A program made the translations under genes and the position numbers. Of a stretch of 64,000 bases of DNA, positions 1 through 64,000 are shown piece after piece. The stretch lies in NCBI GenBank assembly GCA_019638395.1, contig JAHBTX010000001.1, positions 682,001 to 746,000 of the forward strand. The letters run 5' to 3'. The DNA comes from Cyclobacteriaceae bacterium (GTDB taxonomy: Bacteria > Bacteroidota > Bacteroidia > Cytophagales > Cyclobacteriaceae). The notes under the pieces were generated by a model. That model did not search any database, was not told the origin of the DNA, and saw only the letters and a program-made list of their open reading frames with translations. The number at the start of each line of letters is the position of its first letter. Position 1 is the first letter of the stretch.

Positions 1-2
1 AT

Positions 3-62
3 AAACTGGAACAAGCTATGAAGGCCAGTGAAGAAGCCCGAAGGAAATCTGCTAAGAAGTAA
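3..62 (+). CDS. C-terminal end of an unknown protein (partial)
   Basis: An open frame enters from the left edge and stops at a TAA at 60-62. Only 19 residues are visible. They are rich in Lys, Arg, Glu and Ala (ending ARRKSAKK), like a basic helical tail. The family cannot be identified. It reads in the same direction as parA but is separated from it by about 240 bp that contain a promoter, so it is probably a separate transcription unit. Confidence 0.45.
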   Translation, partial: KLEQAMKASEEARRKSAKK

Positions 63-179
63 GTACCAACTTGCTAATCAGCTATTTTCAGTATGATTTG
101 ATAGAATCGTATCAGGCTTACGCTGCATAACACAATTTGAATCTTGTTCAATTCTTGTTGACAGTACGTGGATAAGAAA

Positions 180-201
180 TGTTTCACGGACGTTCCACGA
201 G
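180..201 (+). promoter_or_regulatory. Degenerate parS-like half-sites upstream of parA
   Basis: TGTTTCACG (180-188) matches the left half of the widely conserved parS site TGTTTCACGTGAAACA. A second, similar half-site, GTTCCACG (192-199), follows 11 bp later in the same orientation. The right arm of the palindrome is missing, so this is not a canonical parS. Its place just upstream of the parA -7 box would suit ParB autoregulation. That role is inference. Confidence 0.35.
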
Positions 202-214
202 TGTTCGATTAGCC

Positions 215-222
215 TATATTTG
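215..222 (+). promoter_or_regulatory. Putative -7 promoter box for parAB
   Basis: TATATTTG fits the Bacteroidota -7 consensus TAnnTTTG. It lies about 85 bp upstream of the parA ATG and directly after the parS-like half-sites. No clear TTG is seen at the -33 position; the nearest match is TTC at 193-195. Confidence 0.5.
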
Positions 223-306
223 CTGACTTTGAAATTTGTAAGTTTATTTTTTCACCTCGAAGATGACTTTCAAATTTTCAAATCTGCTAATCTTCAAATC
301 AATAAA

Positions 307-1080
307 ATGGGTAAAATAATCGCAATTGCGAACCAAAAAGGTGGTGTAGGTAAAACCACTTCGGCTATTAACTTAGCCGCAAGCCTGGCTGTGCTGGAGT
401 GTAAAACCCTGTTGGTAGATGCCGATCCGCAAGCCAACTCTACTTCCGGCTTAGGCATTAATCCAAAAGATGTAACGAAGAGTATTTACGAGTGCATGGT
501 GGATGACGTGCCTCCACAGGAAGCCATTGTTAAAAATGAATTGGCTTATCTGCACATTTTACCTTCGCATATTGATTTAGTAGGTGCGGAAGTTGAGATG
601 GTAAACATCGACCATCGGGAAGAAAAAATGAAAGCCGCCCTGGCTAAAGTAAAAGATCAGTACGACTTCATTATTATTGATTGCTCGCCTTCGTTAGGCT
701 TAATTACCATCAACTCGTTAACCGCAGCCGATTCAGTAATTATACCCGTGCAATGCGAATACTTTGCATTGGAGGGTTTAGGAAAGTTATTAAATACTAT
801 CAAGATTATTCAAACCCGGCTTAACCCAAAGTTAGAGATTGAAGGTATTTTACTTACACTTTATGATTCCCGCACATCGCTGGGCAACCAGGTAGTAGAA
901 GAAGTACGAACACACTTCAAAAACATTGCCTTTCAAACCATAATCCCCCGAAACGTAAAACTGAGCGAGTCGCCCAGTTTTGGTTTACCAGCCATTGTAC
1001 ACGATGCAGAAAGTAAGGGTGCCATCAGTTACCTGAACCTGGCCCATGAAATTTTAGATAAAAACGGAATTGCGAAATGA
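307..1080 (+). CDS. parA: Chromosome partitioning ATPase ParA (Soj)
   Basis: ParA is the deviant Walker-type ATPase that works with ParB and parS to segregate chromosome origins. From the ATG at 307 the protein has 257 residues, normal for the family. It opens with the usual beta strand and the deviant Walker A motif KGGVGKTT (residues 11-18), followed by LLVDADPQANST and the Walker B region IIIDCSPSLG. The frame extends 29 codons upstream to a TTG, but that extension has no family similarity and begins inside the promoter, so 307 is preferred. The stop overlaps the parB start (ATGA), so the two genes are translationally coupled. No Shine-Dalgarno sequence is visible, as usual in this phylum. 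Confidence 0.96.
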   Translation: MGKIIAIANQKGGVGKTTSAINLAASLAVLECKTLLVDADPQANSTSGLGINPKDVTKSIYECMVDDVPPQEAIVKNELAYLHILPSHIDLVGAEVEMVNIDHREEKMKAALAKVKDQYDFIIIDCSPSLGLITINSLTAADSVIIPVQCEYFALEGLGKLLNTIKIIQTRLNPKLEIEGILLTLYDSRTSLGNQVVEEVRTHFKNIAFQTIIPRNVKLSESPSFGLPAIVHDAESKGAISYLNLAHEILDKNGIAK

Positions 1081-1985
1081 GTAAGAAGAAAGCCCTGGGG
1101 CGGGGATTAAGTGCGCTGCTGAGCGATACCCCCGAAGATGAAAAATTAGAAGTTGATGTTCCGCATTCCATTACCACAACCAAACAGAATACGGATTCGA
1201 TCAATGAAATTCCGATTGAGTTTATTGAAACCAACCCGTTTCAACCGCGCGAATACTTTGACCAAACCGCTCTGAATGAATTGGCCGAGTCAATAAAAGT
1301 GCACGGTATTATTCAACCGATAACTGTGCGCAGGTTAGCACACAATCAATACCAATTGATTTCAGGTGAACGCAGGTTTCAGGCATCGAAACTGGCGGGA
1401 CTAAAACAAATACCGGCCTACGTGCGCACAGCCAACGACCAGCAAATGCTGGAAATGGCTTTGATCGAAAACATTCAGCGCGAAAACCTTAACCCAATTG
1501 AGATTTCGTTGAGCTACCAACGGTTATTGAGTGAGTGCAATTTAAAGCAGGAAGAACTGGGTGAGCGTGTAGGTAAAAACAGAACAACAGTAACCAACTA
1601 CTTGCGGCTTCTAAAACTTCCACCCGATATTCAGATTGCATTGCGCGATAACAAGATCTCGATGGGACATGCGCGGGCGATCATCAATATCGAAGATCCC
1701 GGTACGCAACTATTCATCTTCAATAAAATTGTTTCTGAAGACCTTTCGGTAAGAAAAGTTGAGGAATTGGCGCGACAGGTTATGAATGGAATTAAACCTA
1801 ATACAACCGCACCAACCTTAAATCCAACTTCGCAACCCAAAGAAATTGTGCAGGTACAGGGTCGATTGTCATCGCACTTTGGCACGAAAGTTAGTGTGAA
1901 GAGCGATGGAAAGAAGGGCGAAATCCGCATTCCGTTCCTTTCCGTAGAAGATCTCAACCGAATTTTAGACATTCTTAAAATCTGA
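1077..1985 (+). CDS. parB: Chromosome partitioning protein ParB (Spo0J)
   Basis: ParB binds parS sites, spreads on DNA as a CTP-dependent clamp and stimulates ParA. The 302-residue protein starts with the conserved GRGLSALL segment. It carries the ParB/Srx CTPase core with the ISGERRFQASKLAG motif, then a helix-turn-helix around GERVGKNRTTVTNYLRLL, a linker rich in Pro and Thr, and a C-terminal dimerisation region ending LNRILDILKI. The start overlaps the parA stop by four bases, and the TGA shares a base with the following gene. Orthologues usually sit in this same operon order in Bacteroidota. Confidence 0.96.
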   Translation: MSKKKALGRGLSALLSDTPEDEKLEVDVPHSITTTKQNTDSINEIPIEFIETNPFQPREYFDQTALNELAESIKVHGIIQPITVRRLAHNQYQLISGERRFQASKLAGLKQIPAYVRTANDQQMLEMALIENIQRENLNPIEISLSYQRLLSECNLKQEELGERVGKNRTTVTNYLRLLKLPPDIQIALRDNKISMGHARAIINIEDPGTQLFIFNKIVSEDLSVRKVEELARQVMNGIKPNTTAPTLNPTSQPKEIVQVQGRLSSHFGTKVSVKSDGKKGEIRIPFLSVEDLNRILDILKI

Positions 1986-2581
1986 TGCGTGCATTTGCAC
2001 TTTGTGGTTTATTTTTTTTAATCGCTGTGGGTTTGTTTGCACAAGACCCAAAAGCTGACACCATTCTTATCAAAACCCAAACCGATACGGCAACACTCAG
2101 CAGCCAACGCGTGGAAAGAATTGAATCGTACGCCAGCAGGTTCGATCCGCGCAAAGCACTTTTATACTCCGCTATTTTTCCGGGTGCTGGTCAACTCTAC
2201 AATAAGAAGTATTGGAAAATGCCATTAGTGTATGGGGGGTTTTCAGTAACAACCGTGGTGGTTATTTTCTGGGATGACCAACATCGAAAATATAGAAACG
2301 AGCTTTTTGGTGTATTGAATGATGGTGGCACCGGTTTAAGCCCAAGCGGCCTGAATGCCGATCAACTACGCAGAGCAATTAATATAAGCCGAAGACAACG
2401 GGACTTCTTTATCCTGCTTTCAGGGGTATGGTACCTTTTACAGATGGTAGATGCCCATGTAGATGCGCACCTGAAAGAATTTCAACTCAATCCTAAACTG
2501 CAGGTAAAGTGGGAACCGCACCTTGAAAATAGCATGATGTTGGGAAGGCAAGCCGGTTTTAGCTTAACGTTCAGATTTTAA
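1985..2581 (+). CDS. DUF5683 domain membrane protein
   Basis: A 198-residue protein with an N-terminal signal peptide ending at GLFAQ. The conserved DUF5683 core contains PRKALLYSAIFPGAGQLYN and KYWKMPLVYGG, followed by hydrophobic segments (TTVVVIFW and FFILLSGVWYLLQMVDA). The family occurs mainly in Bacteroidota between parB and dapB, as here, and its function is unknown. The PGxGQxYN segment resembles those of small membrane proteins of the TM2/DUF5683 type. The gene shares its first base with the parB stop, so it belongs to the parAB operon. An envelope role linked to cell growth is only a guess from context. Confidence 0.88.
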   Translation: MRAFALCGLFFLIAVGLFAQDPKADTILIKTQTDTATLSSQRVERIESYASRFDPRKALLYSAIFPGAGQLYNKKYWKMPLVYGGFSVTTVVVIFWDDQHRKYRNELFGVLNDGGTGLSPSGLNADQLRRAINISRRQRDFFILLSGVWYLLQMVDAHVDAHLKEFQLNPKLQVKWEPHLENSMMLGRQAGFSLTFRF

Positions 2582-2627
2582 ACCTTAAATCCTGACAAGA
2601 TTTTTTATAGTACATAATCGTGGTTAG

Positions 2628-3335
2628 ATGAAGATTTTATTAATAGGGTATGGTAAAATGGGTAAAACCATTGAACGTATTGCGCTAGAGCGCGGCAATG
2701 AAATAGTGGGGCGGATTGATGCCAGTGATAGCTTAGAGTCATTCACTGGCCCGGTTGATGTAGCCATTGAGTTTACACAACCCGAAGCCGCAGTAAACAA
2801 TCTGAAGACTTGTTTTGATAAAGGCATTCCGGTGGTGTGCGGCACAACAGGTTGGGGAGACCAGCAAACCGAAGTGGAGAACTATTGCAAAAGCAAAAAC
2901 GGAACACTGTTGTACTCTTCTAACTTTAGCCTGGGTGTAAACATTTTCTTTAAGCTGAATGAGTATTTGGCCCGCATCATGCAAAATTATCCGCAATACG
3001 AGGTAAGCATTGACGAAACGCATCATACGCAGAAGAAAGATGCACCCAGCGGCACTGCTATCAGTCTGGCGAATGGTGTACTCAAAAACATGACGCGCAA
3101 AAACGAATGGAAGTTGGGCAAAACAGAAAGTTCGAAACAACTTGCTATACATTCCTTTCGGGTTGATCCTGCACCCGGCACCCATGTAGTAAAATACCAA
3201 TCGGCTATTGATGATATTGAGATTACCCATACCGCACATTCCCGCGAAGGTTTTGCCCTTGGTGCCGTTGTAGTTGCCGAATGGTTAGCTGGAAAAAAGG
3301 GAATTTTTACGATGGATGATTTTCTGAAGTTGTAA
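2628..3335 (+). CDS. dapB: 4-hydroxy-tetrahydrodipicolinate reductase DapB
   Basis: DapB reduces the dihydrodipicolinate precursor in the lysine/diaminopimelate pathway using NAD(P)H, and so supplies peptidoglycan and lysine. The 235-residue protein begins with the dinucleotide-binding motif GYGKMG (residues 7-12). It has the CGTTGW segment, SSNFSLGVNIF, and the family signature DETHHTQKKDAPSGTA with its catalytic His and substrate-binding Lys. It is slightly shorter than the E. coli enzyme (273 residues), as is usual in Bacteroidota. It lies 46 bp after the DUF5683 gene and is followed by lepB. Confidence 0.96.
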   Translation: MKILLIGYGKMGKTIERIALERGNEIVGRIDASDSLESFTGPVDVAIEFTQPEAAVNNLKTCFDKGIPVVCGTTGWGDQQTEVENYCKSKNGTLLYSSNFSLGVNIFFKLNEYLARIMQNYPQYEVSIDETHHTQKKDAPSGTAISLANGVLKNMTRKNEWKLGKTESSKQLAIHSFRVDPAPGTHVVKYQSAIDDIEITHTAHSREGFALGAVVVAEWLAGKKGIFTMDDFLKL

Positions 3336-3389
3336 CCTCGCACCAAAAAAATGGTTTTATTTGCCACGTTTTAATTTTACCGGATCGTT

Positions 3390-4547
3390 ATGAATTGGAA
3401 GTTTTGGACTAAAAAGGAGAAAGAGCAACCCGAAAAGAAAAAGTCGGCTGTACGCGAATGGTGGGATGCCATCTTATTTGCCGTTGTGGCTGCTACGCTT
3501 ATTCGTTGGCTCATTATGGAAGCTTATACCATCCCCACTCCTTCCATGGAAAACTCTATGTTGGTGGGCGACTTCCTGTTTGTGAGCAAGTTTCATTATG
3601 GAACCCGAACCCCGCGCACGCCTATTCAAATGCCGCTTACCCATCAGAAAATCTGGTTTACTGAAATCCCTTCTTATCTCGATTGGATTCAACTTCCCTC
3701 CTATCGTTTGCCCGGTTTTACGCATGTAAAACGAAATGATGTAGTGGTGTTTAACGTACCGCGCATTGAAGAAAATAACTATGGCAACTATAACAAGAAT
3801 ACATGGGTGGATTATCCGGTAGATCTTAAGACCAACTATATAAAACGGTGTGTGGCTGCAGCCGGAGATGTTCTCGAAATCCGCAATCGCCAAATACTTG
3901 TTAACGGTACACCCTTCGAAAAACCAGAGGGCCTTCGGTATCAATATTTAGTTGAATCAACGGATGATATTAATGTTCGTAACATTGAAAAGCTGGGGTT
4001 GGATGGGGATGATTACACCAATCAGGGCCGGTCTAATCCTGAAAAGCCAAACATGGTTTATTACACCATGTATTTAACCGAAGCCCAGAAAGAACTTGCA
4101 AAATCGCAGCCGTATATAAAATCGGTTGAGTTGTATGATTCATTTGAAGCACCACGCTTTCCGTTTTCGAAATACACTGCTACCTGGACAGGCAACGACT
4201 ATGGCCCACTTACCATTCCCCAAGAAGGTATGACCATCGCCATTAATGACTCCACGCTTTCCATTTATGGAACCACTATTGTGAATTACGACCTTAACAA
4301 AAGTGCGGAAATCAAAGACGGAAAACTCATCATAAATGATAAAGAGGTATCAGCCTATACCTTCAACCAAAATTATTATTTTATGATGGGCGATAATCGT
4401 GATAACTCACTCGACTCGCGCTATTGGGGTTTTGTACCTGAAGATCACGTAGTAGGTAAAGGATTCTTCATCTGGTTATCGATTGATAAATATGGTTCGT
4501 TTCTGGATAAGATCCGGTGGAGCCGATTCTTTAAACCTGTAAAATAA
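3390..4547 (+). CDS. lepB: Signal peptidase I
   Basis: A membrane serine protease that cleaves signal peptides of exported proteins. A basic N-terminus is followed by one membrane segment (about residues 27-43). The catalytic Ser is residue 52 in TIPTPSMENSM, and the general-base Lys is residue 152 in YIKRCVAAAGD. The conserved box E, GDNRDNSLDSRYWGFVP, lies near the C-terminus. At 385 residues it is much longer than the roughly 200-residue minimal enzyme. The extra length lies between the Lys box and box E (about residues 165-305), as in other long Bacteroidota signal peptidases. It follows dapB by 54 bp. Confidence 0.95.
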   Translation: MNWKFWTKKEKEQPEKKKSAVREWWDAILFAVVAATLIRWLIMEAYTIPTPSMENSMLVGDFLFVSKFHYGTRTPRTPIQMPLTHQKIWFTEIPSYLDWIQLPSYRLPGFTHVKRNDVVVFNVPRIEENNYGNYNKNTWVDYPVDLKTNYIKRCVAAAGDVLEIRNRQILVNGTPFEKPEGLRYQYLVESTDDINVRNIEKLGLDGDDYTNQGRSNPEKPNMVYYTMYLTEAQKELAKSQPYIKSVELYDSFEAPRFPFSKYTATWTGNDYGPLTIPQEGMTIAINDSTLSIYGTTIVNYDLNKSAEIKDGKLIINDKEVSAYTFNQNYYFMMGDNRDNSLDSRYWGFVPEDHVVGKGFFIWLSIDKYGSFLDKIRWSRFFKPVK

Positions 4548-4551
4548 GTAA

Positions 4552-4616
4552 CTGGTTGCTCGTTTCTGGTTGCTGGTATGTTTGGCCAGAAGCCAGAGTC
4601 TATCAGCCAGAAACCA
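4552..4616. repeat. Intergenic palindromic repeat, CTGGTTGCTGG family
   Basis: Tandem CTGGTTGC-like words on the left (ACTGGTTGCTCG, TCTGGTTGCTGG) face complementary words on the right (GGCCAGAAGCCAGA, CAGCCAGAAACCA). The segment can fold into an imperfect hairpin between the convergent lepB and ung genes. Related copies lie at 18631-18696, 48165-48235 and 48474-48505. Confidence 0.6.
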
Positions 4617-4617
4617 A

Positions 4618-5286
4618 TTACCAATCAATCTCTTTCAATCCTTTACTCTTCAGGTACTCGTTGGTTTTGCTGAAGTGTCTATTGCCAAAGAAACCTCGGT
4701 CGGCCGAGAAAGGCGAAGGGTGAGCCGACATTAGCACCAGGTGTTTAGTGCGATCAATTATTTCACCTTTCTTTTGCGCGTAAGCACCCCAGAGTAAAAA
4801 CACCACATTGCTTTTATTGGCTGAGATTGTTTTGATCACAGCATCGGTAAACTGCTCCCAGCCTTTGTTTTGATGTGAGCCGGCTGCAGAAGCCCGCACT
4901 GTTAAGGTTGCATTTAATAACAATACACCTTGCTTAGCCCAACGTTCAAGATCGCCACTTGAAGGAATGGGCTTTCCGAGGTCGTTTTGAATTTCCTTAA
5001 AAATATTGCGTAATGACGGAGGAAACGTAACCCCATCACGCACCGAAAAACAAAGTCCGTTGGCTTGACCGGCACCGTGGTAGGGGTCTTGCCCAATAAT
5101 AACCACGAGTACATCCTCAAAATTCGCGCAATCAAAAGCTCTGAAAATTTCGCTACCGGGCGGATAAACCGTTTGAGTTTTATATTCAGTCCGCACAAAA
5201 TCAATCAATTGCCTGAAATAATCCTTCTTAAATTCCCCGTCAAGGTGATTTTTCCACGAAGGGGCAATTTTTACATCGTCAGCCAT
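4618..5286 (-). CDS. ung: Uracil-DNA glycosylase, family 1
   Basis: Removes uracil from DNA at the start of base excision repair. The 222-residue protein has the family 1 active-site motif GQDPYHG with the water-activating Asp at residue 67. It also has the uracil-binding GLCFSV segment, LLLNATLTV, and the DNA-intercalation motif HPSPFSADRGFFGNRHF near the C-terminus. Its length matches E. coli Ung (229). It is transcribed convergently with lepB and divergently from apaG. Confidence 0.97.
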   Translation of the reverse strand: MADDVKIAPSWKNHLDGEFKKDYFRQLIDFVRTEYKTQTVYPPGSEIFRAFDCANFEDVLVVIIGQDPYHGAGQANGLCFSVRDGVTFPPSLRNIFKEIQNDLGKPIPSSGDLERWAKQGVLLLNATLTVRASAAGSHQNKGWEQFTDAVIKTISANKSNVVFLLWGAYAQKKGEIIDRTKHLVLMSAHPSPFSADRGFFGNRHFSKTNEYLKSKGLKEIDW

Positions 5287-5358
5287 AAGGGATTAAATTT
5301 CGGTTAGCCGCATGAGGTTGCGGGTTGAAAAATAGAAAAAAATGATATTTTTGACCGG

Positions 5359-5745
5359 ATGATCACAGAAATAACACAAGGAATAAAGGTTACAGTGGAG
5401 ACAGAGTATCAACCCTCGTACTCCAGCCCCAGCCAGTACCACTATGTGTTTACGTATCGCATCACAATCGAAAATCAAAGTGATTTTACTATTCAACTTT
5501 TGCGCAGACATTGGCATATTCATGATGCCGGCTTTTCTACACGCGAAGTAGAAGGTGAAGGAGTAGTAGGCCAGCAACCTGTATTGGAACCAGGCCAAAG
5601 TCATCAATACGTTTCGGGTTGCAACCTGAAATCAGGACTTGGAAAAATGGCTGGTACGTACCAGATGGAGCGCGTAGTGGATGGCGCCCGGTTTCGGGTG
5701 GCTATTCCGGAGTTTACGATGATCGCCCCGATCAGACTTAATTAA
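5359..5745 (+). CDS. apaG: ApaG family protein
   Basis: A 128-residue protein with the complete ApaG (FN3-like beta-sandwich) fold. It has the typical alternating strands YVFTYRITIENQS and LLRRHWHIHD, and the conserved core VEGEGVVGQQPVLEPGQ, YVSGC and MAGTYQM. ApaG has been linked to cobalt/magnesium resistance in enterobacteria, but its molecular role is unclear. The next gene starts 7 bp after the stop, which suggests a two-gene operon. Confidence 0.93.
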   Translation: MITEITQGIKVTVETEYQPSYSSPSQYHYVFTYRITIENQSDFTIQLLRRHWHIHDAGFSTREVEGEGVVGQQPVLEPGQSHQYVSGCNLKSGLGKMAGTYQMERVVDGARFRVAIPEFTMIAPIRLN

Positions 5746-5752
5746 ACTTCTT

Positions 5753-6547
5753 TTGCAGCAATCGCTTTCGCTGAACTTTTTCAAAGCCCAGGCTTACCTC
5801 CGTCATTGGCTCGAAGTAGTTGACGAGCATTCCATTCATTCACCTTTTTTCTTTGACTTCTACGAGAAGGTAATCAAACCTAAAAGTTACCTGGGCCAAC
5901 CTGAACTGGAAGCAGTTAGGGCCAAACTGCTCGTTAGTACCACACAAATTGAAATGGCTGACCTTGGCGCCACATCGCCTCATTTTCAAAGTCAAAACCG
6001 GCCTTTGTCTAAAATTGCTGCTACCAGTGCAAGCCCTAAACCGCTTTGCGAGTTGTTACAACGAATTGTTACTTACATACAAGCCCAAAAGATTGTTGAG
6101 TTGGGAACATCCGTAGGCCTGACAACACTTTACCTTGCGCACAATCCGGAAAGTACTGTTTTTACCTTTGAAGGCAACAAAGCTTTAGTACAGGTAGCGG
6201 TTACACACTTTGAATATTTTAATAAAACCAACATTACCATTGTTACTGGCAACATCGATCAAACCTTGCCCGACTTTATTCAGAACCCGGCTAAAATAGA
6301 TTTTGCATTAATGGATGCCAACCACCGCTACACACCTACCGTCCGGTACTTCGAATTATTAGCAAAGCGAATTCAAACAAAAGGCGTAATTGTGCTGGAT
6401 GATATTTACTATTCGCCAGAAATGGCAAAAGCCTGGAACGAACTTAGACAGCACCCGTTGGTTTATGGTAGTGTCGATTTATTTCGGTGTGGTTTGTTGT
6501 TCTTCGATCCGGCCCTTAACCGGCAGCATTACGTGTGGTCGATTTAG
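5753..6547 (+). CDS. Class I SAM-dependent methyltransferase (O-methyltransferase-like)
   Basis: A 264-residue protein with a Rossmann-type methyltransferase core. Motif I is KIVELGTSVGLTTLYLA, the acidic end of strand 2 is VFTFEGN, FALMDANHRYTPTVRYF matches the motif IV/metal region of COMT-like enzymes, and GVIVLDDIYYS follows. The N-terminal HSIHSPFFFDFYEKV segment is conserved in a Bacteroidota group and precedes the first ATG (codon 68), so the frame must begin upstream. TTG at 5753, 7 bp after the apaG stop, is the only plausible start. The substrate is unknown. Confidence 0.8.
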   Translation: MQQSLSLNFFKAQAYLRHWLEVVDEHSIHSPFFFDFYEKVIKPKSYLGQPELEAVRAKLLVSTTQIEMADLGATSPHFQSQNRPLSKIAATSASPKPLCELLQRIVTYIQAQKIVELGTSVGLTTLYLAHNPESTVFTFEGNKALVQVAVTHFEYFNKTNITIVTGNIDQTLPDFIQNPAKIDFALMDANHRYTPTVRYFELLAKRIQTKGVIVLDDIYYSPEMAKAWNELRQHPLVYGSVDLFRCGLLFFDPALNRQHYVWSI

Positions 6548-6610
6548 ATCAACTCTGGTTAGTCAATAAAACCTATCTTTACACGTTCAAATACTAAACT
6601 TTAAGGCAGC

Positions 6611-7531
6611 ATGAGCACACCCGTTACTCCCACTCCGGCACCAAAAAAATCAAGTAAATCAACTATCATCATTGCTATCCTCAGCATAATTATATTGGTG
6701 CAGAGTGTTAAAATTTACCTGGATTATCAGGAAAAAGTAGAAGTTAAAGCCGAGTTGGCTACCACCGAAGAAGACCTGGCCAGTACCATGCAACGGCTAA
6801 ACGATGTAAAGTTAGAGCTCGATCAAAAAATTGAAGAGATAGCCAAATTGGGAGGCGATGTAACCGAGTTAGAAAAAGCCAAAGCTGAAATAACTGCCGA
6901 ACTAAAGCGCAGCAACAGCCGCAATTCAAAAGCTATAAAAGAATTGAAAGACCGCCTGGAGGGATACGAACAGTTATTGAAAATTAAGGATGAAGAAATT
7001 GAGAAATTACAATCGCTGAACAAAGAACTGTTTACCGAAAACCGAACCCTTAAAACCAAGCAGAATGTTTTAAACGATTCGCTTAACCGGTTAAATAAAA
7101 ATAAAGAAGAACTTGCCACCAAAGTAGCACTCGCCTCGCAACTTAAAGCGGAAAATATTGTATTGGTTTCTGTAAACGATAAAGGAAGAGAGAAGGAACC
7201 ACCGTTTCGCAAACGGCAGCTCGAAAAGATTAAAGTGGAATTTACCATTGCCGATAACAAAGTTGCCCCGATTGAAGGGAAAAAAATTCTGATCCGGGTT
7301 ATCGATCAGAACGGACAACCGATTTTTGATACGACCAAAGGTTCGGGTACTTTTATTTTGAATGGCAAAGAAGAATTTTATACCTCCGCCCAGGAAATTC
7401 TGTTTGACAACACTGGCCAAAAACTTTCGTTCGTCTATGACAAAGGTTCGGACTACACGGCAGGGAACTACCTGGTTGAAATCTATACCGATGGGTACCT
7501 GATGGGTTCAACGCGGTTTGAGGTGCGGTAA
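6611..7531 (+). CDS. Membrane-anchored coiled-coil protein, function unknown
   Basis: A 306-residue protein. A short Thr/Pro/Ser/Lys-rich N-terminus leads to one membrane helix (TIIIAILSIIILVQSVKIYL, about residues 18-37). A long heptad-rich coiled coil of Glu, Lys and Leu follows (about residues 40-180), and then a compact C-terminal beta domain beginning near KVEFTIADNKVAP and ending TDGYLMGSTRFEVR. The topology is that of a bitopic inner-membrane protein with a periplasmic or cytoplasmic stalk. I do not recognise the family by name. A possible -7 box, TATCTTTA, lies at 6574-6581. Confidence 0.75.
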   Translation: MSTPVTPTPAPKKSSKSTIIIAILSIIILVQSVKIYLDYQEKVEVKAELATTEEDLASTMQRLNDVKLELDQKIEEIAKLGGDVTELEKAKAEITAELKRSNSRNSKAIKELKDRLEGYEQLLKIKDEEIEKLQSLNKELFTENRTLKTKQNVLNDSLNRLNKNKEELATKVALASQLKAENIVLVSVNDKGREKEPPFRKRQLEKIKVEFTIADNKVAPIEGKKILIRVIDQNGQPIFDTTKGSGTFILNGKEEFYTSAQEILFDNTGQKLSFVYDKGSDYTAGNYLVEIYTDGYLMGSTRFEVR

Positions 7532-7689
7532 AAAAAGCAGGCAGTCACGATGGAGATTGGCTGCAGGTGCAGTTAGGTTACTGGGGAGTCATCCCGAATT
7601 AGGATTTTTGCCTACTTTACTACTAAGTATCATATTTACAGCAAGTTAACGCACTAACAGAAGTCTCGATCGCTAAAACTGACCTGGTT

Positions 7690-7720
7690 TTGGCTGTTTT
7701 AAACGATTTACCTACTTTTG
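7690..7720 (+). promoter_or_regulatory. Promoter of the rpsF-rpsR-rplI operon
   Basis: TTG at 7690-7692 and TACTTTTG at 7713-7720 match the Bacteroidota -33/-7 promoter with a 20-bp spacer. Transcription would start about 20-25 bp before the rpsF ATG. The gap from 7532 upstream shows no other gene. Confidence 0.7.
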
Positions 7721-7749
7721 CAGTCCATTTTAAAACCAATAGTTAAATC

Positions 7750-8127
7750 ATGAAAAACTACGAGACGGTATTCATTTTAAATCCCGTTTTGTCTGAAGAC
7801 CAGGCAAAGGATACTGTCGAGAAATTCGTGAAGGTTTTAACCAAGGCTAAAGCTGAGGTTATTAATGTAGAAAAGTGGGGACTTAAGAAGATGGCTTATG
7901 CTATTCAAAACAAGTCAACCGGTTTTTACAATCTGATAGAATTTTCGACTACTTCTTCTGACCTGATTAACACGCTGGAAACAGAATTCAGACGAGACGA
8001 ATCTGTAATGCGCTTTTTAACGATAGCGCTGGACAAGCATGCGGTTGTATATAACGAACGCAGACGCAAAGGCGAATTTAACCGGAACAAGAAACAAACC
8101 ACAAGAAAGGAGGAAGTTGCAGCATGA
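7750..8127 (+). CDS. rpsF: 30S ribosomal protein S6
   Basis: S6 binds S18 on the platform of the small subunit. The 125-residue protein begins YETVFILNP and has the conserved [18 protein letters not shown] strand pair and [13 protein letters not shown], followed by a basic tail. The tail ends KEEVAA and has no poly-Glu extension, which matters because a RimK-type ligase is encoded at 46.2 kb. The gene overlaps rpsR by four bases (ATGA). This is the usual S6-S18-L9 operon of Bacteroidota. Confidence 0.97.
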
Positions 8128-8375
8128 CATTGATGAACGAACCCATTAAGCGCGCAGAGAATAAACCTAAGTACTGCCGCTTTAAGAAAAACGGAATCAA
8201 GTACATTGATTACAAAGATCCTGATTTCTTATTAAAGTTTATTAACGAGCAGGGCAAGATCCTTCCTCGCAGGCTAACCGGAACCAGTTGGAAGTTTCAG
8301 AACAAAGTAGCGCAAGCTGTAAAACGTGCACGCCACATTGCTATTCTTCCGTACCTGGCCGATTCATTGAAATAA
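8124..8375 (+). CDS. rpsR: 30S ribosomal protein S18
   Basis: An 83-residue S18 with the conserved [15 protein letters not shown] start and the LRRF-like core [20 protein letters not shown], then [12 protein letters not shown]. The ATG at 8124 overlaps the rpsF stop. An internal ATG four codons later could also serve, but the overlap favours coupling from 8124. It forms a heterodimer with S6 in the 30S platform. Confidence 0.97.
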
Positions 8376-8393
8376 TCTAAACCCTGTAACACT

Positions 8394-8837
8394 ATGGAAG
8401 TAATATTGAAACAAGATGTAGCAGGACTCGGTTATAAAAACGATACTGTAAAAGTAAAGCCGGGCTATGGTAGAAATTACCTGATCCCCACTGGCGTAGC
8501 CATTCTTGCGAACGACTCTAATAAGCGCATGATTGCCGAGAACATCCGCCAGGCGGCACACAAGGCTGCCAAAATTAAGCAAGATGCCGAGGCACTGGCT
8601 GCCAAGATTGGTGAACTTACCATTGAAGTAGGCACCAAAGCTGGCGAATCGGGCAAAATTTTCGGGGCTGTAACCGCAGTTCAGGTTGCTGAGATTTTGA
8701 AAACAAAGGGCTTTGAAGTAGATCGGAAGAAAGTTCACTTTAAAGAACAGCCCAAGCAATTGGGAACTTACACCGTTACGCTTGATCTTCATAAAGAAGT
8801 GAAGCATACTATTTCGGTAAACGTAGTTGCTGAATAA
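8394..8837 (+). CDS. rplI: 50S ribosomal protein L9
   Basis: A 147-residue L9, full length for the family. The N-terminal domain begins MEVILKQDVAGLGYKND and contains VKPGYGRNYLIP. A long connecting helix rich in Ala, Lys and Gln follows, then a C-terminal domain with GKIFGAVTAVQVAEIL. It is the last gene of the operon and is followed at once by a strong terminator. Confidence 0.97.
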   Translation: MEVILKQDVAGLGYKNDTVKVKPGYGRNYLIPTGVAILANDSNKRMIAENIRQAAHKAAKIKQDAEALAAKIGELTIEVGTKAGESGKIFGAVTAVQVAEILKTKGFEVDRKKVHFKEQPKQLGTYTVTLDLHKEVKHTISVNVVAE

Positions 8838-8858
8838 CTAAAAATAAAATTGAATGAT

Positions 8859-8887
8859 AAAAAACCTGGCGAACGTCAGGTTTTTTT
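8859..8887. terminator. Bidirectional rho-independent terminator
   Basis: AAAAAACCTG and CAGGTTTTTTT form a GC-capped stem around a short loop (CGAACGT), flanked by A and T runs on both sides. It lies between the convergent rplI and caspase genes and could stop transcription from both directions. Confidence 0.85.
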
Positions 8888-8892
8888 GTTGG

Positions 8893-10215
8893 CTAAAATT
8901 TGAAATAGAACTCGCCAACTATATTTGAGTTGTCCCACGTGTTTTGCCGGTTGCCCGATAATACCATCACATTTTTCCTTACTTCTTTAAACACTTGCTC
9001 AATAGTAAGCCCTGGAATTCGCATTGCTTTTAAAACTTCTTGTGTATAGAGTCCATTTCTGCCTGTACCATCAATAGCCACAGAGCCCGGTGCTGTAGCA
9101 AACGCAATAAAAGAGCCGCGGGCCTTTTGCATTTCAACCAAGCCTTGATTACCAAGACTTCGTGTAAGGGACGGAAAAGGATTGTTGCGGCAGGCATCTA
9201 GTATAACAATATTAAGGCGTGCGTTAGAGCGCTCCATGTTAGCTAACACCATGCGTTGCACCGGAAAACAATACCGCCAAATGTCATCTTCAAATTCTAT
9301 TTTGGCATCAACAGGAACTAAATAATTCTCCTGATCTTGTCGAAGCCCATGCCCGGCAAAATAAAATAACCCAACCGTTTTGTCGGCTGGGCCAGCTTCC
9401 AGTTTCTCTTTAAACTTTTGAAGTTCAGCCCGCATTTGCCCGTAGGTGGCATTGGTTAAAAGCTGAACATCAAAATTGGAAGCCCTTAATTCTGCCGCCA
9501 TATCAATTGCATCATTAACGGGATTTTTTAATTCGCCCACTTCGCGTGGATATTGGGCGTTACCAATTACAAGCGCAAACCGTTTTTCGTCTTTATATAA
9601 ATCGGCTAATTGCGTATTTGCTTCGCGTACAGTTGCGTTTGCTTGTGGATTCATCGTAACTCTGAAAGTTTCAACCTCGCTTGCCGAAAATAATTTAAGG
9701 TTAGCTTGCACCTGCTCGTTGGTTGGTTGAATTTCATAAGCCCTGTATAAATCGGCATAGGCCAACGGACGTTTTTCCACTTCTATGTAAAGAAGCGATC
9801 GTTCGCAGTACAATTTTACAAGATTATCTTTATCGGATGATAAGAGACGGATTGCCTCATCGTAGGCTTTGATAGATTCAAAATGATAGCCCATTTTTGA
9901 ATTAGCCTTGGCCATAAACCAATAAATATTGCCTTGGTTGGAATGCCCGAGCCCCGCACTTTGCTGAAGGTCGGCTACCGATTGTTTATAATCGCCTAAC
10001 TTAAAATACGAAAGTCCGCGCAGGTAATAAACTTCAACATCCAACGCCTTCTCGCGACCTGGCTTATTTAAAAATTCCGAAAAACTGGCAGCAGCCTCTT
10101 TGTATTTTTGTTGTTTGTAAAGTTCAAAACCCGTTTGGTAAAATTTATATTGAGCCAATACTGTGTTGGCCAGAATTATTATCAGCAAGCAAAGGTGTAT
10201 TGCCAGATATTTCAT
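8893..10215 (-). CDS. Secreted TPR-caspase (peptidase C14-like) protein
   Basis: A 440-residue protein with a signal peptide (LLIIILANTVLAQ). TPR-like helical repeats follow (about residues 25-190, for example YYLRGLSYFKLGDYKQSVADL). The C-terminal part is a caspase p20-like domain starting at RFALVIGNAQYP. The catalytic His is residue 289 in YFAGHGL and the Cys is residue 342 in ILDACRNNPF, so the dyad is intact. Such proteins are common in Cytophagales but substrates are generally unknown. The gene begins one base after the stop of the beta-barrel-like gene at 10217-11053, so they form a tight operon. Export would place the protease in the periplasm or outside the cell. Confidence 0.87.
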   Translation of the reverse strand: MKYLAIHLCLLIIILANTVLAQYKFYQTGFELYKQQKYKEAAASFSEFLNKPGREKALDVEVYYLRGLSYFKLGDYKQSVADLQQSAGLGHSNQGNIYWFMAKANSKMGYHFESIKAYDEAIRLLSSDKDNLVKLYCERSLLYIEVEKRPLAYADLYRAYEIQPTNEQVQANLKLFSASEVETFRVTMNPQANATVREANTQLADLYKDEKRFALVIGNAQYPREVGELKNPVNDAIDMAAELRASNFDVQLLTNATYGQMRAELQKFKEKLEAGPADKTVGLFYFAGHGLRQDQENYLVPVDAKIEFEDDIWRYCFPVQRMVLANMERSNARLNIVILDACRNNPFPSLTRSLGNQGLVEMQKARGSFIAFATAPGSVAIDGTGRNGLYTQEVLKAMRIPGLTIEQVFKEVRKNVMVLSGNRQNTWDNSNIVGEFYFKF

Positions 10216-10216
10216 T

Positions 10217-11053
10217 TCAGAATCGATAATTGATGCCCATCCACACCCCTACTGCACTAAAACTTTCTTTAACAAGCGGATAGCGGGCGTTTTTATAGCC
10301 TTCTGTTTGCAGGGGTGGATATTCTGCTGTTTTGATATGCGAAACAGGCATTGTATAGCGCAGTACCGGGTAGATAAACAGATTCCAGTTTTCTGGCAAT
10401 GAAAATTCTATTCCTGTTGAAATTAAAATTCCTCCTGTTGTGGTTGTTTCAGCATCCCAATTCGACCTTCCGGGAGATGCCGCTGTTTCATTAACTGTAA
10501 CATCGCCTCCACTCCACAACGCAGGTTCATCAAACGGAAACGTGTTGGCATACCATATCTGATACGAAGCTGCCACAGCACCCCGGTGGCTAACAAGTAA
10601 GTATGGTTGCAACCCAACGTGCACATTAAATTTCTGTTCCTCCTGAAAAGGAATTAAATTGAAGTTAAACTGAAAGCCAGCCGAAAGTTGGTTAAGATCG
10701 CCACCTTGTAACTTAACCACATAAATTTCATACCCTCCGGCTTCTTGAAACAGGTTGTTACCTTTTACATCTCTTTTTCTGTAAGAATCGGTTAATGAAT
10801 TTTGAAATGAAAACCTGGAAAAAGAAACTGCCGGTCCAACCCTTAAAATTCGGTTTACACGAACCGCGTAGTTTGCCAACACAGAAAAACCACCCGAGTA
10901 GTCTGCTTTACCCATACGAAAGAGTGGAGCAACCTGGATACCGGCACTATGTGGCTTTTCAAAGCGTGCCTTGCGCTGAAGTGTGCCTTCATCCTGACAC
11001 ATTACTTCGTGGCAAAGCATTAAAATACTAAAACAAAAAAGTAATGATTTCAT
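10217..11053 (-). CDS. Secreted, probable outer-membrane beta-barrel protein
   Basis: A 278-residue protein with a signal peptide ending near HEVMCQ. Alternating hydrophobic/polar strands with many aromatic residues follow (for example GIQVAPLFRMG, SAGFQFNFNLIPF, NLFIYPVLRYTMPV). The C-terminal residues YRF with a terminal Phe are typical of outer-membrane barrels. I cannot assign a named family. It is the first gene of a two-gene unit with the secreted caspase-like protein, so the two products may act at the same place. Confidence 0.65.
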   Translation of the reverse strand: MKSLLFCFSILMLCHEVMCQDEGTLQRKARFEKPHSAGIQVAPLFRMGKADYSGGFSVLANYAVRVNRILRVGPAVSFSRFSFQNSLTDSYRKRDVKGNNLFQEAGGYEIYVVKLQGGDLNQLSAGFQFNFNLIPFQEEQKFNVHVGLQPYLLVSHRGAVAASYQIWYANTFPFDEPALWSGGDVTVNETAASPGRSNWDAETTTTGGILISTGIEFSLPENWNLFIYPVLRYTMPVSHIKTAEYPPLQTEGYKNARYPLVKESFSAVGVWMGINYRF

Positions 11054-11090
11054 ACGGGGCAGTTATGCTTAACCAAATTTAGCAAAACTT

Positions 11091-11666
11091 TCAATTCCCG
11101 GGCTTATCCTCAATTTTAGTAACCAGTTCACCGTACCAGGCCTCACCATACTTCCTGATCAATGGCTCTTTTAAAAACTTATAAAGCGGTACTTGCAACG
11201 ATTGCCCCAGCGCACAGGCTGCAGAACAGATACTCCACTTGTGGTAATTCACGGCTTCAAAACCGTTTTTGTTTTTGGTAATCCGAATGGGGTATAAATG
11301 GCAGGAAATTGGTTTTCGGAATTCAACCTTGCCATCCAGATAAGCTTGTTCGATACCGCACTTTAAAACACCTTTCGCATCGTAAAGTGCATACGCACAT
11401 TCTTTGCCACCAATGGTAGGTGTGGAGTAATCGCCATCTTCGTCCAGAATATAAGGGCCTTGTTCCTTAATAGCGGCCAATCCTGCTTTTGTAAGGTAAG
11501 GTTTAATAGCTTTTTGAATGGACTTCATAGTTTCCAATTCATCTTCTTCCAATGGCGCGCCCAAATCACCCTCTACGCAGCATGCACCTTTGCATTTTTC
11601 CAGGTTGCAGACAAACTCAACTTCTTTAATGTCATCCGAAACCAATATCTCGCCTACTTGAATCAT
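11091..11666 (-). CDS. DUF3109 family cysteine-rich protein
   Basis: A 191-residue protein with the cysteine pattern of DUF3109: [20 protein letters not shown] near residue 20, then [27 protein letters not shown] and [10 protein letters not shown]. The spacing resembles YkgJ-type putative metal/iron-sulfur binding proteins. The function is unknown. The preferred start is the ATG at 11666. No partner gene is tightly linked. It is followed downstream by the caspase operon on the same strand. Confidence 0.85.
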
Positions 11667-11692
11667 GCTATTGAAATTAAAACACCAAGTTA

Positions 11693-11744
11693 CTTAAAAC
11701 CTTCGAGGTCTTTTCGCATTCGTAAAAAGACCTCGAAGGTTTAA
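11693..11744. repeat. Hairpin repeat, CCTTCGAGGTCTT family
   Basis: A left arm of about 22 bp (11693-11714, core ACCTTCGAGGTCTTTT) is repeated almost exactly in inverted orientation at 11723-11744, leaving an 8-base loop. A third, partial arm (AAAAAGACCTCGGAAG) lies near 11783. A related hairpin with core ACCTTCCAGGTCTT is at 54956-55003. Confidence 0.7.
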
Positions 11745-11752
11745 GCATTCGA

Positions 11753-11822
11753 TTACTGAAACAACTCAAACTGTATCGCACCAAAAAGACCTCGGAAGTT
11801 TTTATTGAAACAACTCAAACTG
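11753..11822. repeat. Direct duplication of the end of the TcmP-like gene
   Basis: The 21-bp segment at 11753-11773 and that at 11802-11822 differ at one base. Both encode, on the minus strand, the residues QFELFQ and a stop. The DNA between them carries a partial arm of the CCTTCGAGG repeat. This looks like a repeat-associated insertion or slippage that duplicated the gene's 3' end. Confidence 0.7.
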
Positions 11823-12638
11823 GGTATGTCCGGCCGCCTCAACTGTATTGCGGATGGATTGCGTGGAGAATTCTTTGGAGAAAAAACCAATCTGGTAAAC
11901 AGGCACTTCCATTAAACCGGAATCTGCTTTATGTGTTGATAGGGAAAGATTATAGCCCAACGCCAGCATATTGGTTTGATATTGCTGCACCAATCGCTTG
12001 TAGAAAGTGCGGTTGTTGCCGGTGCCACGCTCAACCAGTTCAGCACCTTCTTTGGTTAAGTAATTGGAAAGTTTAATGCGCGAATCGCGTAGGTAAAACC
12101 GGTAGTTCAGTTTGTCGTTCAGCGCAAAGCAGAAGGGCATCAGAAAGTTTAGTCGCAGGTCGGCCAGTTTTCGTACGGTTTCAAACTCGAGATCGAATGA
12201 AAATGAATCGGCCAGGCAAAACACACTGGTACTACCTGCTGTAACCGGTATATAATGACGTAAATTGGTAATTAGCTCTTCGGGCTTACCTTTAAGTAAC
12301 AACACACTCTTTCCCCGAAAATATTTATTCACCCGAATTTTCAGAATGTTTAGCTGCTCCTGATCGGCCGCACAAAAAATGTAACGGGTAATGGGTAAAT
12401 CGAGCGAAAGAGTAAGTAATGCCGGTGCAGCAAATAATTCGTGGCGCGCACCTAGCGAATAAAGTCCGTTGCCTGCAAACAAATCAATAAAAACCAGGTC
12501 GCGAACTTTTCCGGCATGCAGGTTTACATACGACTGAACATATTGCGCAATTACCGAAGTCTTTTCTTTAATCCAGGGTTCGGCCGCTGTAACAGCAAAG
12601 CCATCGTCAGTAAACCGGAAAGGAGGTAGTATTGCCAA
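11802..12638 (-). CDS. Three-Cys-motif partner (TcmP)-like protein
   Basis: A 278-residue protein resembling TcmP. It has an N-terminal WIKEKTSVIAQYVQSYVNLH segment, then LVFIDLFAGNGLYSLG, which matches the DxFAGxG methyltransferase-like motif of that family, and FCLADSFSFDLEF further on. TcmP proteins are usually encoded beside a three-Cys-motif Gp37-like protein in mobile or defence contexts. No such partner is seen here, so it appears to be an orphan. The assignment rests on motif resemblance only; a general Rossmann methyltransferase is the alternative. The stop lies in a duplicated 21-bp segment. Confidence 0.6.
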   Translation of the reverse strand: MAILPPFRFTDDGFAVTAAEPWIKEKTSVIAQYVQSYVNLHAGKVRDLVFIDLFAGNGLYSLGARHELFAAPALLTLSLDLPITRYIFCAADQEQLNILKIRVNKYFRGKSVLLLKGKPEELITNLRHYIPVTAGSTSVFCLADSFSFDLEFETVRKLADLRLNFLMPFCFALNDKLNYRFYLRDSRIKLSNYLTKEGAELVERGTGNNRTFYKRLVQQYQTNMLALGYNLSLSTHKADSGLMEVPVYQIGFFSKEFSTQSIRNTVEAAGHTQFELFQ

Positions 12639-12845
12639 CGTTGAAAATTATAGCGAAAGATAAGGCTAATCAAAAAAAATCAAAATCAGCCGTGCTTTTG
12701 TGGAATAAACCAGTAACCCGATAAGAATCAGGTATGTTATTCACCTATGGGAACAATAGCTTTAAGTTGTTAAAAAAAATTTGAAATTGAAGGATTACGG
12801 AAAGGTTTCGGCATTGGAATTCACCTGCCTATATTGCGAACTTTT

Positions 12846-15107
12846 ATGAACGACTATTTACAAACCCTGAACGAACCACAGCGCGAAGGGGTATTGAATA
12901 CCGAAGGGCCAACTATGATTATTGCGGGTGCAGGCTCGGGAAAAACCCGGGTACTTACGTTTCGCATAGCCCATCTTATCCAAAGCAAAAATGTTGATCC
13001 GTTCAATATCATGGCGTTAACCTTTACCAACAAGGCGGCCAAAGAAATGCGCGAGCGGATTGAAAAAATGGTAGGTGGCGATGCCCGCAACCTGTGGATG
13101 GGTACCTTTCACTCGGTATTTGCGCGCATACTTCGGGCCGAAGCGCATCATTTAGGTTATCCTAATAATTTCACCATTTATGATACCGATGATTCCAAGT
13201 CGCTATTACGAAGTGTAATTAAAGAGATGGGGCTTGACGAAACCCAATACAAAGCCAATACGGTTTACAATCGCATTTCATCGGCCAAGAACAGGCTTAT
13301 CTCGTGGCAGGATTACATTGCCAATCCCATTTTTGCTGCCGATGATGCTGCCAACATGCGGCCCGAAATTGGAAACATTTTTAAAGCCTATTCCTTACGC
13401 TGCTTCAAATCGGGGGCAATGGATTTCGATGATTTGCTTTTCAATACCGATAAATTATTCAAAGAACATTTAGAAGTATTGAATAAATACCAGCACCGGT
13501 TTCATTACATGCTGGTGGATGAGTTTCAGGATACCAACCTATGCCAGTATTTTATTATTCGTAAACTCGCGTCAGTTCGCGAAAATATTTGCGTAGTAGG
13601 CGATGATGCCCAAAGTATTTATGCTTTTCGCGGTGCGGATATTACCAACATTCTCAACTTCGAAAAAGATTATCCGGAAGCACGCATCATTAAACTGGAG
13701 CAAAATTACCGGTCAACCCAAACCATTGTAGAAGCAGCCAATTCGGTAATCGCCAAAAACAAAGCTCAACTTCCTAAAAAAGTATGGACTGAAAATGAAG
13801 AGGGCAACCTGATTGAGTTAATCAAAGCGGTATCGGATAACGAAGAAGGAAAACTGGTTGCTTCTTCCATCTTTGAGGAGAAGATGCAACACCAATACAA
13901 GTTCAGCGATTTTGTGATCTTGTATCGTACCAACAGCCAGAGCCGTGCTATCGAAGAAGCATTGCGCAGGATGAATATCAAATACAAAGTTGTAGGTGGT
14001 CTCTCCTTCTATCAACGCAAGGAGATAAAAGACATGTTGGCTTATTTGCGATATTCGTTAAATCAGCAAGATGAGGCTTCTTTTAAAAGAATCATTAATC
14101 TGCCCAAACGGGGCATTGGCGACACCACCATTGACAAAATAATTGTTGCTGCAAACGATCACGGCATTTCTATCTGGGAAGTATTGGAAAACATCCCTTC
14201 CTTTTTGGGAAGCGGAAGATCAGTTTATGCGATTGAAGACTTTGTAACCAAGATTAAACGCTTCGGTATCGAAATTCAAAACAAAGATGCCTACGAAGCG
14301 GCTGCTGAAATTGCGAAGGCGAGCGGATTGCTGAAAGAATTGTATGAGGACAAAACCGTAGAAGGTTTGAGCCGGTATGAAAACGTGCAGGAATTACTGA
14401 ACGCCATTAAAGAGTACGTTGACGATCCTGAAAAAGAAGATAAAAGTTTAAATGCATTCTTACAGGAAGTATCATTGCTCACCGGTCAGGATGAAGATAA
14501 AGATCAGGATCCGGACAAGGTAACCCTGATGACGATACACATGGCGAAAGGGCTTGAGTTTAAGAATGTGTATATCGTTGGCATGGAAGAAGATTTGTTT
14601 CCATCGCAACTGATGTTGAGTAGCCGCTCGGAATTAGAAGAAGAACGCAGGTTGTTTTATGTAGCCATTACACGCGCTCAAAAAAAACTCTACCTCTCCT
14701 ACGCGCTAACACGCTATCGGTTTGGTCGCTTGAAGAACTGCGAGCCCAGTCGCTTTCTCGATGATATAAACAGTAAGTTTATAAAAGTGAGCACTAAATT
14801 TGGCGGTGTTGATTCGGTAGCCCCCAACCCCAACTTTGCAAAAAGTTTTGTGAGTGGCATGAAGAAGACAGTAAGTTCGCAGCCCGTTGCCAAACCAACT
14901 TCTTATAAGCCTCCTGCCGATTTTAAACCCAGCGATACCAGTGCATTGAAAGAAGGCATGAAAGTAGAACACCCTAAATTTGGCTTTGGAACAGTAACAA
15001 AAATGGAAGAAGTGGGTGCCGAACGCAAAGCCCGCATTCAGTTTACTGATTTTGGTGAGAAGACCTTATTGCTTAGTTTTGCTAAATTGAAAATACACGA
15101 AAATTGA
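12846..15107 (+). CDS. pcrA: UvrD/PcrA-type DNA helicase
   Basis: A superfamily 1A 3'-5' helicase for repair and replication restart. The Walker A motif GAGSGKT is near the N-terminus, followed by motif II DEFQDTN, motif III VVGDDAQSIYAFRGA, motif IV LEQNYRS, LMTIHMAKGLEF and GMEEDLFPS, and motif VI EERRLFYVAITRA. The C-terminus has the PcrA-like Tudor segment VEHPKFGFGTV. At 753 residues it is of normal size. An upstream TTG at 12834 is in frame, but the ATG at 12846 matches the usual N-terminus (NDYLQTLNEPQREGV). The stop overlaps the start of the DUF4290 gene. Confidence 0.95.
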   Translation: MNDYLQTLNEPQREGVLNTEGPTMIIAGAGSGKTRVLTFRIAHLIQSKNVDPFNIMALTFTNKAAKEMRERIEKMVGGDARNLWMGTFHSVFARILRAEAHHLGYPNNFTIYDTDDSKSLLRSVIKEMGLDETQYKANTVYNRISSAKNRLISWQDYIANPIFAADDAANMRPEIGNIFKAYSLRCFKSGAMDFDDLLFNTDKLFKEHLEVLNKYQHRFHYMLVDEFQDTNLCQYFIIRKLASVRENICVVGDDAQSIYAFRGADITNILNFEKDYPEARIIKLEQNYRSTQTIVEAANSVIAKNKAQLPKKVWTENEEGNLIELIKAVSDNEEGKLVASSIFEEKMQHQYKFSDFVILYRTNSQSRAIEEALRRMNIKYKVVGGLSFYQRKEIKDMLAYLRYSLNQQDEASFKRIINLPKRGIGDTTIDKIIVAANDHGISIWEVLENIPSFLGSGRSVYAIEDFVTKIKRFGIEIQNKDAYEAAAEIAKASGLLKELYEDKTVEGLSRYENVQELLNAIKEYVDDPEKEDKSLNAFLQEVSLLTGQDEDKDQDPDKVTLMTIHMAKGLEFKNVYIVGMEEDLFPSQLMLSSRSELEEERRLFYVAITRAQKKLYLSYALTRYRFGRLKNCEPSRFLDDINSKFIKVSTKFGGVDSVAPNPNFAKSFVSGMKKTVSSQPVAKPTSYKPPADFKPSDTSALKEGMKVEHPKFGFGTVTKMEEVGAERKARIQFTDFGEKTLLLSFAKLKIHEN

Positions 15108-15787
15108 AGACAATCGGAGAATACAACACTTCGCGTGAAGCCATTATCCTGAAAGAGTATGGCCGCAACGTACAAAAGCTGGTAAATTACATTCGCACTA
15201 TACCCGATAAGGAAAAGCGTACACAAATGGCTACCACCCTTATTGAATTGATAAAACAATTGGCACCGGTAGCAAAAGAAGCACAGGAAAATCCACAGCG
15301 CATGTGGGACGATCTGTACATCATGGCCGATTTTAACCTCGATGTAAATAATCCGTTCTCCACCCCCGATCGTACCATTCTTTTTAAGAAGCCTCGTAAA
15401 ATGGAATACCCGCAAAACGATGTGCGGTTTCGCCACTATGGAAAAAATATCGAACGCCTGGTGTTGGAGGCCACCAAAAAGGAAGACCCAAAAGAACGCG
15501 AAGAAGCCGCCATTTACATTGGCAAGTTGATGAAAACGTTCTATGGTGCCTGGAACAAAGAAACATTGGATGATTCAGTAATTGTTAAAGACATCAGCCT
15601 GCTTTCTAAAGGAAAACTAAGTTTAAGCTTAGATAAAGTTCGCGAAGAAAACCTGTTCGAAAAATTATACCGCGAACAGCGTAAGAACACTGGCCCGCAA
15701 GGAAACGATAAACGCGACAATCGTAATTCGCGAAACAACCGTCCGTTCAAAAAGAACCGTCATCAACACCGCAGAAGAGATCAATGA
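15104..15787 (+). CDS. DUF4290 family protein
   Basis: A 227-residue protein whose first roughly 185 residues match DUF4290 (EYGRNVQKLVNYI, FRHYGKNIERLV, YIGKLMKTFYGAWN). It ends in a strongly basic, low-complexity tail of Arg, Asn, Lys and His that could bind nucleic acid. The family is restricted to Bacteroidota and typically precedes murA, as here. The start is TTG at 15104, overlapping the helicase stop. The 3' end overlaps the murA ATG (ATGA), so helicase, DUF4290 and murA are coupled. The function is unknown. Confidence 0.87.
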   Translation: MKTIGEYNTSREAIILKEYGRNVQKLVNYIRTIPDKEKRTQMATTLIELIKQLAPVAKEAQENPQRMWDDLYIMADFNLDVNNPFSTPDRTILFKKPRKMEYPQNDVRFRHYGKNIERLVLEATKKEDPKEREEAAIYIGKLMKTFYGAWNKETLDDSVIVKDISLLSKGKLSLSLDKVREENLFEKLYREQRKNTGPQGNDKRDNRNSRNNRPFKKNRHQHRRRDQ

Positions 15788-17088
15788 GTTCTTTTAAAAT
15801 AAAGGGTGGAGTTAAGCTGAAAGGTGAAATTATTCCACAAGGTGCCAAGAACGAAGCACTACAGGTTTTATGTGCACCATTGTTAACAGCACAACCCGTA
15901 ACCATTCACAACATACCCGACATTGTAGATGTAAACAAATTAATTGAACTGATTGGCGAACTCGGTTGTAAAGTTGAAAAGCTTAGCAAGGGCTCCTATC
16001 GGTTTACGGCCGCCTCTATACATACAGCCTATCTCGAAACACCTGAATACAGAAAGAAAGCCGCTGCTTTGCGCGGATCGGTAATGTTGTTAGGCCCCAT
16101 TCTGGCGCGATATGGAAAAGCCAGTATTCCCAAACCCGGAGGCGATAAAATTGGCAGACGAAAATTAGATACCCACTTTATCGGGTTTCAAAACCTGGGC
16201 GCACGATTTAAATATGAAACAAACGATAACCTGTTTCATATTGATGCCTCGCAATTACAAGGCAAATACATGTTGCTGGATGAAGCTTCCGTTACCGGAA
16301 CCGCCAACATTGTAATGGCCGCAGTTTTAGCAAAAGGAACTACTACTATTTACAATGCTGCCTGCGAACCTTATTTGCAACAACTTTGCTCCATGCTCAA
16401 TCGCATGGGTGCCAAGATTAGTGGCATTGGTTCAAATCTATTAGTGATTGAAGGCGTTGAGAAACTGAACGGTACCGATCATACCATTCTACCGGACATG
16501 ATTGAGATTGGAAGTTTCATCGGGCTTGCCGCGATGACGCAATCTGAAATCACCATCAAGAATTGTCGTATTGATATGTTGGGAATTATTCCCGAAATAT
16601 TCAGACGGTTAGGTGTGAAGATGGAATTCAGAGGTGATGATATTCATATTCCACAACAAGAGCGATACGAAATTGAAACGTTTATTGATGGTTCAATCTT
16701 AACCGTAGCCGATGCCCCCTGGCCAGGCTTTACACCGGACTTAATCAGTATTGTGCTGGTGGTAGCTATTCAAGCAAAAGGTACTGTGCTTATCCACCAG
16801 AAAATGTTTGAGAGCAGATTGTTTTTTGTTGATAAGCTGATTGATATGGGTGCACAGATAATTCTGAACGACCCGCATCGCGCCACTGTAATTGGACTTG
16901 ATCGAAAAAACCCTTTGCGCGGAATTAAAATGTCATCGCCCGATATTCGTGCCGGTGTTGCCCTGTTGATTGCTGCCTTATCTGCGCAGGGCGAAAGTGA
17001 GATTTCGAATGTAGAACAGATTGACAGGGGCTATCAGGATATTGAAGAACGGTTGAGAAAATTGGGGGCCCAGATTGAGCGGATTTAG
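15784..17088 (+). CDS. murA: UDP-N-acetylglucosamine 1-carboxyvinyltransferase MurA (Asp active site)
   Basis: Transfers enolpyruvate from PEP to UDP-GlcNAc, the first committed step of peptidoglycan synthesis. The 434-residue protein has the EPT fold with GAKNEALQVL near the N-terminus and ends with the usual DRGYQDIEERLRKLGA segment. At the catalytic loop, where most MurA enzymes have PGGCxxGxRPVDLH, this protein reads PGGDKIGRRKLDTH, so residue 121 is Asp instead of Cys. Asp at this position is known from mycobacterial and chlamydial MurA and gives intrinsic fosfomycin insensitivity. The same is inferred here. It is coupled to DUF4290. Confidence 0.95.
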   Translation: MSSFKIKGGVKLKGEIIPQGAKNEALQVLCAPLLTAQPVTIHNIPDIVDVNKLIELIGELGCKVEKLSKGSYRFTAASIHTAYLETPEYRKKAAALRGSVMLLGPILARYGKASIPKPGGDKIGRRKLDTHFIGFQNLGARFKYETNDNLFHIDASQLQGKYMLLDEASVTGTANIVMAAVLAKGTTTIYNAACEPYLQQLCSMLNRMGAKISGIGSNLLVIEGVEKLNGTDHTILPDMIEIGSFIGLAAMTQSEITIKNCRIDMLGIIPEIFRRLGVKMEFRGDDIHIPQQERYEIETFIDGSILTVADAPWPGFTPDLISIVLVVAIQAKGTVLIHQKMFESRLFFVDKLIDMGAQIILNDPHRATVIGLDRKNPLRGIKMSSPDIRAGVALLIAALSAQGESEISNVEQIDRGYQDIEERLRKLGAQIERI

Positions 17089-17090
17089 GT

Positions 17091-17816
17091 TTACTGTAGG
17101 TGCTGGTTATAGTAATTAAAAATCTGAATAAGGTCTCTTTGTTTGGAAATTGATAAATCTTTTTCAATCATATACGATTGAACTTGTTTTTCCTTACCCG
17201 TAAAAATTTTTGTAAAGTTCCGCTTACCGGGAATATCAAAAACCTTACCATTGGCCAGGTAATAGAATTTTTCAGTCTTAACGAGTCTCACATCTTTGCT
17301 ACCCACATTAAGGGCCGGATGGTAATCAGGTTGTTTTACAATTATTTCAGAGCGCTTCAACAAGGTAAGATTACCCTCTGCCAACAGCTCATAAAAACCA
17401 TCAACGGGTGTATTGGAGTCCGTATCCCATTCTTTTGCGTTTACAAAATTGCTTTGGAAATGCGTTAGCGAGTCTATCGATACAAAACTCTTTACCAGGT
17501 TTCCTTTTAGCACCCGCACACCTTGTGGCGTTATCAAATCAAACTCATTTTGTTTCAGGTCTAGTTTGGCAAGGTATCCTTCTACAATTTTATCGCCATC
17601 AAAAAGTTGAAGTACTACTTTATTAAAGGTTTTACTAAGATATACATCGCCTTTAATACCACCCGGAGGCCCCGGTATGGTAGGAACCGAATTGGTTTGG
17701 CCCAGGTTGCCACCCATGCGTTCGAGGGAATATACATTATGAATATAGTTGCCGGTATTTTGCGCCTGACAGTACGTTACCATCGCCAGCAAAAAGAAAC
17801 AAATTAACCCTTTCAT
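17091..17816 (-). CDS. Secreted protein of unknown function
   Basis: A 241-residue protein with a signal peptide (LICFFLLAMVTYCQAQ). A Gly/Pro stretch, PTIPGPPGGIKGDVYL, is followed by a predicted beta-rich region (VVLQLFDGDKIVEGYL, FDLITPQGVRVL). I do not recognise a family. It is convergent with murA, with only two bases between the stops. Confidence 0.7.
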   Translation of the reverse strand: MKGLICFFLLAMVTYCQAQNTGNYIHNVYSLERMGGNLGQTNSVPTIPGPPGGIKGDVYLSKTFNKVVLQLFDGDKIVEGYLAKLDLKQNEFDLITPQGVRVLKGNLVKSFVSIDSLTHFQSNFVNAKEWDTDSNTPVDGFYELLAEGNLTLLKRSEIIVKQPDYHPALNVGSKDVRLVKTEKFYYLANGKVFDIPGKRNFTKIFTGKEKQVQSYMIEKDLSISKQRDLIQIFNYYNQHLQ

Positions 17817-17858
17817 AGTTATTCTGACTGAAGTGCTGGGGAAGTTACTTTATTTTTT

Positions 17859-18626
17859 CTAAAACTCAATTCTTAACCCTACGGGGCAATGATCTGAGCC
17901 GTGATATTCATTGTAGATATAGGCATCCCGCACATTAGGCATTAATGTAGGAGGCACCAGGAAATGATCAATACGCCAACCCACATTTTTGGCGCGGCCA
18001 TTCGTAACAAAATTCCAATACGAATATTTCACCTCCTCAGGGTAAAAATGCCGGAATGTATCCACCAGACCTGCATTTAAAAGTCTGTCAAAGCCATCGA
18101 TTTCTTGCTGCGTATAACCTGCCGATTTATTATAATTCGGTTTGGGGTGTGCGAGATCGATGGGTTTGTGAGCCACATTAAAATCGCCACATACAATTAC
18201 CGGTTTTCTGCGATTAAGCCATAGGATATACTCCCGAAAGGCATGGTCCCACGTTTGCCTGTAATCCAATCGCACCAAGCCCTCGCCCGCATTGGGTGTG
18301 TAAACAGTAACAAAGAAATAATTTGGAAACTCTGCTGCAATCACTCGCCCCTCCTGGTCGTGTTCATCAATACCCATGTCGTAGGTAACATCCAGTGGCT
18401 CTGTCTTGGTTAAAATGGCAGTACCGGAATAACCTTTGCGCGCCTTCGATGAGTTTGCATACACTTTATATTCAGGTAAAAGCTCTAAGGTAGAAAGTGT
18501 TTCTTCTTTGGCGGCTTTGGTTTCCTGCAAACCCATTACATCGGGAGCCATTGCCCGCACATTGGCTACAAACTCTTTTTTAATGATTGCTCTAATTCCG
18601 TTTACGTTCCACGATACTAAATGCAT
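17859..18626 (-). CDS. xth: Exodeoxyribonuclease III
   Basis: An AP endonuclease/3' exonuclease of the ExoIII-EEP family, acting after glycosylases such as Ung. The protein begins MHLVSWNVNGIRA and has LQETKA with its metal-binding Glu, GYSGTAILTK, VYTPNAGEG, VCGDFNVAH, GWRIDHFLV and the C-terminal GSDHCPVGL. The frame is open for 24 more codons upstream, but these run through an intergenic hairpin repeat and lack family similarity. The ATG at 18626 is therefore chosen, giving 255 residues, the usual length. Confidence 0.95.
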   Translation of the reverse strand: MHLVSWNVNGIRAIIKKEFVANVRAMAPDVMGLQETKAAKEETLSTLELLPEYKVYANSSKARKGYSGTAILTKTEPLDVTYDMGIDEHDQEGRVIAAEFPNYFFVTVYTPNAGEGLVRLDYRQTWDHAFREYILWLNRRKPVIVCGDFNVAHKPIDLAHPKPNYNKSAGYTQQEIDGFDRLLNAGLVDTFRHFYPEEVKYSYWNFVTNGRAKNVGWRIDHFLVPPTLMPNVRDAYIYNEYHGSDHCPVGLRIEF

Positions 18627-18630
18627 AATC

Positions 18631-18696
18631 GTTACTGGTTGCTCGTTACTGGTTCTGCTTCTGGTTAGGAGAAACCAGCGACCAGAAGCCAGCAAC
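18631..18696. repeat. Intergenic palindromic repeat, CTGGTTGCTGG family
   Basis: GTTACTGGTTGCTCG and TTACTGGTTC on the left face GAAACCAGCGACCAG and AAGCCAGCAAC on the right, around the centre TTAGGA. The segment fills the gap between the nagB-type gene and xth and creates a spurious N-terminal extension of the xth frame. Confidence 0.65.
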
Positions 18697-18701
18697 ATTA
18701 T

Positions 18702-20600
18702 TTAAAAATGGTATCTCACAAACGCTTCAATCGCTTCGTATTCGGCTAAGCCCAGTAAGTTATAGGCTTCGGCTGTAGCATGATTGCGATCTTCGGCCCG
18801 TACCCAGAACTCGCGCTTATCGCTGCCCGGAAACACGGCACTATCTTTCTGCGATTGATGTTTAAAGATGGCTCTGCGCTTGCGCAACAATTCATCCGGA
18901 CTTAACGGCACGGCCATTTCAATCTGATCAATATCCCACTCCTGCCAAGCACCACGATATAACCACACGTAACAATCTTTCATGTACTCTTTGTGTTTCA
19001 ATCGATCGACAGCTTGATAAATAGCAGCAAGGCAAACGCGGTGTGTACCGTGTGGATCGGAAAGATCACCGGCTGCATAAATCTGATGTGGTTTTATCTG
19101 TTCAATCAGATCAACAATAATTTTTATATCCTGCTCACCAATTGGCTTCTTCTTCACGGTGCCGGTTTCATAAAATGGCATATCTAAAAAATGTGCCTGT
19201 GTATCGGGAATACCGGTATAACGACAACCGGCTTTGGCTTCGCCTCTGCGAATCAAACCTTTTATCTTCATTACTTCCGGACTATCTACGGCACCGGGTT
19301 TTTTTTCTTTAATATCGCGCACAATTTTTTCGTAGAACTTTTCGCCATCGGCTTTACTCAAACCAAAAGATTGGTTGAAGTCGCGCACGAAATCGGCAAA
19401 GCGGATTGCATCATCATCAAACACCGCTATGTTACCCGAAGTTTGGTATGCCACATGCACTTCGTGGCCCTGATCTACCAACCGGATAAACGTACCGCCC
19501 ATTGAAATTACATCATCATCGGGGTGCGGACTGAAGATAATAACACGTTTTGGAAATGGTTTTGCGCGCTCGGGCCGGTGCGAGTCATCGGCATTGGGTT
19601 TACCTCCGGGCCAACCGGTTATGGTATGTTGCAGGGCATTAAAAATTTTGATGTTCACCTGATAAGCCGATCCAAACTCAGTAATGATATCGCCCATGCC
19701 ATGTTCCATGTAATCATGGTTGGTAAGCTTTAGTACGGGCTTCTTTAATTGCAATCCCAACCACACCACTGCTTTTTGAATGAGGTTCTCATTCCAATCC
19801 ACGCTATCCACCAACCACGGTGTTTTAATGCGGGTAAGTTTAGATGAAGCAGCATCATCTAATATAACTTGAGTATTACTGTGATTTTGTAAAAACGTAG
19901 ATGGTATCTGGTCGGTAACCGGACCTTCCACTGCTTTTTGTACGATAGGGGCTTTGCCTTCGCCCCAGGCCATCATGATGATTCGCTTGGATTTGAGAAT
20001 AGAGCCCACACCCATCGTAATGGCTTTACGAGGAACATTCTCTTCACCAAAAAAATCGCTGGCGGCATCAATGCGTGTTACCTGATCGAGGGTGATCATG
20101 CGTGTGGGTGATTTCTCAGAAGAGCCTGGTTCATTAAATCCAATATGACCTGTGCGACCAATACCCAGAATTTGCAAATCGATACCTCCCAAGGAATCAA
20201 TTTTTGCATCGTACTGTTTACAAAACTCAGCTACTTTATCTTTCGCCAGGGTGCCATCCGGAATGTTGATGTTTGCTTTTGGAATATCAATTGAGTCGAA
20301 TAAATGTTCGTTCATAAACCGCACATAGCTCTGCAGCGAAGTAGGTTCGATGGGATAATATTCGTCCAGGTTAAACGTAATTACATTTTTAAAACTAAGA
20401 CCTTGCTTGTGAAGCTTCACCAACTCGGCATACACACGGGTTGGTGTTGAACCTGTGGCTAAACCAAGCACGCAGGATTTGCCCTCTGCCTGCTTCTGGC
20501 GGATAAGACTTGCAATTTCGTTGGCTACATAAACAGAGGCTTCTTCGGAGGTTTTAAAAATCTGTGTTGGAATGTGTTCAGTTACAGCTATATGACTCAT
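18702..20600 (-). CDS. nagB: Glucosamine-6-phosphate deaminase fused to a PIG-L (LmbE-like) deacetylase domain
   Basis: A 632-residue two-domain protein. Residues 1 to about 265 match NagB, which converts glucosamine-6-P to fructose-6-P and ammonia. They include LGLATGSTPTRVY, TFNLDEYY with the catalytic Asp, and GIGRTGHIGFNEPGS with the catalytic His. The C-terminal part (from about residue 350) is a PIG-L domain with the zinc motif SPHPDDDVISMGG (His 359), GHEVHVAYQT and AGDLSDPHGTHRVC. Such fusions are known in Bacteroidota. The second domain would deacetylate an N-acetylglucosamine-type substrate (inferred). With murQ and anmK upstream on the same strand it completes a cell-wall sugar recycling set. 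Confidence 0.93.
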   Translation of the reverse strand: MSHIAVTEHIPTQIFKTSEEASVYVANEIASLIRQKQAEGKSCVLGLATGSTPTRVYAELVKLHKQGLSFKNVITFNLDEYYPIEPTSLQSYVRFMNEHLFDSIDIPKANINIPDGTLAKDKVAEFCKQYDAKIDSLGGIDLQILGIGRTGHIGFNEPGSSEKSPTRMITLDQVTRIDAASDFFGEENVPRKAITMGVGSILKSKRIIMMAWGEGKAPIVQKAVEGPVTDQIPSTFLQNHSNTQVILDDAASSKLTRIKTPWLVDSVDWNENLIQKAVVWLGLQLKKPVLKLTNHDYMEHGMGDIITEFGSAYQVNIKIFNALQHTITGWPGGKPNADDSHRPERAKPFPKRVIIFSPHPDDDVISMGGTFIRLVDQGHEVHVAYQTSGNIAVFDDDAIRFADFVRDFNQSFGLSKADGEKFYEKIVRDIKEKKPGAVDSPEVMKIKGLIRRGEAKAGCRYTGIPDTQAHFLDMPFYETGTVKKKPIGEQDIKIIVDLIEQIKPHQIYAAGDLSDPHGTHRVCLAAIYQAVDRLKHKEYMKDCYVWLYRGAWQEWDIDQIEMAVPLSPDELLRKRRAIFKHQSQKDSAVFPGSDKREFWVRAEDRNHATAEAYNLLGLAEYEAIEAFVRYHF

Positions 20601-20663
20601 AGGGTTTTGAGGTAGATGAATATCAAAAATAGAATGGTTTCAGGATCATTCCAGTAGGAATGA

Positions 20664-21485
20664 CTATTTTTTTAACCAGGCGTCCACAGCTTTTTTTACC
20701 GATCCGTGTTGTAACAACATGGCGTGTGCCTGTTCATAGTCGGTAAGGCCGGTGTTATCCATTACCATTTTCACACCACGGTCAACCAACTTGTCGTTAG
20801 TGAGTTGCATGTTCACCATCTTATTGTCCTCTACCCTACCCAACCGAATCATTACAGCAGTGGAAATCATATTGAGCACCAGTTTTTGCGCGGTGCCACT
20901 TTTCATGCGGGTACTGCCCGTAACAAACTCCGGCCCTACCACCACTTCAATCGGGTAATCGGCTTCATGGCTTACCGGTGCCCCGGGATTACAAGAAATA
21001 CTGCCGGTTACAATTCCGCTTTCGCGACATTTTTTTAGTGCACCGATCACGTAAGGAGTACGACCGCTTGCCGCAATGCCTACCACTACATCTTGCGAAC
21101 TGATGTTATGCGCTTCCAAATCTTTCCAGCCCTGCTCCATACTATCTTCTGCAAACTCTACCGCTTGCGTTATGGCTTTTGTACCACCTGCTATCAACCC
21201 GATTACCAAACCATAGGGCACACCATATGTAGGCGGACATTCGCTGGCGTCCACCACGCCTAACCTACCACTGGTTCCGGCACCTATGTAAAACAATCTG
21301 CCACCAGCCATCATTTTGTCTGTTATTGCTTGTACCAACTTTTCAATTTGTGGAATTACTTTCTCCACTGCCAACGGCACCGTCTTATCCTCTTTGTTGA
21401 TGTTGGTTAGAATCTCGTTTACTGACATCTTTTCGAGATGACGGTAATGAGAAGGTTGCTCGGTTATTTTTTTAAAGTCGTTCAT
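20664..21485 (-). CDS. murQ: N-acetylmuramic acid 6-phosphate etherase
   Basis: MurQ removes lactate from MurNAc-6-P to give GlcNAc-6-P. The 273-residue protein has a SIS fold, with RLFYIGAGTSGRLGVVDASECPPTYG, then GVVGIAASGRTPYV and EVVVGPEFVTGSTRMKSGTAQK, all family signatures. It is a little shorter than E. coli MurQ (298). It sits between anmK and the NagB-PIG-L gene, all on the minus strand, in pathway order. Confidence 0.96.
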   Translation of the reverse strand: MNDFKKITEQPSHYRHLEKMSVNEILTNINKEDKTVPLAVEKVIPQIEKLVQAITDKMMAGGRLFYIGAGTSGRLGVVDASECPPTYGVPYGLVIGLIAGGTKAITQAVEFAEDSMEQGWKDLEAHNISSQDVVVGIAASGRTPYVIGALKKCRESGIVTGSISCNPGAPVSHEADYPIEVVVGPEFVTGSTRMKSGTAQKLVLNMISTAVMIRLGRVEDNKMVNMQLTNDKLVDRGVKMVMDNTGLTDYEQAHAMLLQHGSVKKAVDAWLKK

Positions 21486-21499
21486 ATGTTTTTATTTAA

Positions 21500-21563
21500 T
21501 CCCTCACCCCGCCTGCGTGCCTCAGACACCCCTCTCCCAAGAAGAGGGGCCGGGGGTGAGGGG
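21500..21563. repeat. Palindromic repeat, CCTCACCCC/CCCCTCTCC family
   Basis: Outer arms CCCTCACCCC and GGGGGTGAGGG enclose an inner hairpin CCCCTCT...AGAGGGG. The element occupies the whole gap between anmK and murQ. The same two words recur in the larger inverted repeat at 28209-28428. Confidence 0.7.
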
Positions 21564-21564
21564 T

Positions 21565-22758
21565 CTATCTACCAAATGAAATCTTGCCCATCGACACCGA
21601 TGGTATTTTAGATCGCTTACCAAAATCAGTTTTACCACCGGCCAATGCTTCATTGGCCAGGATCGCAAAAAGCACTGCCTCTTTGGCATCGCCCGGAATT
21701 CCCAATGCATCCATTTTATGAAATGAAACCTGTGGCAACAATTTGGTAAGCCACTGCATCATTAACGGGTTATGCGCTCCACCCCCACTCGTAAACAAAT
21801 CGAATTTCTTTTTTCCGATCACACGGTTAATAGCATCGGCCATTGTAACTGAACTAAAATAGGTTAGCGTTGACAGTAAATCATGCAAAGCGATTCCATT
21901 CGTGTTGCTTTTTTCTTGTGCTGCCTTAACATACTCTAAATTAAACAACTCCGGCCCGATTGTCTTGGGAAATTTTTGTTTGAAAAAAGAATGCGATCTT
22001 AATGCCGTAAGCAATGTATGATTTACGGTACCCTTGCTTGCTAATTGTGCATCGCGATCAAAAGCCTGACTAGGCAAATAAAACCGGATGGTTTGATCGA
22101 TTAATGTGTTAGCTGGCCCGGTATCCGTTACAAAAACATCGTTGGCCTTAGCCGAAGCTGGCAAATAAGTAAAGTTGCCAATGCCGCCAGCATTCAATAA
22201 AATTCTATTCGCACCTTTTTTAGAAAACAGCAAATAATCGCCATACACAGCCAACGGTGCGCCTTCGCCACCACCGGCCACATGCTTTTGCCTGAAATCA
22301 CTCAGTGTTGTAATTCCGGTTTCAACAGCGATGTGATCGCCATCGCCAATCTGTAAGGTAGAATCGTGGTTTGCCTTTGGATATAAAAATTTGGGCGCAT
22401 GAAACACCGTTTGGCCGTGCGAAGCAATTGCATCAACCTGCTGTGGTTTAACTTTCCATTTTTTCAATGACTTTAAGACCAGTTGGCCGTGCGTGCGACC
22501 AATAACTGCGTTTAGTTCTGTTAACTTTTGAAAATCAACCTGAGGTTTGGCGAATACTTCCAGGATGCGATCCTTAAACACCGGTTGATATGGCCAGGTA
22601 TGAAAAGCTTCTAATTTTACTTTTGTTTGCAAGCCGCTTCCGCTGATGCGACACAGGGCAACATCCAATCCATCCAACGAAGTGCCTGACATTAACCCAA
22701 TAATCAATCTCGACTTTTTCGATGCAATCCGATGGAGGTCAGCGATATTTTTGTTCAT
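21565..22758 (-). CDS. anmK: Anhydro-N-acetylmuramic acid kinase
   Basis: Phosphorylates and opens anhydroMurNAc from murein turnover, giving MurNAc-6-P for MurQ. The 397-residue protein has the sugar-kinase ATPase core: IIGLMSGTSLDGLDVALC near the N-terminus, AIASHGQTVFHAP, TTLSDFRQKHVAGGGEGAPL, RILLNAGGIGNFTYLP, VTDTGPANTLID and LFTSGGGAHNPLMM. The length is slightly above that of E. coli AnmK (369). It is the first gene of the recycling cluster and is divergent from the GSCFA gene. Confidence 0.96.
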   Translation of the reverse strand: MNKNIADLHRIASKKSRLIIGLMSGTSLDGLDVALCRISGSGLQTKVKLEAFHTWPYQPVFKDRILEVFAKPQVDFQKLTELNAVIGRTHGQLVLKSLKKWKVKPQQVDAIASHGQTVFHAPKFLYPKANHDSTLQIGDGDHIAVETGITTLSDFRQKHVAGGGEGAPLAVYGDYLLFSKKGANRILLNAGGIGNFTYLPASAKANDVFVTDTGPANTLIDQTIRFYLPSQAFDRDAQLASKGTVNHTLLTALRSHSFFKQKFPKTIGPELFNLEYVKAAQEKSNTNGIALHDLLSTLTYFSSVTMADAINRVIGKKKFDLFTSGGGAHNPLMMQWLTKLLPQVSFHKMDALGIPGDAKEAVLFAILANEALAGGKTDFGKRSKIPSVSMGKISFGR

Positions 22759-22835
22759 AAATCGATCGTGAATAGAATGTGATTAAAAGTATCGTAGTAA
22801 CTTTCAATCCGATTCTAAAAGTATCCAAAATTAAG

Positions 22836-23813
22836 ATGAATACGTTTCGAACGGAAATAAATTGTTCGCCTTCGAGCCCCATTGGGCTGGATCATAAAAT
22901 TTTTACCATTGGCTCTTGCTTTGCCGATCAATTTGGTCAATGGCTCATCAATAATAAGTTTACGGTACTTGCGAATCCATTCGGTACAGCCTACAACCCA
23001 ATCTCTATTCATAATCTGCTGTTGGATGCTCTTCATAATTATGTTGATTCTAACCTGTTTACCGAACATAACGGATTATGGTTTCATCACAATTGGCATT
23101 CGCAGTTTACCGTAAACTCACAGGCAGAACTATTAGCTGAACTGCAACGTGTGCAAAAACAAATTCGTACTTTTTTACAGGAAGTAGATGTAGTTATTAT
23201 TACGTATGGAACGGCCTGGGTATATGAACTGCTTGCTACAAACCAATTGGTAAATAATTGCCACAAAGTACCAGCAACCCATTTTCGCAAAAGACTTTTA
23301 TCGGCAGCAGAAATTGAAACTTCATTTAGATCACTCATTCAAACCCTAAAGTCAATCCGACCCAATTTACGAGTTATCTGCACGGTGAGTCCCGTGCGTC
23401 ATCTCAAGGATACGTTTGAACTTAATCAAGTAAGCAAATCTGCTTTGCGATTAGCTTGTTATCAAATTGAACAAGAAAAACTTGCCGCGTACTTTCCGGC
23501 TTATGAAATTATGATGGATGATTTGCGCGACTATCGGTTTTATGAGCGTGACATGATTCATCCTTCCGCGGAAGCGCGTGAATACATTAATCAGAAATTC
23601 AGTGATCGCTATTTCACACCCGATACCTTGCGACTCCTTCAAACGCTGAAAGAAATTCAAAAAGCATTGGCGCATAAACCCTTTCAACTGACCTCTGTTG
23701 CTCATCAGAACTTTTTAAAAGATACCTTGCGTAAACTAGAATCCATTCAACATCAACTGCCCGTCACCTCCGAAATAGAATCTGTACGCGCACAACTCAT
23801 TCATCATGCCTAA
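22836..23813 (+). CDS. GSCFA domain protein
   Basis: A 325-residue protein with the defining motif [13 protein letters not shown] near residue 30, followed by [30 protein letters not shown] and VSPVRHLKD, and with [16 protein letters not shown] near the end. The GSCFA family is related to GDSL/SGNH hydrolases, and the GSCF segment would hold the nucleophile. The substrate is unknown. The frame opens at a GTG at 22779, but the ATG at 22836 fits the family start. The stop overlaps the next gene's ATG by eight bases. Confidence 0.88.
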
Positions 23814-25791
23814 TCGTCTCATTCACGCCACTTCGCCTTACCTGCTGCAACATGCACACAACCCGGTTGATTGGTATGAGTGGAGTACCGAAGCACTGCA
23901 AAAAGCCAAAGCCGAAGACAAACCCATATTGGTGAGCATTGGCTATTCCAGTTGCCATTGGTGCCATGTGATGGAACACGAAAGTTTTGAAAATGCAGCC
24001 ATCGCTGATTTGATGAACGAACACTTTGTGTGCATAAAAGTTGATCGCGAAGAGCGGCCGGATATTGACCAGGTTTATATGGAGGCCGTACAGGCCATGC
24101 AACAAAATGGTGGCTGGCCACTCAATGTCTTCTTAACGCCCGATCAAAAACCTTTTTACGGTGGCACCTATTTTCCACCTCAAAACTGGTCGCAGTTGTT
24201 GAAACAAATTGACCATACGTTTAAAGTTAAGCGCAAAGAGATAGACGAATCGGCAAACGATCTGGCACAACATTTACAAACCAGCGATCTCAAACGCTTT
24301 GCGCAGTCAAACGATGCTACCTTCAAGCAAGAGCAGTTAGATACGATGTATCAGATTCTATTGAAGCGTTACGATACGGTGTGGGGTGGCATTGAAAAAG
24401 CTCCGAAGTTTGTTATGCCTTCCATCTGGTTGTTCCTGCTGCGCTATTATGCTTCTACACAAAATAAACAGGCGTTGGAAATGGTTACGCACACGTTGCG
24501 TCAACTTACATTTGGTGGAATCTACGATCAGTTAGGCGGTGGCTTTGCGCGCTACTCGGTAGATGGTGAATGGTTTGCGCCACACTTTGAAAAAATGTTG
24601 TACGACAATGCGCAATTATTATCGCTTTACGCTGAAGCCTATAGCATTACCAAAGATCCAATCTTTAAAGAAACGGTTTACGAAACTGTTAGGTGGTTAG
24701 CGCGCGAGATGACGCATCCGGCCGGTGGTTTTTATTCGGCATTGGATGCCGACAGCGAGGGCGTTGAAGGGAAATTTTATACATGGACAGAAACAGAACT
24801 TCGAGCCGTGTTGGGCAATGACACTGAAAAACTGATGCAATTTTATCAGGCTACAGCCGAAGGCAATTGGGAACACGGTCGTAATATTTTAAGACGCGAT
24901 CCACAAACTACGATTGCAGAATCGGATGAAATCAAAAAGTTGAAAGCTAAGTTATTAGTCGCGCGTAACAAACGCATTCGTCCGGGTTTAGATGATAAAA
25001 TACTTACGGGCTGGAATGCTATGACCATTCAGGGTTTGGTGGATTGCTATAAAGCATTTAACGATGAACATTTTTTACAACTGGCACTGGGTGCGATTTC
25101 ATTTCTGGAAGCGGATGTAATCGATGATAAAGTGCATCGCGCCTGGAAAGGCAAACGATCAGCGACTGAAGGCTTTCTGGAAGACTATGCTTTTCTTATT
25201 CAGGCTTACACCTCGCTTTATCAAGTAACGTTTAACGAAGGTTGGTTGTATAAAGCAAAAACCTGGTGCGAGTATGTGTTACAACACTTTATGGATTCAG
25301 AAGAAGGATTCTTCTTTTATTCATCCAATACAGCCGAAACTTTGATTGCCCGCAAGAAAGAAATTTTCGATAATGTAATTCCAGGATCGAATGCTGTGAT
25401 GGCTCGAAATCTCTATCACTTGGGAATACTGCTTGATCGTGAAGATTGGAAAGTCCAAGCCCGCACTATGACAACGAAGTTGTTACACCTCATTACCGCT
25501 GAGCCCGTTTACACGTGCCATTGGGCTGTGTTGCTGAGTGAATTAATTCATGAACCTGCGGAAGTAGTTATTTCTGGAAGTGAGGCCTTAACACTGCGAA
25601 CCGAATTACATCAGCATTACCTGCCTTTTGCCATTACTGCCGGAAGTACAGGCGAAAGCACATTACCCCTATTGGAAAACCGACTCCCAAAAAGCGGTAC
25701 GTTAATTTATGTTTGCAGAAATAAAACGTGCCAACTGCCGGTGAATGAAGTTGCCACTGCATTGAATCAAATCAGGAATTTTAAATCATGA
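23806..25791 (+). CDS. DUF255 thioredoxin-like/six-hairpin protein (YyaL, SSP411 family)
   Basis: A 661-residue protein. Residues 1 to about 160 form a thioredoxin-like DUF255 domain with [40 protein letters not shown] (a CHWC pair) and [10 protein letters not shown]. The remainder is an alpha/alpha barrel with [33 protein letters not shown] and [11 protein letters not shown], like N-acylglucosamine 2-epimerase folds. The family is widespread (human SPATA20, B. subtilis YyaL) with no settled activity. It overlaps the GSCFA gene, so the two are co-translated. Confidence 0.92.
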
Positions 25792-25819
25792 ATCTTGAAT
25801 TAAGTATTTAACTTTCGTT

Positions 25820-27265
25820 ATGAAATCAATTCATCTTCTACTTATTGCATTGGTTGTGCTATCTAATTGCACATCAAAAGAAACACCACCACCGGCTCCT
25901 CTCCTTCCTGTTCCGGCCGCCAATCAGTTAGCGTGGCATCAAATGGAGTTAAATGCATTTGTTCACTTCACCACCAACACCTTTACGGGAAAAGAATGGG
26001 GCTATGGCGATGAAAGTCCTAACATCTTTAACCCAACCGATTACAATGCCGATCAATGGGTACAAACATTTAAGCAGGCCGGCTTTAAAGGTGTAATCCT
26101 TACGTGCAAACACCACGATGGTTTTTGTTTGTGGCCCAGTAAATACACCGAACATTCTGTTAAGAATAGTCTGTGGCGCGAGGGCAAAGGTGATGTTGTC
26201 CGCGATGTGATGCGGGCCTGCAAAAAGTATGAATTGAAGTTTGGCATTTACCTCTCTCCGTGGGATCGCAACCATGCCGATTACGGCACGCCACCTTACC
26301 TTGATTATTACCGCAACCAGTTGAATGAATTGTTCACCACTTACGGACCCGTATTTGAAATGTGGTTTGATGGTGCCAATGGAGGCGATGGTTATTATGG
26401 TGGCAAACGCGAGAAGCGAAGCATTCAAGGGTCCACGTATTACGATTGGCCAACCACATTAAACTTAGTGCGCGAACTGGAACCCGAGATTTTATTTTTC
26501 AGCGATGCAGGGCCGGGTGTTCGCTGGGTGGGTAACGAACGCGGTGTAGCCAGTGAAACCAATTGGAATACTATTACGCCCGATACATTGTATGCAGGCA
26601 AAGGTGGTATTGAACAGTTACTAAATACCGGAGCTGAAAACGGTACGCATTGGATTCCAGCCGAAGTAGATGTATCCATCCGCAAAGGTTGGTTTTACCA
26701 TGCAGAAGAAGATATGTTGGTGAAAACACCAGAACAATTGTTTGATATCTACCTCACTTCCATTGGAAGAGGTTCTACGCTGCTGCTCAACATTCCGCCC
26801 GACAGACGCGGTCGTGTACACGAAATAGATTCGGCTTCTTTGATGGGTTTTAGGGCATTGCTTGATTCAACATTTAAGCATGATCTGGCCTTGCATAAAC
26901 CGGTGCAGGTAAGTTCATTCCGGGGGTCAGATAAAAAATTTAGTGGTACAAATCTTACCGATGGTAATCCGGAAAACTATTGGGCAACCGATGATGGTAC
27001 GACCACCGGCTCATTTGAAATTGATCTTGGCAAAACCCAACCGTTAAACTTTATTGAAGTGCAGGAATACATTCCATTAGGACAACGCGTTAAAAGTTTT
27101 ACCATTGAAGCCCGTGTTAACAATGCGTGGCAACAAATTGCAGTGGGTACAACCATTGGTTACAAACGAATTTTAAAACTGAATAGCATTCAAGCCGATG
27201 CTGTTCGTTTTTCCATTTTAGATTCCAAAGCCTGTCCGCTTATTTCAAAGGTATCGGTTTTTTAG
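25820..27265 (+). CDS. Alpha-L-fucosidase lipoprotein (GH29) with discoidin-like C-terminus
   Basis: A 481-residue lipoprotein with lipobox LSNC (lipidated Cys 17). The GH29 catalytic barrel contains LNAFVHFTTNTFTGKEWGYG, GVILTCKHHDGFCLWPSKYT and the nucleophile motif FEMWFDGANGG (Asp 184). After about residue 350 a beta-sandwich of the F5/8 type C kind follows (KPVQVSSFRGSD, NLTDGNPENYWATDDG, GSFEIDLGKTQ). It probably releases fucose from glycans at the cell surface. There is no SusC/D pair or other glycan-use gene nearby, so it is not part of a clear utilisation locus. Confidence 0.9.
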   Translation: MKSIHLLLIALVVLSNCTSKETPPPAPLLPVPAANQLAWHQMELNAFVHFTTNTFTGKEWGYGDESPNIFNPTDYNADQWVQTFKQAGFKGVILTCKHHDGFCLWPSKYTEHSVKNSLWREGKGDVVRDVMRACKKYELKFGIYLSPWDRNHADYGTPPYLDYYRNQLNELFTTYGPVFEMWFDGANGGDGYYGGKREKRSIQGSTYYDWPTTLNLVRELEPEILFFSDAGPGVRWVGNERGVASETNWNTITPDTLYAGKGGIEQLLNTGAENGTHWIPAEVDVSIRKGWFYHAEEDMLVKTPEQLFDIYLTSIGRGSTLLLNIPPDRRGRVHEIDSASLMGFRALLDSTFKHDLALHKPVQVSSFRGSDKKFSGTNLTDGNPENYWATDDGTTTGSFEIDLGKTQPLNFIEVQEYIPLGQRVKSFTIEARVNNAWQQIAVGTTIGYKRILKLNSIQADAVRFSILDSKACPLISKVSVF

Positions 27266-27406
27266 AATTGATAAACAGTTTTGATTAGTTACCACCCAGA
27301 AAAAACTGTTGGCGACCAACACCTGACTACATCGATCAAACTCAATCAGCATAAATCAAAGGCAAAGATACGATTACGAAATTCAAATAATAAATACGTT
27401 CATCCC

Positions 27407-28222
27407 ATGCAGATTGAAGCACCCCAACTCCTCCACTGGCTCCATCACTTCTATGGATACGGATCGTGGCAGGCGCGGTTCTGGTTTATTGGTAATGAAG
27501 AACCCGGTGGCGATATACCCGAAGAAGTGGCCGACAAATTCAATTATTTTTCTACGCACCATGCAGAAGCAAAACCTACGCTCTGCAATATCCGCGAGCT
27601 TTACCAATATGTATCAGTAGGTACTGAAGATCCAAAAGCAGAAAAGTTTACCACACGCTATGACTATCGGTTTGGTACAACGGCCATTCCAAGTACGGTA
27701 TGGAAAAACCTGACTGCCTTTGAATATGGCTACGACAACCAACCCGTACCCGATTTGTTTCACTACCAAAAAGAAAAATTTGCACAAGCTGGTTTGAAGC
27801 GCGAAGCTATAATTCCGTTGTATCCGCTGCCCGGCTCGCATACACACTCATGGCATTACAACTGGCTGAACCTAACCGGTTGCGATTTTCTGAAAAGTCG
27901 GCAGCGGTATGAAGAACATATCTATCCGCAACGTATTCACACCATCCTTTCCAACCTGCGCGAACACAAACCAGCAGTAGTGCTGATGTTTGGAATGAAG
28001 AATATCAGCGGACTAAAAAAATCAATTCAAGAATTTTTTGGAACCGTACAGTTTTCCACGGGCAAAGGCATCAAACTACAAATACCCCAACATCATCACG
28101 CGGATATTAACGGAACCAAATTGATTATCACCACACAAATTCCGGCCTTACGCCATGGAAGAATTGAGACGGGTTTTGACTGGGAGGAGTTTGGGAGAAG
28201 GGTTAGAGCCTCACCCCACTAA
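27407..28222 (+). CDS. Unrecognised protein, possibly uracil-DNA-glycosylase-like fold
   Basis: A 271-residue protein from the ATG at 27407. A longer frame back to a TTG at 27281 codes a basic stretch with no conserved look. Visible segments are FWFIGNEEPGGD near the N-terminus, IIPLYPLPGSHTHSWHYNW, AVVLMFGMKN and IITTQIPALRHGRIE near the C-terminus. The order (a G-x-E-P-G-like loop, a central VxxMFG strand, a late His-containing loop) recalls the UDG superfamily, but this is only a guess. The last residues (ASPH) and the stop lie inside an inverted-repeat element, so the natural C-terminus may have been changed by its insertion. Confidence 0.6.
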   Translation: MQIEAPQLLHWLHHFYGYGSWQARFWFIGNEEPGGDIPEEVADKFNYFSTHHAEAKPTLCNIRELYQYVSVGTEDPKAEKFTTRYDYRFGTTAIPSTVWKNLTAFEYGYDNQPVPDLFHYQKEKFAQAGLKREAIIPLYPLPGSHTHSWHYNWLNLTGCDFLKSRQRYEEHIYPQRIHTILSNLREHKPAVVLMFGMKNISGLKKSIQEFFGTVQFSTGKGIKLQIPQHHHADINGTKLIITTQIPALRHGRIETGFDWEEFGRRVRASPH

Positions 28223-28428
28223 GTTCTGACTAACTTAGTGTATTAGGTTGCCCCTCTCCACAGGAGAGGGGTGATCAAGATTGGATTGTTTTAGATATAC
28301 ATACATACCATAAGATTTATGCATTAATTTTGAACCACTCCAATTTGCGTAAGACTTTTTTTACCCCTCTCCTGTGGAGAGGATTGCAACAAAGTTTTGA
28401 TGACTGATAAGTCCAGTTGGGGTGAGGC
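28209..28428. repeat. MITE-like inverted-repeat element (about 220 bp)
   Basis: The left end GCCTCACCCCACT and the right end AGTTGGGGTGAGGC are inverted copies. Further in, GTTGCCCCTCTCCACAGG and, inverted, the segment around 28364-28391 also match, each itself forming a CCTCTCC/GGAGAGG hairpin. A CTAAGTT...AACTTAG hairpin lies near the left end. The element fills the gap before moaE and supplies the end of the preceding gene. It encodes no protein. Confidence 0.7.
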
Positions 28429-28437
28429 ATAAACACC

Positions 28438-28848
28438 ATGATTGAAATAACCAACAACCCTATTAACACCTCCAAAATAATTGCTGCTGCATCCGCACAA
28501 CAAGCCGGGGCAGTAAATGTATTTATCGGAACGGTACGCAACCAAACGGCTGGCAAGGCAGTAACAAAACTGGAGTACGAAGCCTACGAACCGATGGCCG
28601 TTTCCGAAATTCAAAAAGTAATAGATGCTGCTAAAATAAAGTGGAGTCTCTCCGGCTGGGCTATCAGTCACAGAACCGGAACCTTAATGCCAGGCGAAGT
28701 AGCCGTAGTGGTGGCTGTCTCCACCCCACACCGAAAAGATTCGTTTGAAGCGTGTCAGTTTATAATCGACACCCTAAAAAAAACTGTCCCCATCTGGAAA
28801 AAAGAATTTTTCCAGGATGGGGACCAGTGGGTATCAGCTCATCCTTAG
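28438..28848 (+). CDS. moaE: Molybdopterin synthase catalytic subunit MoaE
   Basis: The large subunit of molybdopterin synthase, inserting sulfur into precursor Z with MoaD. The 136-residue protein contains GAVNVFIGTVRNQT, LEYEAYEPMA, SHRTGTLMPGEVAVVVAV, PHRKDSFEAC and the catalytic Lys region KKTVPIWKKEFF. All are family hallmarks, and the length is near E. coli MoaE (150). No moaD, moaA or moaB is seen in the window, so part of the pathway lies elsewhere. The stop overlaps a small minus-strand gene. Confidence 0.95.
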   Translation: MIEITNNPINTSKIIAAASAQQAGAVNVFIGTVRNQTAGKAVTKLEYEAYEPMAVSEIQKVIDAAKIKWSLSGWAISHRTGTLMPGEVAVVVAVSTPHRKDSFEACQFIIDTLKKTVPIWKKEFFQDGDQWVSAHP

Positions 28849-28973
28849 AGCTGACTCACAATCATCACTGCCAAGGTGATAATTGCTACTGCAATTACAA
28901 GCGCTGAACCTACTACCAGCAACAAGTCGCGGTTAATAGGATTCAGAAGAAAGTTTCTGTCAATGAATTTCAT
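28845..28973 (-). CDS. 42-residue single-pass membrane protein
   Basis: A short frame read directly from the sequence: ATG at 28973-28971 and TAA at 28847-28845. The polar N-terminus MKFIDRNFLLNPINRD is followed by an uninterrupted hydrophobic helix (LLLVVGSALVIAVAIITLAV) and ends VSQL. A good -7 box (TATCTTTG) lies upstream at 29004-28997, which supports expression. It is convergent with moaE and overlaps it by four bases. The family is unknown. Confidence 0.6.
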   Translation of the reverse strand: MKFIDRNFLLNPINRDLLLVVGSALVIAVAIITLAVMIVSQL

Positions 28974-28996
28974 AGCCAACTTTATTTTAGACACAA

Positions 28997-29004
28997 CAAA
29001 GATA
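28997..29004 (-). promoter_or_regulatory. Putative -7 box for the 42-residue membrane protein gene
   Basis: Read on the minus strand, TATCTTTG matches TAnnTTTG exactly and lies about 24 bp upstream of the ATG. No convincing -33 TTG is visible. Confidence 0.5.
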
Positions 29005-29197
29005 ACCTGTAGCGTGTGAAAAAAGTTTTATCAAACATTAAAATGTTTATGGATAGTAATGTTTCACCCGTTTGCGGAAATCCACACTTCACAAAATACT
29101 TAACCCAAAAGGTTGTAAGTGATTAATAAATTGAAACTTAAGATTTGAGTTGAGATCAGATGTGTCTCAACCAGATTACAAAAAGATTTAAAAGCTG

Positions 29198-29677
29198 TTA
29201 CTTTTTCCTGATAAAATCCCGCTTGCCTCCGCTTTTAGCCATCAACCTTACCGTTTCAATAACAATATTATGCGACAGGGCCTTGCACATATCATACACG
29301 GTAAGTGCCGCTACCGAAGCAGCTGTAAGTGCTTCCATTTCCACCCCAGTTTTACCGGTAACAGTTGCTGTTGTAGTGATTACCACTTTCTTTTTAACCA
29401 CTTCAATGTGCACCTGGCAATCTTCTAATGCCAATGGGTGGCAGAACGGAATCAGGTCATGCGTTTTTTTGGCGGCCATTACTCCTGCAATAATGGCTGT
29501 TTGAAAGACAGGTCCTTTTTTGGTGATCAACTCGTTGTTTTTGATTTGCGCTAAGATTTCTTTGCCCAAAATCACTAAGGCCTGCGCCTTGGCCACGCGT
29601 TTGGTTACCTGCTTTTCGGATACATCTACCATTTTAGGGTTGCCCGATGCATCAATATGTGTAAATTGTTTTTTCAT
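29198..29677 (-). CDS. moaC: Cyclic pyranopterin monophosphate synthase MoaC
   Basis: Converts the MoaA product into cyclic pyranopterin monophosphate in molybdenum cofactor synthesis. The 159-residue protein shows THIDASGNPKMVDVS, AKKTHDLIPFCHPL with the active-site His, GKTGVEMEALTAASVAALTVYDMCKAL with the catalytic acidic residue and Lys, and a C-terminal KSGGKRDF. The length matches E. coli MoaC (161). It is divergent from moeA, with a 122-bp inverted-repeat element between them. Confidence 0.97.
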   Translation of the reverse strand: MKKQFTHIDASGNPKMVDVSEKQVTKRVAKAQALVILGKEILAQIKNNELITKKGPVFQTAIIAGVMAAKKTHDLIPFCHPLALEDCQVHIEVVKKKVVITTTATVTGKTGVEMEALTAASVAALTVYDMCKALSHNIVIETVRLMAKSGGKRDFIRKK

Positions 29678-29692
29678 TTTGATTTAGTTATC

Positions 29693-29814
29693 GATGAATC
29701 AAAAGTCTAACCTATTTGGAATGTCATTCCGGCCTTGTGCCGGAATCCCGTTTCAGCATATACTCATGAAGATCGCGGAATAAATTCGCGATGACGGAAG
29801 ACTTTTGATTCATC
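29693..29814. repeat. 122-bp element with perfect 16-bp terminal inverted repeats
   Basis: GATGAATCAAAAGTCT (29693-29708) and its exact reverse complement (29799-29814) bound a segment with two inner hairpins: ATTCCGGC...GCCGGAAT and ATCGCG...CGCGAT. It lies in the moaC-moeA divergent promoter region. There is no coding capacity. Confidence 0.75.
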
Positions 29815-29862
29815 TCAGTGTAAAAGATACTTAATAAACTTAATAGTATTCAAAAATAACAA

Positions 29863-31056
29863 ATGATCACCGTATCCGAAGCCACCGCCATCATTCTCTC
29901 CCACTCCATCGAAACAGGTGTGGAAGAAGTTTCTATTCAGGATGCTTGTGGTCGCGTACTGAAAGAAACTGTGCGGGCCGATCGCGACTTTCCGCCCTTT
30001 GATCGCGTAAGCATGGACGGCATTGCGATTGCCTTTGATGCATGGCACAAAGGTGAACGCACTTTTACCATCGAAGGCATTCAGGCAGCGGGGCAGCAAC
30101 AGAAACAACTTACAACTTCCACATCGTGTTTAGAAGTAATGACTGGCGCCATGTTGCCGCTGGGTACCGACACAGTTATTCCCTATGAAAATCTGGAAAT
30201 AAAAGATGGGAAGGTGCGCATCACCACAGAAAAAATTGAACAGGGTGAGAACATTCACCGGCAAGGTATGGATGCGCAGATGCAAGATGAGTTGCTTATA
30301 CCCGGCATAAAAATTTCGCCAGCCGAAGTAGCATTGATGGCGGCAGTTGGTAAAAAGAAAATTTCAGTTGCCGCTTTTCCAAAAACTGCCATCATCTCCA
30401 CAGGCGATGAATTGATCCCGGTTGATCTGATTCCACTGCCCTACCAAATCCGCAGATCGAACAGTTACGCCTTGCAAGCTGCTTTGCGCGAGTTAGGTTG
30501 CGTGGCCGATCAGTTTCATTTACCCGATCAACCCGAGATTTTAGAAGCGGAGGTGAAAAAAATTCTCCAACATTATTCGCTCATTATTTTTTCAGGTGGC
30601 GTTTCAAAAGGCAAGTACGATTACATTCCGCAAACGCTGGAACACAACGGTATTCAAAAACGATTTCATCAGGTTAGTCAGCGACCCGGTAAACCACTTT
30701 GGTTTGGCACTTCGGCTAAGCATGTGGTGTTTGCCCTTCCGGGGAATCCGGTTTCTACCTACATGTGCTTTTACCGTTACATTAAACCATGGTTAATGAA
30801 AAGTCTGGGCGTAGAAACACAACCACAACAAGTGGTGCTGGCACAGAACTTTTCATTTAAACCTGCGCTTACTTATTTTTTACAAGTGAAAGTGAAAAAC
30901 GAAATGAGTCAACTGAAAGCCTGGCCCGATACTGGTGGGGGCTCTGGTGATTTCGCCAACCTGAAAGATGTTGATGGGTTTATTGAACTACCAGCTGACG
31001 CTACCGAGTTCAAGGCTGGTCAAGTATTTCGTTATTATCCGTTTCGCAGTTCATGA
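29863..31056 (+). CDS. moeA: Molybdopterin molybdotransferase MoeA
   Basis: Inserts molybdate into adenylated molybdopterin. The 397-residue protein has the MoeA domain order: an N-terminal helical linker, DRVSMDGIAI, VMTGAMLPLGTDTVIPYENL, a mid-domain GMDAQ loop, the MoCF fold with IISTGDEL, IIFSGGVSKGKYDY and FALPGNPVSTYMCFYRY, and a C-terminal beta barrel. All key loops are present. It overlaps the following permease gene by four bases (ATGA). Confidence 0.96.
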   Translation: MITVSEATAIILSHSIETGVEEVSIQDACGRVLKETVRADRDFPPFDRVSMDGIAIAFDAWHKGERTFTIEGIQAAGQQQKQLTTSTSCLEVMTGAMLPLGTDTVIPYENLEIKDGKVRITTEKIEQGENIHRQGMDAQMQDELLIPGIKISPAEVALMAAVGKKKISVAAFPKTAIISTGDELIPVDLIPLPYQIRRSNSYALQAALRELGCVADQFHLPDQPEILEAEVKKILQHYSLIIFSGGVSKGKYDYIPQTLEHNGIQKRFHQVSQRPGKPLWFGTSAKHVVFALPGNPVSTYMCFYRYIKPWLMKSLGVETQPQQVVLAQNFSFKPALTYFLQVKVKNEMSQLKAWPDTGGGSGDFANLKDVDGFIELPADATEFKAGQVFRYYPFRSS

Positions 31057-32366
31057 TTCAGGTTAGTGTTGCCTTACTGATTTCGATTGCTGCTCTCATT
31101 GCTGTTTCGCGTTACTTTAAACTACACGCGTTCTTTGCTTTATTGTTGGCTGCAGTGTTGTTTGGATTAATTATGGGCAAACCCTTTCTGGAAATTTTTA
31201 CAAGCATGCAAAGTGGTTTTGGCTTATTGTTGCAACAGATCGGGTTTCTGGTTGCGATAGGTTCGTGCCTCGGTACTGTGATGGAAAAAACCGGAGCCAT
31301 GGCCACGCTCGGAAATAAAATTATTACAGCATTTGAAACATCGCGTACTAGGTTAGCGATGGCCGTAACTGGTTTGCTGGTGGGTATTCCGGTTTTCTGC
31401 GATTCAGGATTTATTATTTTATCGCGATTAATACCCGCACTGGCTTCTTCAGCAGCAACACCCGCACAACTTTCACTGGCGCTTTCCACTTCGCTCTACA
31501 CATCGCACACACTCATCCCTCCTACACCGGGGCCGCTTGCAGCAGCCGCTAACCTGGGTGCAACCTCCCATCTTGGTTTGGTTATGCTGGTTGGTTTGAT
31601 TGGTTCAATACCCGTTACTGGAGTAGCTTACCTCTTATCGCGCAAGTTGGGTTTGCAAATTGCAACCACCACACCCGCTATTGAACCCCCCGAAGTGCAT
31701 GCGCACTCCACTATCCTCATTTTCATACCCTTGGTAATTCCGATTGTACTCATAGCATTAGCATCTTTGCCTACTTTAATTCCGGCACTGCAATCGTGGT
31801 CGATCCTTCAGGTAATCGGTAATCCTGCTGTGGCTTTACTAATAGGTTTAAATTTTTCTTTCCTGCTCATTCGCGGCAAGCAAAAACAAACCTGGCCTGG
31901 TTGGATCTCAGAAGCATTGAAAGATGCTGGAATTATTTTATTGATTACCGGTGCGGGTGGTGCGTTTGGTACCGTGATTAAATCCAGTGGCCTTGATCTG
32001 ATCCTCAAAGATGTGCTTGCTGATTCACAGGCGGGTGGAATAATTTTTATATTGATCGCGTTTACACTTGCTGCAATTTTAAAAACCGCGCAAGGTTCAT
32101 CTACATCGGCCATCATCATAGCCAGCTCATTACTCGCACCGCTTACTATTGGCGCAGGATTTTCTCAGCCGCTCGATCTTGCTACACTGGTATTAGCCAT
32201 TGGAGGTGGTGCCATGACGGTTTCTCACGCCAACGACTCTTTCTTTTGGGTGGTTACACAATTTAGCGGTATTGGCGAACGCGATGCGTATAAAAGTTAT
32301 ACACTCATAACACTGGCACAAGGATTAACTGCCCTACTCGTATCAATTATAATTTACCTGCTGTGA
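31053..32366 (+). CDS. GntP-family permease, probably for glycerate or gluconate
   Basis: A 437-residue membrane protein with about 12 hydrophobic segments. It has the GntP-type features VFCDSGFIILSRLIP, HTLIPPTPGPLAAAANLG, GAFGTVIKSSG, KTAQGSSTSAIIIASSLL and SHANDSFFWVVTQFSG. The family imports gluconate, glycerate and related sugar acids with protons. The glycerate kinase gene overlaps its stop, so D-glycerate is the likeliest substrate (inferred). Coupling to moeA upstream is an accident of operon layout or co-regulation. Confidence 0.92.
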   Translation: MIQVSVALLISIAALIAVSRYFKLHAFFALLLAAVLFGLIMGKPFLEIFTSMQSGFGLLLQQIGFLVAIGSCLGTVMEKTGAMATLGNKIITAFETSRTRLAMAVTGLLVGIPVFCDSGFIILSRLIPALASSAATPAQLSLALSTSLYTSHTLIPPTPGPLAAAANLGATSHLGLVMLVGLIGSIPVTGVAYLLSRKLGLQIATTTPAIEPPEVHAHSTILIFIPLVIPIVLIALASLPTLIPALQSWSILQVIGNPAVALLIGLNFSFLLIRGKQKQTWPGWISEALKDAGIILLITGAGGAFGTVIKSSGLDLILKDVLADSQAGGIIFILIAFTLAAILKTAQGSSTSAIIIASSLLAPLTIGAGFSQPLDLATLVLAIGGGAMTVSHANDSFFWVVTQFSGIGERDAYKSYTLITLAQGLTALLVSIIIYLL

Positions 32367-33493
32367 AAGTTTTGATCGCACCCGATAAGTTTAAAGGCTC
32401 GCTATCAGCACAGGAAGTAAGTGCTGCAATTGGTACTGCGCTATTGAAATTAGATCCAACAATTCAGTTGCAACCCATAGCAATGGCCGATGGTGGCGAA
32501 GGCACAGCTCAACTTTTAACCACACACACTAACGGAAGTTGGATAAACTGCTCGGTACACGATCCATTATTCCGAAAAGCAGAGGCCGGGTTTGGAATTT
32601 CAGGTGATGGTAAAACAGCGTTTATTGAAATGGCTTCTGCTTCGGGATTGCAACTGCTTACCCCATGGGAACACGATCCATTGAAAACAACCACAGTGGG
32701 AACAGGTGAACTCATCGCGCAAGCATTACAACACGAAGTAAAAAAAATTGTGTTGGCCATTGGCGGCAGTGCCACGAACGATGCCGGTATAGGCATGGCT
32801 CAGGCATTAGGGTATAAATTTTTTGATCAGCAAGACAACGAATTGATTCCCATAGGAGAAAATCTCGAATACCTACACCGGGTGGACACTACAGCCGTGC
32901 ATCCGCGCTTGCGCAGTACAGAATTTATTGTGTTGTGTGATGTAACCAATCCGCTTTATGGTAAACAAGGTGCGGCTTATGTGTTTGGTCCACAAAAAGG
33001 CGCAAACCAACAAGATGTTTTACAGTTGGATAAAGGCTTGCAACATTTTGCCAACATTGCTCACGCCCAACTAAACGCATCAACTGAGTTTGCGGGTGCC
33101 GGTGCAGCTGGCGGACTCGGTGCCGGTGCAAAAGTTTTTCTGCATGCCACCATGCAGCGTGGTATTGATTACGTGATGGAAGCGCTACAGGTTGAAACTG
33201 CAATGGCTCATGCCGATTTGGTTATTACCGGAGAAGGTAAAATGGATTTGCAAACCTTAAGCGGTAAAGTAGTAGCAGGTATAACTTCAATTGCTACACG
33301 GCTAAACAAACCCGTAATTGCTGTGGTGGGAAAAAATGAATTGACCGAAACAAAGTGGAGGCAAGCTGGAATCATTCAAGTTATTAGCTTGGTTGATGAA
33401 ACCACCACAGTTGAAGTTGCCCTTAGCAAAACCCATGAATTGATACAAAAGAGAATTGAAGCGCAGATTAATCTGAAACATTTTTCGGGGTAG
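32363..33493 (+). CDS. Glycerate kinase (GarK/GlxK type)
   Basis: Phosphorylates D-glycerate, feeding lower glycolysis. The 376-residue protein opens KVLIAPDKFKGSLSAQEVS and has IAMADGGEGTA, GGSATNDAGIGMAQALGY, CDVTNPLYGKQGAAYVFGPQKG, GAGAAGGLGAGA and TGEGKMDLQTLSGKV, the ordered motifs of the type 2 glycerate kinase family. The start is GTG at 32363, overlapping the permease TGA, so the pair is translationally coupled as a transport-kinase unit. Confidence 0.94.
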   Translation: MKVLIAPDKFKGSLSAQEVSAAIGTALLKLDPTIQLQPIAMADGGEGTAQLLTTHTNGSWINCSVHDPLFRKAEAGFGISGDGKTAFIEMASASGLQLLTPWEHDPLKTTTVGTGELIAQALQHEVKKIVLAIGGSATNDAGIGMAQALGYKFFDQQDNELIPIGENLEYLHRVDTTAVHPRLRSTEFIVLCDVTNPLYGKQGAAYVFGPQKGANQQDVLQLDKGLQHFANIAHAQLNASTEFAGAGAAGGLGAGAKVFLHATMQRGIDYVMEALQVETAMAHADLVITGEGKMDLQTLSGKVVAGITSIATRLNKPVIAVVGKNELTETKWRQAGIIQVISLVDETTTVEVALSKTHELIQKRIEAQINLKHFSG

Positions 33494-33536
33494 TTTCAAA
33501 TAAAGCTTAACTGTAGGATAAAATTCTTAATATCTT

Positions 33537-34269
33537 CTAACTAATGCATCACCAAAAGACAACATTATTTAAGGTCAACACTAGCACGTCCCGTAGGGAC
33601 AGAAATGTTTGTAGAAATAGGTTATATATATAACACCGTCCCGTAGGTACGGAATGTTTTCATTCCAAGGCTTTAAAAATGTATCTCTCGTCAAAAGAAA
33701 TTTCGAACTTCTCCAATAACTCCCGATACTCATCTAAAAACGGTTTTGTTTGATGATGTTGTTTCTGATTCATCACATAGTCATAAACTTGCTTAACCTG
33801 ACTATGACCATACGAAAATGCTCCGTAACCCTCTTGCCACTGAAATTTACCTGGTACAAACCGCTTTTTGTTAATCCATTCTGAGGATTCTCCTTTTACT
33901 TGCTGCATCAATTCTGATATCGCTTGTGTGGGATGCAGACCTACAAAAAGGTGAACATGATCAGGCATGCCATTGATCGCAAGCACTTTGTGTTTGCAAT
34001 TTTTTACAATACCTGTGATGTATTTGTAAAGTTCTTCTTCCCACGAAGCTTGTATGAGACTTGCACGATTTTGAACCGCAAACACGAACTGAATATGTAA
34101 TTGGGTGTAGGTGTTTGGCATAATCACTTGACTTTAAAGTTAACATTCCGTCCCTACGGGACGGAGTTCATTTTTTACCATTCCCCTACAAAGATAGCGT
34201 CCCTAACGGGACGGGCCTGCTGCGCCATCAAAATGATGCATCACTTAGGGAAGGTTCCCCCAACCCCTT
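33537..34269. mobile_element. IS200/IS605-like REP element containing its transposase
   Basis: Repeat unit 1 of the array. The left part has the palindromes GTCCCGTAGGGAC (33588-33600) and CCGTCCCGTAGGTACGG. The minus-strand transposase gene fills the middle. The right part resumes with GGAGTTCATTTTTTACC, CTACAAAGATA and the palindrome GTCCCTAACGGGAC. The gene-less units downstream join the same left and right parts directly, which defines the element's ends and the site of the gene. Confidence 0.75.
33660..34127 (-). CDS. REP-associated (IS200/IS605-like) HUH transposase
   Basis: A 155-residue Y1 transposase. The HUH metal-binding pair is DHVHLFVG (His 57 and His 59), and the catalytic Tyr is most likely residue 117 in YDYVMNQKQHH (the YxxxQ pattern). 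The conserved WQEGYGAFSYGHSQV and a C-terminal FEISFDERYIF complete the Bacteroidota variant of this family. Residue 3 is also a Met. The gene is intact. It lies inside a repeat unit rich in GTCCCGTAGGGAC palindromes and is followed by four gene-less copies, as expected of transposases that act on REP or MITE sequences in trans. Confidence 0.92.
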   Translation of the reverse strand: MIMPNTYTQLHIQFVFAVQNRASLIQASWEEELYKYITGIVKNCKHKVLAINGMPDHVHLFVGLHPTQAISELMQQVKGESSEWINKKRFVPGKFQWQEGYGAFSYGHSQVKQVYDYVMNQKQHHQTKPFLDEYRELLEKFEISFDERYIFKALE

Positions 34270-35250
34270 CTAACTAATGAATCATCAAAAGACAAAATTA
34301 CCTAAGCTCCACACTTTCACGTCCCGTAGGGACAGAAATGTTTGTAGGAATAGGTTGTATAAAACACCGTCCCATAGGGACGGAATGTTTTGATTGCGGG
34401 ATGGAGTTCATTTTTTACCACTCCTATACAAAGATACCGGCCTAAAGGGACGCACCTGCTGCGCCATCAAAATGATGCGTTTCCTGGTAAGGTTTCTTAA
34501 TACCGGCAACTAATGAATCGCCAAAATACAAATTACAATAGCACGTCCCGTAGGGACAGAAATGTTTGTAGGAATAGATTGTATATAACACCGTACCGTA
34601 GGTACGGAATGTTTTCATTGCGGGATGGGGTTCATTTTTTACCACTCCTATACAAAGATACCGGCCTAAAGGGACGCACCTGCTGCGCCATCAAAATAAT
34701 GCATCACATTGGGGAAGGTTTCTTTAATACCCTGCAACTAATGAATCATCAAAAAACAAAATTATCTCCGCACTTGCACGTCCCGTAGGGACAGAAATGT
34801 TCGTAGGAATAGGTTGTATAAAACACCGTCCCATAGGGACGGAATGTTTTGATTGCGGGATGGAGTTCATTTTTTATCATTCCTCTACAAAGATAACGCC
34901 CTTACGGGACGCGCCTGCTTCGCCATCAAGATTATGCATCCCATTTGAGAAGGTTCTTTAATACCTTCTAAATAATAAATCAACAAAAGACAAAATTATC
35001 TAAGCTCAACACTAGTACGTCCCGTAGGGACAAAAATATTTGTAGAAATGGGTGCATATAATAACACCGTCCCGTAGGGATGGAATGTTCTCATCCCAGG
35101 ACTGGGGTTTATTCTTTATCATTCCTCTACAAAGATAACGCCCTTACGGGACGCGCCTGCTTCGCCATCAGGATATTTCATCACTTTGGAAAGGTTTCTA
35201 TTAATTCCGCACGCCTAATGAATCGCAAAGAACAAAATCAATTTAAAATC
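34270..35250. repeat. Four tandem gene-less REP/MITE units plus a partial fifth
   Basis: Units start at about 34270, 34507, 34735 and 34968 and are about 228-244 bp long. A further partial start is at about 35212. Each begins CTAATGAATC(A/G), carries GTCCCGTAGGGACAGAAATGTTTGTAGGAATA, a second palindrome in ACACCGTCCC...ACGGAATGTT, then GGAGTTCATTTTTTA, CTACAAAGATA, an inverted GGGACGC word and CTGCGCCATCA. Open frames inside are repeat artefacts. No gene is seen between the transposase and 35257. Confidence 0.85.
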
Positions 35251-35256
35251 AAGAAT

Positions 35257-35697
35257 CTACTTCTTACGCTCAAATAAATAATCCATCGACTTGCCATTTC
35301 CAGAAATCGTAGCCTTCAGCTTAATGCCATCCAATTGATAGCTAATCTTTTTAGGGAATTCATGCTGTGGATTTTCGCAGGTAAAAGAGGTCGGTGTAAC
35401 TTCTGTAATCAAAAAATACGTTGACTCTCTGTTTTGAGGCACATCGGCTACATAATATAGTTTACTGCCTTTTATTACAATCCGAAGCTTCTCAACAAAA
35501 GTTGTATCAGTGTCATTCATATTTACACCCCAACCTTGCAACCCTTCTGCGGTTTTTATCCAACGTTCATGTGCACTTCGACCAGCTTTTACATTAGTAC
35601 GATTCCAGGTACCGGTAAGCCATTCAATTTCTTTTAGAGATTGCGCATTCGCAGAAACGCTAAACGCAAGAAGTAATAGTAAGAGCAAAGCTTTCAT
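35257..35697 (-). CDS. DUF6265 family secreted protein
   Basis: A 146-residue protein with a signal peptide (LLLLLLLAFSVSANAQ). The DUF6265 pattern is present: IEWLTGTWNRTNV, HERWIKTAEGLQGWG, DTTFVEKLRIV, YYVADVPQNRES and FTCENPQHEFPKKISYQ. The beta-rich fold resembles lipocalin-type sheets, and the function is unknown. It is the downstream neighbour of an AraC-type regulator on the same strand, about 60 bp away. Confidence 0.85.
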   Translation of the reverse strand: MKALLLLLLLAFSVSANAQSLKEIEWLTGTWNRTNVKAGRSAHERWIKTAEGLQGWGVNMNDTDTTFVEKLRIVIKGSKLYYVADVPQNRESTYFLITEVTPTSFTCENPQHEFPKKISYQLDGIKLKATISGNGKSMDYLFERKK

Positions 35698-35757
35698 AAA
35701 TCTTTTTTCCCGAAAAGTAAGTCAGCCGCATTTCGTTATATTGTACAAACCCGACAA

Positions 35758-36564
35758 TCAGGTGCGTTTCATAAAAAAGTTAGCCAACGTTTCTTCCTCA
35801 AACAAATAAGCTGAAGGATCTTCACCTGTAAACGCTTTGAAGTTGCGGATAAAATGCGATTGGTCATAATAACCTGATTCCAATGCCATCTCAACCCACG
35901 AAGAATCATTTTGTTCCATCAAACTAAAAATACGACTGAAGCGAATTATCCGACAATAAAACTTGGGTGGCAATCCAACATACTTATTAAACAGTCGTTG
36001 TAACTGGCGCTCGGTAATGGCGAGCTGATCCAATAATTCATTTACCTCTATATTGCCATTACATTCAAAAATCAAATCGAGAGCGCGCTCAATTTTTTGG
36101 GCCTCCCCATTACGCAGAGGCACGATTAAACCAAGTTCGTGATCGAGTAGCTTTGCAAACTCAAGTGGCTTCAGAGGATCACTCATTGATTCAATAGTAC
36201 CGGCAAACGCTTTGCGGGTAATACGCGGTAGCGGAATAACCTGATTGGTATAATCAGACATATTCAATTCAAACAGTTGTGCCAGGACAGCAGGTTTAAA
36301 TTTTATTCCAACCATTCCGGAAGCTCCGGTATTTTCCAAATAAAAGAAGTTACGGATTTGTCCGGCCAGCAGATTTTTACCTTGTTGCTTCCATGCACCT
36401 GAAATATTGATGCGGTACGGGTCACGATAATGAAAAATGATTTCCGGAAAGCCATCTGGAATAATTTTCTTCTTTTCGCGAATCGCGTTGGTGCTTTCCG
36501 CAAACCAGTAACAATCCACCCACGGGTTCAGCTTTTCATCCGGTTCAATGCGTTGGTAATTCAT
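35758..36564 (-). CDS. AraC-family transcriptional regulator
   Basis: A 268-residue protein. The N-terminal half (INPDGFPEII-like segment IIPDGFPEIIFHY and GVKFKPAVL-like GIKFKPAVLAQLF) matches the sensor domain found in a Bacteroidota group of AraC regulators. The C-terminal half has two helix-turn-helix motifs: VNELLDQLAITERQLQRLFNKYVG, cut here as ITERQLQRLF, and WVEMALESGYYDQSHFIRNF. The ligand and targets are unknown. It could control the adjacent DUF6265 gene or the divergent genes at 36618-37671. Confidence 0.88.
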   Translation of the reverse strand: MNYQRIEPDEKLNPWVDCYWFAESTNAIREKKKIIPDGFPEIIFHYRDPYRINISGAWKQQGKNLLAGQIRNFFYLENTGASGMVGIKFKPAVLAQLFELNMSDYTNQVIPLPRITRKAFAGTIESMSDPLKPLEFAKLLDHELGLIVPLRNGEAQKIERALDLIFECNGNIEVNELLDQLAITERQLQRLFNKYVGLPPKFYCRIIRFSRIFSLMEQNDSSWVEMALESGYYDQSHFIRNFKAFTGEDPSAYLFEEETLANFFMKRT

Positions 36565-36617
36565 TTGCGACTTGAATAAACAAAAATAAATTTACCTTTA
36601 ACAATCAACTACTACTT

Positions 36618-36845
36618 ATGGATTTGACCGAAACCGAAAAACATGTTCTTCAAAGTTTGGTAAAGAAAGGAAGCATGGGTAACGTAATGGAATTTCTAAA
36701 CTGGCCGGCTGCTGAGTTTGACCGCGGCTTTGAGTTTGCCAACAACCTGCAGAATAAAGATTTGGTAAAGTTGCTTTATTCTAATTTTAACAAAAATCTG
36801 ATTGTGGTTGAATTAACTTTGGAAGGCATAAAGCATGGAAGCTAA
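36618..36845 (+). CDS. Small winged-helix-like protein
   Basis: A 75-residue protein beginning MDLTETEKHVLQSLVKKG. It has two helices and a wing-like C-terminal hairpin (LIVVELTLEGIKHG), recalling the winged-helix N-domains that precede PheRS-type proteins. No firm family is recognised. Its last 11 bases overlap the start of the phosphoesterase gene, so the two are co-translated. It is divergent from the AraC gene, with a 53-bp shared promoter region. Confidence 0.6.
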   Translation: MDLTETEKHVLQSLVKKGSMGNVMEFLNWPAAEFDRGFEFANNLQNKDLVKLLYSNFNKNLIVVELTLEGIKHGS

Positions 36846-37671
36846 ACTCAACCCAACAAACTCGCGCAGAAAATTTCTGAAAGGCTTTGCCTTTTCTTCC
36901 GCGTACCTGATTACCGGTGGACAATTTATTTCGGCAGCCGATATTTTAAGCAACCAAAAAAATGTTGTGTTGCGATTTGCAGTGGGTAGCGATAGTCATT
37001 ATGGTCAACCCGATACCGACTTCGATAAGTTCGTCAACGATTTTGTATCGCACATAAACAATTTTCACAAAGAACTTCCACTGGATGCTTGTGTTGTGAA
37101 CGGAGACCTGATTCACGATCAACCGGAATTAATGCCACAACTTAAACCGCATCTGGAAAAGCTAGTTGTTCCATACTGTGTAACGCAAGGCAATCATGAT
37201 CGCGTAAGCGCAACCCAGTGGCAGGAAACGTGGGGAGTACCGCTCAATTATGAAAAAATCTTCCGCAAGCAGGTTTTTCTGATGATGTCCACATCGAATG
37301 AAAAAGGCGAATACCTTTCACCTGATCTGAATTGGCTGGAGAAAAAGCTAAAGCAACATCGTAAGAAAAATATTTTTCTATTTCTACATATCGGTCAGCA
37401 AAAATGGACGCCCAACAGCATTGACAATCCGGCTTATGCCGATTTAATTCAAAAGTACCCGAATGTAAAAGCAGTTTTTCATGGCCATGATCACGATCAA
37501 GATGGCGAAAAAATGCTGGGTTCCATTCCACACCTGTACGACTCGCACATTGGCGGTAGCTGGGGCACCGCTTACAAAGGTTTTCGGATTGTAGAGTTAT
37601 TGAAAGACAACAGCGTGCAGACGTATGTGATGAATCCGGTGGAGAAATTTGATAAGGTCTATTATAAATAA
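36835..37671 (+). CDS. Tat-exported calcineurin-like metallophosphoesterase
   Basis: A 278-residue protein with a twin-arginine-type signal (SRRKFLKGFAFSSAYLITGG). The binuclear metal site of calcineurin-like phosphoesterases is seen in order: VGSDSHYG (Asp, His), VVNGDLIHD (Asp), TQGNHDR (Asn, His), FLFLHIGQ (His) and FHGHDHD (GHxH). The likely location is the periplasm or cell surface. The substrate is unknown. It is translationally coupled to the 75-residue protein upstream and convergent with the lipoprotein array. Confidence 0.9.
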   Translation: MEAKLNPTNSRRKFLKGFAFSSAYLITGGQFISAADILSNQKNVVLRFAVGSDSHYGQPDTDFDKFVNDFVSHINNFHKELPLDACVVNGDLIHDQPELMPQLKPHLEKLVVPYCVTQGNHDRVSATQWQETWGVPLNYEKIFRKQVFLMMSTSNEKGEYLSPDLNWLEKKLKQHRKKNIFLFLHIGQQKWTPNSIDNPAYADLIQKYPNVKAVFHGHDHDQDGEKMLGSIPHLYDSHIGGSWGTAYKGFRIVELLKDNSVQTYVMNPVEKFDKVYYK

Positions 37672-37767
37672 GATAATCTATAATTCAAAAAGAACTCATT
37701 CAGAAAAAAAATAGAAGAAAGTAATTGCATTATTTGGAATCATTTCTTTTTCATAGTGTTGCAATTT

Positions 37768-37984
37768 TTAGTCCGACTTCACATACTGTTTACTGGTGCC
37801 GTTGAGATAAACCACATAGTGGCCATTGGGTAATCCGTCTAAAATCTGCTTGGTAGCTTCTCCGCCTTCTTCAAGCATACCTTGCTTTACTACCTTTGAA
37901 TTGGTAAAATCTACCACTGCAAACTCATTACCAGCCATTAAAGACGAACCCCTGCAAAAGGCAAGTTGAGATTGAAATTCGCAC
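37768..37984 (-). pseudogene. Module fragment F4 (copy of the 3' end of the 42463-41318 gene)
   Basis: The minus-strand frame reads FCRGSSLMAGNEFAVV, then GLPNGHYVVYLNGTSKQYV and a KSD stop, homologous to the last roughly 70 residues of the large secreted protein at 41318-42463. There is no proper start. It lies directly after lipoprotein copy A4. Beyond its stop the usual spacer and an ATG follow, but that frame ends after three Lys codons, so a fifth lipoprotein gene seems to have been lost. Confidence 0.7.
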
Positions 37985-37993
37985 TAATGTGTA

Positions 37994-38653
37994 CTAAAAG
38001 GGCTCAGTTATCGTATATAAAAGTGCATAAGAGCCGCCAATACTTACGGTCTCATCATTTATTAATACCTGGGTACTGAAGGTTCCGCTTATTAGGTAAG
38101 TGGTAGAATATTTTGTATCATCAATGACAAAGTAATTCCAAATACTGATTCCGGCAAGCGTACTATTTGAAATATCTGGGGAAAAAATGTTGGTATTTTT
38201 TACAACTTGATACTCAACACCACAACGATCCTTCAAAACAAATGATGGCTGAAAAAAGTTAAAAGCTGTTTGCATCAATGAATCAGGAGTTAAAAGCGCC
38301 CGTTGTTCATTTAAGCTTGAGAAGAGGTCACTACTACGTTGCAATGATTTTAATTTGAACTCAAAAAAATCATTTTTATTTACTTTTACACACTTTTCAT
38401 TCTCGCATTGAAACCATTGTTCAATCCTATCATCTCTAAAATCATAAACCGTTCCTCTGAAGGAAAATTTGAAAAAACATTCCTGACAGGTAGATGTACT
38501 TGTATCTAATGAGGATTCATCTGTTGAGATGATAAAATCGCAGGGATCCCGTACCGCAGAAAGCTCTTCGTTACATGAAGCAAATAGCGCAAGCGAAGAA
38601 AAAATAAATATCTGGGCACTAAGCCTTATTATTCGAGCAGCTTTATTATACAT
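37994..38653 (-). CDS. Array lipoprotein copy A4
   Basis: A 219-residue lipoprotein with lipobox ALFASC (Cys 27). After the lipidated Cys come CNEELSAVRDPCDFI, a Ser/Thr-rich stretch, CQECFFKFSFRGTVYDF, a Cys pair around WFQCENEKCV, SLQRSSDLFSS, KDRCGVEYQV and a C-terminal beta-rich part (YLISGTFSTQVLI, GGSYALLYTITEPF). It shares its signal peptide almost exactly with A1, but its mid-region with A2, and lacks a six-residue GVNPLR-type insert found in the other copies. The family is unknown. It is probably surface or periplasmic. Confidence 0.75.
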   Translation of the reverse strand: MYNKAARIIRLSAQIFIFSSLALFASCNEELSAVRDPCDFIISTDESSLDTSTSTCQECFFKFSFRGTVYDFRDDRIEQWFQCENEKCVKVNKNDFFEFKLKSLQRSSDLFSSLNEQRALLTPDSLMQTAFNFFQPSFVLKDRCGVEYQVVKNTNIFSPDISNSTLAGISIWNYFVIDDTKYSTTYLISGTFSTQVLINDETVSIGGSYALLYTITEPF

Positions 38654-38666
38654 AACTGTTGCAATT

Positions 38667-38882
38667 TTAGTCCGACTTCACATACTGTGTACTGGTGCCA
38701 TTGAGATAACCCACATAGTGCCCCTTGGGTAGTCCATCTAAGATTTGCTCAGTTTCTTCAATACCTTCCTCAAGTTGGCCGCGCTTTACAATTGTTGAAT
38801 TACTTAAATTCAAAACAACAAATTTCATTACCCCCATCAAAGAGGAGCTCAGGCAAAAGGTAAACGTAAGACCACAAATCAT
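38667..38882 (-). pseudogene. Module fragment F3 (open, 71 codons)
   Basis: An open frame with its own ATG that matches the C-terminal end of the large secreted protein: LTFTFCLSSSLMG, then FVVLNLSNSTIV, LDGLPKGHYVGYLNGTS and a KSD stop. It lacks a signal peptide and follows copy A3. It is treated as a duplicated gene fragment, although it could be translated. Its stop overlaps a TAAAATTG word that may act as a -7 box for A4. Confidence 0.65.
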
Positions 38883-38906
38883 ATCGCTTACTGCTTACAA
38901 TGCATG

Positions 38907-39584
38907 TTAGAACAGCTCAGTTATAGTATATAAAAGCGCATATGAACCCCCAATGCTCTCCAATCTGTCTTCAACTAGTATTTGAGTACTAAAGGTTCCG
39001 TTAATTAAGTAATTGGTTGAATATCGTAGCGGATTAACACCATCATTTATTACGCTGAAATTCCAAACGCTTATCGATGTAATAGTGTTCCTTGACACAT
39101 CTGGAAAAAAAATATTAGTATTTCTAGCAACTTGATATTCAACACCACACCTATCTTTAATTTGAAATGACGGTTGAAGAAAACTAAAATCAGTTAGCAT
39201 AAGAGAATCAAGTGTTAGAAGTGCCCTTTGCTCTTTCAAACTTGAGAAAAGGTCACTACTTCGATTTAATGACTTAAATTTGAAATCAAATAATGCATTC
39301 TTATAAGTGATCAAACACTTTTCTTCCTCCTCACATCCGAACAAGGATTCAAACCTTTCATCTCGGAAATCATAAACCCTTCCTTGAAAGGAAAACTTAA
39401 AGAAACATTCATGACATGCTGTGCTTATGTCAAGAGAAACCTCATCAACTGACCGGATAAAATCACAAGGATCGCGTACATCTGGTACATCTTCGTTACA
39501 AGACGCAAGTAGGGCCATAGAAGATAAGGTAAGCATCTGTAAAATAAGCCTTGCTATTTGAGTTACTTTTTTACTCATAAACAT
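38907..39584 (-). CDS. Array lipoprotein copy A3
   Basis: A 225-residue lipoprotein with lipobox LLASC (Cys 29). A start at Met 3 is also possible. The mid-region (FIRSVDEVSLDISTACHEC, FSFQGRVYDFRDERF, KSLNRSSDLFSSLKEQRALL) is of the A1 type, while the signal peptide differs from A1 and A4. It has an acidic GCEEEEKC loop. The C-terminal half contains KDRCGVEYQVARNTNIF and NDGVNPLRYSTNYL. The gene is intact. Confidence 0.75.
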   Translation of the reverse strand: MFMSKKVTQIARLILQMLTLSSMALLASCNEDVPDVRDPCDFIRSVDEVSLDISTACHECFFKFSFQGRVYDFRDERFESLFGCEEEEKCLITYKNALFDFKFKSLNRSSDLFSSLKEQRALLTLDSLMLTDFSFLQPSFQIKDRCGVEYQVARNTNIFFPDVSRNTITSISVWNFSVINDGVNPLRYSTNYLINGTFSTQILVEDRLESIGGSYALLYTITELF

Positions 39585-39592
39585 TTCAAATT

Positions 39593-39788
39593 TTAATCCG
39601 ACTTCACATACTGCTTGCTAGTGCCATTACTGTAAACTACATAGTGCCCCTTGGGTAGTCCCTCTAAAATCTGGTTGCTTTCTTCCACACCTTATAGAAG
39701 TCCTTTCTTTACAATTTTTGAATTTGTTAAATCAAAAAAAAACAAATTGATTATTGCCCATTAATAACGGACCCCAAGCAAAGGTAAG
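39593..39788 (-). pseudogene. Degenerate module fragment F2
   Basis: A copy of the large gene's 3' end with at least two in-frame stops (one replaces the Glu codon after KGLL) and an altered 5' part. The end is still clear: QILEGLPKGHYVVYSNGTS and a KSD stop. It separates broken copy A2 from A3. Confidence 0.7.
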
Positions 39789-39795
39789 TCATGAA

Positions 39796-40467
39796 TTAAA
39801 GCGGTTCAACAATGTCAAAAAGTAATGAAAAAGAACCACCAATACTCTCAGATTTATTACCAATTAGGATTTGAGTACTAAAGGTTCCGCTAATCAAATA
39901 ATCTGTAACATATCGAGGTGGATTAACTCCATCATTGATGATCAAAAAACTCCAGACACTGATGCTTGTAATCGTGCTGTTTGAAACATCCGGAGAAAAA
40001 ACATTAGTATTCTTTGAAACTTGATACTCAACACCACAACGGTCTTTCAACAAAAATGATTGCTGAAAGAAGTTAATATCGGTTTGCATCAATGAATCGG
40101 GAGTTAAAAGTGCCCGCTGCTAATTCAAGCTTGAGAATAGGTCACTACTCCGTTGTAATGATTTTAATCTAAACTCAAAAAAATTATTCTTAGCTGTGAT
40201 TGTACACTTTCCTTCCTCGCAACCAAACCATTTTTCAATCCTATCGTCTCTAAAATCATAAACCTTTCCTCTGAAAGAAAATTTGAAAAAACATTCCTGA
40301 CAGGTAGATGTACTTGTATCTAAAGAGGATTCTTCTGTTGAGATAATAAAATCACAAGGATCCCGCACCGCTGGCATATCATCGTTGCACGAAGCAAGGG
40401 AACCAAGAAATAATATAAAAATTGCCGATAGAAACGTTTTTTTTATCGAAGGCATCTCTTTTAACAT
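39796..40467 (-). pseudogene. Array lipoprotein copy A2, broken by one stop codon
   Basis: The frame is continuous over 224 codons apart from a TAG at 40122-40120, in SSLN-stop-QRALL. At this place A3 has GAG (Glu), A4 GAA and A1 AAA, so one base change explains it. The N-terminal half has a different signal peptide (KKTFLSAIFILFLGSLASC, lipobox LASC) and an A4-type mid-region (STSTCQECFFKFSFRGKV). The C-terminal half has KDRCGVEYQVSKNTNVF and ends VEPL. The lack of other damage suggests recent inactivation or suppressible or switchable expression. Confidence 0.8.
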
Positions 40468-40480
40468 AGTCGTTTCAATT

Positions 40481-40636
40481 TTAATCTGACTTCATGTACT
40501 GCTTGCTGGTGCCATTGAAATAAACCACGTAATGGCCATTAGGCAGCCCGTCTAAAATCCACTTGGTTTCTTCCACACCTTCTTCGAGCAGTCCTTGCTT
40601 CACAATCTTTGAATTACTAAAACCTAAACGATAAAT
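40481..40636 (-). pseudogene. Module fragment F1, in frame with A1 after its stop
   Basis: A truncated copy of the large gene's 3' end that lacks the FCxGSxLMG part. It reads SNSKIVKQGLLEEGVEE, then LDGLPNGHYVVYFNGTS and a KSD stop. It continues in the same frame as A1 directly after the A1 TAA, with no further stop, so readthrough would add a module tail to A1. That is probably coincidence following a deletion. Confidence 0.65.
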
Positions 40637-41305
40637 TTAAAGAGGCTCCTCGATTTTATAAAGCAACAAATAAGAACCTCCAATGCTATTGGGTTTATTT
40701 TCAATCATCACTTGAGTGCTAAAGATTCCACTGATGAGGTAATGTGTAGAATATCGTAGAGGATTGACACCATCATCAATAATGTTGAAATTCCAAACAC
40801 TAATTCCGGTAACAGTGCTGTGCGAAATATCTGGAGAAAAAATACTAGTGTTCTTTGCAACTTGATATTCTCCACCACAACGGTCTTTCAACAAAAACGA
40901 TTGCTGAAAGAAACTAAAATCAGTTTGGATAAGCGAATCGGGTGTTAAAAGTGCTCGCTGTTTATTCAAGCTTGAGAACAGGTCGCTACTTCGATTTAAT
41001 GATTTTACGTTGAATTCAAAAAAAACATTTTTATAAGTAATTACGCACTTTCCATCCTCACACCCAAACCATTCTCCAAACCTTTCATCTCGAAAATCAT
41101 AGACCCTACCCTGGAATGAAAACTTAAAAAAACATTCATTACAGGCAGTACTTATGTCTAATGAAGCCTCATCAACCGAGCGAATAAAATCGCATGGATC
41201 GCGTACCTCGGGCATATCTTCGTTGCACGAAGTAAGGAAAGCAAGCGAAGAAAAAATAAATATCTGGGCACTAAGCCTTATTATTCGAACAGCTTTATTA
41301 TACAT
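40637..41305 (-). CDS. Array lipoprotein copy A1
   Basis: A 222-residue lipoprotein with lipobox AFLTSC (Cys 27). It contains CNEDMPEVRDPCDFIRS, ISTACNECFFKFSFQGRVYDF, FGCEDGKCVITYKN, SLNRSSDLFSSLNKQRALL, KDRCGGEYQVAKNTSIF and a beta-rich end, GGSYLLLYKIEEPL. It starts 12 bp after the stop of the large secreted protein, so it is in its operon. I recognise no named family. The conserved Cys residues probably form disulfides in an exported domain. Confidence 0.78.
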   Translation of the reverse strand: MYNKAVRIIRLSAQIFIFSSLAFLTSCNEDMPEVRDPCDFIRSVDEASLDISTACNECFFKFSFQGRVYDFRDERFGEWFGCEDGKCVITYKNVFFEFNVKSLNRSSDLFSSLNKQRALLTPDSLIQTDFSFFQQSFLLKDRCGGEYQVAKNTSIFSPDISHSTVTGISVWNFNIIDDGVNPLRYSTHYLISGIFSTQVMIENKPNSIGGSYLLLYKIEEPL

Positions 41306-41317
41306 AACTGTTGCAAG

Positions 41318-42463
41318 TTAGTCCGACTTCACATACTGCGTACTGGTGCCATTGAGATAAACCACGTAGTGGCCTTTTGGCAGCCCATCTAAAAGGCTCT
41401 TGGTATCTTCCGCATCTTCAAGCTGCCCTTCCTTCACAACCTTTGAATTAATTATATCGAATACAACAAACGTATTATCGCCCATCAAAAACGAGCCCTT
41501 GCAAAAGGTAAACGTAAGGTTGCAACTGGCATTGTAGGCATTAAAAGTTGAACACCCTGAGTTGATGGAAAAAGTCATGTTTTTGCCGCCATTGCTGGTG
41601 CTGCCCGATGTTTTTACCCACGTCCAGGAGCTTAAATACATCTCTACCTGGTTTGATCCGCCCGGAACCGTGTTAAATGTGTACAGCGGCCCCTGATTTA
41701 AAATACCGGTACAGTTTGGAAGCACCTGTACTGATTTGATCTTGTAATTGGTACTATTGCCGTTGCAGCCAGACCGTAAATTATAAGTAACATCAGACGT
41801 GCCAGTTAAGGATTCGGCCTTTAATGTAATAGATGTACTCGTGCTGCTAATTTTTGTGAAATAATTGAGATTGAAAAACCACCGTTCCTCATCCAACTGA
41901 AGATAAGACGGCAATGCTTGCCCGTTATTGGTTAGGGTCAGGGTAATATTCTGGCCCTGGTTTACCTGCGAGCCCCCGGAAACAGCTATGTTGGGAATGG
42001 CATCGTAGTATTGTTCATCGCCATCGCAGGCTAATGAGCCGGCATCGGCATAATAAGAGGTTTCCACATAGGGATACTGATCGAAGGTAAAGGCAAACCG
42101 CCCATCGTTAAGTTTTATTGCAGCATGCCCGGCTTCTAAAAATGCAACGGCCTTAGCCTGGCTAAGTGAACAAACCCTAATAAAATTCTGGTCGCCTATT
42201 ATAGTTGAACCTGTATAGCCAGGAAAATTTCCTTCGTTTGAAGGAAAACCCGATGATAAATTCACATTGTTATGGAGTAATGCCGCACGGGTATATTGGT
42301 AGCAGTTGTAGTTGATATTGAGTGGTTTTGTGTGCAGGTATGACCCCGGTGGATTCGCGCATCTTCTTTTAACATCTACGTTTACTGCGCTCATTAATAA
42401 AACGAGCAAAAGCAACCATGCAAAACCCTTGAACCATTGATAACTCATAATGAAATATACCAC
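41318..42463 (-). CDS. Secreted protein heading the lipoprotein array
   Basis: A 381-residue protein with a hydrophobic export signal (WLLLLVLLMSAVNV). A start at Met 6 (42448) is also possible. The N-terminal domain has NCYQYTRAALL and later EAGHAAIKLNDGRFAF, a Cys...His order that loosely recalls papain-like or CHAP hydrolases; no third residue can be assigned. A beta-rich, Ser/Thr/Asn-rich region follows. The last roughly 70 residues (FCKGSFLMGDNTFVVFDI to GLPKGHYVVYLNGTS and KSD) are the module copied four times downstream. The LPKGxYVVxL pattern near the end resembles type IX secretion tails. The function is unknown. Confidence 0.72.
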   Translation of the reverse strand: MVYFIMSYQWFKGFAWLLLLVLLMSAVNVDVKRRCANPPGSYLHTKPLNINYNCYQYTRAALLHNNVNLSSGFPSNEGNFPGYTGSTIIGDQNFIRVCSLSQAKAVAFLEAGHAAIKLNDGRFAFTFDQYPYVETSYYADAGSLACDGDEQYYDAIPNIAVSGGSQVNQGQNITLTLTNNGQALPSYLQLDEERWFFNLNYFTKISSTSTSITLKAESLTGTSDVTYNLRSGCNGNSTNYKIKSVQVLPNCTGILNQGPLYTFNTVPGGSNQVEMYLSSWTWVKTSGSTSNGGKNMTFSINSGCSTFNAYNASCNLTFTFCKGSFLMGDNTFVVFDIINSKVVKEGQLEDAEDTKSLLDGLPKGHYVVYLNGTSTQYVKSD

Positions 42464-42618
42464 TTTTTATTTCAAAAACAATCGTTTATCACCAGTGGCC
42501 ATAGCTACTTATTTCTATTATAACTATGGCCTCTATAGTTAGCGTTTTGAAATCCCTTTAGTATTTAAAACTAATTAAATTACTGAAATCACCGTTTTCG
42601 GGATACGTTTTAACCCAT

Positions 42619-42626
42619 TAACTTTG
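42619..42626 (+). promoter_or_regulatory. Putative -7 box for ffh
   Basis: TAACTTTG matches TAnnTTTG and lies about 23 bp before the ffh ATG. A weak -33 candidate is TTC near 42597. Upstream, GGCCATAG (42497-42504) and CTATGGCC (42524-42531) form an 8-bp inverted repeat between the divergent genes. Confidence 0.6.
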
Positions 42627-42648
42627 CGGCCTCATAATTTAACATCTC

Positions 42649-43980
42649 ATGTTCGATAGTTTAAGTCTGAAGCTGGATAAGGCCTTTCAAACCCTGAAGG
42701 GCCAGGGAAGAATCACCGAAATCAACATTGCCACTACGGTAAAGGAAATCCGCAAAGCGCTGATTGATGCGGACGTTAACTATAAAGTAGCCAAAGAGGT
42801 AACAGACGAAATCCGCGAAAAAGCGCTGGGCCAGAACGTGCTTACTTCCATTTCGCCCGGCCAGTTGCTTACCAAAATAACCAACGATGAGCTTACCCTG
42901 CTGATGGGTGGCGAAAGTGAAGACATAAAAATTGAGGGCAACCCTGCCATTATTCTGATTGCCGGTTTGCAGGGCTCGGGTAAAACTACTTTCTCGGGCA
43001 AATTGGCCAACTACCTGAAACGCCAGGGCCGCCAGGTTTTATTAACAGCTTGCGATATTTATCGTCCCGCTGCGATTGACCAATTAAAAATTTTGGGCGA
43101 GCAGGTAGGCGTGGAAGTATATGCCGAACCTGAAAACAAAGACGCAGTAAAAATTGCGAAAGCTGCACTTGAACACGCTAAGAAAAATAATCATCGCGTA
43201 GTTATTGTCGATACAGCCGGTCGTTTGGCTGTGGATGAAGAGATGATGAACGAAATTGCCCGGTTGAAAGAAGCGCTTAAACCTTCTGAAACGTTGTTTG
43301 TGGTTGATGCCATGACAGGACAAGATGCAGTGAACACTGCCAAAGCATTTAACGAACGCCTGAATTTTAATGGTGTAGTACTTACCAAAATGGATGGCGA
43401 TACCCGTGGTGGTGCAGCTTTATCTATTCGCAGGGTAGTTGAGAAACCCATTAAGTTTATCAGCTCGGGCGAAAAGATGGAAGCCATCGATCGCTTTTAC
43501 CCTGATCGTATGGCCAGCCGGATTTTGGGCATGGGCGATGTGGTGAGTTTGGTTGAAAAGGCACAACAAACTTTTGATGAAGAAGAAGCGCGCAGGCTGA
43601 ATGCCAAGATGCGCAAGAACCAGTTCGACTTCAACGATTTTTTATCGCAACTGGATCAGATCAAAAAAATGGGTAATATGAAAGACCTGTTGGGCATGAT
43701 ACCCGGTATGGGCAAGGCTATAAAAGATGTGGACATTGATGATAATTCCTTCAAACCCATTGAGGCGATTATTCGCTCCATGACTTTGGATGAAAGACAA
43801 AATCCGGATAAGCTTAACTCCAGTCGCAAAACCAGAATTGCAAAAGGAAGTGGTACTACTATTCAACAAGTAAACCAACTGTTGAAACAGTTTGAAGATA
43901 TGCGCAAGATGATGAAGACCATGAACAAGATGGGTGGCGGTAAGCGCGCATTGAATGCGTTGAATCCTTTTGGAAGGTAA
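42649..43980 (+). CDS. ffh: Signal recognition particle protein Ffh
   Basis: The SRP GTPase that delivers nascent membrane proteins to the Sec translocon. The 443-residue protein has the N domain helices, G1 GLQGSGKTTFSGKLA, ACDIYRPAAIDQL, VDTAGRLAVD, TKMDGDTRGGAALS and the G-domain closing loop. The Met-rich M domain (KMGNMKDLLGMIPGMG, MTLDERQNPD, SRKTRIAKGSG, MRKMMKTMNKMGGGK) binds signal peptides and SRP RNA. It is full length for the family. Confidence 0.97.
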   Translation: MFDSLSLKLDKAFQTLKGQGRITEINIATTVKEIRKALIDADVNYKVAKEVTDEIREKALGQNVLTSISPGQLLTKITNDELTLLMGGESEDIKIEGNPAIILIAGLQGSGKTTFSGKLANYLKRQGRQVLLTACDIYRPAAIDQLKILGEQVGVEVYAEPENKDAVKIAKAALEHAKKNNHRVVIVDTAGRLAVDEEMMNEIARLKEALKPSETLFVVDAMTGQDAVNTAKAFNERLNFNGVVLTKMDGDTRGGAALSIRRVVEKPIKFISSGEKMEAIDRFYPDRMASRILGMGDVVSLVEKAQQTFDEEEARRLNAKMRKNQFDFNDFLSQLDQIKKMGNMKDLLGMIPGMGKAIKDVDIDDNSFKPIEAIIRSMTLDERQNPDKLNSSRKTRIAKGSGTTIQQVNQLLKQFEDMRKMMKTMNKMGGGKRALNALNPFGR

Positions 43981-44001
43981 GTCTTTTTTTAATAGAGTTT
44001 T

Positions 44002-44139
44002 ATGTCAACCAAAAGGAAAAAATTATTTGAATATAAGCTTGCTAAATTAGAACTGTTGCCGGCTCTAAAAGAAATAGAATTAATTGAGAACGGAAAGTTG
44101 AAGGCAAAGACATTAAAAGAGTTCCTTACCTCACTATAA
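44002..44139 (+). CDS. Possible 45-residue protein
   Basis: A short frame from ATG to TAA between ffh and the PepSY-type gene. The product is Lys/Leu/Glu-rich and predicted helical (FEYKLAKLELLPALKEIE, KAKTLKEFLTSL). No start signals stand out and no family is recognised. It could be a real small protein or the relic of a longer one. Confidence 0.35.
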   Translation: MSTKRKKLFEYKLAKLELLPALKEIELIENGKLKAKTLKEFLTSL

Positions 44140-44185
44140 AGGAATCAAGTTCAAATATTATTACTCAAGCCCAAAGAAATCAAGC

Positions 44186-44731
44186 ATGAAACTAACCGCT
44201 CGTAACACCCACCGCGACATCGCGTATTTCTATTTTGGTTTAATCATCGCTTTTTCTTTCTCAGGAATTTTTTTGAACCACCGCCAGGTGTGGCATCCAC
44301 GCAGGTACACCTACAACGCGCAGGAAATTCAGTTAAAGCAAACTGTGGTAAAAGATTCGGTCAACGATAAATTCATTGCCGCCTTCACGCAAGAATATAA
44401 AATTGACGATCAACTGAGGCGCTTTTCGGTAGATGGCAACACCTTAAAAGTTTCGTATGTAAACAACGATGTGCAGGTTGATCTCACCTCCGGCAAGGGA
44501 AAAATTGAAAGCTATCGCACCACACCTGTGCTTGGTCAAATGACTAAACTACACATAGACACCAGCAAGTGGTGGATCTATTATTCGGATGTATTTGGTG
44601 TTGCTATGTTGATTATTGCCTTTACAGGAATGTTTATTCAAAAAGGAGAAAATAGCTTCTGGGGTCGCGGGTGGAAACTGGCTTTGGTCGGCATCATCTT
44701 TCCACTGATCTTTTTGTTTCTTTTATCATAG
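44186..44731 (+). CDS. PepSY-associated transmembrane protein
   Basis: A 181-residue protein of the PepSY_TM type. It has an N-terminal RNTHRDIAYFYFGLIIAFSFSGIFLNH membrane segment (the first helix about residues 12-28), then an external beta-rich portion with HIDTSKWWIYYSDVFG. Two C-terminal helices follow (VAMLIIAFTGMFI and WKLALVGIIFPLIFLFLL). Larger relatives are linked to iron-siderophore reduction. The short form here is of unknown role. The thioredoxin gene starts 13 bp downstream, so redox function is possible. Confidence 0.75.
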   Translation: MKLTARNTHRDIAYFYFGLIIAFSFSGIFLNHRQVWHPRRYTYNAQEIQLKQTVVKDSVNDKFIAAFTQEYKIDDQLRRFSVDGNTLKVSYVNNDVQVDLTSGKGKIESYRTTPVLGQMTKLHIDTSKWWIYYSDVFGVAMLIIAFTGMFIQKGENSFWGRGWKLALVGIIFPLIFLFLLS

Positions 44732-44744
44732 TATCATCGTATAA

Positions 44745-45047
44745 ATGGCAAAAGGAAGTTTTTCGGAAATAATCAGCAGCGAAGTACCTACTCTGGTAGA
44801 TTTTTCTGCCGAATGGTGTGGGCCTTGCAAAATGATGGCTCCCATTCTGGAAGAACTAAAAGGAAAAGTGGGCGATAAGGTTCGCATAGTAAAAATTGAT
44901 GTCGATCGTAATCCGGCCCTGGCCCAGAGTTACCAGGTTCAAGGCGTTCCAACTCTAATCATCTTTAAAAACAGCGAAGCAAAGTGGCGCCAGTCGGGTG
45001 TGGTACCTGCCGAATACCTGAAGCGGGAGTTGGATAAATTAGCATAA
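44745..45047 (+). CDS. trxA: Thioredoxin
   Basis: A 100-residue thioredoxin with the classical redox motif WCGPC (Cys 25 and Cys 28), VDFSAEW before it, [25 protein letters not shown] with the cis-Pro, and a KREL terminal helix. There is no signal peptide, so it is cytoplasmic. It is probably co-transcribed with the PepSY-type gene. Confidence 0.96.
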
Positions 45048-45158
45048 CGTTAACAAAAGTCGATTTTTTTTAGTGGTGCCGTTCGTATAGTTTCGTGAAC
45101 AAATCTCCATAGGAGACCGTTTCAACCATTGTTCAAACACTAACTAAACTCAATACGC

Positions 45159-45698
45159 ATGAAGCATTTAAAATTTCTGTTAGCTATTCTTTTGATAGCT
45201 GGAGCATTCGAAACTATTGCACAAAAATTACCAGGCCTGGATCCTAGCCCGGCTGATATTGCTTACTTCCGCCCCAATGGGCGCAACGCGGCACCTGTAG
45301 CTAAAGTTGTGTATGGCAGGCCATCAAAAAAAGGACGCACCATGTTAGGTGGTACCGAAGCTTTTGGCAAAGTGTGGAGATTGGGCGCCAACGAAGCAAC
45401 CGAAATTAAACTTTACCAGGATGTTACCTTTGGTGATAAGCTGGTTAAAGCCGGTACCTATACCATGTATGCCATTCCCGACAAAACAGAGTGGACTATT
45501 ATCTTCAATACAAAATTAGATACCTGGGGCGCTTACGAATACGAAGAATCAAAAGATGTGGCGCGTGTGAAAGTAGCGGTAAGCAAACCAGAAAACGAAG
45601 TAGAAACTTTTACTATAATGTTTGATGGCAAAGATGCAACCGCATCCATGATTATAGCCTGGGAAACAACCTTAGTAAAGGTACCTTTGAAATATTAA
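45159..45698 (+). CDS. DUF2911 family secreted protein
   Basis: A 179-residue protein with a signal peptide (FLLAILLIAGAFETIAQ). It shows the DUF2911 core: VVYGRPSKKGRTMLGG, FGKVWRLGANEATEI, AGTYTMYAIPDKTEWTIIFN, WGAYEYEESKDV and IAWETTLVKVP. The family is abundant in Bacteroidota and its function is unknown. It is followed by a clear terminator. Confidence 0.9.
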   Translation: MKHLKFLLAILLIAGAFETIAQKLPGLDPSPADIAYFRPNGRNAAPVAKVVYGRPSKKGRTMLGGTEAFGKVWRLGANEATEIKLYQDVTFGDKLVKAGTYTMYAIPDKTEWTIIFNTKLDTWGAYEYEESKDVARVKVAVSKPENEVETFTIMFDGKDATASMIIAWETTLVKVPLKY

Positions 45699-45714
45699 GT
45701 TTTTTTAACTTCAC

Positions 45715-45743
45715 AAAAAGCCCTGTTAATCGGGGCTTTTTTA
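45715..45743 (+). terminator. Rho-independent terminator after the DUF2911 gene
   Basis: AAAAGCCC and GGGGCTTTTTT form a short stem around TGTTAATC, followed by a T run. Confidence 0.8.
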
Positions 45744-45770
45744 TTTTCAAAATTCTGTATAGCTTAAATT

Positions 45771-46196
45771 ATGTTAATCCTTGGCCGGTCTGATCGTGTG
45801 GATTTACCCAAACTGGGTTTGCACAACATTCATGCAAAAATTGATACAGGTGCCTACACTTGCAGTTTGCATTGCTCGCAGGTAGAAGTGATAGACGGAA
45901 ATTTGGAGTTTGTATTATTAGATGAAGAACATCCGGAGTTTACCGGTATGAAATATACATTTAAAAAATTCAAACAACGTGAAATCAAAAACTCATTTGG
46001 AGAAGCCGAATTACGTTATGTAATTAAGACCACAATAAAAATTTATCATCATTTAATCCGGGCCGAATTTTCTTTAAGTAATCGGGGCAACCTGAAATTT
46101 CCCGTATTGTTAGGGCGCAAGATTTTACGCAACCGCTTTTTGATTGACGTCACTAAAAAAGATTTATCTTACCAACATAAAACCCAGGGCACATGA
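45771..46196 (+). CDS. RimB-like putative ATP-dependent zinc protease
   Basis: A 141-residue member of the retropepsin-like Zn_protease family found beside rimK. Motifs are [10 protein letters not shown] at the start, [13 protein letters not shown] with a DTG triad (Asp 25), and [18 protein letters not shown] at the end. In Pseudomonas a RimB protein of this type acts with RimK on ribosomal protein S6. The stop overlaps the rimK ATG, supporting joint function here. Confidence 0.88.
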
Positions 46197-47104
46197 ATAT
46201 TGCCATACTCTCCAGAGATCCGAAGTTGTATTCTACCAAACGACTGAAGGAAGCAGGTGAAAAGCGGGGACATAAGGTAGAAATCATCGATCACATGAAA
46301 TGTGTATTGTTGATTGAAAAGAAAAACCCGATGGTGTGGTATAACGGGCGCAGATTAGATTATTTCGATGCCATTATTCCGCGTATTGGGGCATCGGTAA
46401 CCTTTTACGGTGCCGCTGTGGTTCGGCAATTTGAAATGATGAAAGTATTTACTGCGGTTGAATCGCAAGCGCTAATTCGCTCGCGCGATAAACTAAGGAG
46501 TTTACAAATACTTTCCCGTGCCGGGTTGGGTTTGCCCAAAACCATTTTCATGGATTATAGTCGCGATACAGAAGGTGTGATTGAAGCCGTGGGTGGCGCA
46601 CCGGTTGTAATTAAATTACTGGAAGGCACGCAAGGCCTTGGTGTGGTGTTAGCCGAAAATAAAAAAGCTGCGCAATCTGTAATTGAAGCCTTTCATGGTG
46701 TGAAGACAAGAATTATTGTTCAGGAATTTATCAAAGAAGCCAAAGGCTCAGACATTCGTGCATTTGTAGTGAATGGTGAAGTAGTAGGTGCCATGAAACG
46801 CCAGGCCACCCGCGAAGGTGAATTTCGTTCCAATTTACATCGTGGTGGGGTTGCCACGGTTGTGAAATTAGATCGGCACGAAAAACATGCAGCCATTGAA
46901 GCAACAAAAAAAATGGGGCTCGGTGTTGCCGGTGTGGATATGCTGCCCTCTAAACGCGGTCCACTTATTATTGAAGTAAACTCCTCACCCGGCCTGGAAG
47001 GTATTGAAGGTGCCACCAAAGTTGACATTGCCGGAAAGATTTATCAGTACTTAGAAAAACATGCCGGGAAGAAGAAAATTCAGAAGGATAAAGTAAATGC
47101 ATAA
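46193..47104 (+). CDS. rimK: RimK-family alpha-L-glutamate ligase
   Basis: An ATP-grasp ligase of 303 residues. It has the N-terminal RimK domain ([18 protein letters not shown]), then [54 protein letters not shown] and the Mg-binding [15 protein letters not shown]. RimK adds Glu residues to the S6 C-terminus in E. coli. S6 here (rpsF) ends in EEVAA rather than EE, so the true substrate may differ. It sits in a trio with the RimB-like protein and an M14-type enzyme. Confidence 0.93.
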
Positions 47105-47113
47105 TTATCAATA

Positions 47114-47173
47114 GTCGATGGTTGTTTAGTCCATAGTCGATAGCAACCTAACTATGGACTATCGACCATCGAC
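47114..47173. repeat. Intergenic hairpin repeat, GTCGATGG/CCATAG family
   Basis: GTCGATGGT (47114-47122) and TAGTCCATAG (47127-47136) are repeated in inverted order as CTATGGACTA (47152-47161) and ACCATCGAC (47165-47173). The result is a long imperfect hairpin between rimK and the M14-type gene. Confidence 0.7.
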
Positions 47174-47187
47174 CAATTAAAGTAAAG

Positions 47188-48159
47188 ATGAAAGACGTAA
47201 CCATTGCAGGTCAACACATACGGCCAGGCGAATTCAAAGAGATTATTATCAATATTGCACGGCTGCCTTCGCGTACACAAATCGACACCCCTATATATGC
47301 CTTTCGGGGATTGGAACCCGGACCGGTGCTTGCACTTACAGCCGGTATGCATGGTGATGAAATTAACGGGATGGAAATTGTGCGCAGAATTTTAGATCTG
47401 GGTTATAATCGCGTGAAGCGCGGCACCGTAATCTGCATGCCTATCATTAACATTTATGGATTCTTAAATTACTCACGCGAAGTACCCGATGGCAAAGATG
47501 TAAACCGTTCCTTTCCGGGAAGTAAAAATGGTTCGCTCGCCTCGCGTGTAGCGTATCACATTACGCACGATATTATTCCATACATCGATTATGGTATTGA
47601 CTTTCATACCGGTGGCGCCATGCGCACTAACTATCCTCAGATCAGATGCGTGATGGCCGATGAAAAAAATGTGGAATTAGCGAATGCTTTTCACGCTCCT
47701 TTTACTATCGATTCACCATTCAGACCTCACTCTATTCGCCAGCAGGCAGCCAAGTTGAATAAAAACATAATTGTGTACGAAGGTGGTGAATCATTACGCT
47801 TCGATCAGCAAGCCATTGAAGAAGGAATTAATGGTACCCTCCGGTTGATGAAGCATTTAAACATGATTGACGAAGCCCCCGAACCGAAAGAAGCCAATAA
47901 AATCATCTGGAACTCTTCGTGGGCCCGTGCACAACATGCAGGGTTATTTCAGTCCACCATTAAGAGTGGCGACTTTGTAAATAAAAATCAGATGATAGGT
48001 ACCATTACCGATCCGTTTGGTGAGTTTAAAGAAACTGTTAAATCACCTTCAAGCGGTTATGTAGTTGGATTAAATAATCATCCGGTTGTAAACGCAGGCG
48101 ATGCACTACTGCACATAGGCATGGATAATTTCTGCAAGATTGATGGTGGAGAAGAGTGA
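47188..48159 (+). CDS. Succinylglutamate desuccinylase/aspartoacylase-family (M14-like) protein
   Basis: A 323-residue zinc hydrolase-like protein with ALTAGMHGDEINGMEIVRR (HxxE metal ligands), PIINIYGF, DGKDVNRSFPG, IDFHTGGAMRTNYPQIR (third ligand) and IIVYEGGESLRF. A C-terminal barrel has SPSSGYVVGLNNHPVVNAGDALLHIG. The family often sits next to RimB/RimK genes, as here. It may cleave an amide or isopeptide made by the ligase, but the substrate is not known. Confidence 0.88.
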   Translation: MKDVTIAGQHIRPGEFKEIIINIARLPSRTQIDTPIYAFRGLEPGPVLALTAGMHGDEINGMEIVRRILDLGYNRVKRGTVICMPIINIYGFLNYSREVPDGKDVNRSFPGSKNGSLASRVAYHITHDIIPYIDYGIDFHTGGAMRTNYPQIRCVMADEKNVELANAFHAPFTIDSPFRPHSIRQQAAKLNKNIIVYEGGESLRFDQQAIEEGINGTLRLMKHLNMIDEAPEPKEANKIIWNSSWARAQHAGLFQSTIKSGDFVNKNQMIGTITDPFGEFKETVKSPSSGYVVGLNNHPVVNAGDALLHIGMDNFCKIDGGEE

Positions 48160-48164
48160 ATCGG

Positions 48165-48235
48165 TTGCAGGTTACCAGTTTTATCAAGTTAGCCGGTGTC
48201 TGGCTTCTAGTTGCTGGTTGTTCGCGTTCTAAGAT
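48165..48235. repeat. CTGGTTGCTGG-family repeat
   Basis: Words such as GGTTACCAG, CTGGCTTCTAG and TTGCTGGTTG lie here, with a complementary set (CCAGAAACAAGTAACCAGC) at 48474-48505. The two sets flank the small membrane protein gene at 48207-48440 and overlap its 3' end. Confidence 0.5.
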
Positions 48236-48440
48236 AATTACGGATTACTTTTAAGGTTGAGATTGTTGATGCAATCATTAACAATCCAATTGGCAGATGT
48301 TTGTCAGGCTGAAAACCACTCTTGAAGAAGTCGGTCATCGCCAAAAGAATCAACGTATTTCCAATCAACCAAATGGAAACAAAAATCACCACAACCTTAA
48401 AGGAAGGATTTGTGTACCAAAACTCCGGTTGTCTTTTCAT
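48207..48440 (-). CDS. 77-residue membrane protein
   Basis: A small protein with two hydrophobic helices (VVVIFVSIWLIGNTLILLAM and LPIGLLMIASTISTLKVI) joined by a short polar loop. The N-terminus is MKRQPEFWYTNPSF. The family is unknown. The gene is bracketed by CTGGTTGC-type repeats, and the flanking genes run on either strand. Confidence 0.6.
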   Translation of the reverse strand: MKRQPEFWYTNPSFKVVVIFVSIWLIGNTLILLAMTDFFKSGFQPDKHLPIGLLMIASTISTLKVIRNYLRTRTTSN

Positions 48441-48473
48441 TTTATTCCTGAAACATAATTACCACAATACTTA

Positions 48474-48505
48474 CTACCAGAAACAAGTAACCAGCTACCA
48501 GTTCT
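48474..48505. repeat. CTGGTTGCTGG-family repeat, inverted partner
   Basis: CTACCAGAAACAAGTAACC and AGCTACCAGTTCT are complementary to the words at 48165-48235. The segment abuts the 3' end of the PorP/SprF gene. Confidence 0.5.
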
Positions 48506-49571
48506 AAAAATCCGGGCACGGAATCATCAGCTTATCTTTAGGTGGCTTGCGTGGGTTGCGGGTGGACCAGGAATACACTAAACTAAACTCGTGTGCACCA
48601 CCACTGGCCGGGCCTAATTGTGAAATGGTATAATCATAACTATACCCGATATTCATAATATCTTTTGCTCCGCGTTTGGTAAACCCAAGCGATAATACAA
48701 CCGATTCATTATTGGTAAACCCATTTACTTTTTTGAAGGGCACACCCCTATACCAGGTACCAATAATCAACGGCTCGAATGTAAAATAAAAACCCACGTC
48801 CATCTGATCAAACTCGCCCTGATGCCGATACTGAATGGCTGGCGCAATGCTGCGTTCACGCGGGCGGCTATAAAATCCATCGCCCATTTCGCCAGGTTTA
48901 AAATAAAATTTTAAACCTGCATGGGCTGATAGCTTGCGTGGCAACCGGCTCTCCTCGCCTATTAAAGATTGATTGGGTTCAGTTAAATGATGAGCTGCAA
49001 AGCCCAGCCAGGCCCGCTTGCTGTACAGTAAACCTCCAAATGAAAGATCGGGAAAGAACTTACTTTGTCCTGTATTCAGTTCTTCGGCCGATGCTCCCGG
49101 TATTAAATTACCCGTTACCGGATCAATCTGGTCGCCAAATACCAATCTATTGAAATTAATGGAGCGATTGTAAACTGCAACCTGAACTCCTGGCCGAAAA
49201 GATAAACCTTCAATAAGTTTTAGATCATACGAATACTGAAATGCAAGACTCATGGATTGCAAGCCAAATACACCCTCGCGATCGCGTGTTAACAAAACGC
49301 CCACTCCGCTGTTTTTATCTTCTATATAGGTGTCGTAAAATGCTGAAATGGTATTAAAATTTGCATCGATAGAGGGCCATTGATTACGGTAATTAATACC
49401 TACACGCTTTTGCCCGGTAGAACCTGCAAATGCAGGATTAAGGTAAAGCGGTGCGGCATAAAATTGCGAGTACTGCGGATCCTGCGCAGTTACCAAACCC
49501 ACTACCATCTGCATACAAAAACAAGTAAGAAGAAAAACGCGAAACATCAACACGGTTTTAAGTAAGCGCAA
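48504..49571 (-). CDS. PorP/SprF family outer-membrane protein (type IX secretion)
   Basis: A 355-residue protein of the PorP/SprF family. A signal peptide (LTCFCMQMVVGLVTAQ) is followed by the hallmark DPQYSQFYAAPLYLNPAFAGS. A barrel of alternating strands contains GINYRNQWPSI, LAFQYSYDLKL, FFPDLSFGGLLY and AHAGLKFYF. The first Met of the frame or Met 9 may be used. Such proteins anchor or help secrete a neighbouring type B cargo, here the divergent 1738-residue protein. The two promoters share the 144-bp gap. Confidence 0.93.
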   Translation of the reverse strand: MRLLKTVLMFRVFLLTCFCMQMVVGLVTAQDPQYSQFYAAPLYLNPAFAGSTGQKRVGINYRNQWPSIDANFNTISAFYDTYIEDKNSGVGVLLTRDREGVFGLQSMSLAFQYSYDLKLIEGLSFRPGVQVAVYNRSINFNRLVFGDQIDPVTGNLIPGASAEELNTGQSKFFPDLSFGGLLYSKRAWLGFAAHHLTEPNQSLIGEESRLPRKLSAHAGLKFYFKPGEMGDGFYSRPRERSIAPAIQYRHQGEFDQMDVGFYFTFEPLIIGTWYRGVPFKKVNGFTNNESVVLSLGFTKRGAKDIMNIGYSYDYTISQLGPASGGAHEFSLVYSWSTRNPRKPPKDKLMIPCPDF

Positions 49572-49715
49572 TCAAGGCAAATTAAATTCTTTCAGAACAC
49601 TAAAAAAAACATTTACCGACAAATAGGGCACTTTGCACGGATAAACGAAATTTTAGAGCAAATTGTATTACTTTAGTGTAGTTTGACGTTTTAATTTTCG
49701 ATTCAGAATTACATC

Positions 49716-52700
49716 ATGGAGCTTGTTATGAGGGTGAACGAATACAAAGTTATCAAACCACGAAAAAAATGGTTCTTGCTGCTGCTCCTGCCGCTACAGG
49801 TTTTTGCACAAGATCTTTCAAACCATAATTGGTACTTTGGAAACTCCGTTAATGGTATCCGCTTTAACCGTGGTACCCATGTAGCACAAGCTGTTACCAA
49901 TCAGGCCACACCGTTTGCGCAAGGCGGAGCAGCCGTAGCAACTGATCCGGCAACAGCCAACTTATTATTTTATACCGATGGCATTCGGGTTTACGATGCC
50001 ACCCATACATTAATGCCAAATGGTACAGGCTTAGTTGGTCAACCCAATTCTAATCAGCCAGTGGCCATATCGCCCATGCCCGGCCAGACTAACCGCTGGT
50101 TTATATTTACCAATACGGCAAGTTTTACAACCGGAGGAACCATTAGCCGATCGGCTGTAGATATGAATCAATTTGGTAATGCTGTGTTTCCTGCACCTGC
50201 ATTGGGTGTTGTAGAGGCGGCCAAGAATGTGCCTCTGCCCGTGTTAACAAACCGATCGGAAGGGATGATTATTGTACCCCATGCCAACAAAACCGACTTC
50301 TGGTTGATTACACACGAAAATGGTACTCAAACATATTCCGCAACCCGCATTGATGCTTCAGCCACTTTTCCAACCATCAACTCATCTGGTTTAGGGTTCC
50401 CCATGTCGGTAGCTAATTTTTCATATCACGAAGCTTCAGGTAAACTTGCCGTAGCACCGCAATCCAATAATGTTGATGCGCTTATACTCAATTTCGATAA
50501 CACAAACGGGCTTTTCAGTTTCGATCGATTAATCATTAACTCGGCCGTAACCGGTGCTACTAACAATCAGGCCATTTACGATATTGAATGGAACAATCAG
50601 GGCCGATACTTGTACTTGTCGCGCCATGGCGATACCGGCATTAATGCCAATGTATTTCAATACGATTATCTCAACCCAAGCATAACGCTGGCTCCCGTAA
50701 TTACTCCGGCCATCTTCAGAAGCTATGGTTTACAAATGGCTCCTGATAGTGCTATTTATCACCTGTATCAGGCTACAGCCGGAGGGCCATTCCTTGCCGG
50801 CCGACTTACCAACACCGATACTGTAGCTGCTGCCGTTATCAATACGCAAGCTTTGTTTGGCGGATTAAATTTTAACGGCACACAATTTCCGGCCTTCAAA
50901 CCCCGCGATAGCGTAGCGATACAAGTTTCATTTATTGCACAGGGCACTTGCCAGAATTCTCCTACCAGTTTCTTTCCCACCGTATTACCCAATGCCGATA
51001 GTTTGCGTTGGGATTTTGGCGATGGTTCCGGATCGGGTAATTGGTCGCCCGTTTATACATACGAAACAGCCGGAACCTTTAATGTTACCTTGCGGGCTTT
51101 TTATCGGGGGCAAACACAATCCGTTACCCAACCCGTTACGATTAATCCCTTTGCATTGCAACTACAATTGGTGCAAGATACAACCGCTTGCCGCGATGAG
51201 TTTCCACCACCGCGCGGATCGGCCACGGCCGCCACACAATTCAGAGTACGCGTAAACGTACAAGGCGGTACTCCCGCTTCCATCGTTTGGTCTAATGGCG
51301 ATTTGGGTGATACGTTAACTCCTGATTCGGCCGGGTATTATTATGTGGTAGTTACAGATGCCACCGGGTGTTCTGCCTATGCTGGTGTAAATGTTAAAGA
51401 GTATGGTTTACAAGACCAGCGATCGAACGTCTGGTATTTTGGTAACAGAGCCGGTATTGATTTTAACGAAGCCCCACCGGTAGCGCTTAATAACAGTGCC
51501 ATGGATGCACCCGAAGGTTGTGCGATTGTGTGCGATCGGAATGGTGATGTAATTTTTTATACCGATGGCGATAAAGTTTTTGATAAAACCGATACGGAAA
51601 TAGACAACGGTATAGGAGGCGATCCGGCTGCCTCCCAATCAGCCATTATTGTACCGGTACCAGGCGATGAAACCTTATATTATATTTTCACTACACAGGC
51701 TGTAACCGGTACGGGCCTTTTTGAAGTTCGCTATTCACTTTTTGATTTAAAACTCAACGCAGGCAATGGTGCGTTACAACAAAAAAATGTGTTGTTGTTT
51801 TCACGAAGCACCGAACGCATTACGGCTAATGAACGTTGGCTGATTGTGCACGAGTATGGCAACAACGTATTTCGGTCATACCCTATTTCAGCCGAAGGTA
51901 TTGGCCAACCGGTGTATTCAGAAGTTGGCTCTGTTCATTCCTTTCAATCGGCAGTTAATGCCGAAGGATATATGAAACTGGGGCCACGTAATAATGTAGC
52001 CGTTGCACTCTCCACACCCGGCACCAGTAACCTGGTAGAATTATTTACACTCGTTGACAGTACAGGCCGGTTAACTAACTTTCGGCAGATTAATTTGAAC
52101 GAACCCAACGGCCAGGTTTACGGAGTTGAATTTTCGCCCGGTGGTAGCAAACTTTTCGCCACCGTTAAAGGGTCGCCAACCCCATCGCAAATTTTTGAGT
52201 ACTTTCTGGATTCGTTAGACAGACCTTTCTTCAAGCAACGCATCAACCAGAATCTGGAATTGGGCGCCATTCAGCGTGCACCCGACAATCAGCTTTATGT
52301 AGCCATTAATGGCAGCAACGTGTTGGGCACCATTCTGGCCAACGAAGATACCACGCAGTTATCTTCCTTTAATCCATCGGGTTTTACATTGGCAGCAGGT
52401 ACTAATAGCCGGTTGGGCTTACCCAACTTCATTCAGTTTCAAGGTAATGCTTTTGGTGGCCCCGGATTTACCTTTGCGGGAGTTTGCGTAGGCGATTCCA
52501 CCCAATTTACAGGCACCGCTACCGATCCCATTGATAATTTTCTTTGGTCATTTGGCGATGGTGGCAGCAGCACTGAAGCATCGCCCGCCCACTTGTATGC
52601 AGCAGCCGGAACTTATACCGTCTCTATGCGATTAACCAACCGGTGCGGATTAGATACAACTATCGTTCAACAGGTGCGAATATTTAATCCACCAGCGCCT

Positions 52701-54932
52701 CCTTCCATTCCAGGAGCTATTGCATTGTGTACCGGTGCGGTAACATTAGATGCAAATGTTCCCAATACTCCGGGGTTAACGCATCAATGGTCGAATGGCG
52801 AAACCACGCAAATTGTTGTAATTAACAACCCCGCTTTTATTTCCGTTGTAAATACCGATGTAAATGGTTGCACATCGACAGCCCAAAGTATTGTAGTGGA
52901 TAATCGGCCGCAGATTAACCTGGGGCCCGACCTCACCATCTGCGAAGACAATGCCACACCAACGTTAGATGCGTTAAATCCGGGAGCCACCTATCAATGG
53001 CGTATTAACGGAGTAAACGCAGGCACTACACAAGTGCAGGGTGTAGATACTTCAGCTCCAGGAGTATTTACCTACGAAGTTACCGTAACCGATCCGTTTA
53101 CCACTTGTTTTACAGTTGAGGATAAAGTTTACACTATAAATGTTTCGCCTGCTTTTGTGCTTACTGGAACCAACCCTACAACGTGTGGTACCCCCGATGG
53201 TACCATCACCTTACAACTCAATGCCTCTACACCTGCAGGTGGTCCGCTTTACTCCTACTTCTTAACCGGGCCTAACAGTTTTAATCAACAAGGTATCGAT
53301 CAAAGTGCACCTTCCACCATCGGCCCAATTGGCGGCCAACGGGCGGGTACTTTCTCGGCTATTGTTACCGATCAGATTTCGGGTTGCACATTATCCAGTT
53401 CATTTGCATTAACCGATGTAGCGTTAACAATTACTCCGGTTGTAACCGATCCATGTATTGTAGCTTATTCGGTAACAGTAGCAGATGGAACTGGCCCTTA
53501 CCAGTTTACACTCACCAATACTGCTACTAACCAGGTGTTTGGCCCTTCCCTTCCCGCCACGTCACCATTTTTAACCACCACCATCGCTCCGACATTGCTG
53601 GCCGGAAATTACATTTTAGAAGTAGAAGATGCTGGTGGCTGCATTGATACACGAACTATTGCCGTTGCGCCCAACCCACCCGTGGCATTTACAATCGATG
53701 CAAGCGACCTTTGCGATGCATCACCTTCGCTTACTGCATCGGGAACTGCCACCGCTTACTCGTGGGTGGCAAGTGTGCCCGGTAGTATTGTGGGCCCTGC
53801 TACCGGAGCTACTATTCAATTACAACCAGGGGCCGGAGTAGTTACGTTTACCGTTACCGGATCGGGTGCAGCTGGTTGCCCGTCCACACAAACTATTACT
53901 GTTAATATCACCAATGTTATTACACCCACCTTTACCCAAAGCGATGCGTGTGCCGATCAGGTAATATTAGCAGCACAACCAACCGGCACGTTTACCTACC
54001 GGTGGTATGTAAATGGAAGTGCAACCCCGTCAGCACTGGGGCAGCAAATAAGTCTTACAACGGCAAATAACGGCAGCTCGTATGTGTTAGAAGTACTTAA
54101 CACCCTTAATGGTTGTGTTACACGTTCAGCACCACAAACCGTAAACATAATTGGTGCAATTACGGCAGCCTTAGCGGGCACACCTGCTTGCGATGATAAT
54201 CAACCCTTTACACTTACTGCTACTACCAATGCAACAGGTGTTGCCTATGCCTGGTTCCGGAATAATACCCCGCTGGCTGGTCAATCGGCAGCTACCATTA
54301 ACCAAACCGATGCAGGTATATACAGAGTGGAGATCAGCAAGAACGGTTGTATGACGCCAGCCGAAATACAGGTAATTAAATTACCCGTACCACAAGGCGA
54401 TCTTCCTGACCGGGTAATTATTTGTAACGATCCGGATAATACCGATCCTGAAACATCAACTGTTGATCTTGATCCAGGAGTATTTCAAACATACAATTGG
54501 TTTAAGAATGAGCTTACGCTCGGTTATACAAACCGGGTATTAACAGCAGACAGTGAAGGTTTTTACGATGTGGATATTACCAACTCGTTTGGTTGCGTTT
54601 CGCGCGATCGCACCGAAGTAATCAATGATTGTATTCCCAAACTGGTAGCTCCCAACGCCTTTCGGCCTACCAGCGGAATAAGCGATAACAAAAACTTTTT
54701 TGTTTATACGTTTTTCATTACCGACAATTTCCAGGTGCTGATTTACAATCGTTGGGGCGAACTCGTATTCGAATCGAAAGACAAGAATTTTCAATGGAAC
54801 GGAGGCTATAACAACAATGCCGGTCAACCGTTACCACCTGGCACGTATGCCTATGTATTCCGGTATGTAAGTTCATTCCGGCCGGAAAAAGGAATTCAGG
54901 AAAAGCGTGGTGGCGTGGTGTTGATCCGGTAG
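49716..54932 (+). CDS. Giant secreted adhesin-like protein with type IX type B sorting domain
   Basis: A 1738-residue protein with a signal peptide (WFLLLLLPLQVFAQ). Two similar long units follow, each a propeller-like region starting NWYFGN (residue 39) or VWYFGN (residue 573) and closed by a PKD domain (WDFGDGSG at residue 432, WSFGDGG at 944). A long Thr/Gly-rich chain of Ig-like repeats fills about residues 1010-1640. The CHU_C/gliding-motility C-terminal domain starts PNAFRPTSG (residue 1646) and contains FQVLIYNRWGELVFES and PLPPGTYAYVFRY. It is probably exported by the type IX system with the divergent PorP/SprF protein and stays at the surface or is released. Confidence 0.93.
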   Translation: MELVMRVNEYKVIKPRKKWFLLLLLPLQVFAQDLSNHNWYFGNSVNGIRFNRGTHVAQAVTNQATPFAQGGAAVATDPATANLLFYTDGIRVYDATHTLMPNGTGLVGQPNSNQPVAISPMPGQTNRWFIFTNTASFTTGGTISRSAVDMNQFGNAVFPAPALGVVEAAKNVPLPVLTNRSEGMIIVPHANKTDFWLITHENGTQTYSATRIDASATFPTINSSGLGFPMSVANFSYHEASGKLAVAPQSNNVDALILNFDNTNGLFSFDRLIINSAVTGATNNQAIYDIEWNNQGRYLYLSRHGDTGINANVFQYDYLNPSITLAPVITPAIFRSYGLQMAPDSAIYHLYQATAGGPFLAGRLTNTDTVAAAVINTQALFGGLNFNGTQFPAFKPRDSVAIQVSFIAQGTCQNSPTSFFPTVLPNADSLRWDFGDGSGSGNWSPVYTYETAGTFNVTLRAFYRGQTQSVTQPVTINPFALQLQLVQDTTACRDEFPPPRGSATAATQFRVRVNVQGGTPASIVWSNGDLGDTLTPDSAGYYYVVVTDATGCSAYAGVNVKEYGLQDQRSNVWYFGNRAGIDFNEAPPVALNNSAMDAPEGCAIVCDRNGDVIFYTDGDKVFDKTDTEIDNGIGGDPAASQSAIIVPVPGDETLYYIFTTQAVTGTGLFEVRYSLFDLKLNAGNGALQQKNVLLFSRSTERITANERWLIVHEYGNNVFRSYPISAEGIGQPVYSEVGSVHSFQSAVNAEGYMKLGPRNNVAVALSTPGTSNLVELFTLVDSTGRLTNFRQINLNEPNGQVYGVEFSPGGSKLFATVKGSPTPSQIFEYFLDSLDRPFFKQRINQNLELGAIQRAPDNQLYVAINGSNVLGTILANEDTTQLSSFNPSGFTLAAGTNSRLGLPNFIQFQGNAFGGPGFTFAGVCVGDSTQFTGTATDPIDNFLWSFGDGGSSTEASPAHLYAAAGTYTVSMRLTNRCGLDTTIVQQVRIFNPPAPPSIPGAIALCTGAVTLDANVPNTPGLTHQWSNGETTQIVVINNPAFISVVNTDVNGCTSTAQSIVVDNRPQINLGPDLTICEDNATPTLDALNPGATYQWRINGVNAGTTQVQGVDTSAPGVFTYEVTVTDPFTTCFTVEDKVYTINVSPAFVLTGTNPTTCGTPDGTITLQLNASTPAGGPLYSYFLTGPNSFNQQGIDQSAPSTIGPIGGQRAGTFSAIVTDQISGCTLSSSFALTDVALTITPVVTDPCIVAYSVTVADGTGPYQFTLTNTATNQVFGPSLPATSPFLTTTIAPTLLAGNYILEVEDAGGCIDTRTIAVAPNPPVAFTIDASDLCDASPSLTASGTATAYSWVASVPGSIVGPATGATIQLQPGAGVVTFTVTGSGAAGCPSTQTITVNITNVITPTFTQSDACADQVILAAQPTGTFTYRWYVNGSATPSALGQQISLTTANNGSSYVLEVLNTLNGCVTRSAPQTVNIIGAITAALAGTPACDDNQPFTLTATTNATGVAYAWFRNNTPLAGQSAATINQTDAGIYRVEISKNGCMTPAEIQVIKLPVPQGDLPDRVIICNDPDNTDPETSTVDLDPGVFQTYNWFKNELTLGYTNRVLTADSEGFYDVDITNSFGCVSRDRTEVINDCIPKLVAPNAFRPTSGISDNKNFFVYTFFITDNFQVLIYNRWGELVFESKDKNFQWNGGYNNNAGQPLPPGTYAYVFRYVSSFRPEKGIQEKRGGVVLIR

Positions 54933-54955
54933 ATAAATCATTTACTTTTTTAATC

Positions 54956-55003
54956 AGACCTTCCAGGTCTTTAACATTAATGCTTTAAGACCTGGAAGGT
55001 CTT
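54956..55003. terminator. Hairpin of the CCTTCCAGGTCTT family, terminator-like
   Basis: AGACCTTCCAGGTCTTTAA (54956-54974) is matched in inverse by TTAAGACCTGGAAGGTCTT (54985-55003), a perfect 19-bp stem with a 10-base loop, followed by CTTTCCTTTTT. It may end transcription of the giant gene. It is related to the repeat at 11693-11744. Confidence 0.7.
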
Positions 55004-55054
55004 GCTTTCCTTTTTAAATTGGTTTGTGTAACTATGTAGTATAATATTTGAAAT

Positions 55055-55408
55055 ATGAAAAAGATATTTTTACTAAGTGCCGTTGTGGTTTTAGCACTTG
55101 TATTTACCGAGGCATCGGCCCAACTTTTTAATACCTCGCTAACCATTACCGTGCGCGATGAAACCGGTAACCTCGTAGCAGGTGCTGAAGTAAAACTTTT
55201 TAAGTCGGAACAGGATTATCTGAAAGAGCAGCATGTAGTAATGGAAGGAGTCTCCGATGCAAAGGGATTAGTAAAGCTCAAAAAGATGGAAGCACTTTCC
55301 TATTATGTAATTGTGCGTAAGGATGATAAAGACAATTCGGGTGGCGGAGAAATAATTGGTAAATTGGAAGAAGGTAAATTCAACAAAGTAACCATTGTAA
55401 TTCAATAG
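55055..55408 (+). CDS. Small secreted protein with a carboxypeptidase-regulatory-like domain
   Basis: A 117-residue protein with a signal peptide (LSAVVVLALVFTEASAQ). One Ig-like/CarboxypepD_reg-type beta domain follows (LTITVRDETGNLVAGAEVKLF, GVSDAKGLVKLKKM). This domain type usually lies in surface proteins or transporter N-termini. Here it stands alone. The Nudix gene begins one base after its stop, so they are co-transcribed. Confidence 0.75.
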   Translation: MKKIFLLSAVVVLALVFTEASAQLFNTSLTITVRDETGNLVAGAEVKLFKSEQDYLKEQHVVMEGVSDAKGLVKLKKMEALSYYVIVRKDDKDNSGGGEIIGKLEEGKFNKVTIVIQ

Positions 55409-55409
55409 C

Positions 55410-55955
55410 ATGGCTCAAACCCGTGCTGCGCTTATTCAATTTTTATCCGCATATAAAAGTACCTATCCGGAAGAATCGTTATTCCCTGCCGACTTTCTAA
55501 AATTATTAACTGCGCCTGCCTGTTACGATCGCACCCATTTACCGGGCCATATTACCGGTTCGGCCTGGATTGTAACCCCTGAGCGGGATTTTGTTTTATT
55601 GGTACACCATGGCAAATTAAACCGCTGGCTACAACCCGGTGGCCATGCCGATGGTGATGAGAACGTGTTGCGTGTTGCACTGCGCGAAGCAGAAGAAGAA
55701 ACCGGGTTAACAAATTTTAGAATTGTAAGTAGCCTTCCATTCGATGTGGACATACATCCCATACCCGAACGAAAAGATTTTCCGGCACATCTACATTACG
55801 ATGTCCGGTTTTTAATAGAAGCTTCACGCGAAGAAAAGATTATTATAAGTGAAGAATCGCACGATGTAAAATGGATTGCGCTTTCAGAATTAGAACACTA
55901 CACGCATGAGCAATCGGTACTGCGCATGAAAGCCAAATTACTTCGAACTGATTAG
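55410..55955 (+). CDS. NUDIX hydrolase
   Basis: A 181-residue protein with a complete Nudix box: GHADGDENVLRVALREAEEETGL has the Gly, Glu and REAEEE pattern of GX5EX7REUXEEXGU (shown here in pieces, GHADGDE and REAEEETGL). Substrates are nucleoside diphosphate derivatives, but the exact one is unknown. A conserved HLHYDVRFLIEAS follows. The 3' end overlaps a small minus-strand membrane protein gene. Confidence 0.93.
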   Translation: MAQTRAALIQFLSAYKSTYPEESLFPADFLKLLTAPACYDRTHLPGHITGSAWIVTPERDFVLLVHHGKLNRWLQPGGHADGDENVLRVALREAEEETGLTNFRIVSSLPFDVDIHPIPERKDFPAHLHYDVRFLIEASREEKIIISEESHDVKWIALSELEHYTHEQSVLRMKAKLLRTD

Positions 55956-56099
55956 CATTATCGCGAACGCTATTACCACAATCCAGAATTTATAAACGGC
56001 AATAGCCGGTATTAAAATAATGTGCAATTCCATTAATACAGCCAGTAATACCAGCAGTACTGCGATAGCTTTTAATATCGAACGGGTTTTGTTACTCAT
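55938..56099 (-). CDS. 53-residue two-helix membrane protein
   Basis: Read directly from the sequence: ATG at 56099-56097 and TAA at 55940-55938. The basic N-terminus MSNKTRSILK is followed by AIAVLLVLLAVLMELHIILI, PAIAVYKF and WIVVIAFAIMLISSK, two hydrophobic stretches. It overlaps the Nudix gene's end by 18 bp in convergent orientation. Two hydrophobic helices in a frame that overlaps only the Nudix tail support a real gene. The remaining gap to 56287 shows no further gene. Confidence 0.55.
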   Translation of the reverse strand: MSNKTRSILKAIAVLLVLLAVLMELHIILIPAIAVYKFWIVVIAFAIMLISSK

Positions 56100-56287
56100 G
56101 ACAATGGTTTTAGTGCAACTTACAGGGTTTGCTAAACCGTAGCAAATAAAATTTTAGTTTTGCAGTGCAAACTTTTTCTGGCATCATCTCTCGCCTCACA
56201 AAGGTGCAGAGTCAAATAAGTGTTTTAAAACTATTTCGGATCTAATAAAAACAATACTTATCAAACCTTGTATCTACCGCAACGAAA

Positions 56288-57238
56288 ATGGCTGATATCG
56301 GTAAAGACATACATCGCGCAAAGCAACTTCTTACGGAAGGCAAACTAGTGGCTATTCCAACCGAAACCGTGTATGGCCTTGCGGCCAATGCATTGAATGA
56401 AAAAGCAGTGCTTGAAATTTTTAAAGCGAAGAACCGGCCTCATTTCGATCCGCTGATTGTGCATATGGCAAACCTTGCCCAGGCTGAAACATTAGCTTAT
56501 GCGTTTCCAGAAAAGGCAAAACTGCTTGCCCAAAAATTCTGGCCAGGACCACTTACCTTACTGGTTCCCAAAAAAGAAATTGTACCCGACCTTGTTACTT
56601 CAGGATTAAACACCGTAGGCTTGCGCTGTCCGGATCATGCCCTCACGCTGCAACTTTTACAAAACCTTCCATTTTCATTAGCGGCACCCAGTGCCAACCC
56701 GTTCGGGTATGTTAGTCCTACTACTCCCCAGCACGTTAATGAACAATTAGGTGATAAAGTAGCTTACATTTTAGATGGTGGCGAATGCCGCGTAGGAATT
56801 GAATCTACCATACTGGGTTTTGATAACGAACAGGCTACAGTGTTCCGGCTGGGCGGATTAGCCATCGAACAACTTGAGCCTATTACCGGCCCTCTGCATA
56901 TTCAGCTACACTCATCCTCCAACCCCCATGCTCCGGGCCAGTTACAAAGCCATTATGCACCGGTCAAAAAAATCATCTTAGGAACACAACTGTATTTGCA
57001 AGCTTATTCAAAGCTGCATGCCGGCACAATTATGTTTCAAAAAGCACTGCCAGGCATTCCGGCCAACAGGCAAATTATACTTTCGGAAAAGGGTGATTTG
57101 GAAGAAGCGGCCCAAAATTTATTTGCGGCTTTACGCGCCCTCGACAAAACTTCGATTGATATTATCTTAGCCGAATTAGTGCCTGAGGTAGGCCTGGGGC
57201 GCGCTATAAACGATCGGTTACGAAGAGCCGCTCATTAA
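56288..57238 (+). CDS. Threonylcarbamoyl-AMP synthase (Sua5/YwlC type)
   Basis: Makes threonylcarbamoyl-AMP for the t6A37 tRNA modification. The 316-residue protein has the YrdC domain (IPTETVYGLAANA, FKAKNRPHFDPLIVH, FWPGPLTLLV, PSANPFGYVSPT, DGGECRVGIESTIL) and a C-terminal Sua5 domain introduced by APGQLQSHYAP. That places it in the long Sua5 form rather than short TsaC. It appears to be a single-gene unit. Confidence 0.94.
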   Translation: MADIGKDIHRAKQLLTEGKLVAIPTETVYGLAANALNEKAVLEIFKAKNRPHFDPLIVHMANLAQAETLAYAFPEKAKLLAQKFWPGPLTLLVPKKEIVPDLVTSGLNTVGLRCPDHALTLQLLQNLPFSLAAPSANPFGYVSPTTPQHVNEQLGDKVAYILDGGECRVGIESTILGFDNEQATVFRLGGLAIEQLEPITGPLHIQLHSSSNPHAPGQLQSHYAPVKKIILGTQLYLQAYSKLHAGTIMFQKALPGIPANRQIILSEKGDLEEAAQNLFAALRALDKTSIDIILAELVPEVGLGRAINDRLRRAAH

Positions 57239-57295
57239 AAAAAAGTTGTACGCTCTCAAATTATTAATTTACTTGTTTGAATTTTCTACCCCACT

Positions 57296-58396
57296 ATGAA
57301 AATACTTGTACTTACCGGAGGTGGCGATGCCCCCGGCCTGAATGCAGTTATACGAGGAGTTTGTAAACGTGCTCGCAAAGAGAGTTTACACAGTGAGCCT
57401 TGGGAAGTGTATGGAAGCATAGAAGCTTTTAATGGTGTACTCAACGAGCCGCAGGAAATCATTAAACTTACCGGTAAAAAGACCGCTGGAATTCATGTTA
57501 AAGGTGGTACCATTTTAAAAACTACCAATAAAGCAAATCCAATTAAGTTTCCGGTGGTGCAACCGGATGGCTCAACTCAGTTTTTCGATCGTTCGGATGA
57601 GTTGGTTAAAAAATTAAAAGCACTAAAGTTTGATGCCATCATTAACATTGGTGGCGATGGCTCGCAGAAAATTTCAAAGACACTTTTTGATAAGGGCTTA
57701 CCCATGATCGGTGTACCCAAAACCATCGATAATGATTTATCGGCTACGGATATTACGTTTGGATTTCAGACAGCCGTGCAAATTGCTACCGATAGTTTTG
57801 ATAAACTGGTTACCACAGCCGAGAGCCACCACCGGGTAATGATTATGGAAGTTATGGGCCGCGATGCGGGTTGGATTGCCTTGCACACAGCCATTGCCGG
57901 TGGAGCAGAGATTTGTTTGATTCCTGAAATCCCTTATGATATAAACAAACTTGTAAAGAAGATCGGAGCCCGTTATAAAAACGGTCGGGGGTTTGTAAAC
58001 ATTGTGATAGCAGAGGGTGCGAAGCCCAAAGCCGGTTCTATTACTGCCTCGGCAGGCGAGAAAGGATCGGAGCACGTGCGGTTAGGTGGTGTGGCTTATC
58101 AACTTTCAAAACAACTAAAAGACGCAGGTTGCCAGGCTGAAATTCGCGAAACAGTATTAGGCCATGTACAACGCGGAGGAACACCCACCGCATTCGATCG
58201 GGTGTTGGCCTCATTGTTTGGAGTAAAAGCTTTTGAACTGGCTTTGAATAAACAATTTGGCCGCATGGTTGCGTTTAAAAACAACAGCATTACATCGGTA
58301 AGTTTAGAAGAAGCTACTGCTGAGTATAACTTTTTGAGTAAAGACTCTTACCTTGTACAAGCATCCAAAGGACTTGGAATTAGTTTTGGAGATTAA
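57296..58396 (+). CDS. pfkA: 6-phosphofructokinase
   Basis: Phosphorylates fructose-6-P in glycolysis. The 366-residue protein begins KILVLTGGGDAPGLNAVIRG. It has NIGGDGSQ (Asp 121, Gly 122), PKTIDNDLSATDITFGFQTA (Lys 142), VMGRDAGWIALH, CLIPEIPYD and GHVQRGGTPTAFDRVLAS. Gly at the E. coli 104 position points to ATP use, whereas Lys at the 124 position is found in the PPi and actinobacterial groups. ATP is the likelier donor, as in the Streptomyces enzyme with the same pair. Confidence 0.93.
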   Translation: MKILVLTGGGDAPGLNAVIRGVCKRARKESLHSEPWEVYGSIEAFNGVLNEPQEIIKLTGKKTAGIHVKGGTILKTTNKANPIKFPVVQPDGSTQFFDRSDELVKKLKALKFDAIINIGGDGSQKISKTLFDKGLPMIGVPKTIDNDLSATDITFGFQTAVQIATDSFDKLVTTAESHHRVMIMEVMGRDAGWIALHTAIAGGAEICLIPEIPYDINKLVKKIGARYKNGRGFVNIVIAEGAKPKAGSITASAGEKGSEHVRLGGVAYQLSKQLKDAGCQAEIRETVLGHVQRGGTPTAFDRVLASLFGVKAFELALNKQFGRMVAFKNNSITSVSLEEATAEYNFLSKDSYLVQASKGLGISFGD

Positions 58397-58411
58397 CTTC
58401 TACCTCGCGTT

Positions 58412-58918
58412 ATGACCAAAATAGAATTATCTACCCACATTCAGGCACCCATTGCCCGCTGTTTTGATCTGGCCCGGAGCCTGGAGCTAAACACCATGCC
58501 AATTGTCAACAACATTGAACACAAGCTAACGCGAGGCTTGCTGCAAGCCGGCCAACGCGTGCAACGGGTAACCTCTTACCTCGGCTTTCAATACCAGTCA
58601 GAAATTGAGCTAAAGCGTTGTGCCGAACCTTATTACTTCAGCGATGAAATGAAAGTGGGGCCATTTCACACATTTGTTCACGATCATTTTTTTTATGAGT
58701 TTCCTCATGAAACTGTTATGATTGACAATGTGTATTTTCAATCTCCGTGGGGTATCTTAGGCGAAACAGTTGACACCCTTTTAATCAGGCGCCAAGTATT
58801 GCAAATGCTTAAAAGACGGAATAAAATAATTAAGCAATATGCCGAAGGTGATACCTGGCAATTATTAATTGATGATCGCGTACAGCGTTTAGAAGCTGAA
58901 CTTAGTTTTCAGGCTTAG
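58412..58918 (+). CDS. SRPBCC (START-like) family protein
   Basis: A 168-residue protein with the opening TKIELSTHIQAPIARCFDLARS and an SRPBCC-type helix-grip sheet (YQSEIELKRCAEPYYFSDEM, VGPFHTFVHDHFFYEF). It has a long C-terminal helix (RRQVLQMLKRRNKIIKQYAE). Proteins of this group bind small hydrophobic ligands. The ligand and role are unknown. It starts 16 bp after pfkA, so it may be co-transcribed. Confidence 0.8.
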   Translation: MTKIELSTHIQAPIARCFDLARSLELNTMPIVNNIEHKLTRGLLQAGQRVQRVTSYLGFQYQSEIELKRCAEPYYFSDEMKVGPFHTFVHDHFFYEFPHETVMIDNVYFQSPWGILGETVDTLLIRRQVLQMLKRRNKIIKQYAEGDTWQLLIDDRVQRLEAELSFQA

Positions 58919-59131
58919 CGTTCAATTTATTAGCTCACCCTTTAATCTCACTATGTCATATAAACTAACATGACTAATTAAACTCTATCTTACTAAAGGC
59001 TATAGAAGTTTAACCAGCATGCTAATAAGTGAAATCAAAAAATACCGTCCTCAACTTTTAGAGTTTTTAATCTCAATCACTTTTCAGTCTTTTTCTTATC
59101 TTGTGCGACTTAAAAAATTCATTTCATCAAT

Positions 59132-60316
59132 ATGAAAACTGTTACCGACATCAACTTTAAAGAAAAACGTGCCCTTATCCGGGTAGATTTTAATGTACCA
59201 TTAGATAAGTCATTCAAAGTAACAGATGATAATCGTATTCGTGCTACTATCCCTACGCTTAAAAAAATTCTGACCGATGGTGGTAGTTTAGTTTTGATGA
59301 GCCACCTCGGGCGACCAAAAGAAGGCCCAGAAGAAAAATATTCACTGAAGCATACCATCAAAGCTACAGAAGCTTTATTAGGTACACCCGTAAAATTTGC
59401 TGGCGATTGCATTGGCGATGATGCTTATAAACTTTCTGCTTCACTAAAACCGGGAGAAGTATTGTTGCTCGAAAACCTGCGCTTTTACAAGCAGGAAGAA
59501 AAAGGTGATGTGGCCTTTGCTGAAAAACTCTCCAAACATGGCGATGTATATGTTAACGATGCTTTTGGTACAGCGCACCGTGCCCACGCATCTACAACAA
59601 TCGTAGCCCGGTTCTTTCAAACCAAATGTGCCGGTGTTGTAATGACTGCCGAACTGGAAAACGCTAAAAAAGTTTTAGAGAACGCAGCAAAACCTTTTAC
59701 AGCAATAATGGGTGGCGCTAAAATCTCAGACAAGATTTTAATTATTGAAAAACTATTAGACAAGGTAAATCACCTGATTATTGGTGGTGGGATGGCCTAT
59801 ACTTTCTTTAAAGCATTGGGTGGCAATATTGGTAACTCGTTAGTAGAAGCCGATAAGTTAGACCTTGCCAAGGAGTTGATTCAAAAAGCGAAAGCCAAAG
59901 GTGTAGAACTGCATTTACCAATCGACTCCGTTGTAGCCGATAAGTTTGATTCGAATGCCAACACACAAACTGCCAGCAACAACAGTATTCCCGATGGTTG
60001 GATGGGATTGGACATTGGCCCGCAAGCCATTGCTGTGTTTAGCAAAGTAGTAGAAGATTCCAAAACCATTTTATGGAATGGCCCGATGGGTGTATTTGAA
60101 ATGCAAAAATTTGAAGCCGGCACCAAAGCCATTGCCGAAGCCGTAGTACGTGCTACAGGCAAAGGTGCCTTCTCGCTTATTGGTGGTGGCGACTCAGCCG
60201 CGGCCGTGGCGCAGTTTGGCTTCGAAGAAAAAGTAAGTTATGTATCCACCGGTGGCGGTGCCTTGCTGGAATATTTTGAAGGAAAAGTTTTACCCGGTGT
60301 AAAAGCGTTGGAGTAA
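59132..60316 (+). CDS. pgk: Phosphoglycerate kinase
   Basis: The ATP-forming glycolytic enzyme. The 394-residue protein shows RVDFNVPLDKSFKVTDDNRI, MSHLGRPKE, LLLENLRFYKQEEKGD, VNDAFGTAHRAHASTT, MGGAKISDKILIIE, WNGPMGVFEMQKF and IGGGDSAAAVAQFG, all in order. The upstream 213-bp gap contains AT-rich DNA and a weak -7-like TATCTTGT near 59096-59103 but no gene. Confidence 0.97.
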   Translation: MKTVTDINFKEKRALIRVDFNVPLDKSFKVTDDNRIRATIPTLKKILTDGGSLVLMSHLGRPKEGPEEKYSLKHTIKATEALLGTPVKFAGDCIGDDAYKLSASLKPGEVLLLENLRFYKQEEKGDVAFAEKLSKHGDVYVNDAFGTAHRAHASTTIVARFFQTKCAGVVMTAELENAKKVLENAAKPFTAIMGGAKISDKILIIEKLLDKVNHLIIGGGMAYTFFKALGGNIGNSLVEADKLDLAKELIQKAKAKGVELHLPIDSVVADKFDSNANTQTASNNSIPDGWMGLDIGPQAIAVFSKVVEDSKTILWNGPMGVFEMQKFEAGTKAIAEAVVRATGKGAFSLIGGGDSAAAVAQFGFEEKVSYVSTGGGALLEYFEGKVLPGVKALE

Positions 60317-60343
60317 AATCAAAATTGTTATTAATGAACTTCC

Positions 60344-60372
60344 AAAGCCCTGTTGCCAGGGCTTTTGTCTTT
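60344..60372 (+). terminator. Rho-independent terminator after pgk
   Basis: AAAGCCCTG (60344-60352) pairs with CAGGGCTTT (60357-60365) around a 4-base loop, followed by TGTCTTT. Confidence 0.85.
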
Positions 60373-60458
60373 ATAAGACCGCTTACAAAACCATTGTTGA
60401 ATATGACAAACTACCTGTTTGTGATAAACTAACTACTTTTAGAAGTTCTCAATGTTAG

Positions 60459-62837
60459 TCAATGATAAACTCGAACCAACTGCTTACTTCCCTCCAACAC
60501 AATCTCATCAGTCAATGACTCTTCCTTTTCGTTAACTAAAATTTTCTTTGCACCCCTTACATTTACAAACAGCTTCCAATCCATTTGAAATTGCTGAATC
60601 TGGTATTCTACGTAATCGGAGCTACGCCTTATTTTTAAGTTGAGTACATTCTCCCCCACTTTAACTTTTTCAATTGCAACATCATTCCAACCATCAGGCA
60701 AATGGGGAGCAATCTTAATTTGCTTTTCCATTGCATTGGGTTCAATTCCAAAAAAAGATTGGATAATCGGTACCGCTACACCATAAATGTTCCAGGCCTG
60801 TACTACCATTCCAAAATCGGGTGAGACTTCATACATCGAGCCCGGTAACGCATAGCTGAAAGATTGCTGTAACTTTTTAATGTAACCCAACGCTTCATTG
60901 GTCTGACCGTAGTTGGCTGCCGCCACAGCCTGCACACCGGTAGGTAACGTCATTACAGCACCCGTATAAGAAAATGTTTTCTTACGGGATTTTAAAACCA
61001 CACTGTCGGGTTCATCGCTGCGATCAATGCCGGTAACATATACACCAAAAGGATTCTCATATTTAGTTGCCGTTTTAAGCGCAGCCAATGCTTTAGATTT
61101 ATCTGCTACACCAGTTTCCATGGGCGTGTTCACCACCCAGTTGTGATAGACCACAAACGGAAATTGTTTACCAGCTGAATAGGTTTTCATTTTCTGCTCG
61201 GTAGCTTTCAACTCTTTCATCGCCCACGGTTTGCCCAAGGTATCGGCACGTACCAACGCAGCGGCCACAATGGGCTTGGCTTCGGCTACCGTACTTCTGA
61301 AATCTCCAAACGATTGCTCTTGTTCATTCCACCATTCAGAATTGATCTTAATTTTCAACACATCAGCTTTGCGCTGATAGGTTATCGCCAGTTCTTTCTC
61401 CCCAACCCATGCGGCTAACTGCGCAGCACTTGCCAATGCCTGCTGTGTATAAGCTACTACATCAATCATCTCTGTATCCAACCCATGTATTTCCATCATG
61501 CCATTACCATTGGGATAACCATTTCCATCTTCATCCATTGTTTCGGTTAGCCATTCAATACCTTGCACTACAGTTGGAAAAAATTCGGTGATCAATTCTT
61601 TATCGCCTGTCCAGTCGGCATACAATTTTAACATAGTAATGTATTGTGCTGTTTCATTAACGTTGCCCGGATTAAACACCGCACCATTGGTAGAAACTTC
61701 ATGAATGATTCTTCCATTGTCGTTGGTCCTTTTAGAAAGATAACTGAGTAACTGAATAGAGTTTTTAGCCAATGCATGATTACCCGTTGCGAGTACACCT
61801 TGTAATGTATAAGTCATATCGGCCCCGAACCACCACGGATAATCGGGCAACCCGGCAGATACCGCACTACCTTGTTCGGGCACGGTGCGCACCAACCATT
61901 CGGTATTATACTTAAGCCACTCGTACATTTGGGTAATATCTTTATCGGGTATAATCAGATTAGATGTTTCTTTAATCTGCTTGTAGTGCTCAATCTTTTT
62001 ATCAAATTCTATTGACCCCATGCTTTTCAAAAATGAAAATGTTTCGCGAGCTGCAGTTTCTGATTTGTAAGAGCCGGCAATGAAGAACTGAATAACTTCC
62101 ATTGACCCAGGCTGAAGAAACAACTCGTACATCAACGATCCATCGACACCTAAACCTGTTCGTTCTGTTTTACAGATACTTGCCGAAGAAAGAGCATCAG
62201 TATTCAAAGAACCGCCAAACACTACATACCAGGGATTATTTTTATCCTTTGCCACCACAGCCGAAAGTTTTTCATCGAATGAAATTTCATCTTCGGCATC
62301 AAGCATGTTGGTACGTTCGCCCAACCAGGTAGGGCGCAAGTCAACCAAACCTGTAAATGAAAAATCAAACTGCTTGGTAACGGCACTGTTGTTAGCAATA
62401 GTGTATTCCACAATCATTCCTTCCCAACCATCAGGTACAAATTGAAAGCGTTGTACTTCAATTTCTTCTTCCTTCCACATAAAGTGATGTTTATTACCTA
62501 CCGGGTAATTGATGAAGCCATCTGCCCTATCAAGACAATATGAATTTCCAGATCGCTTTTCTGTAAGCGTTGCATTAAAACCATCCATCAATTTGATGGG
62601 ATGATTCCAGATGCCACCCATCTCACCCGTAACATGCCAACCGAGATCGGGAAATGAACCATCCTGATGGCCTACCATGTACACCCGATCGCCTGCCGTA
62701 ACAAATGGTGATTGCAGGTATTGCTGTTTACCGGTAAAAGATGGTTGCCCTGTAGTTAACAAGTAATACTGTTGGGGTTTGGGCGTAGAGCAGTAGAACA
62801 ACACGAACAAGATAAATGTAATGGCAATTTGCTTCAT
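60459..62837 (-). CDS. Lipoprotein glycosidase with an alpha/alpha six-hairpin fold
   Basis: A 792-residue protein with lipobox LFYC (Cys 16). An N-terminal beta-sandwich (about residues 30-270) is followed by a six-hairpin barrel with LPDYPWWFGADMTYTLQGVLATG, DNGRIIHEVS, WLTETMDEDGNGYPNGNGMMEI and SMYEVSPDFGMVVQAWNIYGV. A small C-terminal sandwich (KIAPHLPDGW) closes it. This architecture is that of clan GH-G/GH-L type amylo-glucosidase or GH63-like enzymes. The exact family and substrate cannot be fixed. The acidic residues in GADMT and MDEDGNG are candidate catalytic ones. Confidence 0.75.
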   Translation of the reverse strand: MKQIAITFILFVLFYCSTPKPQQYYLLTTGQPSFTGKQQYLQSPFVTAGDRVYMVGHQDGSFPDLGWHVTGEMGGIWNHPIKLMDGFNATLTEKRSGNSYCLDRADGFINYPVGNKHHFMWKEEEIEVQRFQFVPDGWEGMIVEYTIANNSAVTKQFDFSFTGLVDLRPTWLGERTNMLDAEDEISFDEKLSAVVAKDKNNPWYVVFGGSLNTDALSSASICKTERTGLGVDGSLMYELFLQPGSMEVIQFFIAGSYKSETAARETFSFLKSMGSIEFDKKIEHYKQIKETSNLIIPDKDITQMYEWLKYNTEWLVRTVPEQGSAVSAGLPDYPWWFGADMTYTLQGVLATGNHALAKNSIQLLSYLSKRTNDNGRIIHEVSTNGAVFNPGNVNETAQYITMLKLYADWTGDKELITEFFPTVVQGIEWLTETMDEDGNGYPNGNGMMEIHGLDTEMIDVVAYTQQALASAAQLAAWVGEKELAITYQRKADVLKIKINSEWWNEQEQSFGDFRSTVAEAKPIVAAALVRADTLGKPWAMKELKATEQKMKTYSAGKQFPFVVYHNWVVNTPMETGVADKSKALAALKTATKYENPFGVYVTGIDRSDEPDSVVLKSRKKTFSYTGAVMTLPTGVQAVAAANYGQTNEALGYIKKLQQSFSYALPGSMYEVSPDFGMVVQAWNIYGVAVPIIQSFFGIEPNAMEKQIKIAPHLPDGWNDVAIEKVKVGENVLNLKIRRSSDYVEYQIQQFQMDWKLFVNVRGAKKILVNEKEESLTDEIVLEGSKQLVRVYH

Positions 62838-62935
62838 ATTAAATGAAGGTAATACTTATTGAGGTATTAAAAAATTAATACAGGCCTACGTGTGATACTT
62901 GCGTCTGTCGCTCCATACAAAAAAACACAAGTAAG

Positions 62936-64000
62936 TTATTCGCTTCGCAACGCTCCTATCGGATTTTGCATGGCAGCTTTGATCGATTGATAGCTTACCG
63001 TTATCCAGGCAATGAGTAACGATGCCGCACCCGCAGCCATAAAAATCCACACGCTAATGGTAATCCGATAAGCAAAATTTTGCAGCCACCAGGTTTCCAT
63101 TACATACCACGAAATGGGCACAGCCAGCACAAGGGCAATCAGAATCATGCGTGTGAAATCCTTCGATAGCAACAGTACTACACCACCCACTGATGAACCC
63201 AGTACTTTGCGTACGCCAATTTCTTTGGTGCGCAAACTTGTAACATAAGCAGAGAGGGCAAACAGCCCGATGCAAGAAACAAAAATGGCCAAGCCTGAAA
63301 ACACTGCAAATAATTTTCCTGATTGTTGTTCGCTTTTGTATTGTGCATTCAGGTTTTGATCGAGAAATGAAAATTTAAAATTTTGTTCAGGTGCCAACTC
63401 TTTCCATTTAGCCTCTATGGATTTTATAGCTTGTGGCGCCTGACCTGATTTTACACGCACTGCAATAAACTGACTTACCCCTCCATACGATTCATTACTC
63501 TGCAATACCAATGGTGTAACCTGATCGCGCAGCGACATAAAGTTAAAGTCGCGTACAATACCAATAACTTTACCTGCTACAGAAACATTTCCATTTGGTG
63601 TTTGGCGTACTTCCATTAAAGTACGTCCAATAGGATTTTCAAGTCCCATAACTTTTACGGCAGCTTCGTTTAATATCAAATGCAGCGAGTCGTTGGTTTC
63701 TTGAGTAAACCATCTTCCATCCATCAATTCCATGCCCATCACTTCGGTTAGGCCATCCGCAACTACCATCGATTTGGTTGTTAATATTTCAGACGAACCT
63801 TCAGGCTGAAACTGGATTCCAAAAAAATCGTCTTCATCGCCAGGCATGGCGAAAGAGCCCGCGGCACCCATTACTTCCGGTAATCGTTTAAACTCTTCAA
63901 TCATAGTGCGCGCTACAGGGCCTAATCCGAACGCACGTTCCACCACCAATACCTGCTCGCGGTCAAAGCCAAGTGATTTCTGCGACATAAAATTCATTTG
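62936..64000 (-). CDS. MacB/FtsX-type ABC transporter permease (C-terminal part)
   Basis: The gene enters from the right edge; about 354 codons are visible and the beginning lies beyond the window. A periplasmic MacB-like core domain with GFDREQVLVVE, GMELMDGRWF, LNEAAVKVMGL and IGIVRDFNFMSL is followed by the FtsX domain (GLAIFVSCIGLFALSAYV, RTKEIGVRKVLGSSVG) with three membrane helices, ending NPIGALRSE. The large Bacteroidota forms have two FtsX domains and often act with an ABC ATPase in efflux or signalling. The Met at 63997 is internal. Confidence 0.9.
   Translation of the reverse strand, partial: QMNFMSQKSLGFDREQVLVVERAFGLGPVARTMIEEFKRLPEVMGAAGSFAMPGDEDDFFGIQFQPEGSSEILTTKSMVVADGLTEVMGMELMDGRWFTQETNDSLHLILNEAAVKVMGLENPIGRTLMEVRQTPNGNVSVAGKVIGIVRDFNFMSLRDQVTPLVLQSNESYGGVSQFIAVRVKSGQAPQAIKSIEAKWKELAPEQNFKFSFLDQNLNAQYKSEQQSGKLFAVFSGLAIFVSCIGLFALSAYVTSLRTKEIGVRKVLGSSVGGVVLLLSKDFTRMILIALVLAVPISWYVMETWWLQNFAYRITISVWIFMAAGAASLLIAWITVSYQSIKAAMQNPIGALRSE

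What the first reader, a model, noticed from the sequence alone, without database searches (positions are those of the whole stretch)
37768..42463. Lipoprotein cassette array behind a secreted protein: candidate variable surface system
A secreted protein gene is followed by four lipoprotein paralogues, each separated by a copy of the secreted gene's own 3' end. The units are of similar length, face one way and are partly broken. This layout would allow recombination to swap lipoproteins next to the head gene, or to replace the head gene's tail, like silent cassettes in antigenic variation. I know of no described system with this structure.
Basis: partly seen in the sequence, partly recalled or inferred. 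Interest (0 to 1): 0.75.

Follow-up and report, generated by a model that had tools for sequence, protein, structure and literature searches.

The report
Recombining lipoprotein array behind secreted protein
In a Bacteroidota bacterium, a gene for a secreted protein is followed by four related lipoprotein genes, each followed by a copy of the end of the first gene; related species carry the same layout with different copies, so the units are exchanged by recombination, but the lipoproteins look like working proteins rather than silent spares.

Summary
The layout is real: head gene 42463-41318 (minus strand), then four lipoprotein paralogues A-D, each followed by a copy of the head's 3' end. 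Lipoprotein B and tail B carry stop codons. No convincing match was found for head, lipoproteins or tails in the protein, structure, plasmid, phage and viral collections searched. Clear relatives lie in 3 other genomes of the same genus. Mosaic lipoproteins, head tails identical over 101-115 nt to a downstream tail, and low dS against flanking genes show conversion and horizontal exchange.

'Silent cassettes' is poorly supported: A, C and D are open, with start, signal peptide and lipobox, and A-D show low omega (0.14-0.25) at high dS (0.84-1.6). My reading: a secreted protein with a type-IX-tail-like end plus a repertoire of lipoprotein partners, most likely effector and immunity; function is unproven and no catalytic fold could be shown. 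Precedents exist for the layout (MafB/MafI, tspA/tsaI) and the recombination (lpl, esaG). New variant of a known kind.

The parts
41318..42463 (-). Head gene, 381 aa from GTG 42463 (ATG at 42448 more likely): signal peptide, N-terminal domain with conserved Cys and His, Ig-like middle, C-terminal type-IX-tail-like end
   Evidence: signal peptide and Ig-like middle by eye and weak hits
40637..41305 (-). Lipoprotein A, 222 aa, intact
40481..40636 (-). Tail A: head 3'-end copy, last 45 codons open
39796..40467 (-). Lipoprotein B, pseudogene with one internal TAG stop
39593..39795 (-). Tail B: last 32 codons open, TAA stop before them; nearest match of the tail of the truncated head in G303 (4 differences in 81 nt)
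38907..39584 (-). Lipoprotein C, 225 aa, intact; nearest counterpart of the lipoprotein at the same locus of G303
38667..38906 (-). Tail C, open over 71 aa
37994..38653 (-). Lipoprotein D, 219 aa, intact; mosaic of A (first ~75 nt) and B (about alignment columns 120-240)
37768..37993 (-). Tail D, terminal copy not followed by a lipoprotein; last 45 codons open
36835..37671 (+). Flank: metallophosphatase (PF00149), one side of the site
42649..43980 (+). Flank: Ffh, SRP GTPase (identified by reading the sequence), other side of the site

Best explanation
A two-gene module (secreted protein with a type-IX-tail-like C-terminus, then a lipoprotein 12-13 nt downstream) whose second half, [head 3' end + lipoprotein], has been multiplied in tandem. 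Shown by sequence comparison: units recombine through shared tail and lipoprotein sequence, making mosaics; copy number, and the tail and lipoprotein next to the head, differ between loci and species; alleles have moved between species. Shown: the lipoproteins are divergent (dS 0.84-1.6) with low omega, so they most likely act as proteins. Inferred: they are a repertoire of surface or periplasmic partners of the head and of its relatives in neighbouring strains, most likely immunity proteins against a secreted antibacterial effector; the tails are carried along because the founding duplication began inside the head gene, and they serve as homology for further exchange.
For: Module: 5 of 5 intact heads (window; G319 C67, C36, C4, C81) have an open lipoprotein 12-13 nt downstream. 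Of 4 loci with a broken or missing head, 3 keep at least one open lipoprotein (G303, G319 C60, G313) and one (C38) has a stop; left out of this count: G319 C90, whose head side is cut off by the contig end, and the remote copies in G279, G335 and G307. G303: head 5' 338 nt 92.6% to the window head; its tail 83% to tails B and C against 74.7% to the window head's tail; last 81 nt 4 differences from tail B, 19 from the head; lipoprotein 88.7% to C, 70-75% to A, B, D. Mosaic D: max-chi2 42, permutation p 0.0002; runs test p 0.002. G319: 224 nt identical between lipoproteins 1 and 3 of C67; head tails identical over 115 and 101 nt to a downstream tail. Window vs G303 dS: head N part 0.12, lipoprotein C 0.40, against 0.96 (ffh), 1.32 and 1.68 (two neighbours). 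Omega 0.14-0.25 among A-D. Tail against 30 of the genome's 39 Por_Secre_tail stretches: profile P 1.8e-4, 0 of 150 column shuffles as good.
Against: No toxin or immunity family matched; the N-domain showed no similarity to the genome's two NlpC/P60 proteins (P 0.41; 44 of 100 shuffles as good), and its conserved cysteines may simply be disulfides. Both structure models are poor (pLDDT 49 and 50). The cassettes carry no variable toxin domain, unlike classical polymorphic toxins. The one-sided loss rests on 9 loci, one in a genome (G313) with ambiguous bases. Pfam PF18962 does not reach the head by itself. Low omega could in part come from conversion rather than selection on each copy.
Confidence: 0.42

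Rival explanations
1. Ordinary tandem duplication of a surface lipoprotein: an operon gene was copied together with the end of the gene before it, and the copies evolve partly in concert and partly apart, with no role in antagonism.
For: Low omega on A-D, tails of varying length with stops and deletions, 5 of 6 copies broken or cut short in G313; nothing in the data needs an antagonistic role.
Against: Patchy presence, 4 of 62 genus genomes; horizontal exchange; lipoproteins kept where heads are lost; several loci in one genome, G319.
Confidence: 0.32
2. Variable surface system: lipoproteins are swapped next to the head to change the cell surface, for instance against phages or grazers.
For: Head-adjacent unit differs between species; conversion tracts; acidic residues after the lipobox cysteine resemble the surface-export signal of Bacteroidetes (by eye; PMC5080379, passages).
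Against: Downstream copies A, C and D are open genes with own start; whole-gene omega 0.14-0.25; pN/pS near 1 only in the signal peptide, at most 0.47 in the mature part, though single sites were not tested; promoter scan uninformative (9 sites against 15.1 in shuffles).
Confidence: 0.13
3. The conserved last ~27 codons of the tails are themselves functional (translated mini-protein or translation-coupling leader for each lipoprotein), which is why a tail precedes every lipoprotein.
For: By my classification the last 27 codons are in frame with the head and free of stops in 13 of 13 tails that precede a lipoprotein and in 1 of 4 terminal tails (Fisher p 0.006; 7 of 7 vs 1 of 4 without G313, p 0.024; criterion chosen after seeing the data); variation mostly at third codon positions.
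Against: Some tails lack a usable start codon or sit out of frame with what precedes them. Changes private to one tail are 7 non-synonymous to 8 synonymous, against 0 to 3 in four heads: fewer than neutral, more than in heads, which fits conversion from working heads plus relaxed drift. No covarying RNA pairs.
Confidence: 0.1

Closest known systems
MafB/MafI genomic islands of Neisseria (PMC4287609; passages read)
   Same: Secreted head protein, small gene directly downstream, then head C-terminal fragments plus small gene, some without start codons; restricted to one genus
   Different: MafB-CT fragments carry alternative toxin domains; here the copied tail is nearly constant and the downstream lipoprotein varies; no sequence relation was found or sought beyond the family searches
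tspA/tsaI and esaG/tipC T7SS immunity arrays (PMC9484751; abstract, passages and Discussion read)
   Same: Tandem non-identical paralogues linked to a secreted toxin, recombination through conserved blocks (esaG, tipC), pseudogenes, and a tspA 3' fragment inside the tsaI array
   Different: Firmicutes and T7SS; there one head fragment, here one after every copy; little recombination reported for tsaI; immunity function unproven here
S. aureus lpl tandem lipoproteins (as described in PMC9484751)
   Same: Tandem lipoprotein paralogues with copy-number change by recombination in a conserved block
   Different: No head-gene fragments between copies are described there
rAID orphan immunity arrays of Bacteroidales (PMC12247911; passages read)
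   Same: Co-oriented short genes with conserved intergenic sequence, same phylum
   Different: rAID has a predicted tyrosine recombinase and orphan immunity genes against T6SS effectors; here one family behind its own head gene

Membership tests
Silent-cassette antigenic variation | Donor copies lack own start or coding integrity | tested here: not met
   A, C, D are open from ATG with signal peptide and lipobox (signals by eye); expression itself not tested
Silent-cassette antigenic variation | Diversifying selection in variable parts | tested here: inconclusive
   Omega 0.14-0.25 among A-D; 20-codon windows of the mature part at most 0.47, signal peptide about 0.7-1.1; no single-site test
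Silent-cassette antigenic variation | Recombination into one expressed copy | tested here: inconclusive
   Head-adjacent unit and head tail differ between species and loci; expression unknown
Silent-cassette antigenic variation | Variants within one population | not testable with these tools
   No reads held
Polymorphic toxin-immunity locus (MafB/Rhs type) | Secreted head protein with small gene directly downstream | tested here: met
   5 of 5 intact heads, gap 12-13 nt
Polymorphic toxin-immunity locus (MafB/Rhs type) | Cassettes carry alternative C-terminal toxin domains | tested here: not met
   Tail copies are the same end of at most ~88 aa, no family match for the two tails scanned
Polymorphic toxin-immunity locus (MafB/Rhs type) | Toxicity and protection | not testable with these tools
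   Needs bench work
T9SS cargo with type A C-terminal domain | Por_Secre_tail PF18962 above cut-off | tested here: not met
   No PF18962 hit for the window head or four other heads
T9SS cargo with type A C-terminal domain | Profile similarity, in a genome with such cargo | tested here: met
   P 1.8e-4, probability 48%, 0 of 150 shuffles; 39 PF18962 matches in own genome, 34 above cut-off
Recombining tandem paralogue array (esaG/lpl kind) | Mosaic genes and copy-number change at orthologous loci | tested here: met
   window 4 vs G303 1 copy; G313 6 vs G319 C36 3 copies
rAID | Adjacent tyrosine recombinase | tested here: inconclusive
   None recognised by reading ORFs of 200 aa or more at 20-60 kb; no recombinase profile was run

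The most novel reading that the evidence does not exclude
A T9SS-linked antagonism module in free-living Bacteroidota in which the 3' end of the effector gene, its presumed secretion tail, is the repeated exchange platform: recombination at it re-pairs a constant effector body with alternative tails and alternative surface lipoproteins, giving each strain its own repertoire.
Probability: 0.25. Interest if true: 0.68.

Novelty: new variant of a known kind. Interest (0 to 1): 0.45.

Why it matters
If the partner reading holds, it would show a T9SS-type secreted protein whose tail, not its active part, is the unit multiplied with a lipoprotein, and would give a compact system for following how paired genes are re-assorted between species. 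Even without it, the comparison of window and G303 is a clear natural example of a head gene standing before a different cassette at an orthologous locus.

Tried and rejected
Structure: AlphaFold models of head (pLDDT 49.4) and lipoprotein A (50.1) were too poor, so no fold search was run. Catalysis: the N-domain has an invariant Cys and His that recall papain-like enzymes (my recollection), but Pfam with five N-domains, PDB sequences (none for the N-domain; for the whole head only antibody light chains, best E 0.008, taken as chance or Ig-like similarity) and a comparison with the two NlpC/P60 proteins of the genome gave nothing. Weak lines below cut-off taken as chance: a clostridial peptidase family for lipoprotein A (E 0.022), DUF3955 and TubZ-like for tail C (0.022, 0.03), Ig-type families for heads (0.028-0.44). 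RNA element in the tail: 0 of 15 predicted pairs with changes on both sides. Promoter-like sites 9 against 15.1 in shuffles; terminator-like sites 7 against 3.5, with no regular place between units. Mobile origin: head against plasmids and phages, lipoprotein alignment against viral contigs, no match. Wider search: N-domain in 390 order and 395 phylum genomes gave the own genome plus one weak hit, E 0.002; lipoprotein A in 295 family genomes found only the own genome, a draw without the three relatives that one search found.

Full report
What is there. On the minus strand, a 381-aa gene (42463-41318) is followed by lipoprotein paralogues A (41305-40637), B (40467-39796), C (39584-38907) and D (38653-37994), each followed by a copy of the head's 3' end, the last ending at 37768. 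In the whole genome these proteins occur only here, apart from one weak head match (E 0.057) with stops. B has one TAG; tail B a TAA. The lipoprotein genes have 35-37% GC, against 42.6% for the window and 43.5% for the head.

The proteins. Head, lipoproteins and tails that were scanned have no match above a curated cut-off in Pfam or NCBIfam and none in PADLOC (5 proteins); the lipoprotein profile has no PDB sequence match and the head profile only antibody light chains at E 0.008 or worse. By eye the head has a signal peptide, an N-terminal domain with conserved cysteines and a histidine, and an Ig-like middle. The tail aligns with the C-terminal two thirds of the Por_Secre_tail domain, using 30 of the 39 stretches found in the same genome: P 1.8e-4, probability 48%, with 0 of 150 column-shuffled controls as good and four other stretches of head and lipoprotein at P 0.11 or worse. 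It lacks the start of that domain and does not reach the Pfam model, so I call it tail-like, not a member. The lipoproteins have a lipobox followed by a polar and then acidic residues, which fits the minimal surface-export signal described in PMC5080379 (passages); this was not tested.

Who else has it. Of 62 genomes of the genus, the head alignment finds heads or tails in 4 and the lipoprotein alignment finds 7, of which G279, G335 and G307 are remote or weak single copies without a head match (the surroundings in G307 were not looked at). G319 has heads at C67, C36, C4 and C81, a shortened one at C60 and a broken one at C38, with 3, 3, 1, 1, 1 and 1 lipoproteins behind them, the third of C36 and that of C38 broken; a further lipoprotein at C90 has its head side cut by the contig end. 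G313 has six lipoprotein copies, five broken or cut short, six tails and no head, in an assembly with ambiguous bases.

Copy number and order at orthologous loci. The window array lies between a metallophosphatase gene and ffh. Of 60 genus genomes, 12 have that phosphatase; 2 of the 12 have the array there (own, G303), 7 have ffh within 1.3 kb and no head or lipoprotein match, and 3 show no ffh in the about 1.5 kb held. G303 has a truncated head, one lipoprotein and a frameshifted tail. A second orthologous pair shares an AsnC/SufB flank (by reading): G319 C36 with head and three lipoproteins, G313 with six and no head; a downstream stretch is identical over 127 nt.

Recombination. Lipoprotein D matches A at 98% in its first 60 alignment columns and B at 95-97% in windows starting at columns 120-180. 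Max-chi2 for D as mosaic of A and B is 42, p 0.0002, the floor of 5000 permutations; of 12 recipient/parent sets tested (not independent, not corrected), 4 reached that floor, 5 had p 0.004-0.015 and 3 were above 0.05. In G319, lipoproteins 1 and 3 of C67 share 224 identical nt; the C67 and C36 head ends share 115 and 101 identical nt with a downstream tail; C67 and C36 lipoproteins share runs of 95 and 80 nt across contigs. In G303 the head's first 338 nt are 92.6% identical to the window head, but its tail is closer to tails B and C (83%) than to the window head's tail (74.7%), its last 81 nt differ at 4 places from tail B and 19 from the window head, and its lipoprotein is 88.7% to C. So the unit next to the head differs between the two species. 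Direction cannot be told without an outgroup.

Age and movement. Among A-D dS is 0.84-1.6 and omega 0.14-0.25. In 20-codon windows pN/pS is about 0.7-1.1 in the signal peptide, 0.40-0.47 around codons 80-110 and lower elsewhere. Between window and G303, dS is 0.12 for the head N part (dN 0.07) and 0.40 for lipoprotein C, but 0.96 for ffh and 1.3-1.7 for two neighbours: the simplest reading is exchange of array alleles after the species parted. G376, nearest of the four relatives compared by ffh (dS 0.36 over 86 codons), has two other ORFs (305 and 98 aa) at the site.

The tails. Their upstream parts are truncated at different points, yet the last 27 codons stay in frame with the head and free of stops in 13 of 13 tails that precede a lipoprotein (two of the six in G313 are near-identical duplicates) and in 1 of 4 terminal tails (p 0.006; without G313 p 0.024). 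The classification is mine and was made after seeing the data. Variation there is mainly at third positions (797 of 1143 pairwise differences among 13 tails: 12 internal, one G313 duplicate left out, plus terminal tail D). Two readings fit: repeated conversion from working heads, or a function of the tail itself. Changes private to one tail are 7 non-synonymous and 8 synonymous, against 0 and 3 in four heads (the tail class includes the tail of the broken G303 head); the neutral expectation is 71-78% non-synonymous (p 0.05 and 0.008). That is less than neutral and more than in heads, so it leans to conversion plus relaxed drift but does not settle it.

Function. The module is constant (5 of 5 intact heads with an open lipoprotein 12-13 nt downstream), while 3 of 4 loci with a broken or missing head keep an open lipoprotein. 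This one-sided loss, the patchy and horizontally exchanged distribution, and the arrays are what effector-immunity pairs show; the sample is small and no toxic domain was found, so I put the functional reading at 0.42.

Known systems. Nearest are MafB/MafI islands (PMC4287609, passages), T7SS immunity arrays with a tspA 3' fragment, the Rhs example cited there and lpl lipoproteins (PMC9484751, abstract, passages, Discussion), TANFOR toxins with T9SS cargo in their gene neighbourhoods (PMC7073777, passages), papain-like toxin signatures (PMC3482391, passages) and rAID (PMC12247911, passages). None of the passages seen describes a constant head tail beside every lipoprotein. Ten paper searches listed no title that concerns this family; the library holds open-licence papers only.

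Noticed in passing
L037:5506-8640 (G319 C81): The divergent head-lipoprotein pair sits between a truncated AraC-type gene (named by reading) and a full copy: 300 nt at 5506 and 8000 are 94% identical, and two 61-nt remnants of the gene's middle lie just after the lipoprotein, as if the module had landed in a duplicated gene.
   Followed up: partly
L076:2331-3572 (G376): At the site of the window array this relative has two other ORFs (305 and 98 aa) on the opposite strand to ffh, so the phosphatase-ffh interval may be a spot where genes come and go.
   Followed up: partly
L038:4380-5104 (G303): The metallophosphatase next to the array is broken in G303: six stops in the matched stretch.
   Followed up: no
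L090:4979-6939 (G279): A remote lipoprotein relative stands 90 nt after a gene that reads like a secreted trypsin-type peptidase, a different partner from the head of the window.
   Followed up: no
window 49716-54932: A 1738-aa protein with PKD-type repeats by reading, possibly gliding or T9SS cargo, lies 7 kb from the array; not analysed.
   Followed up: no
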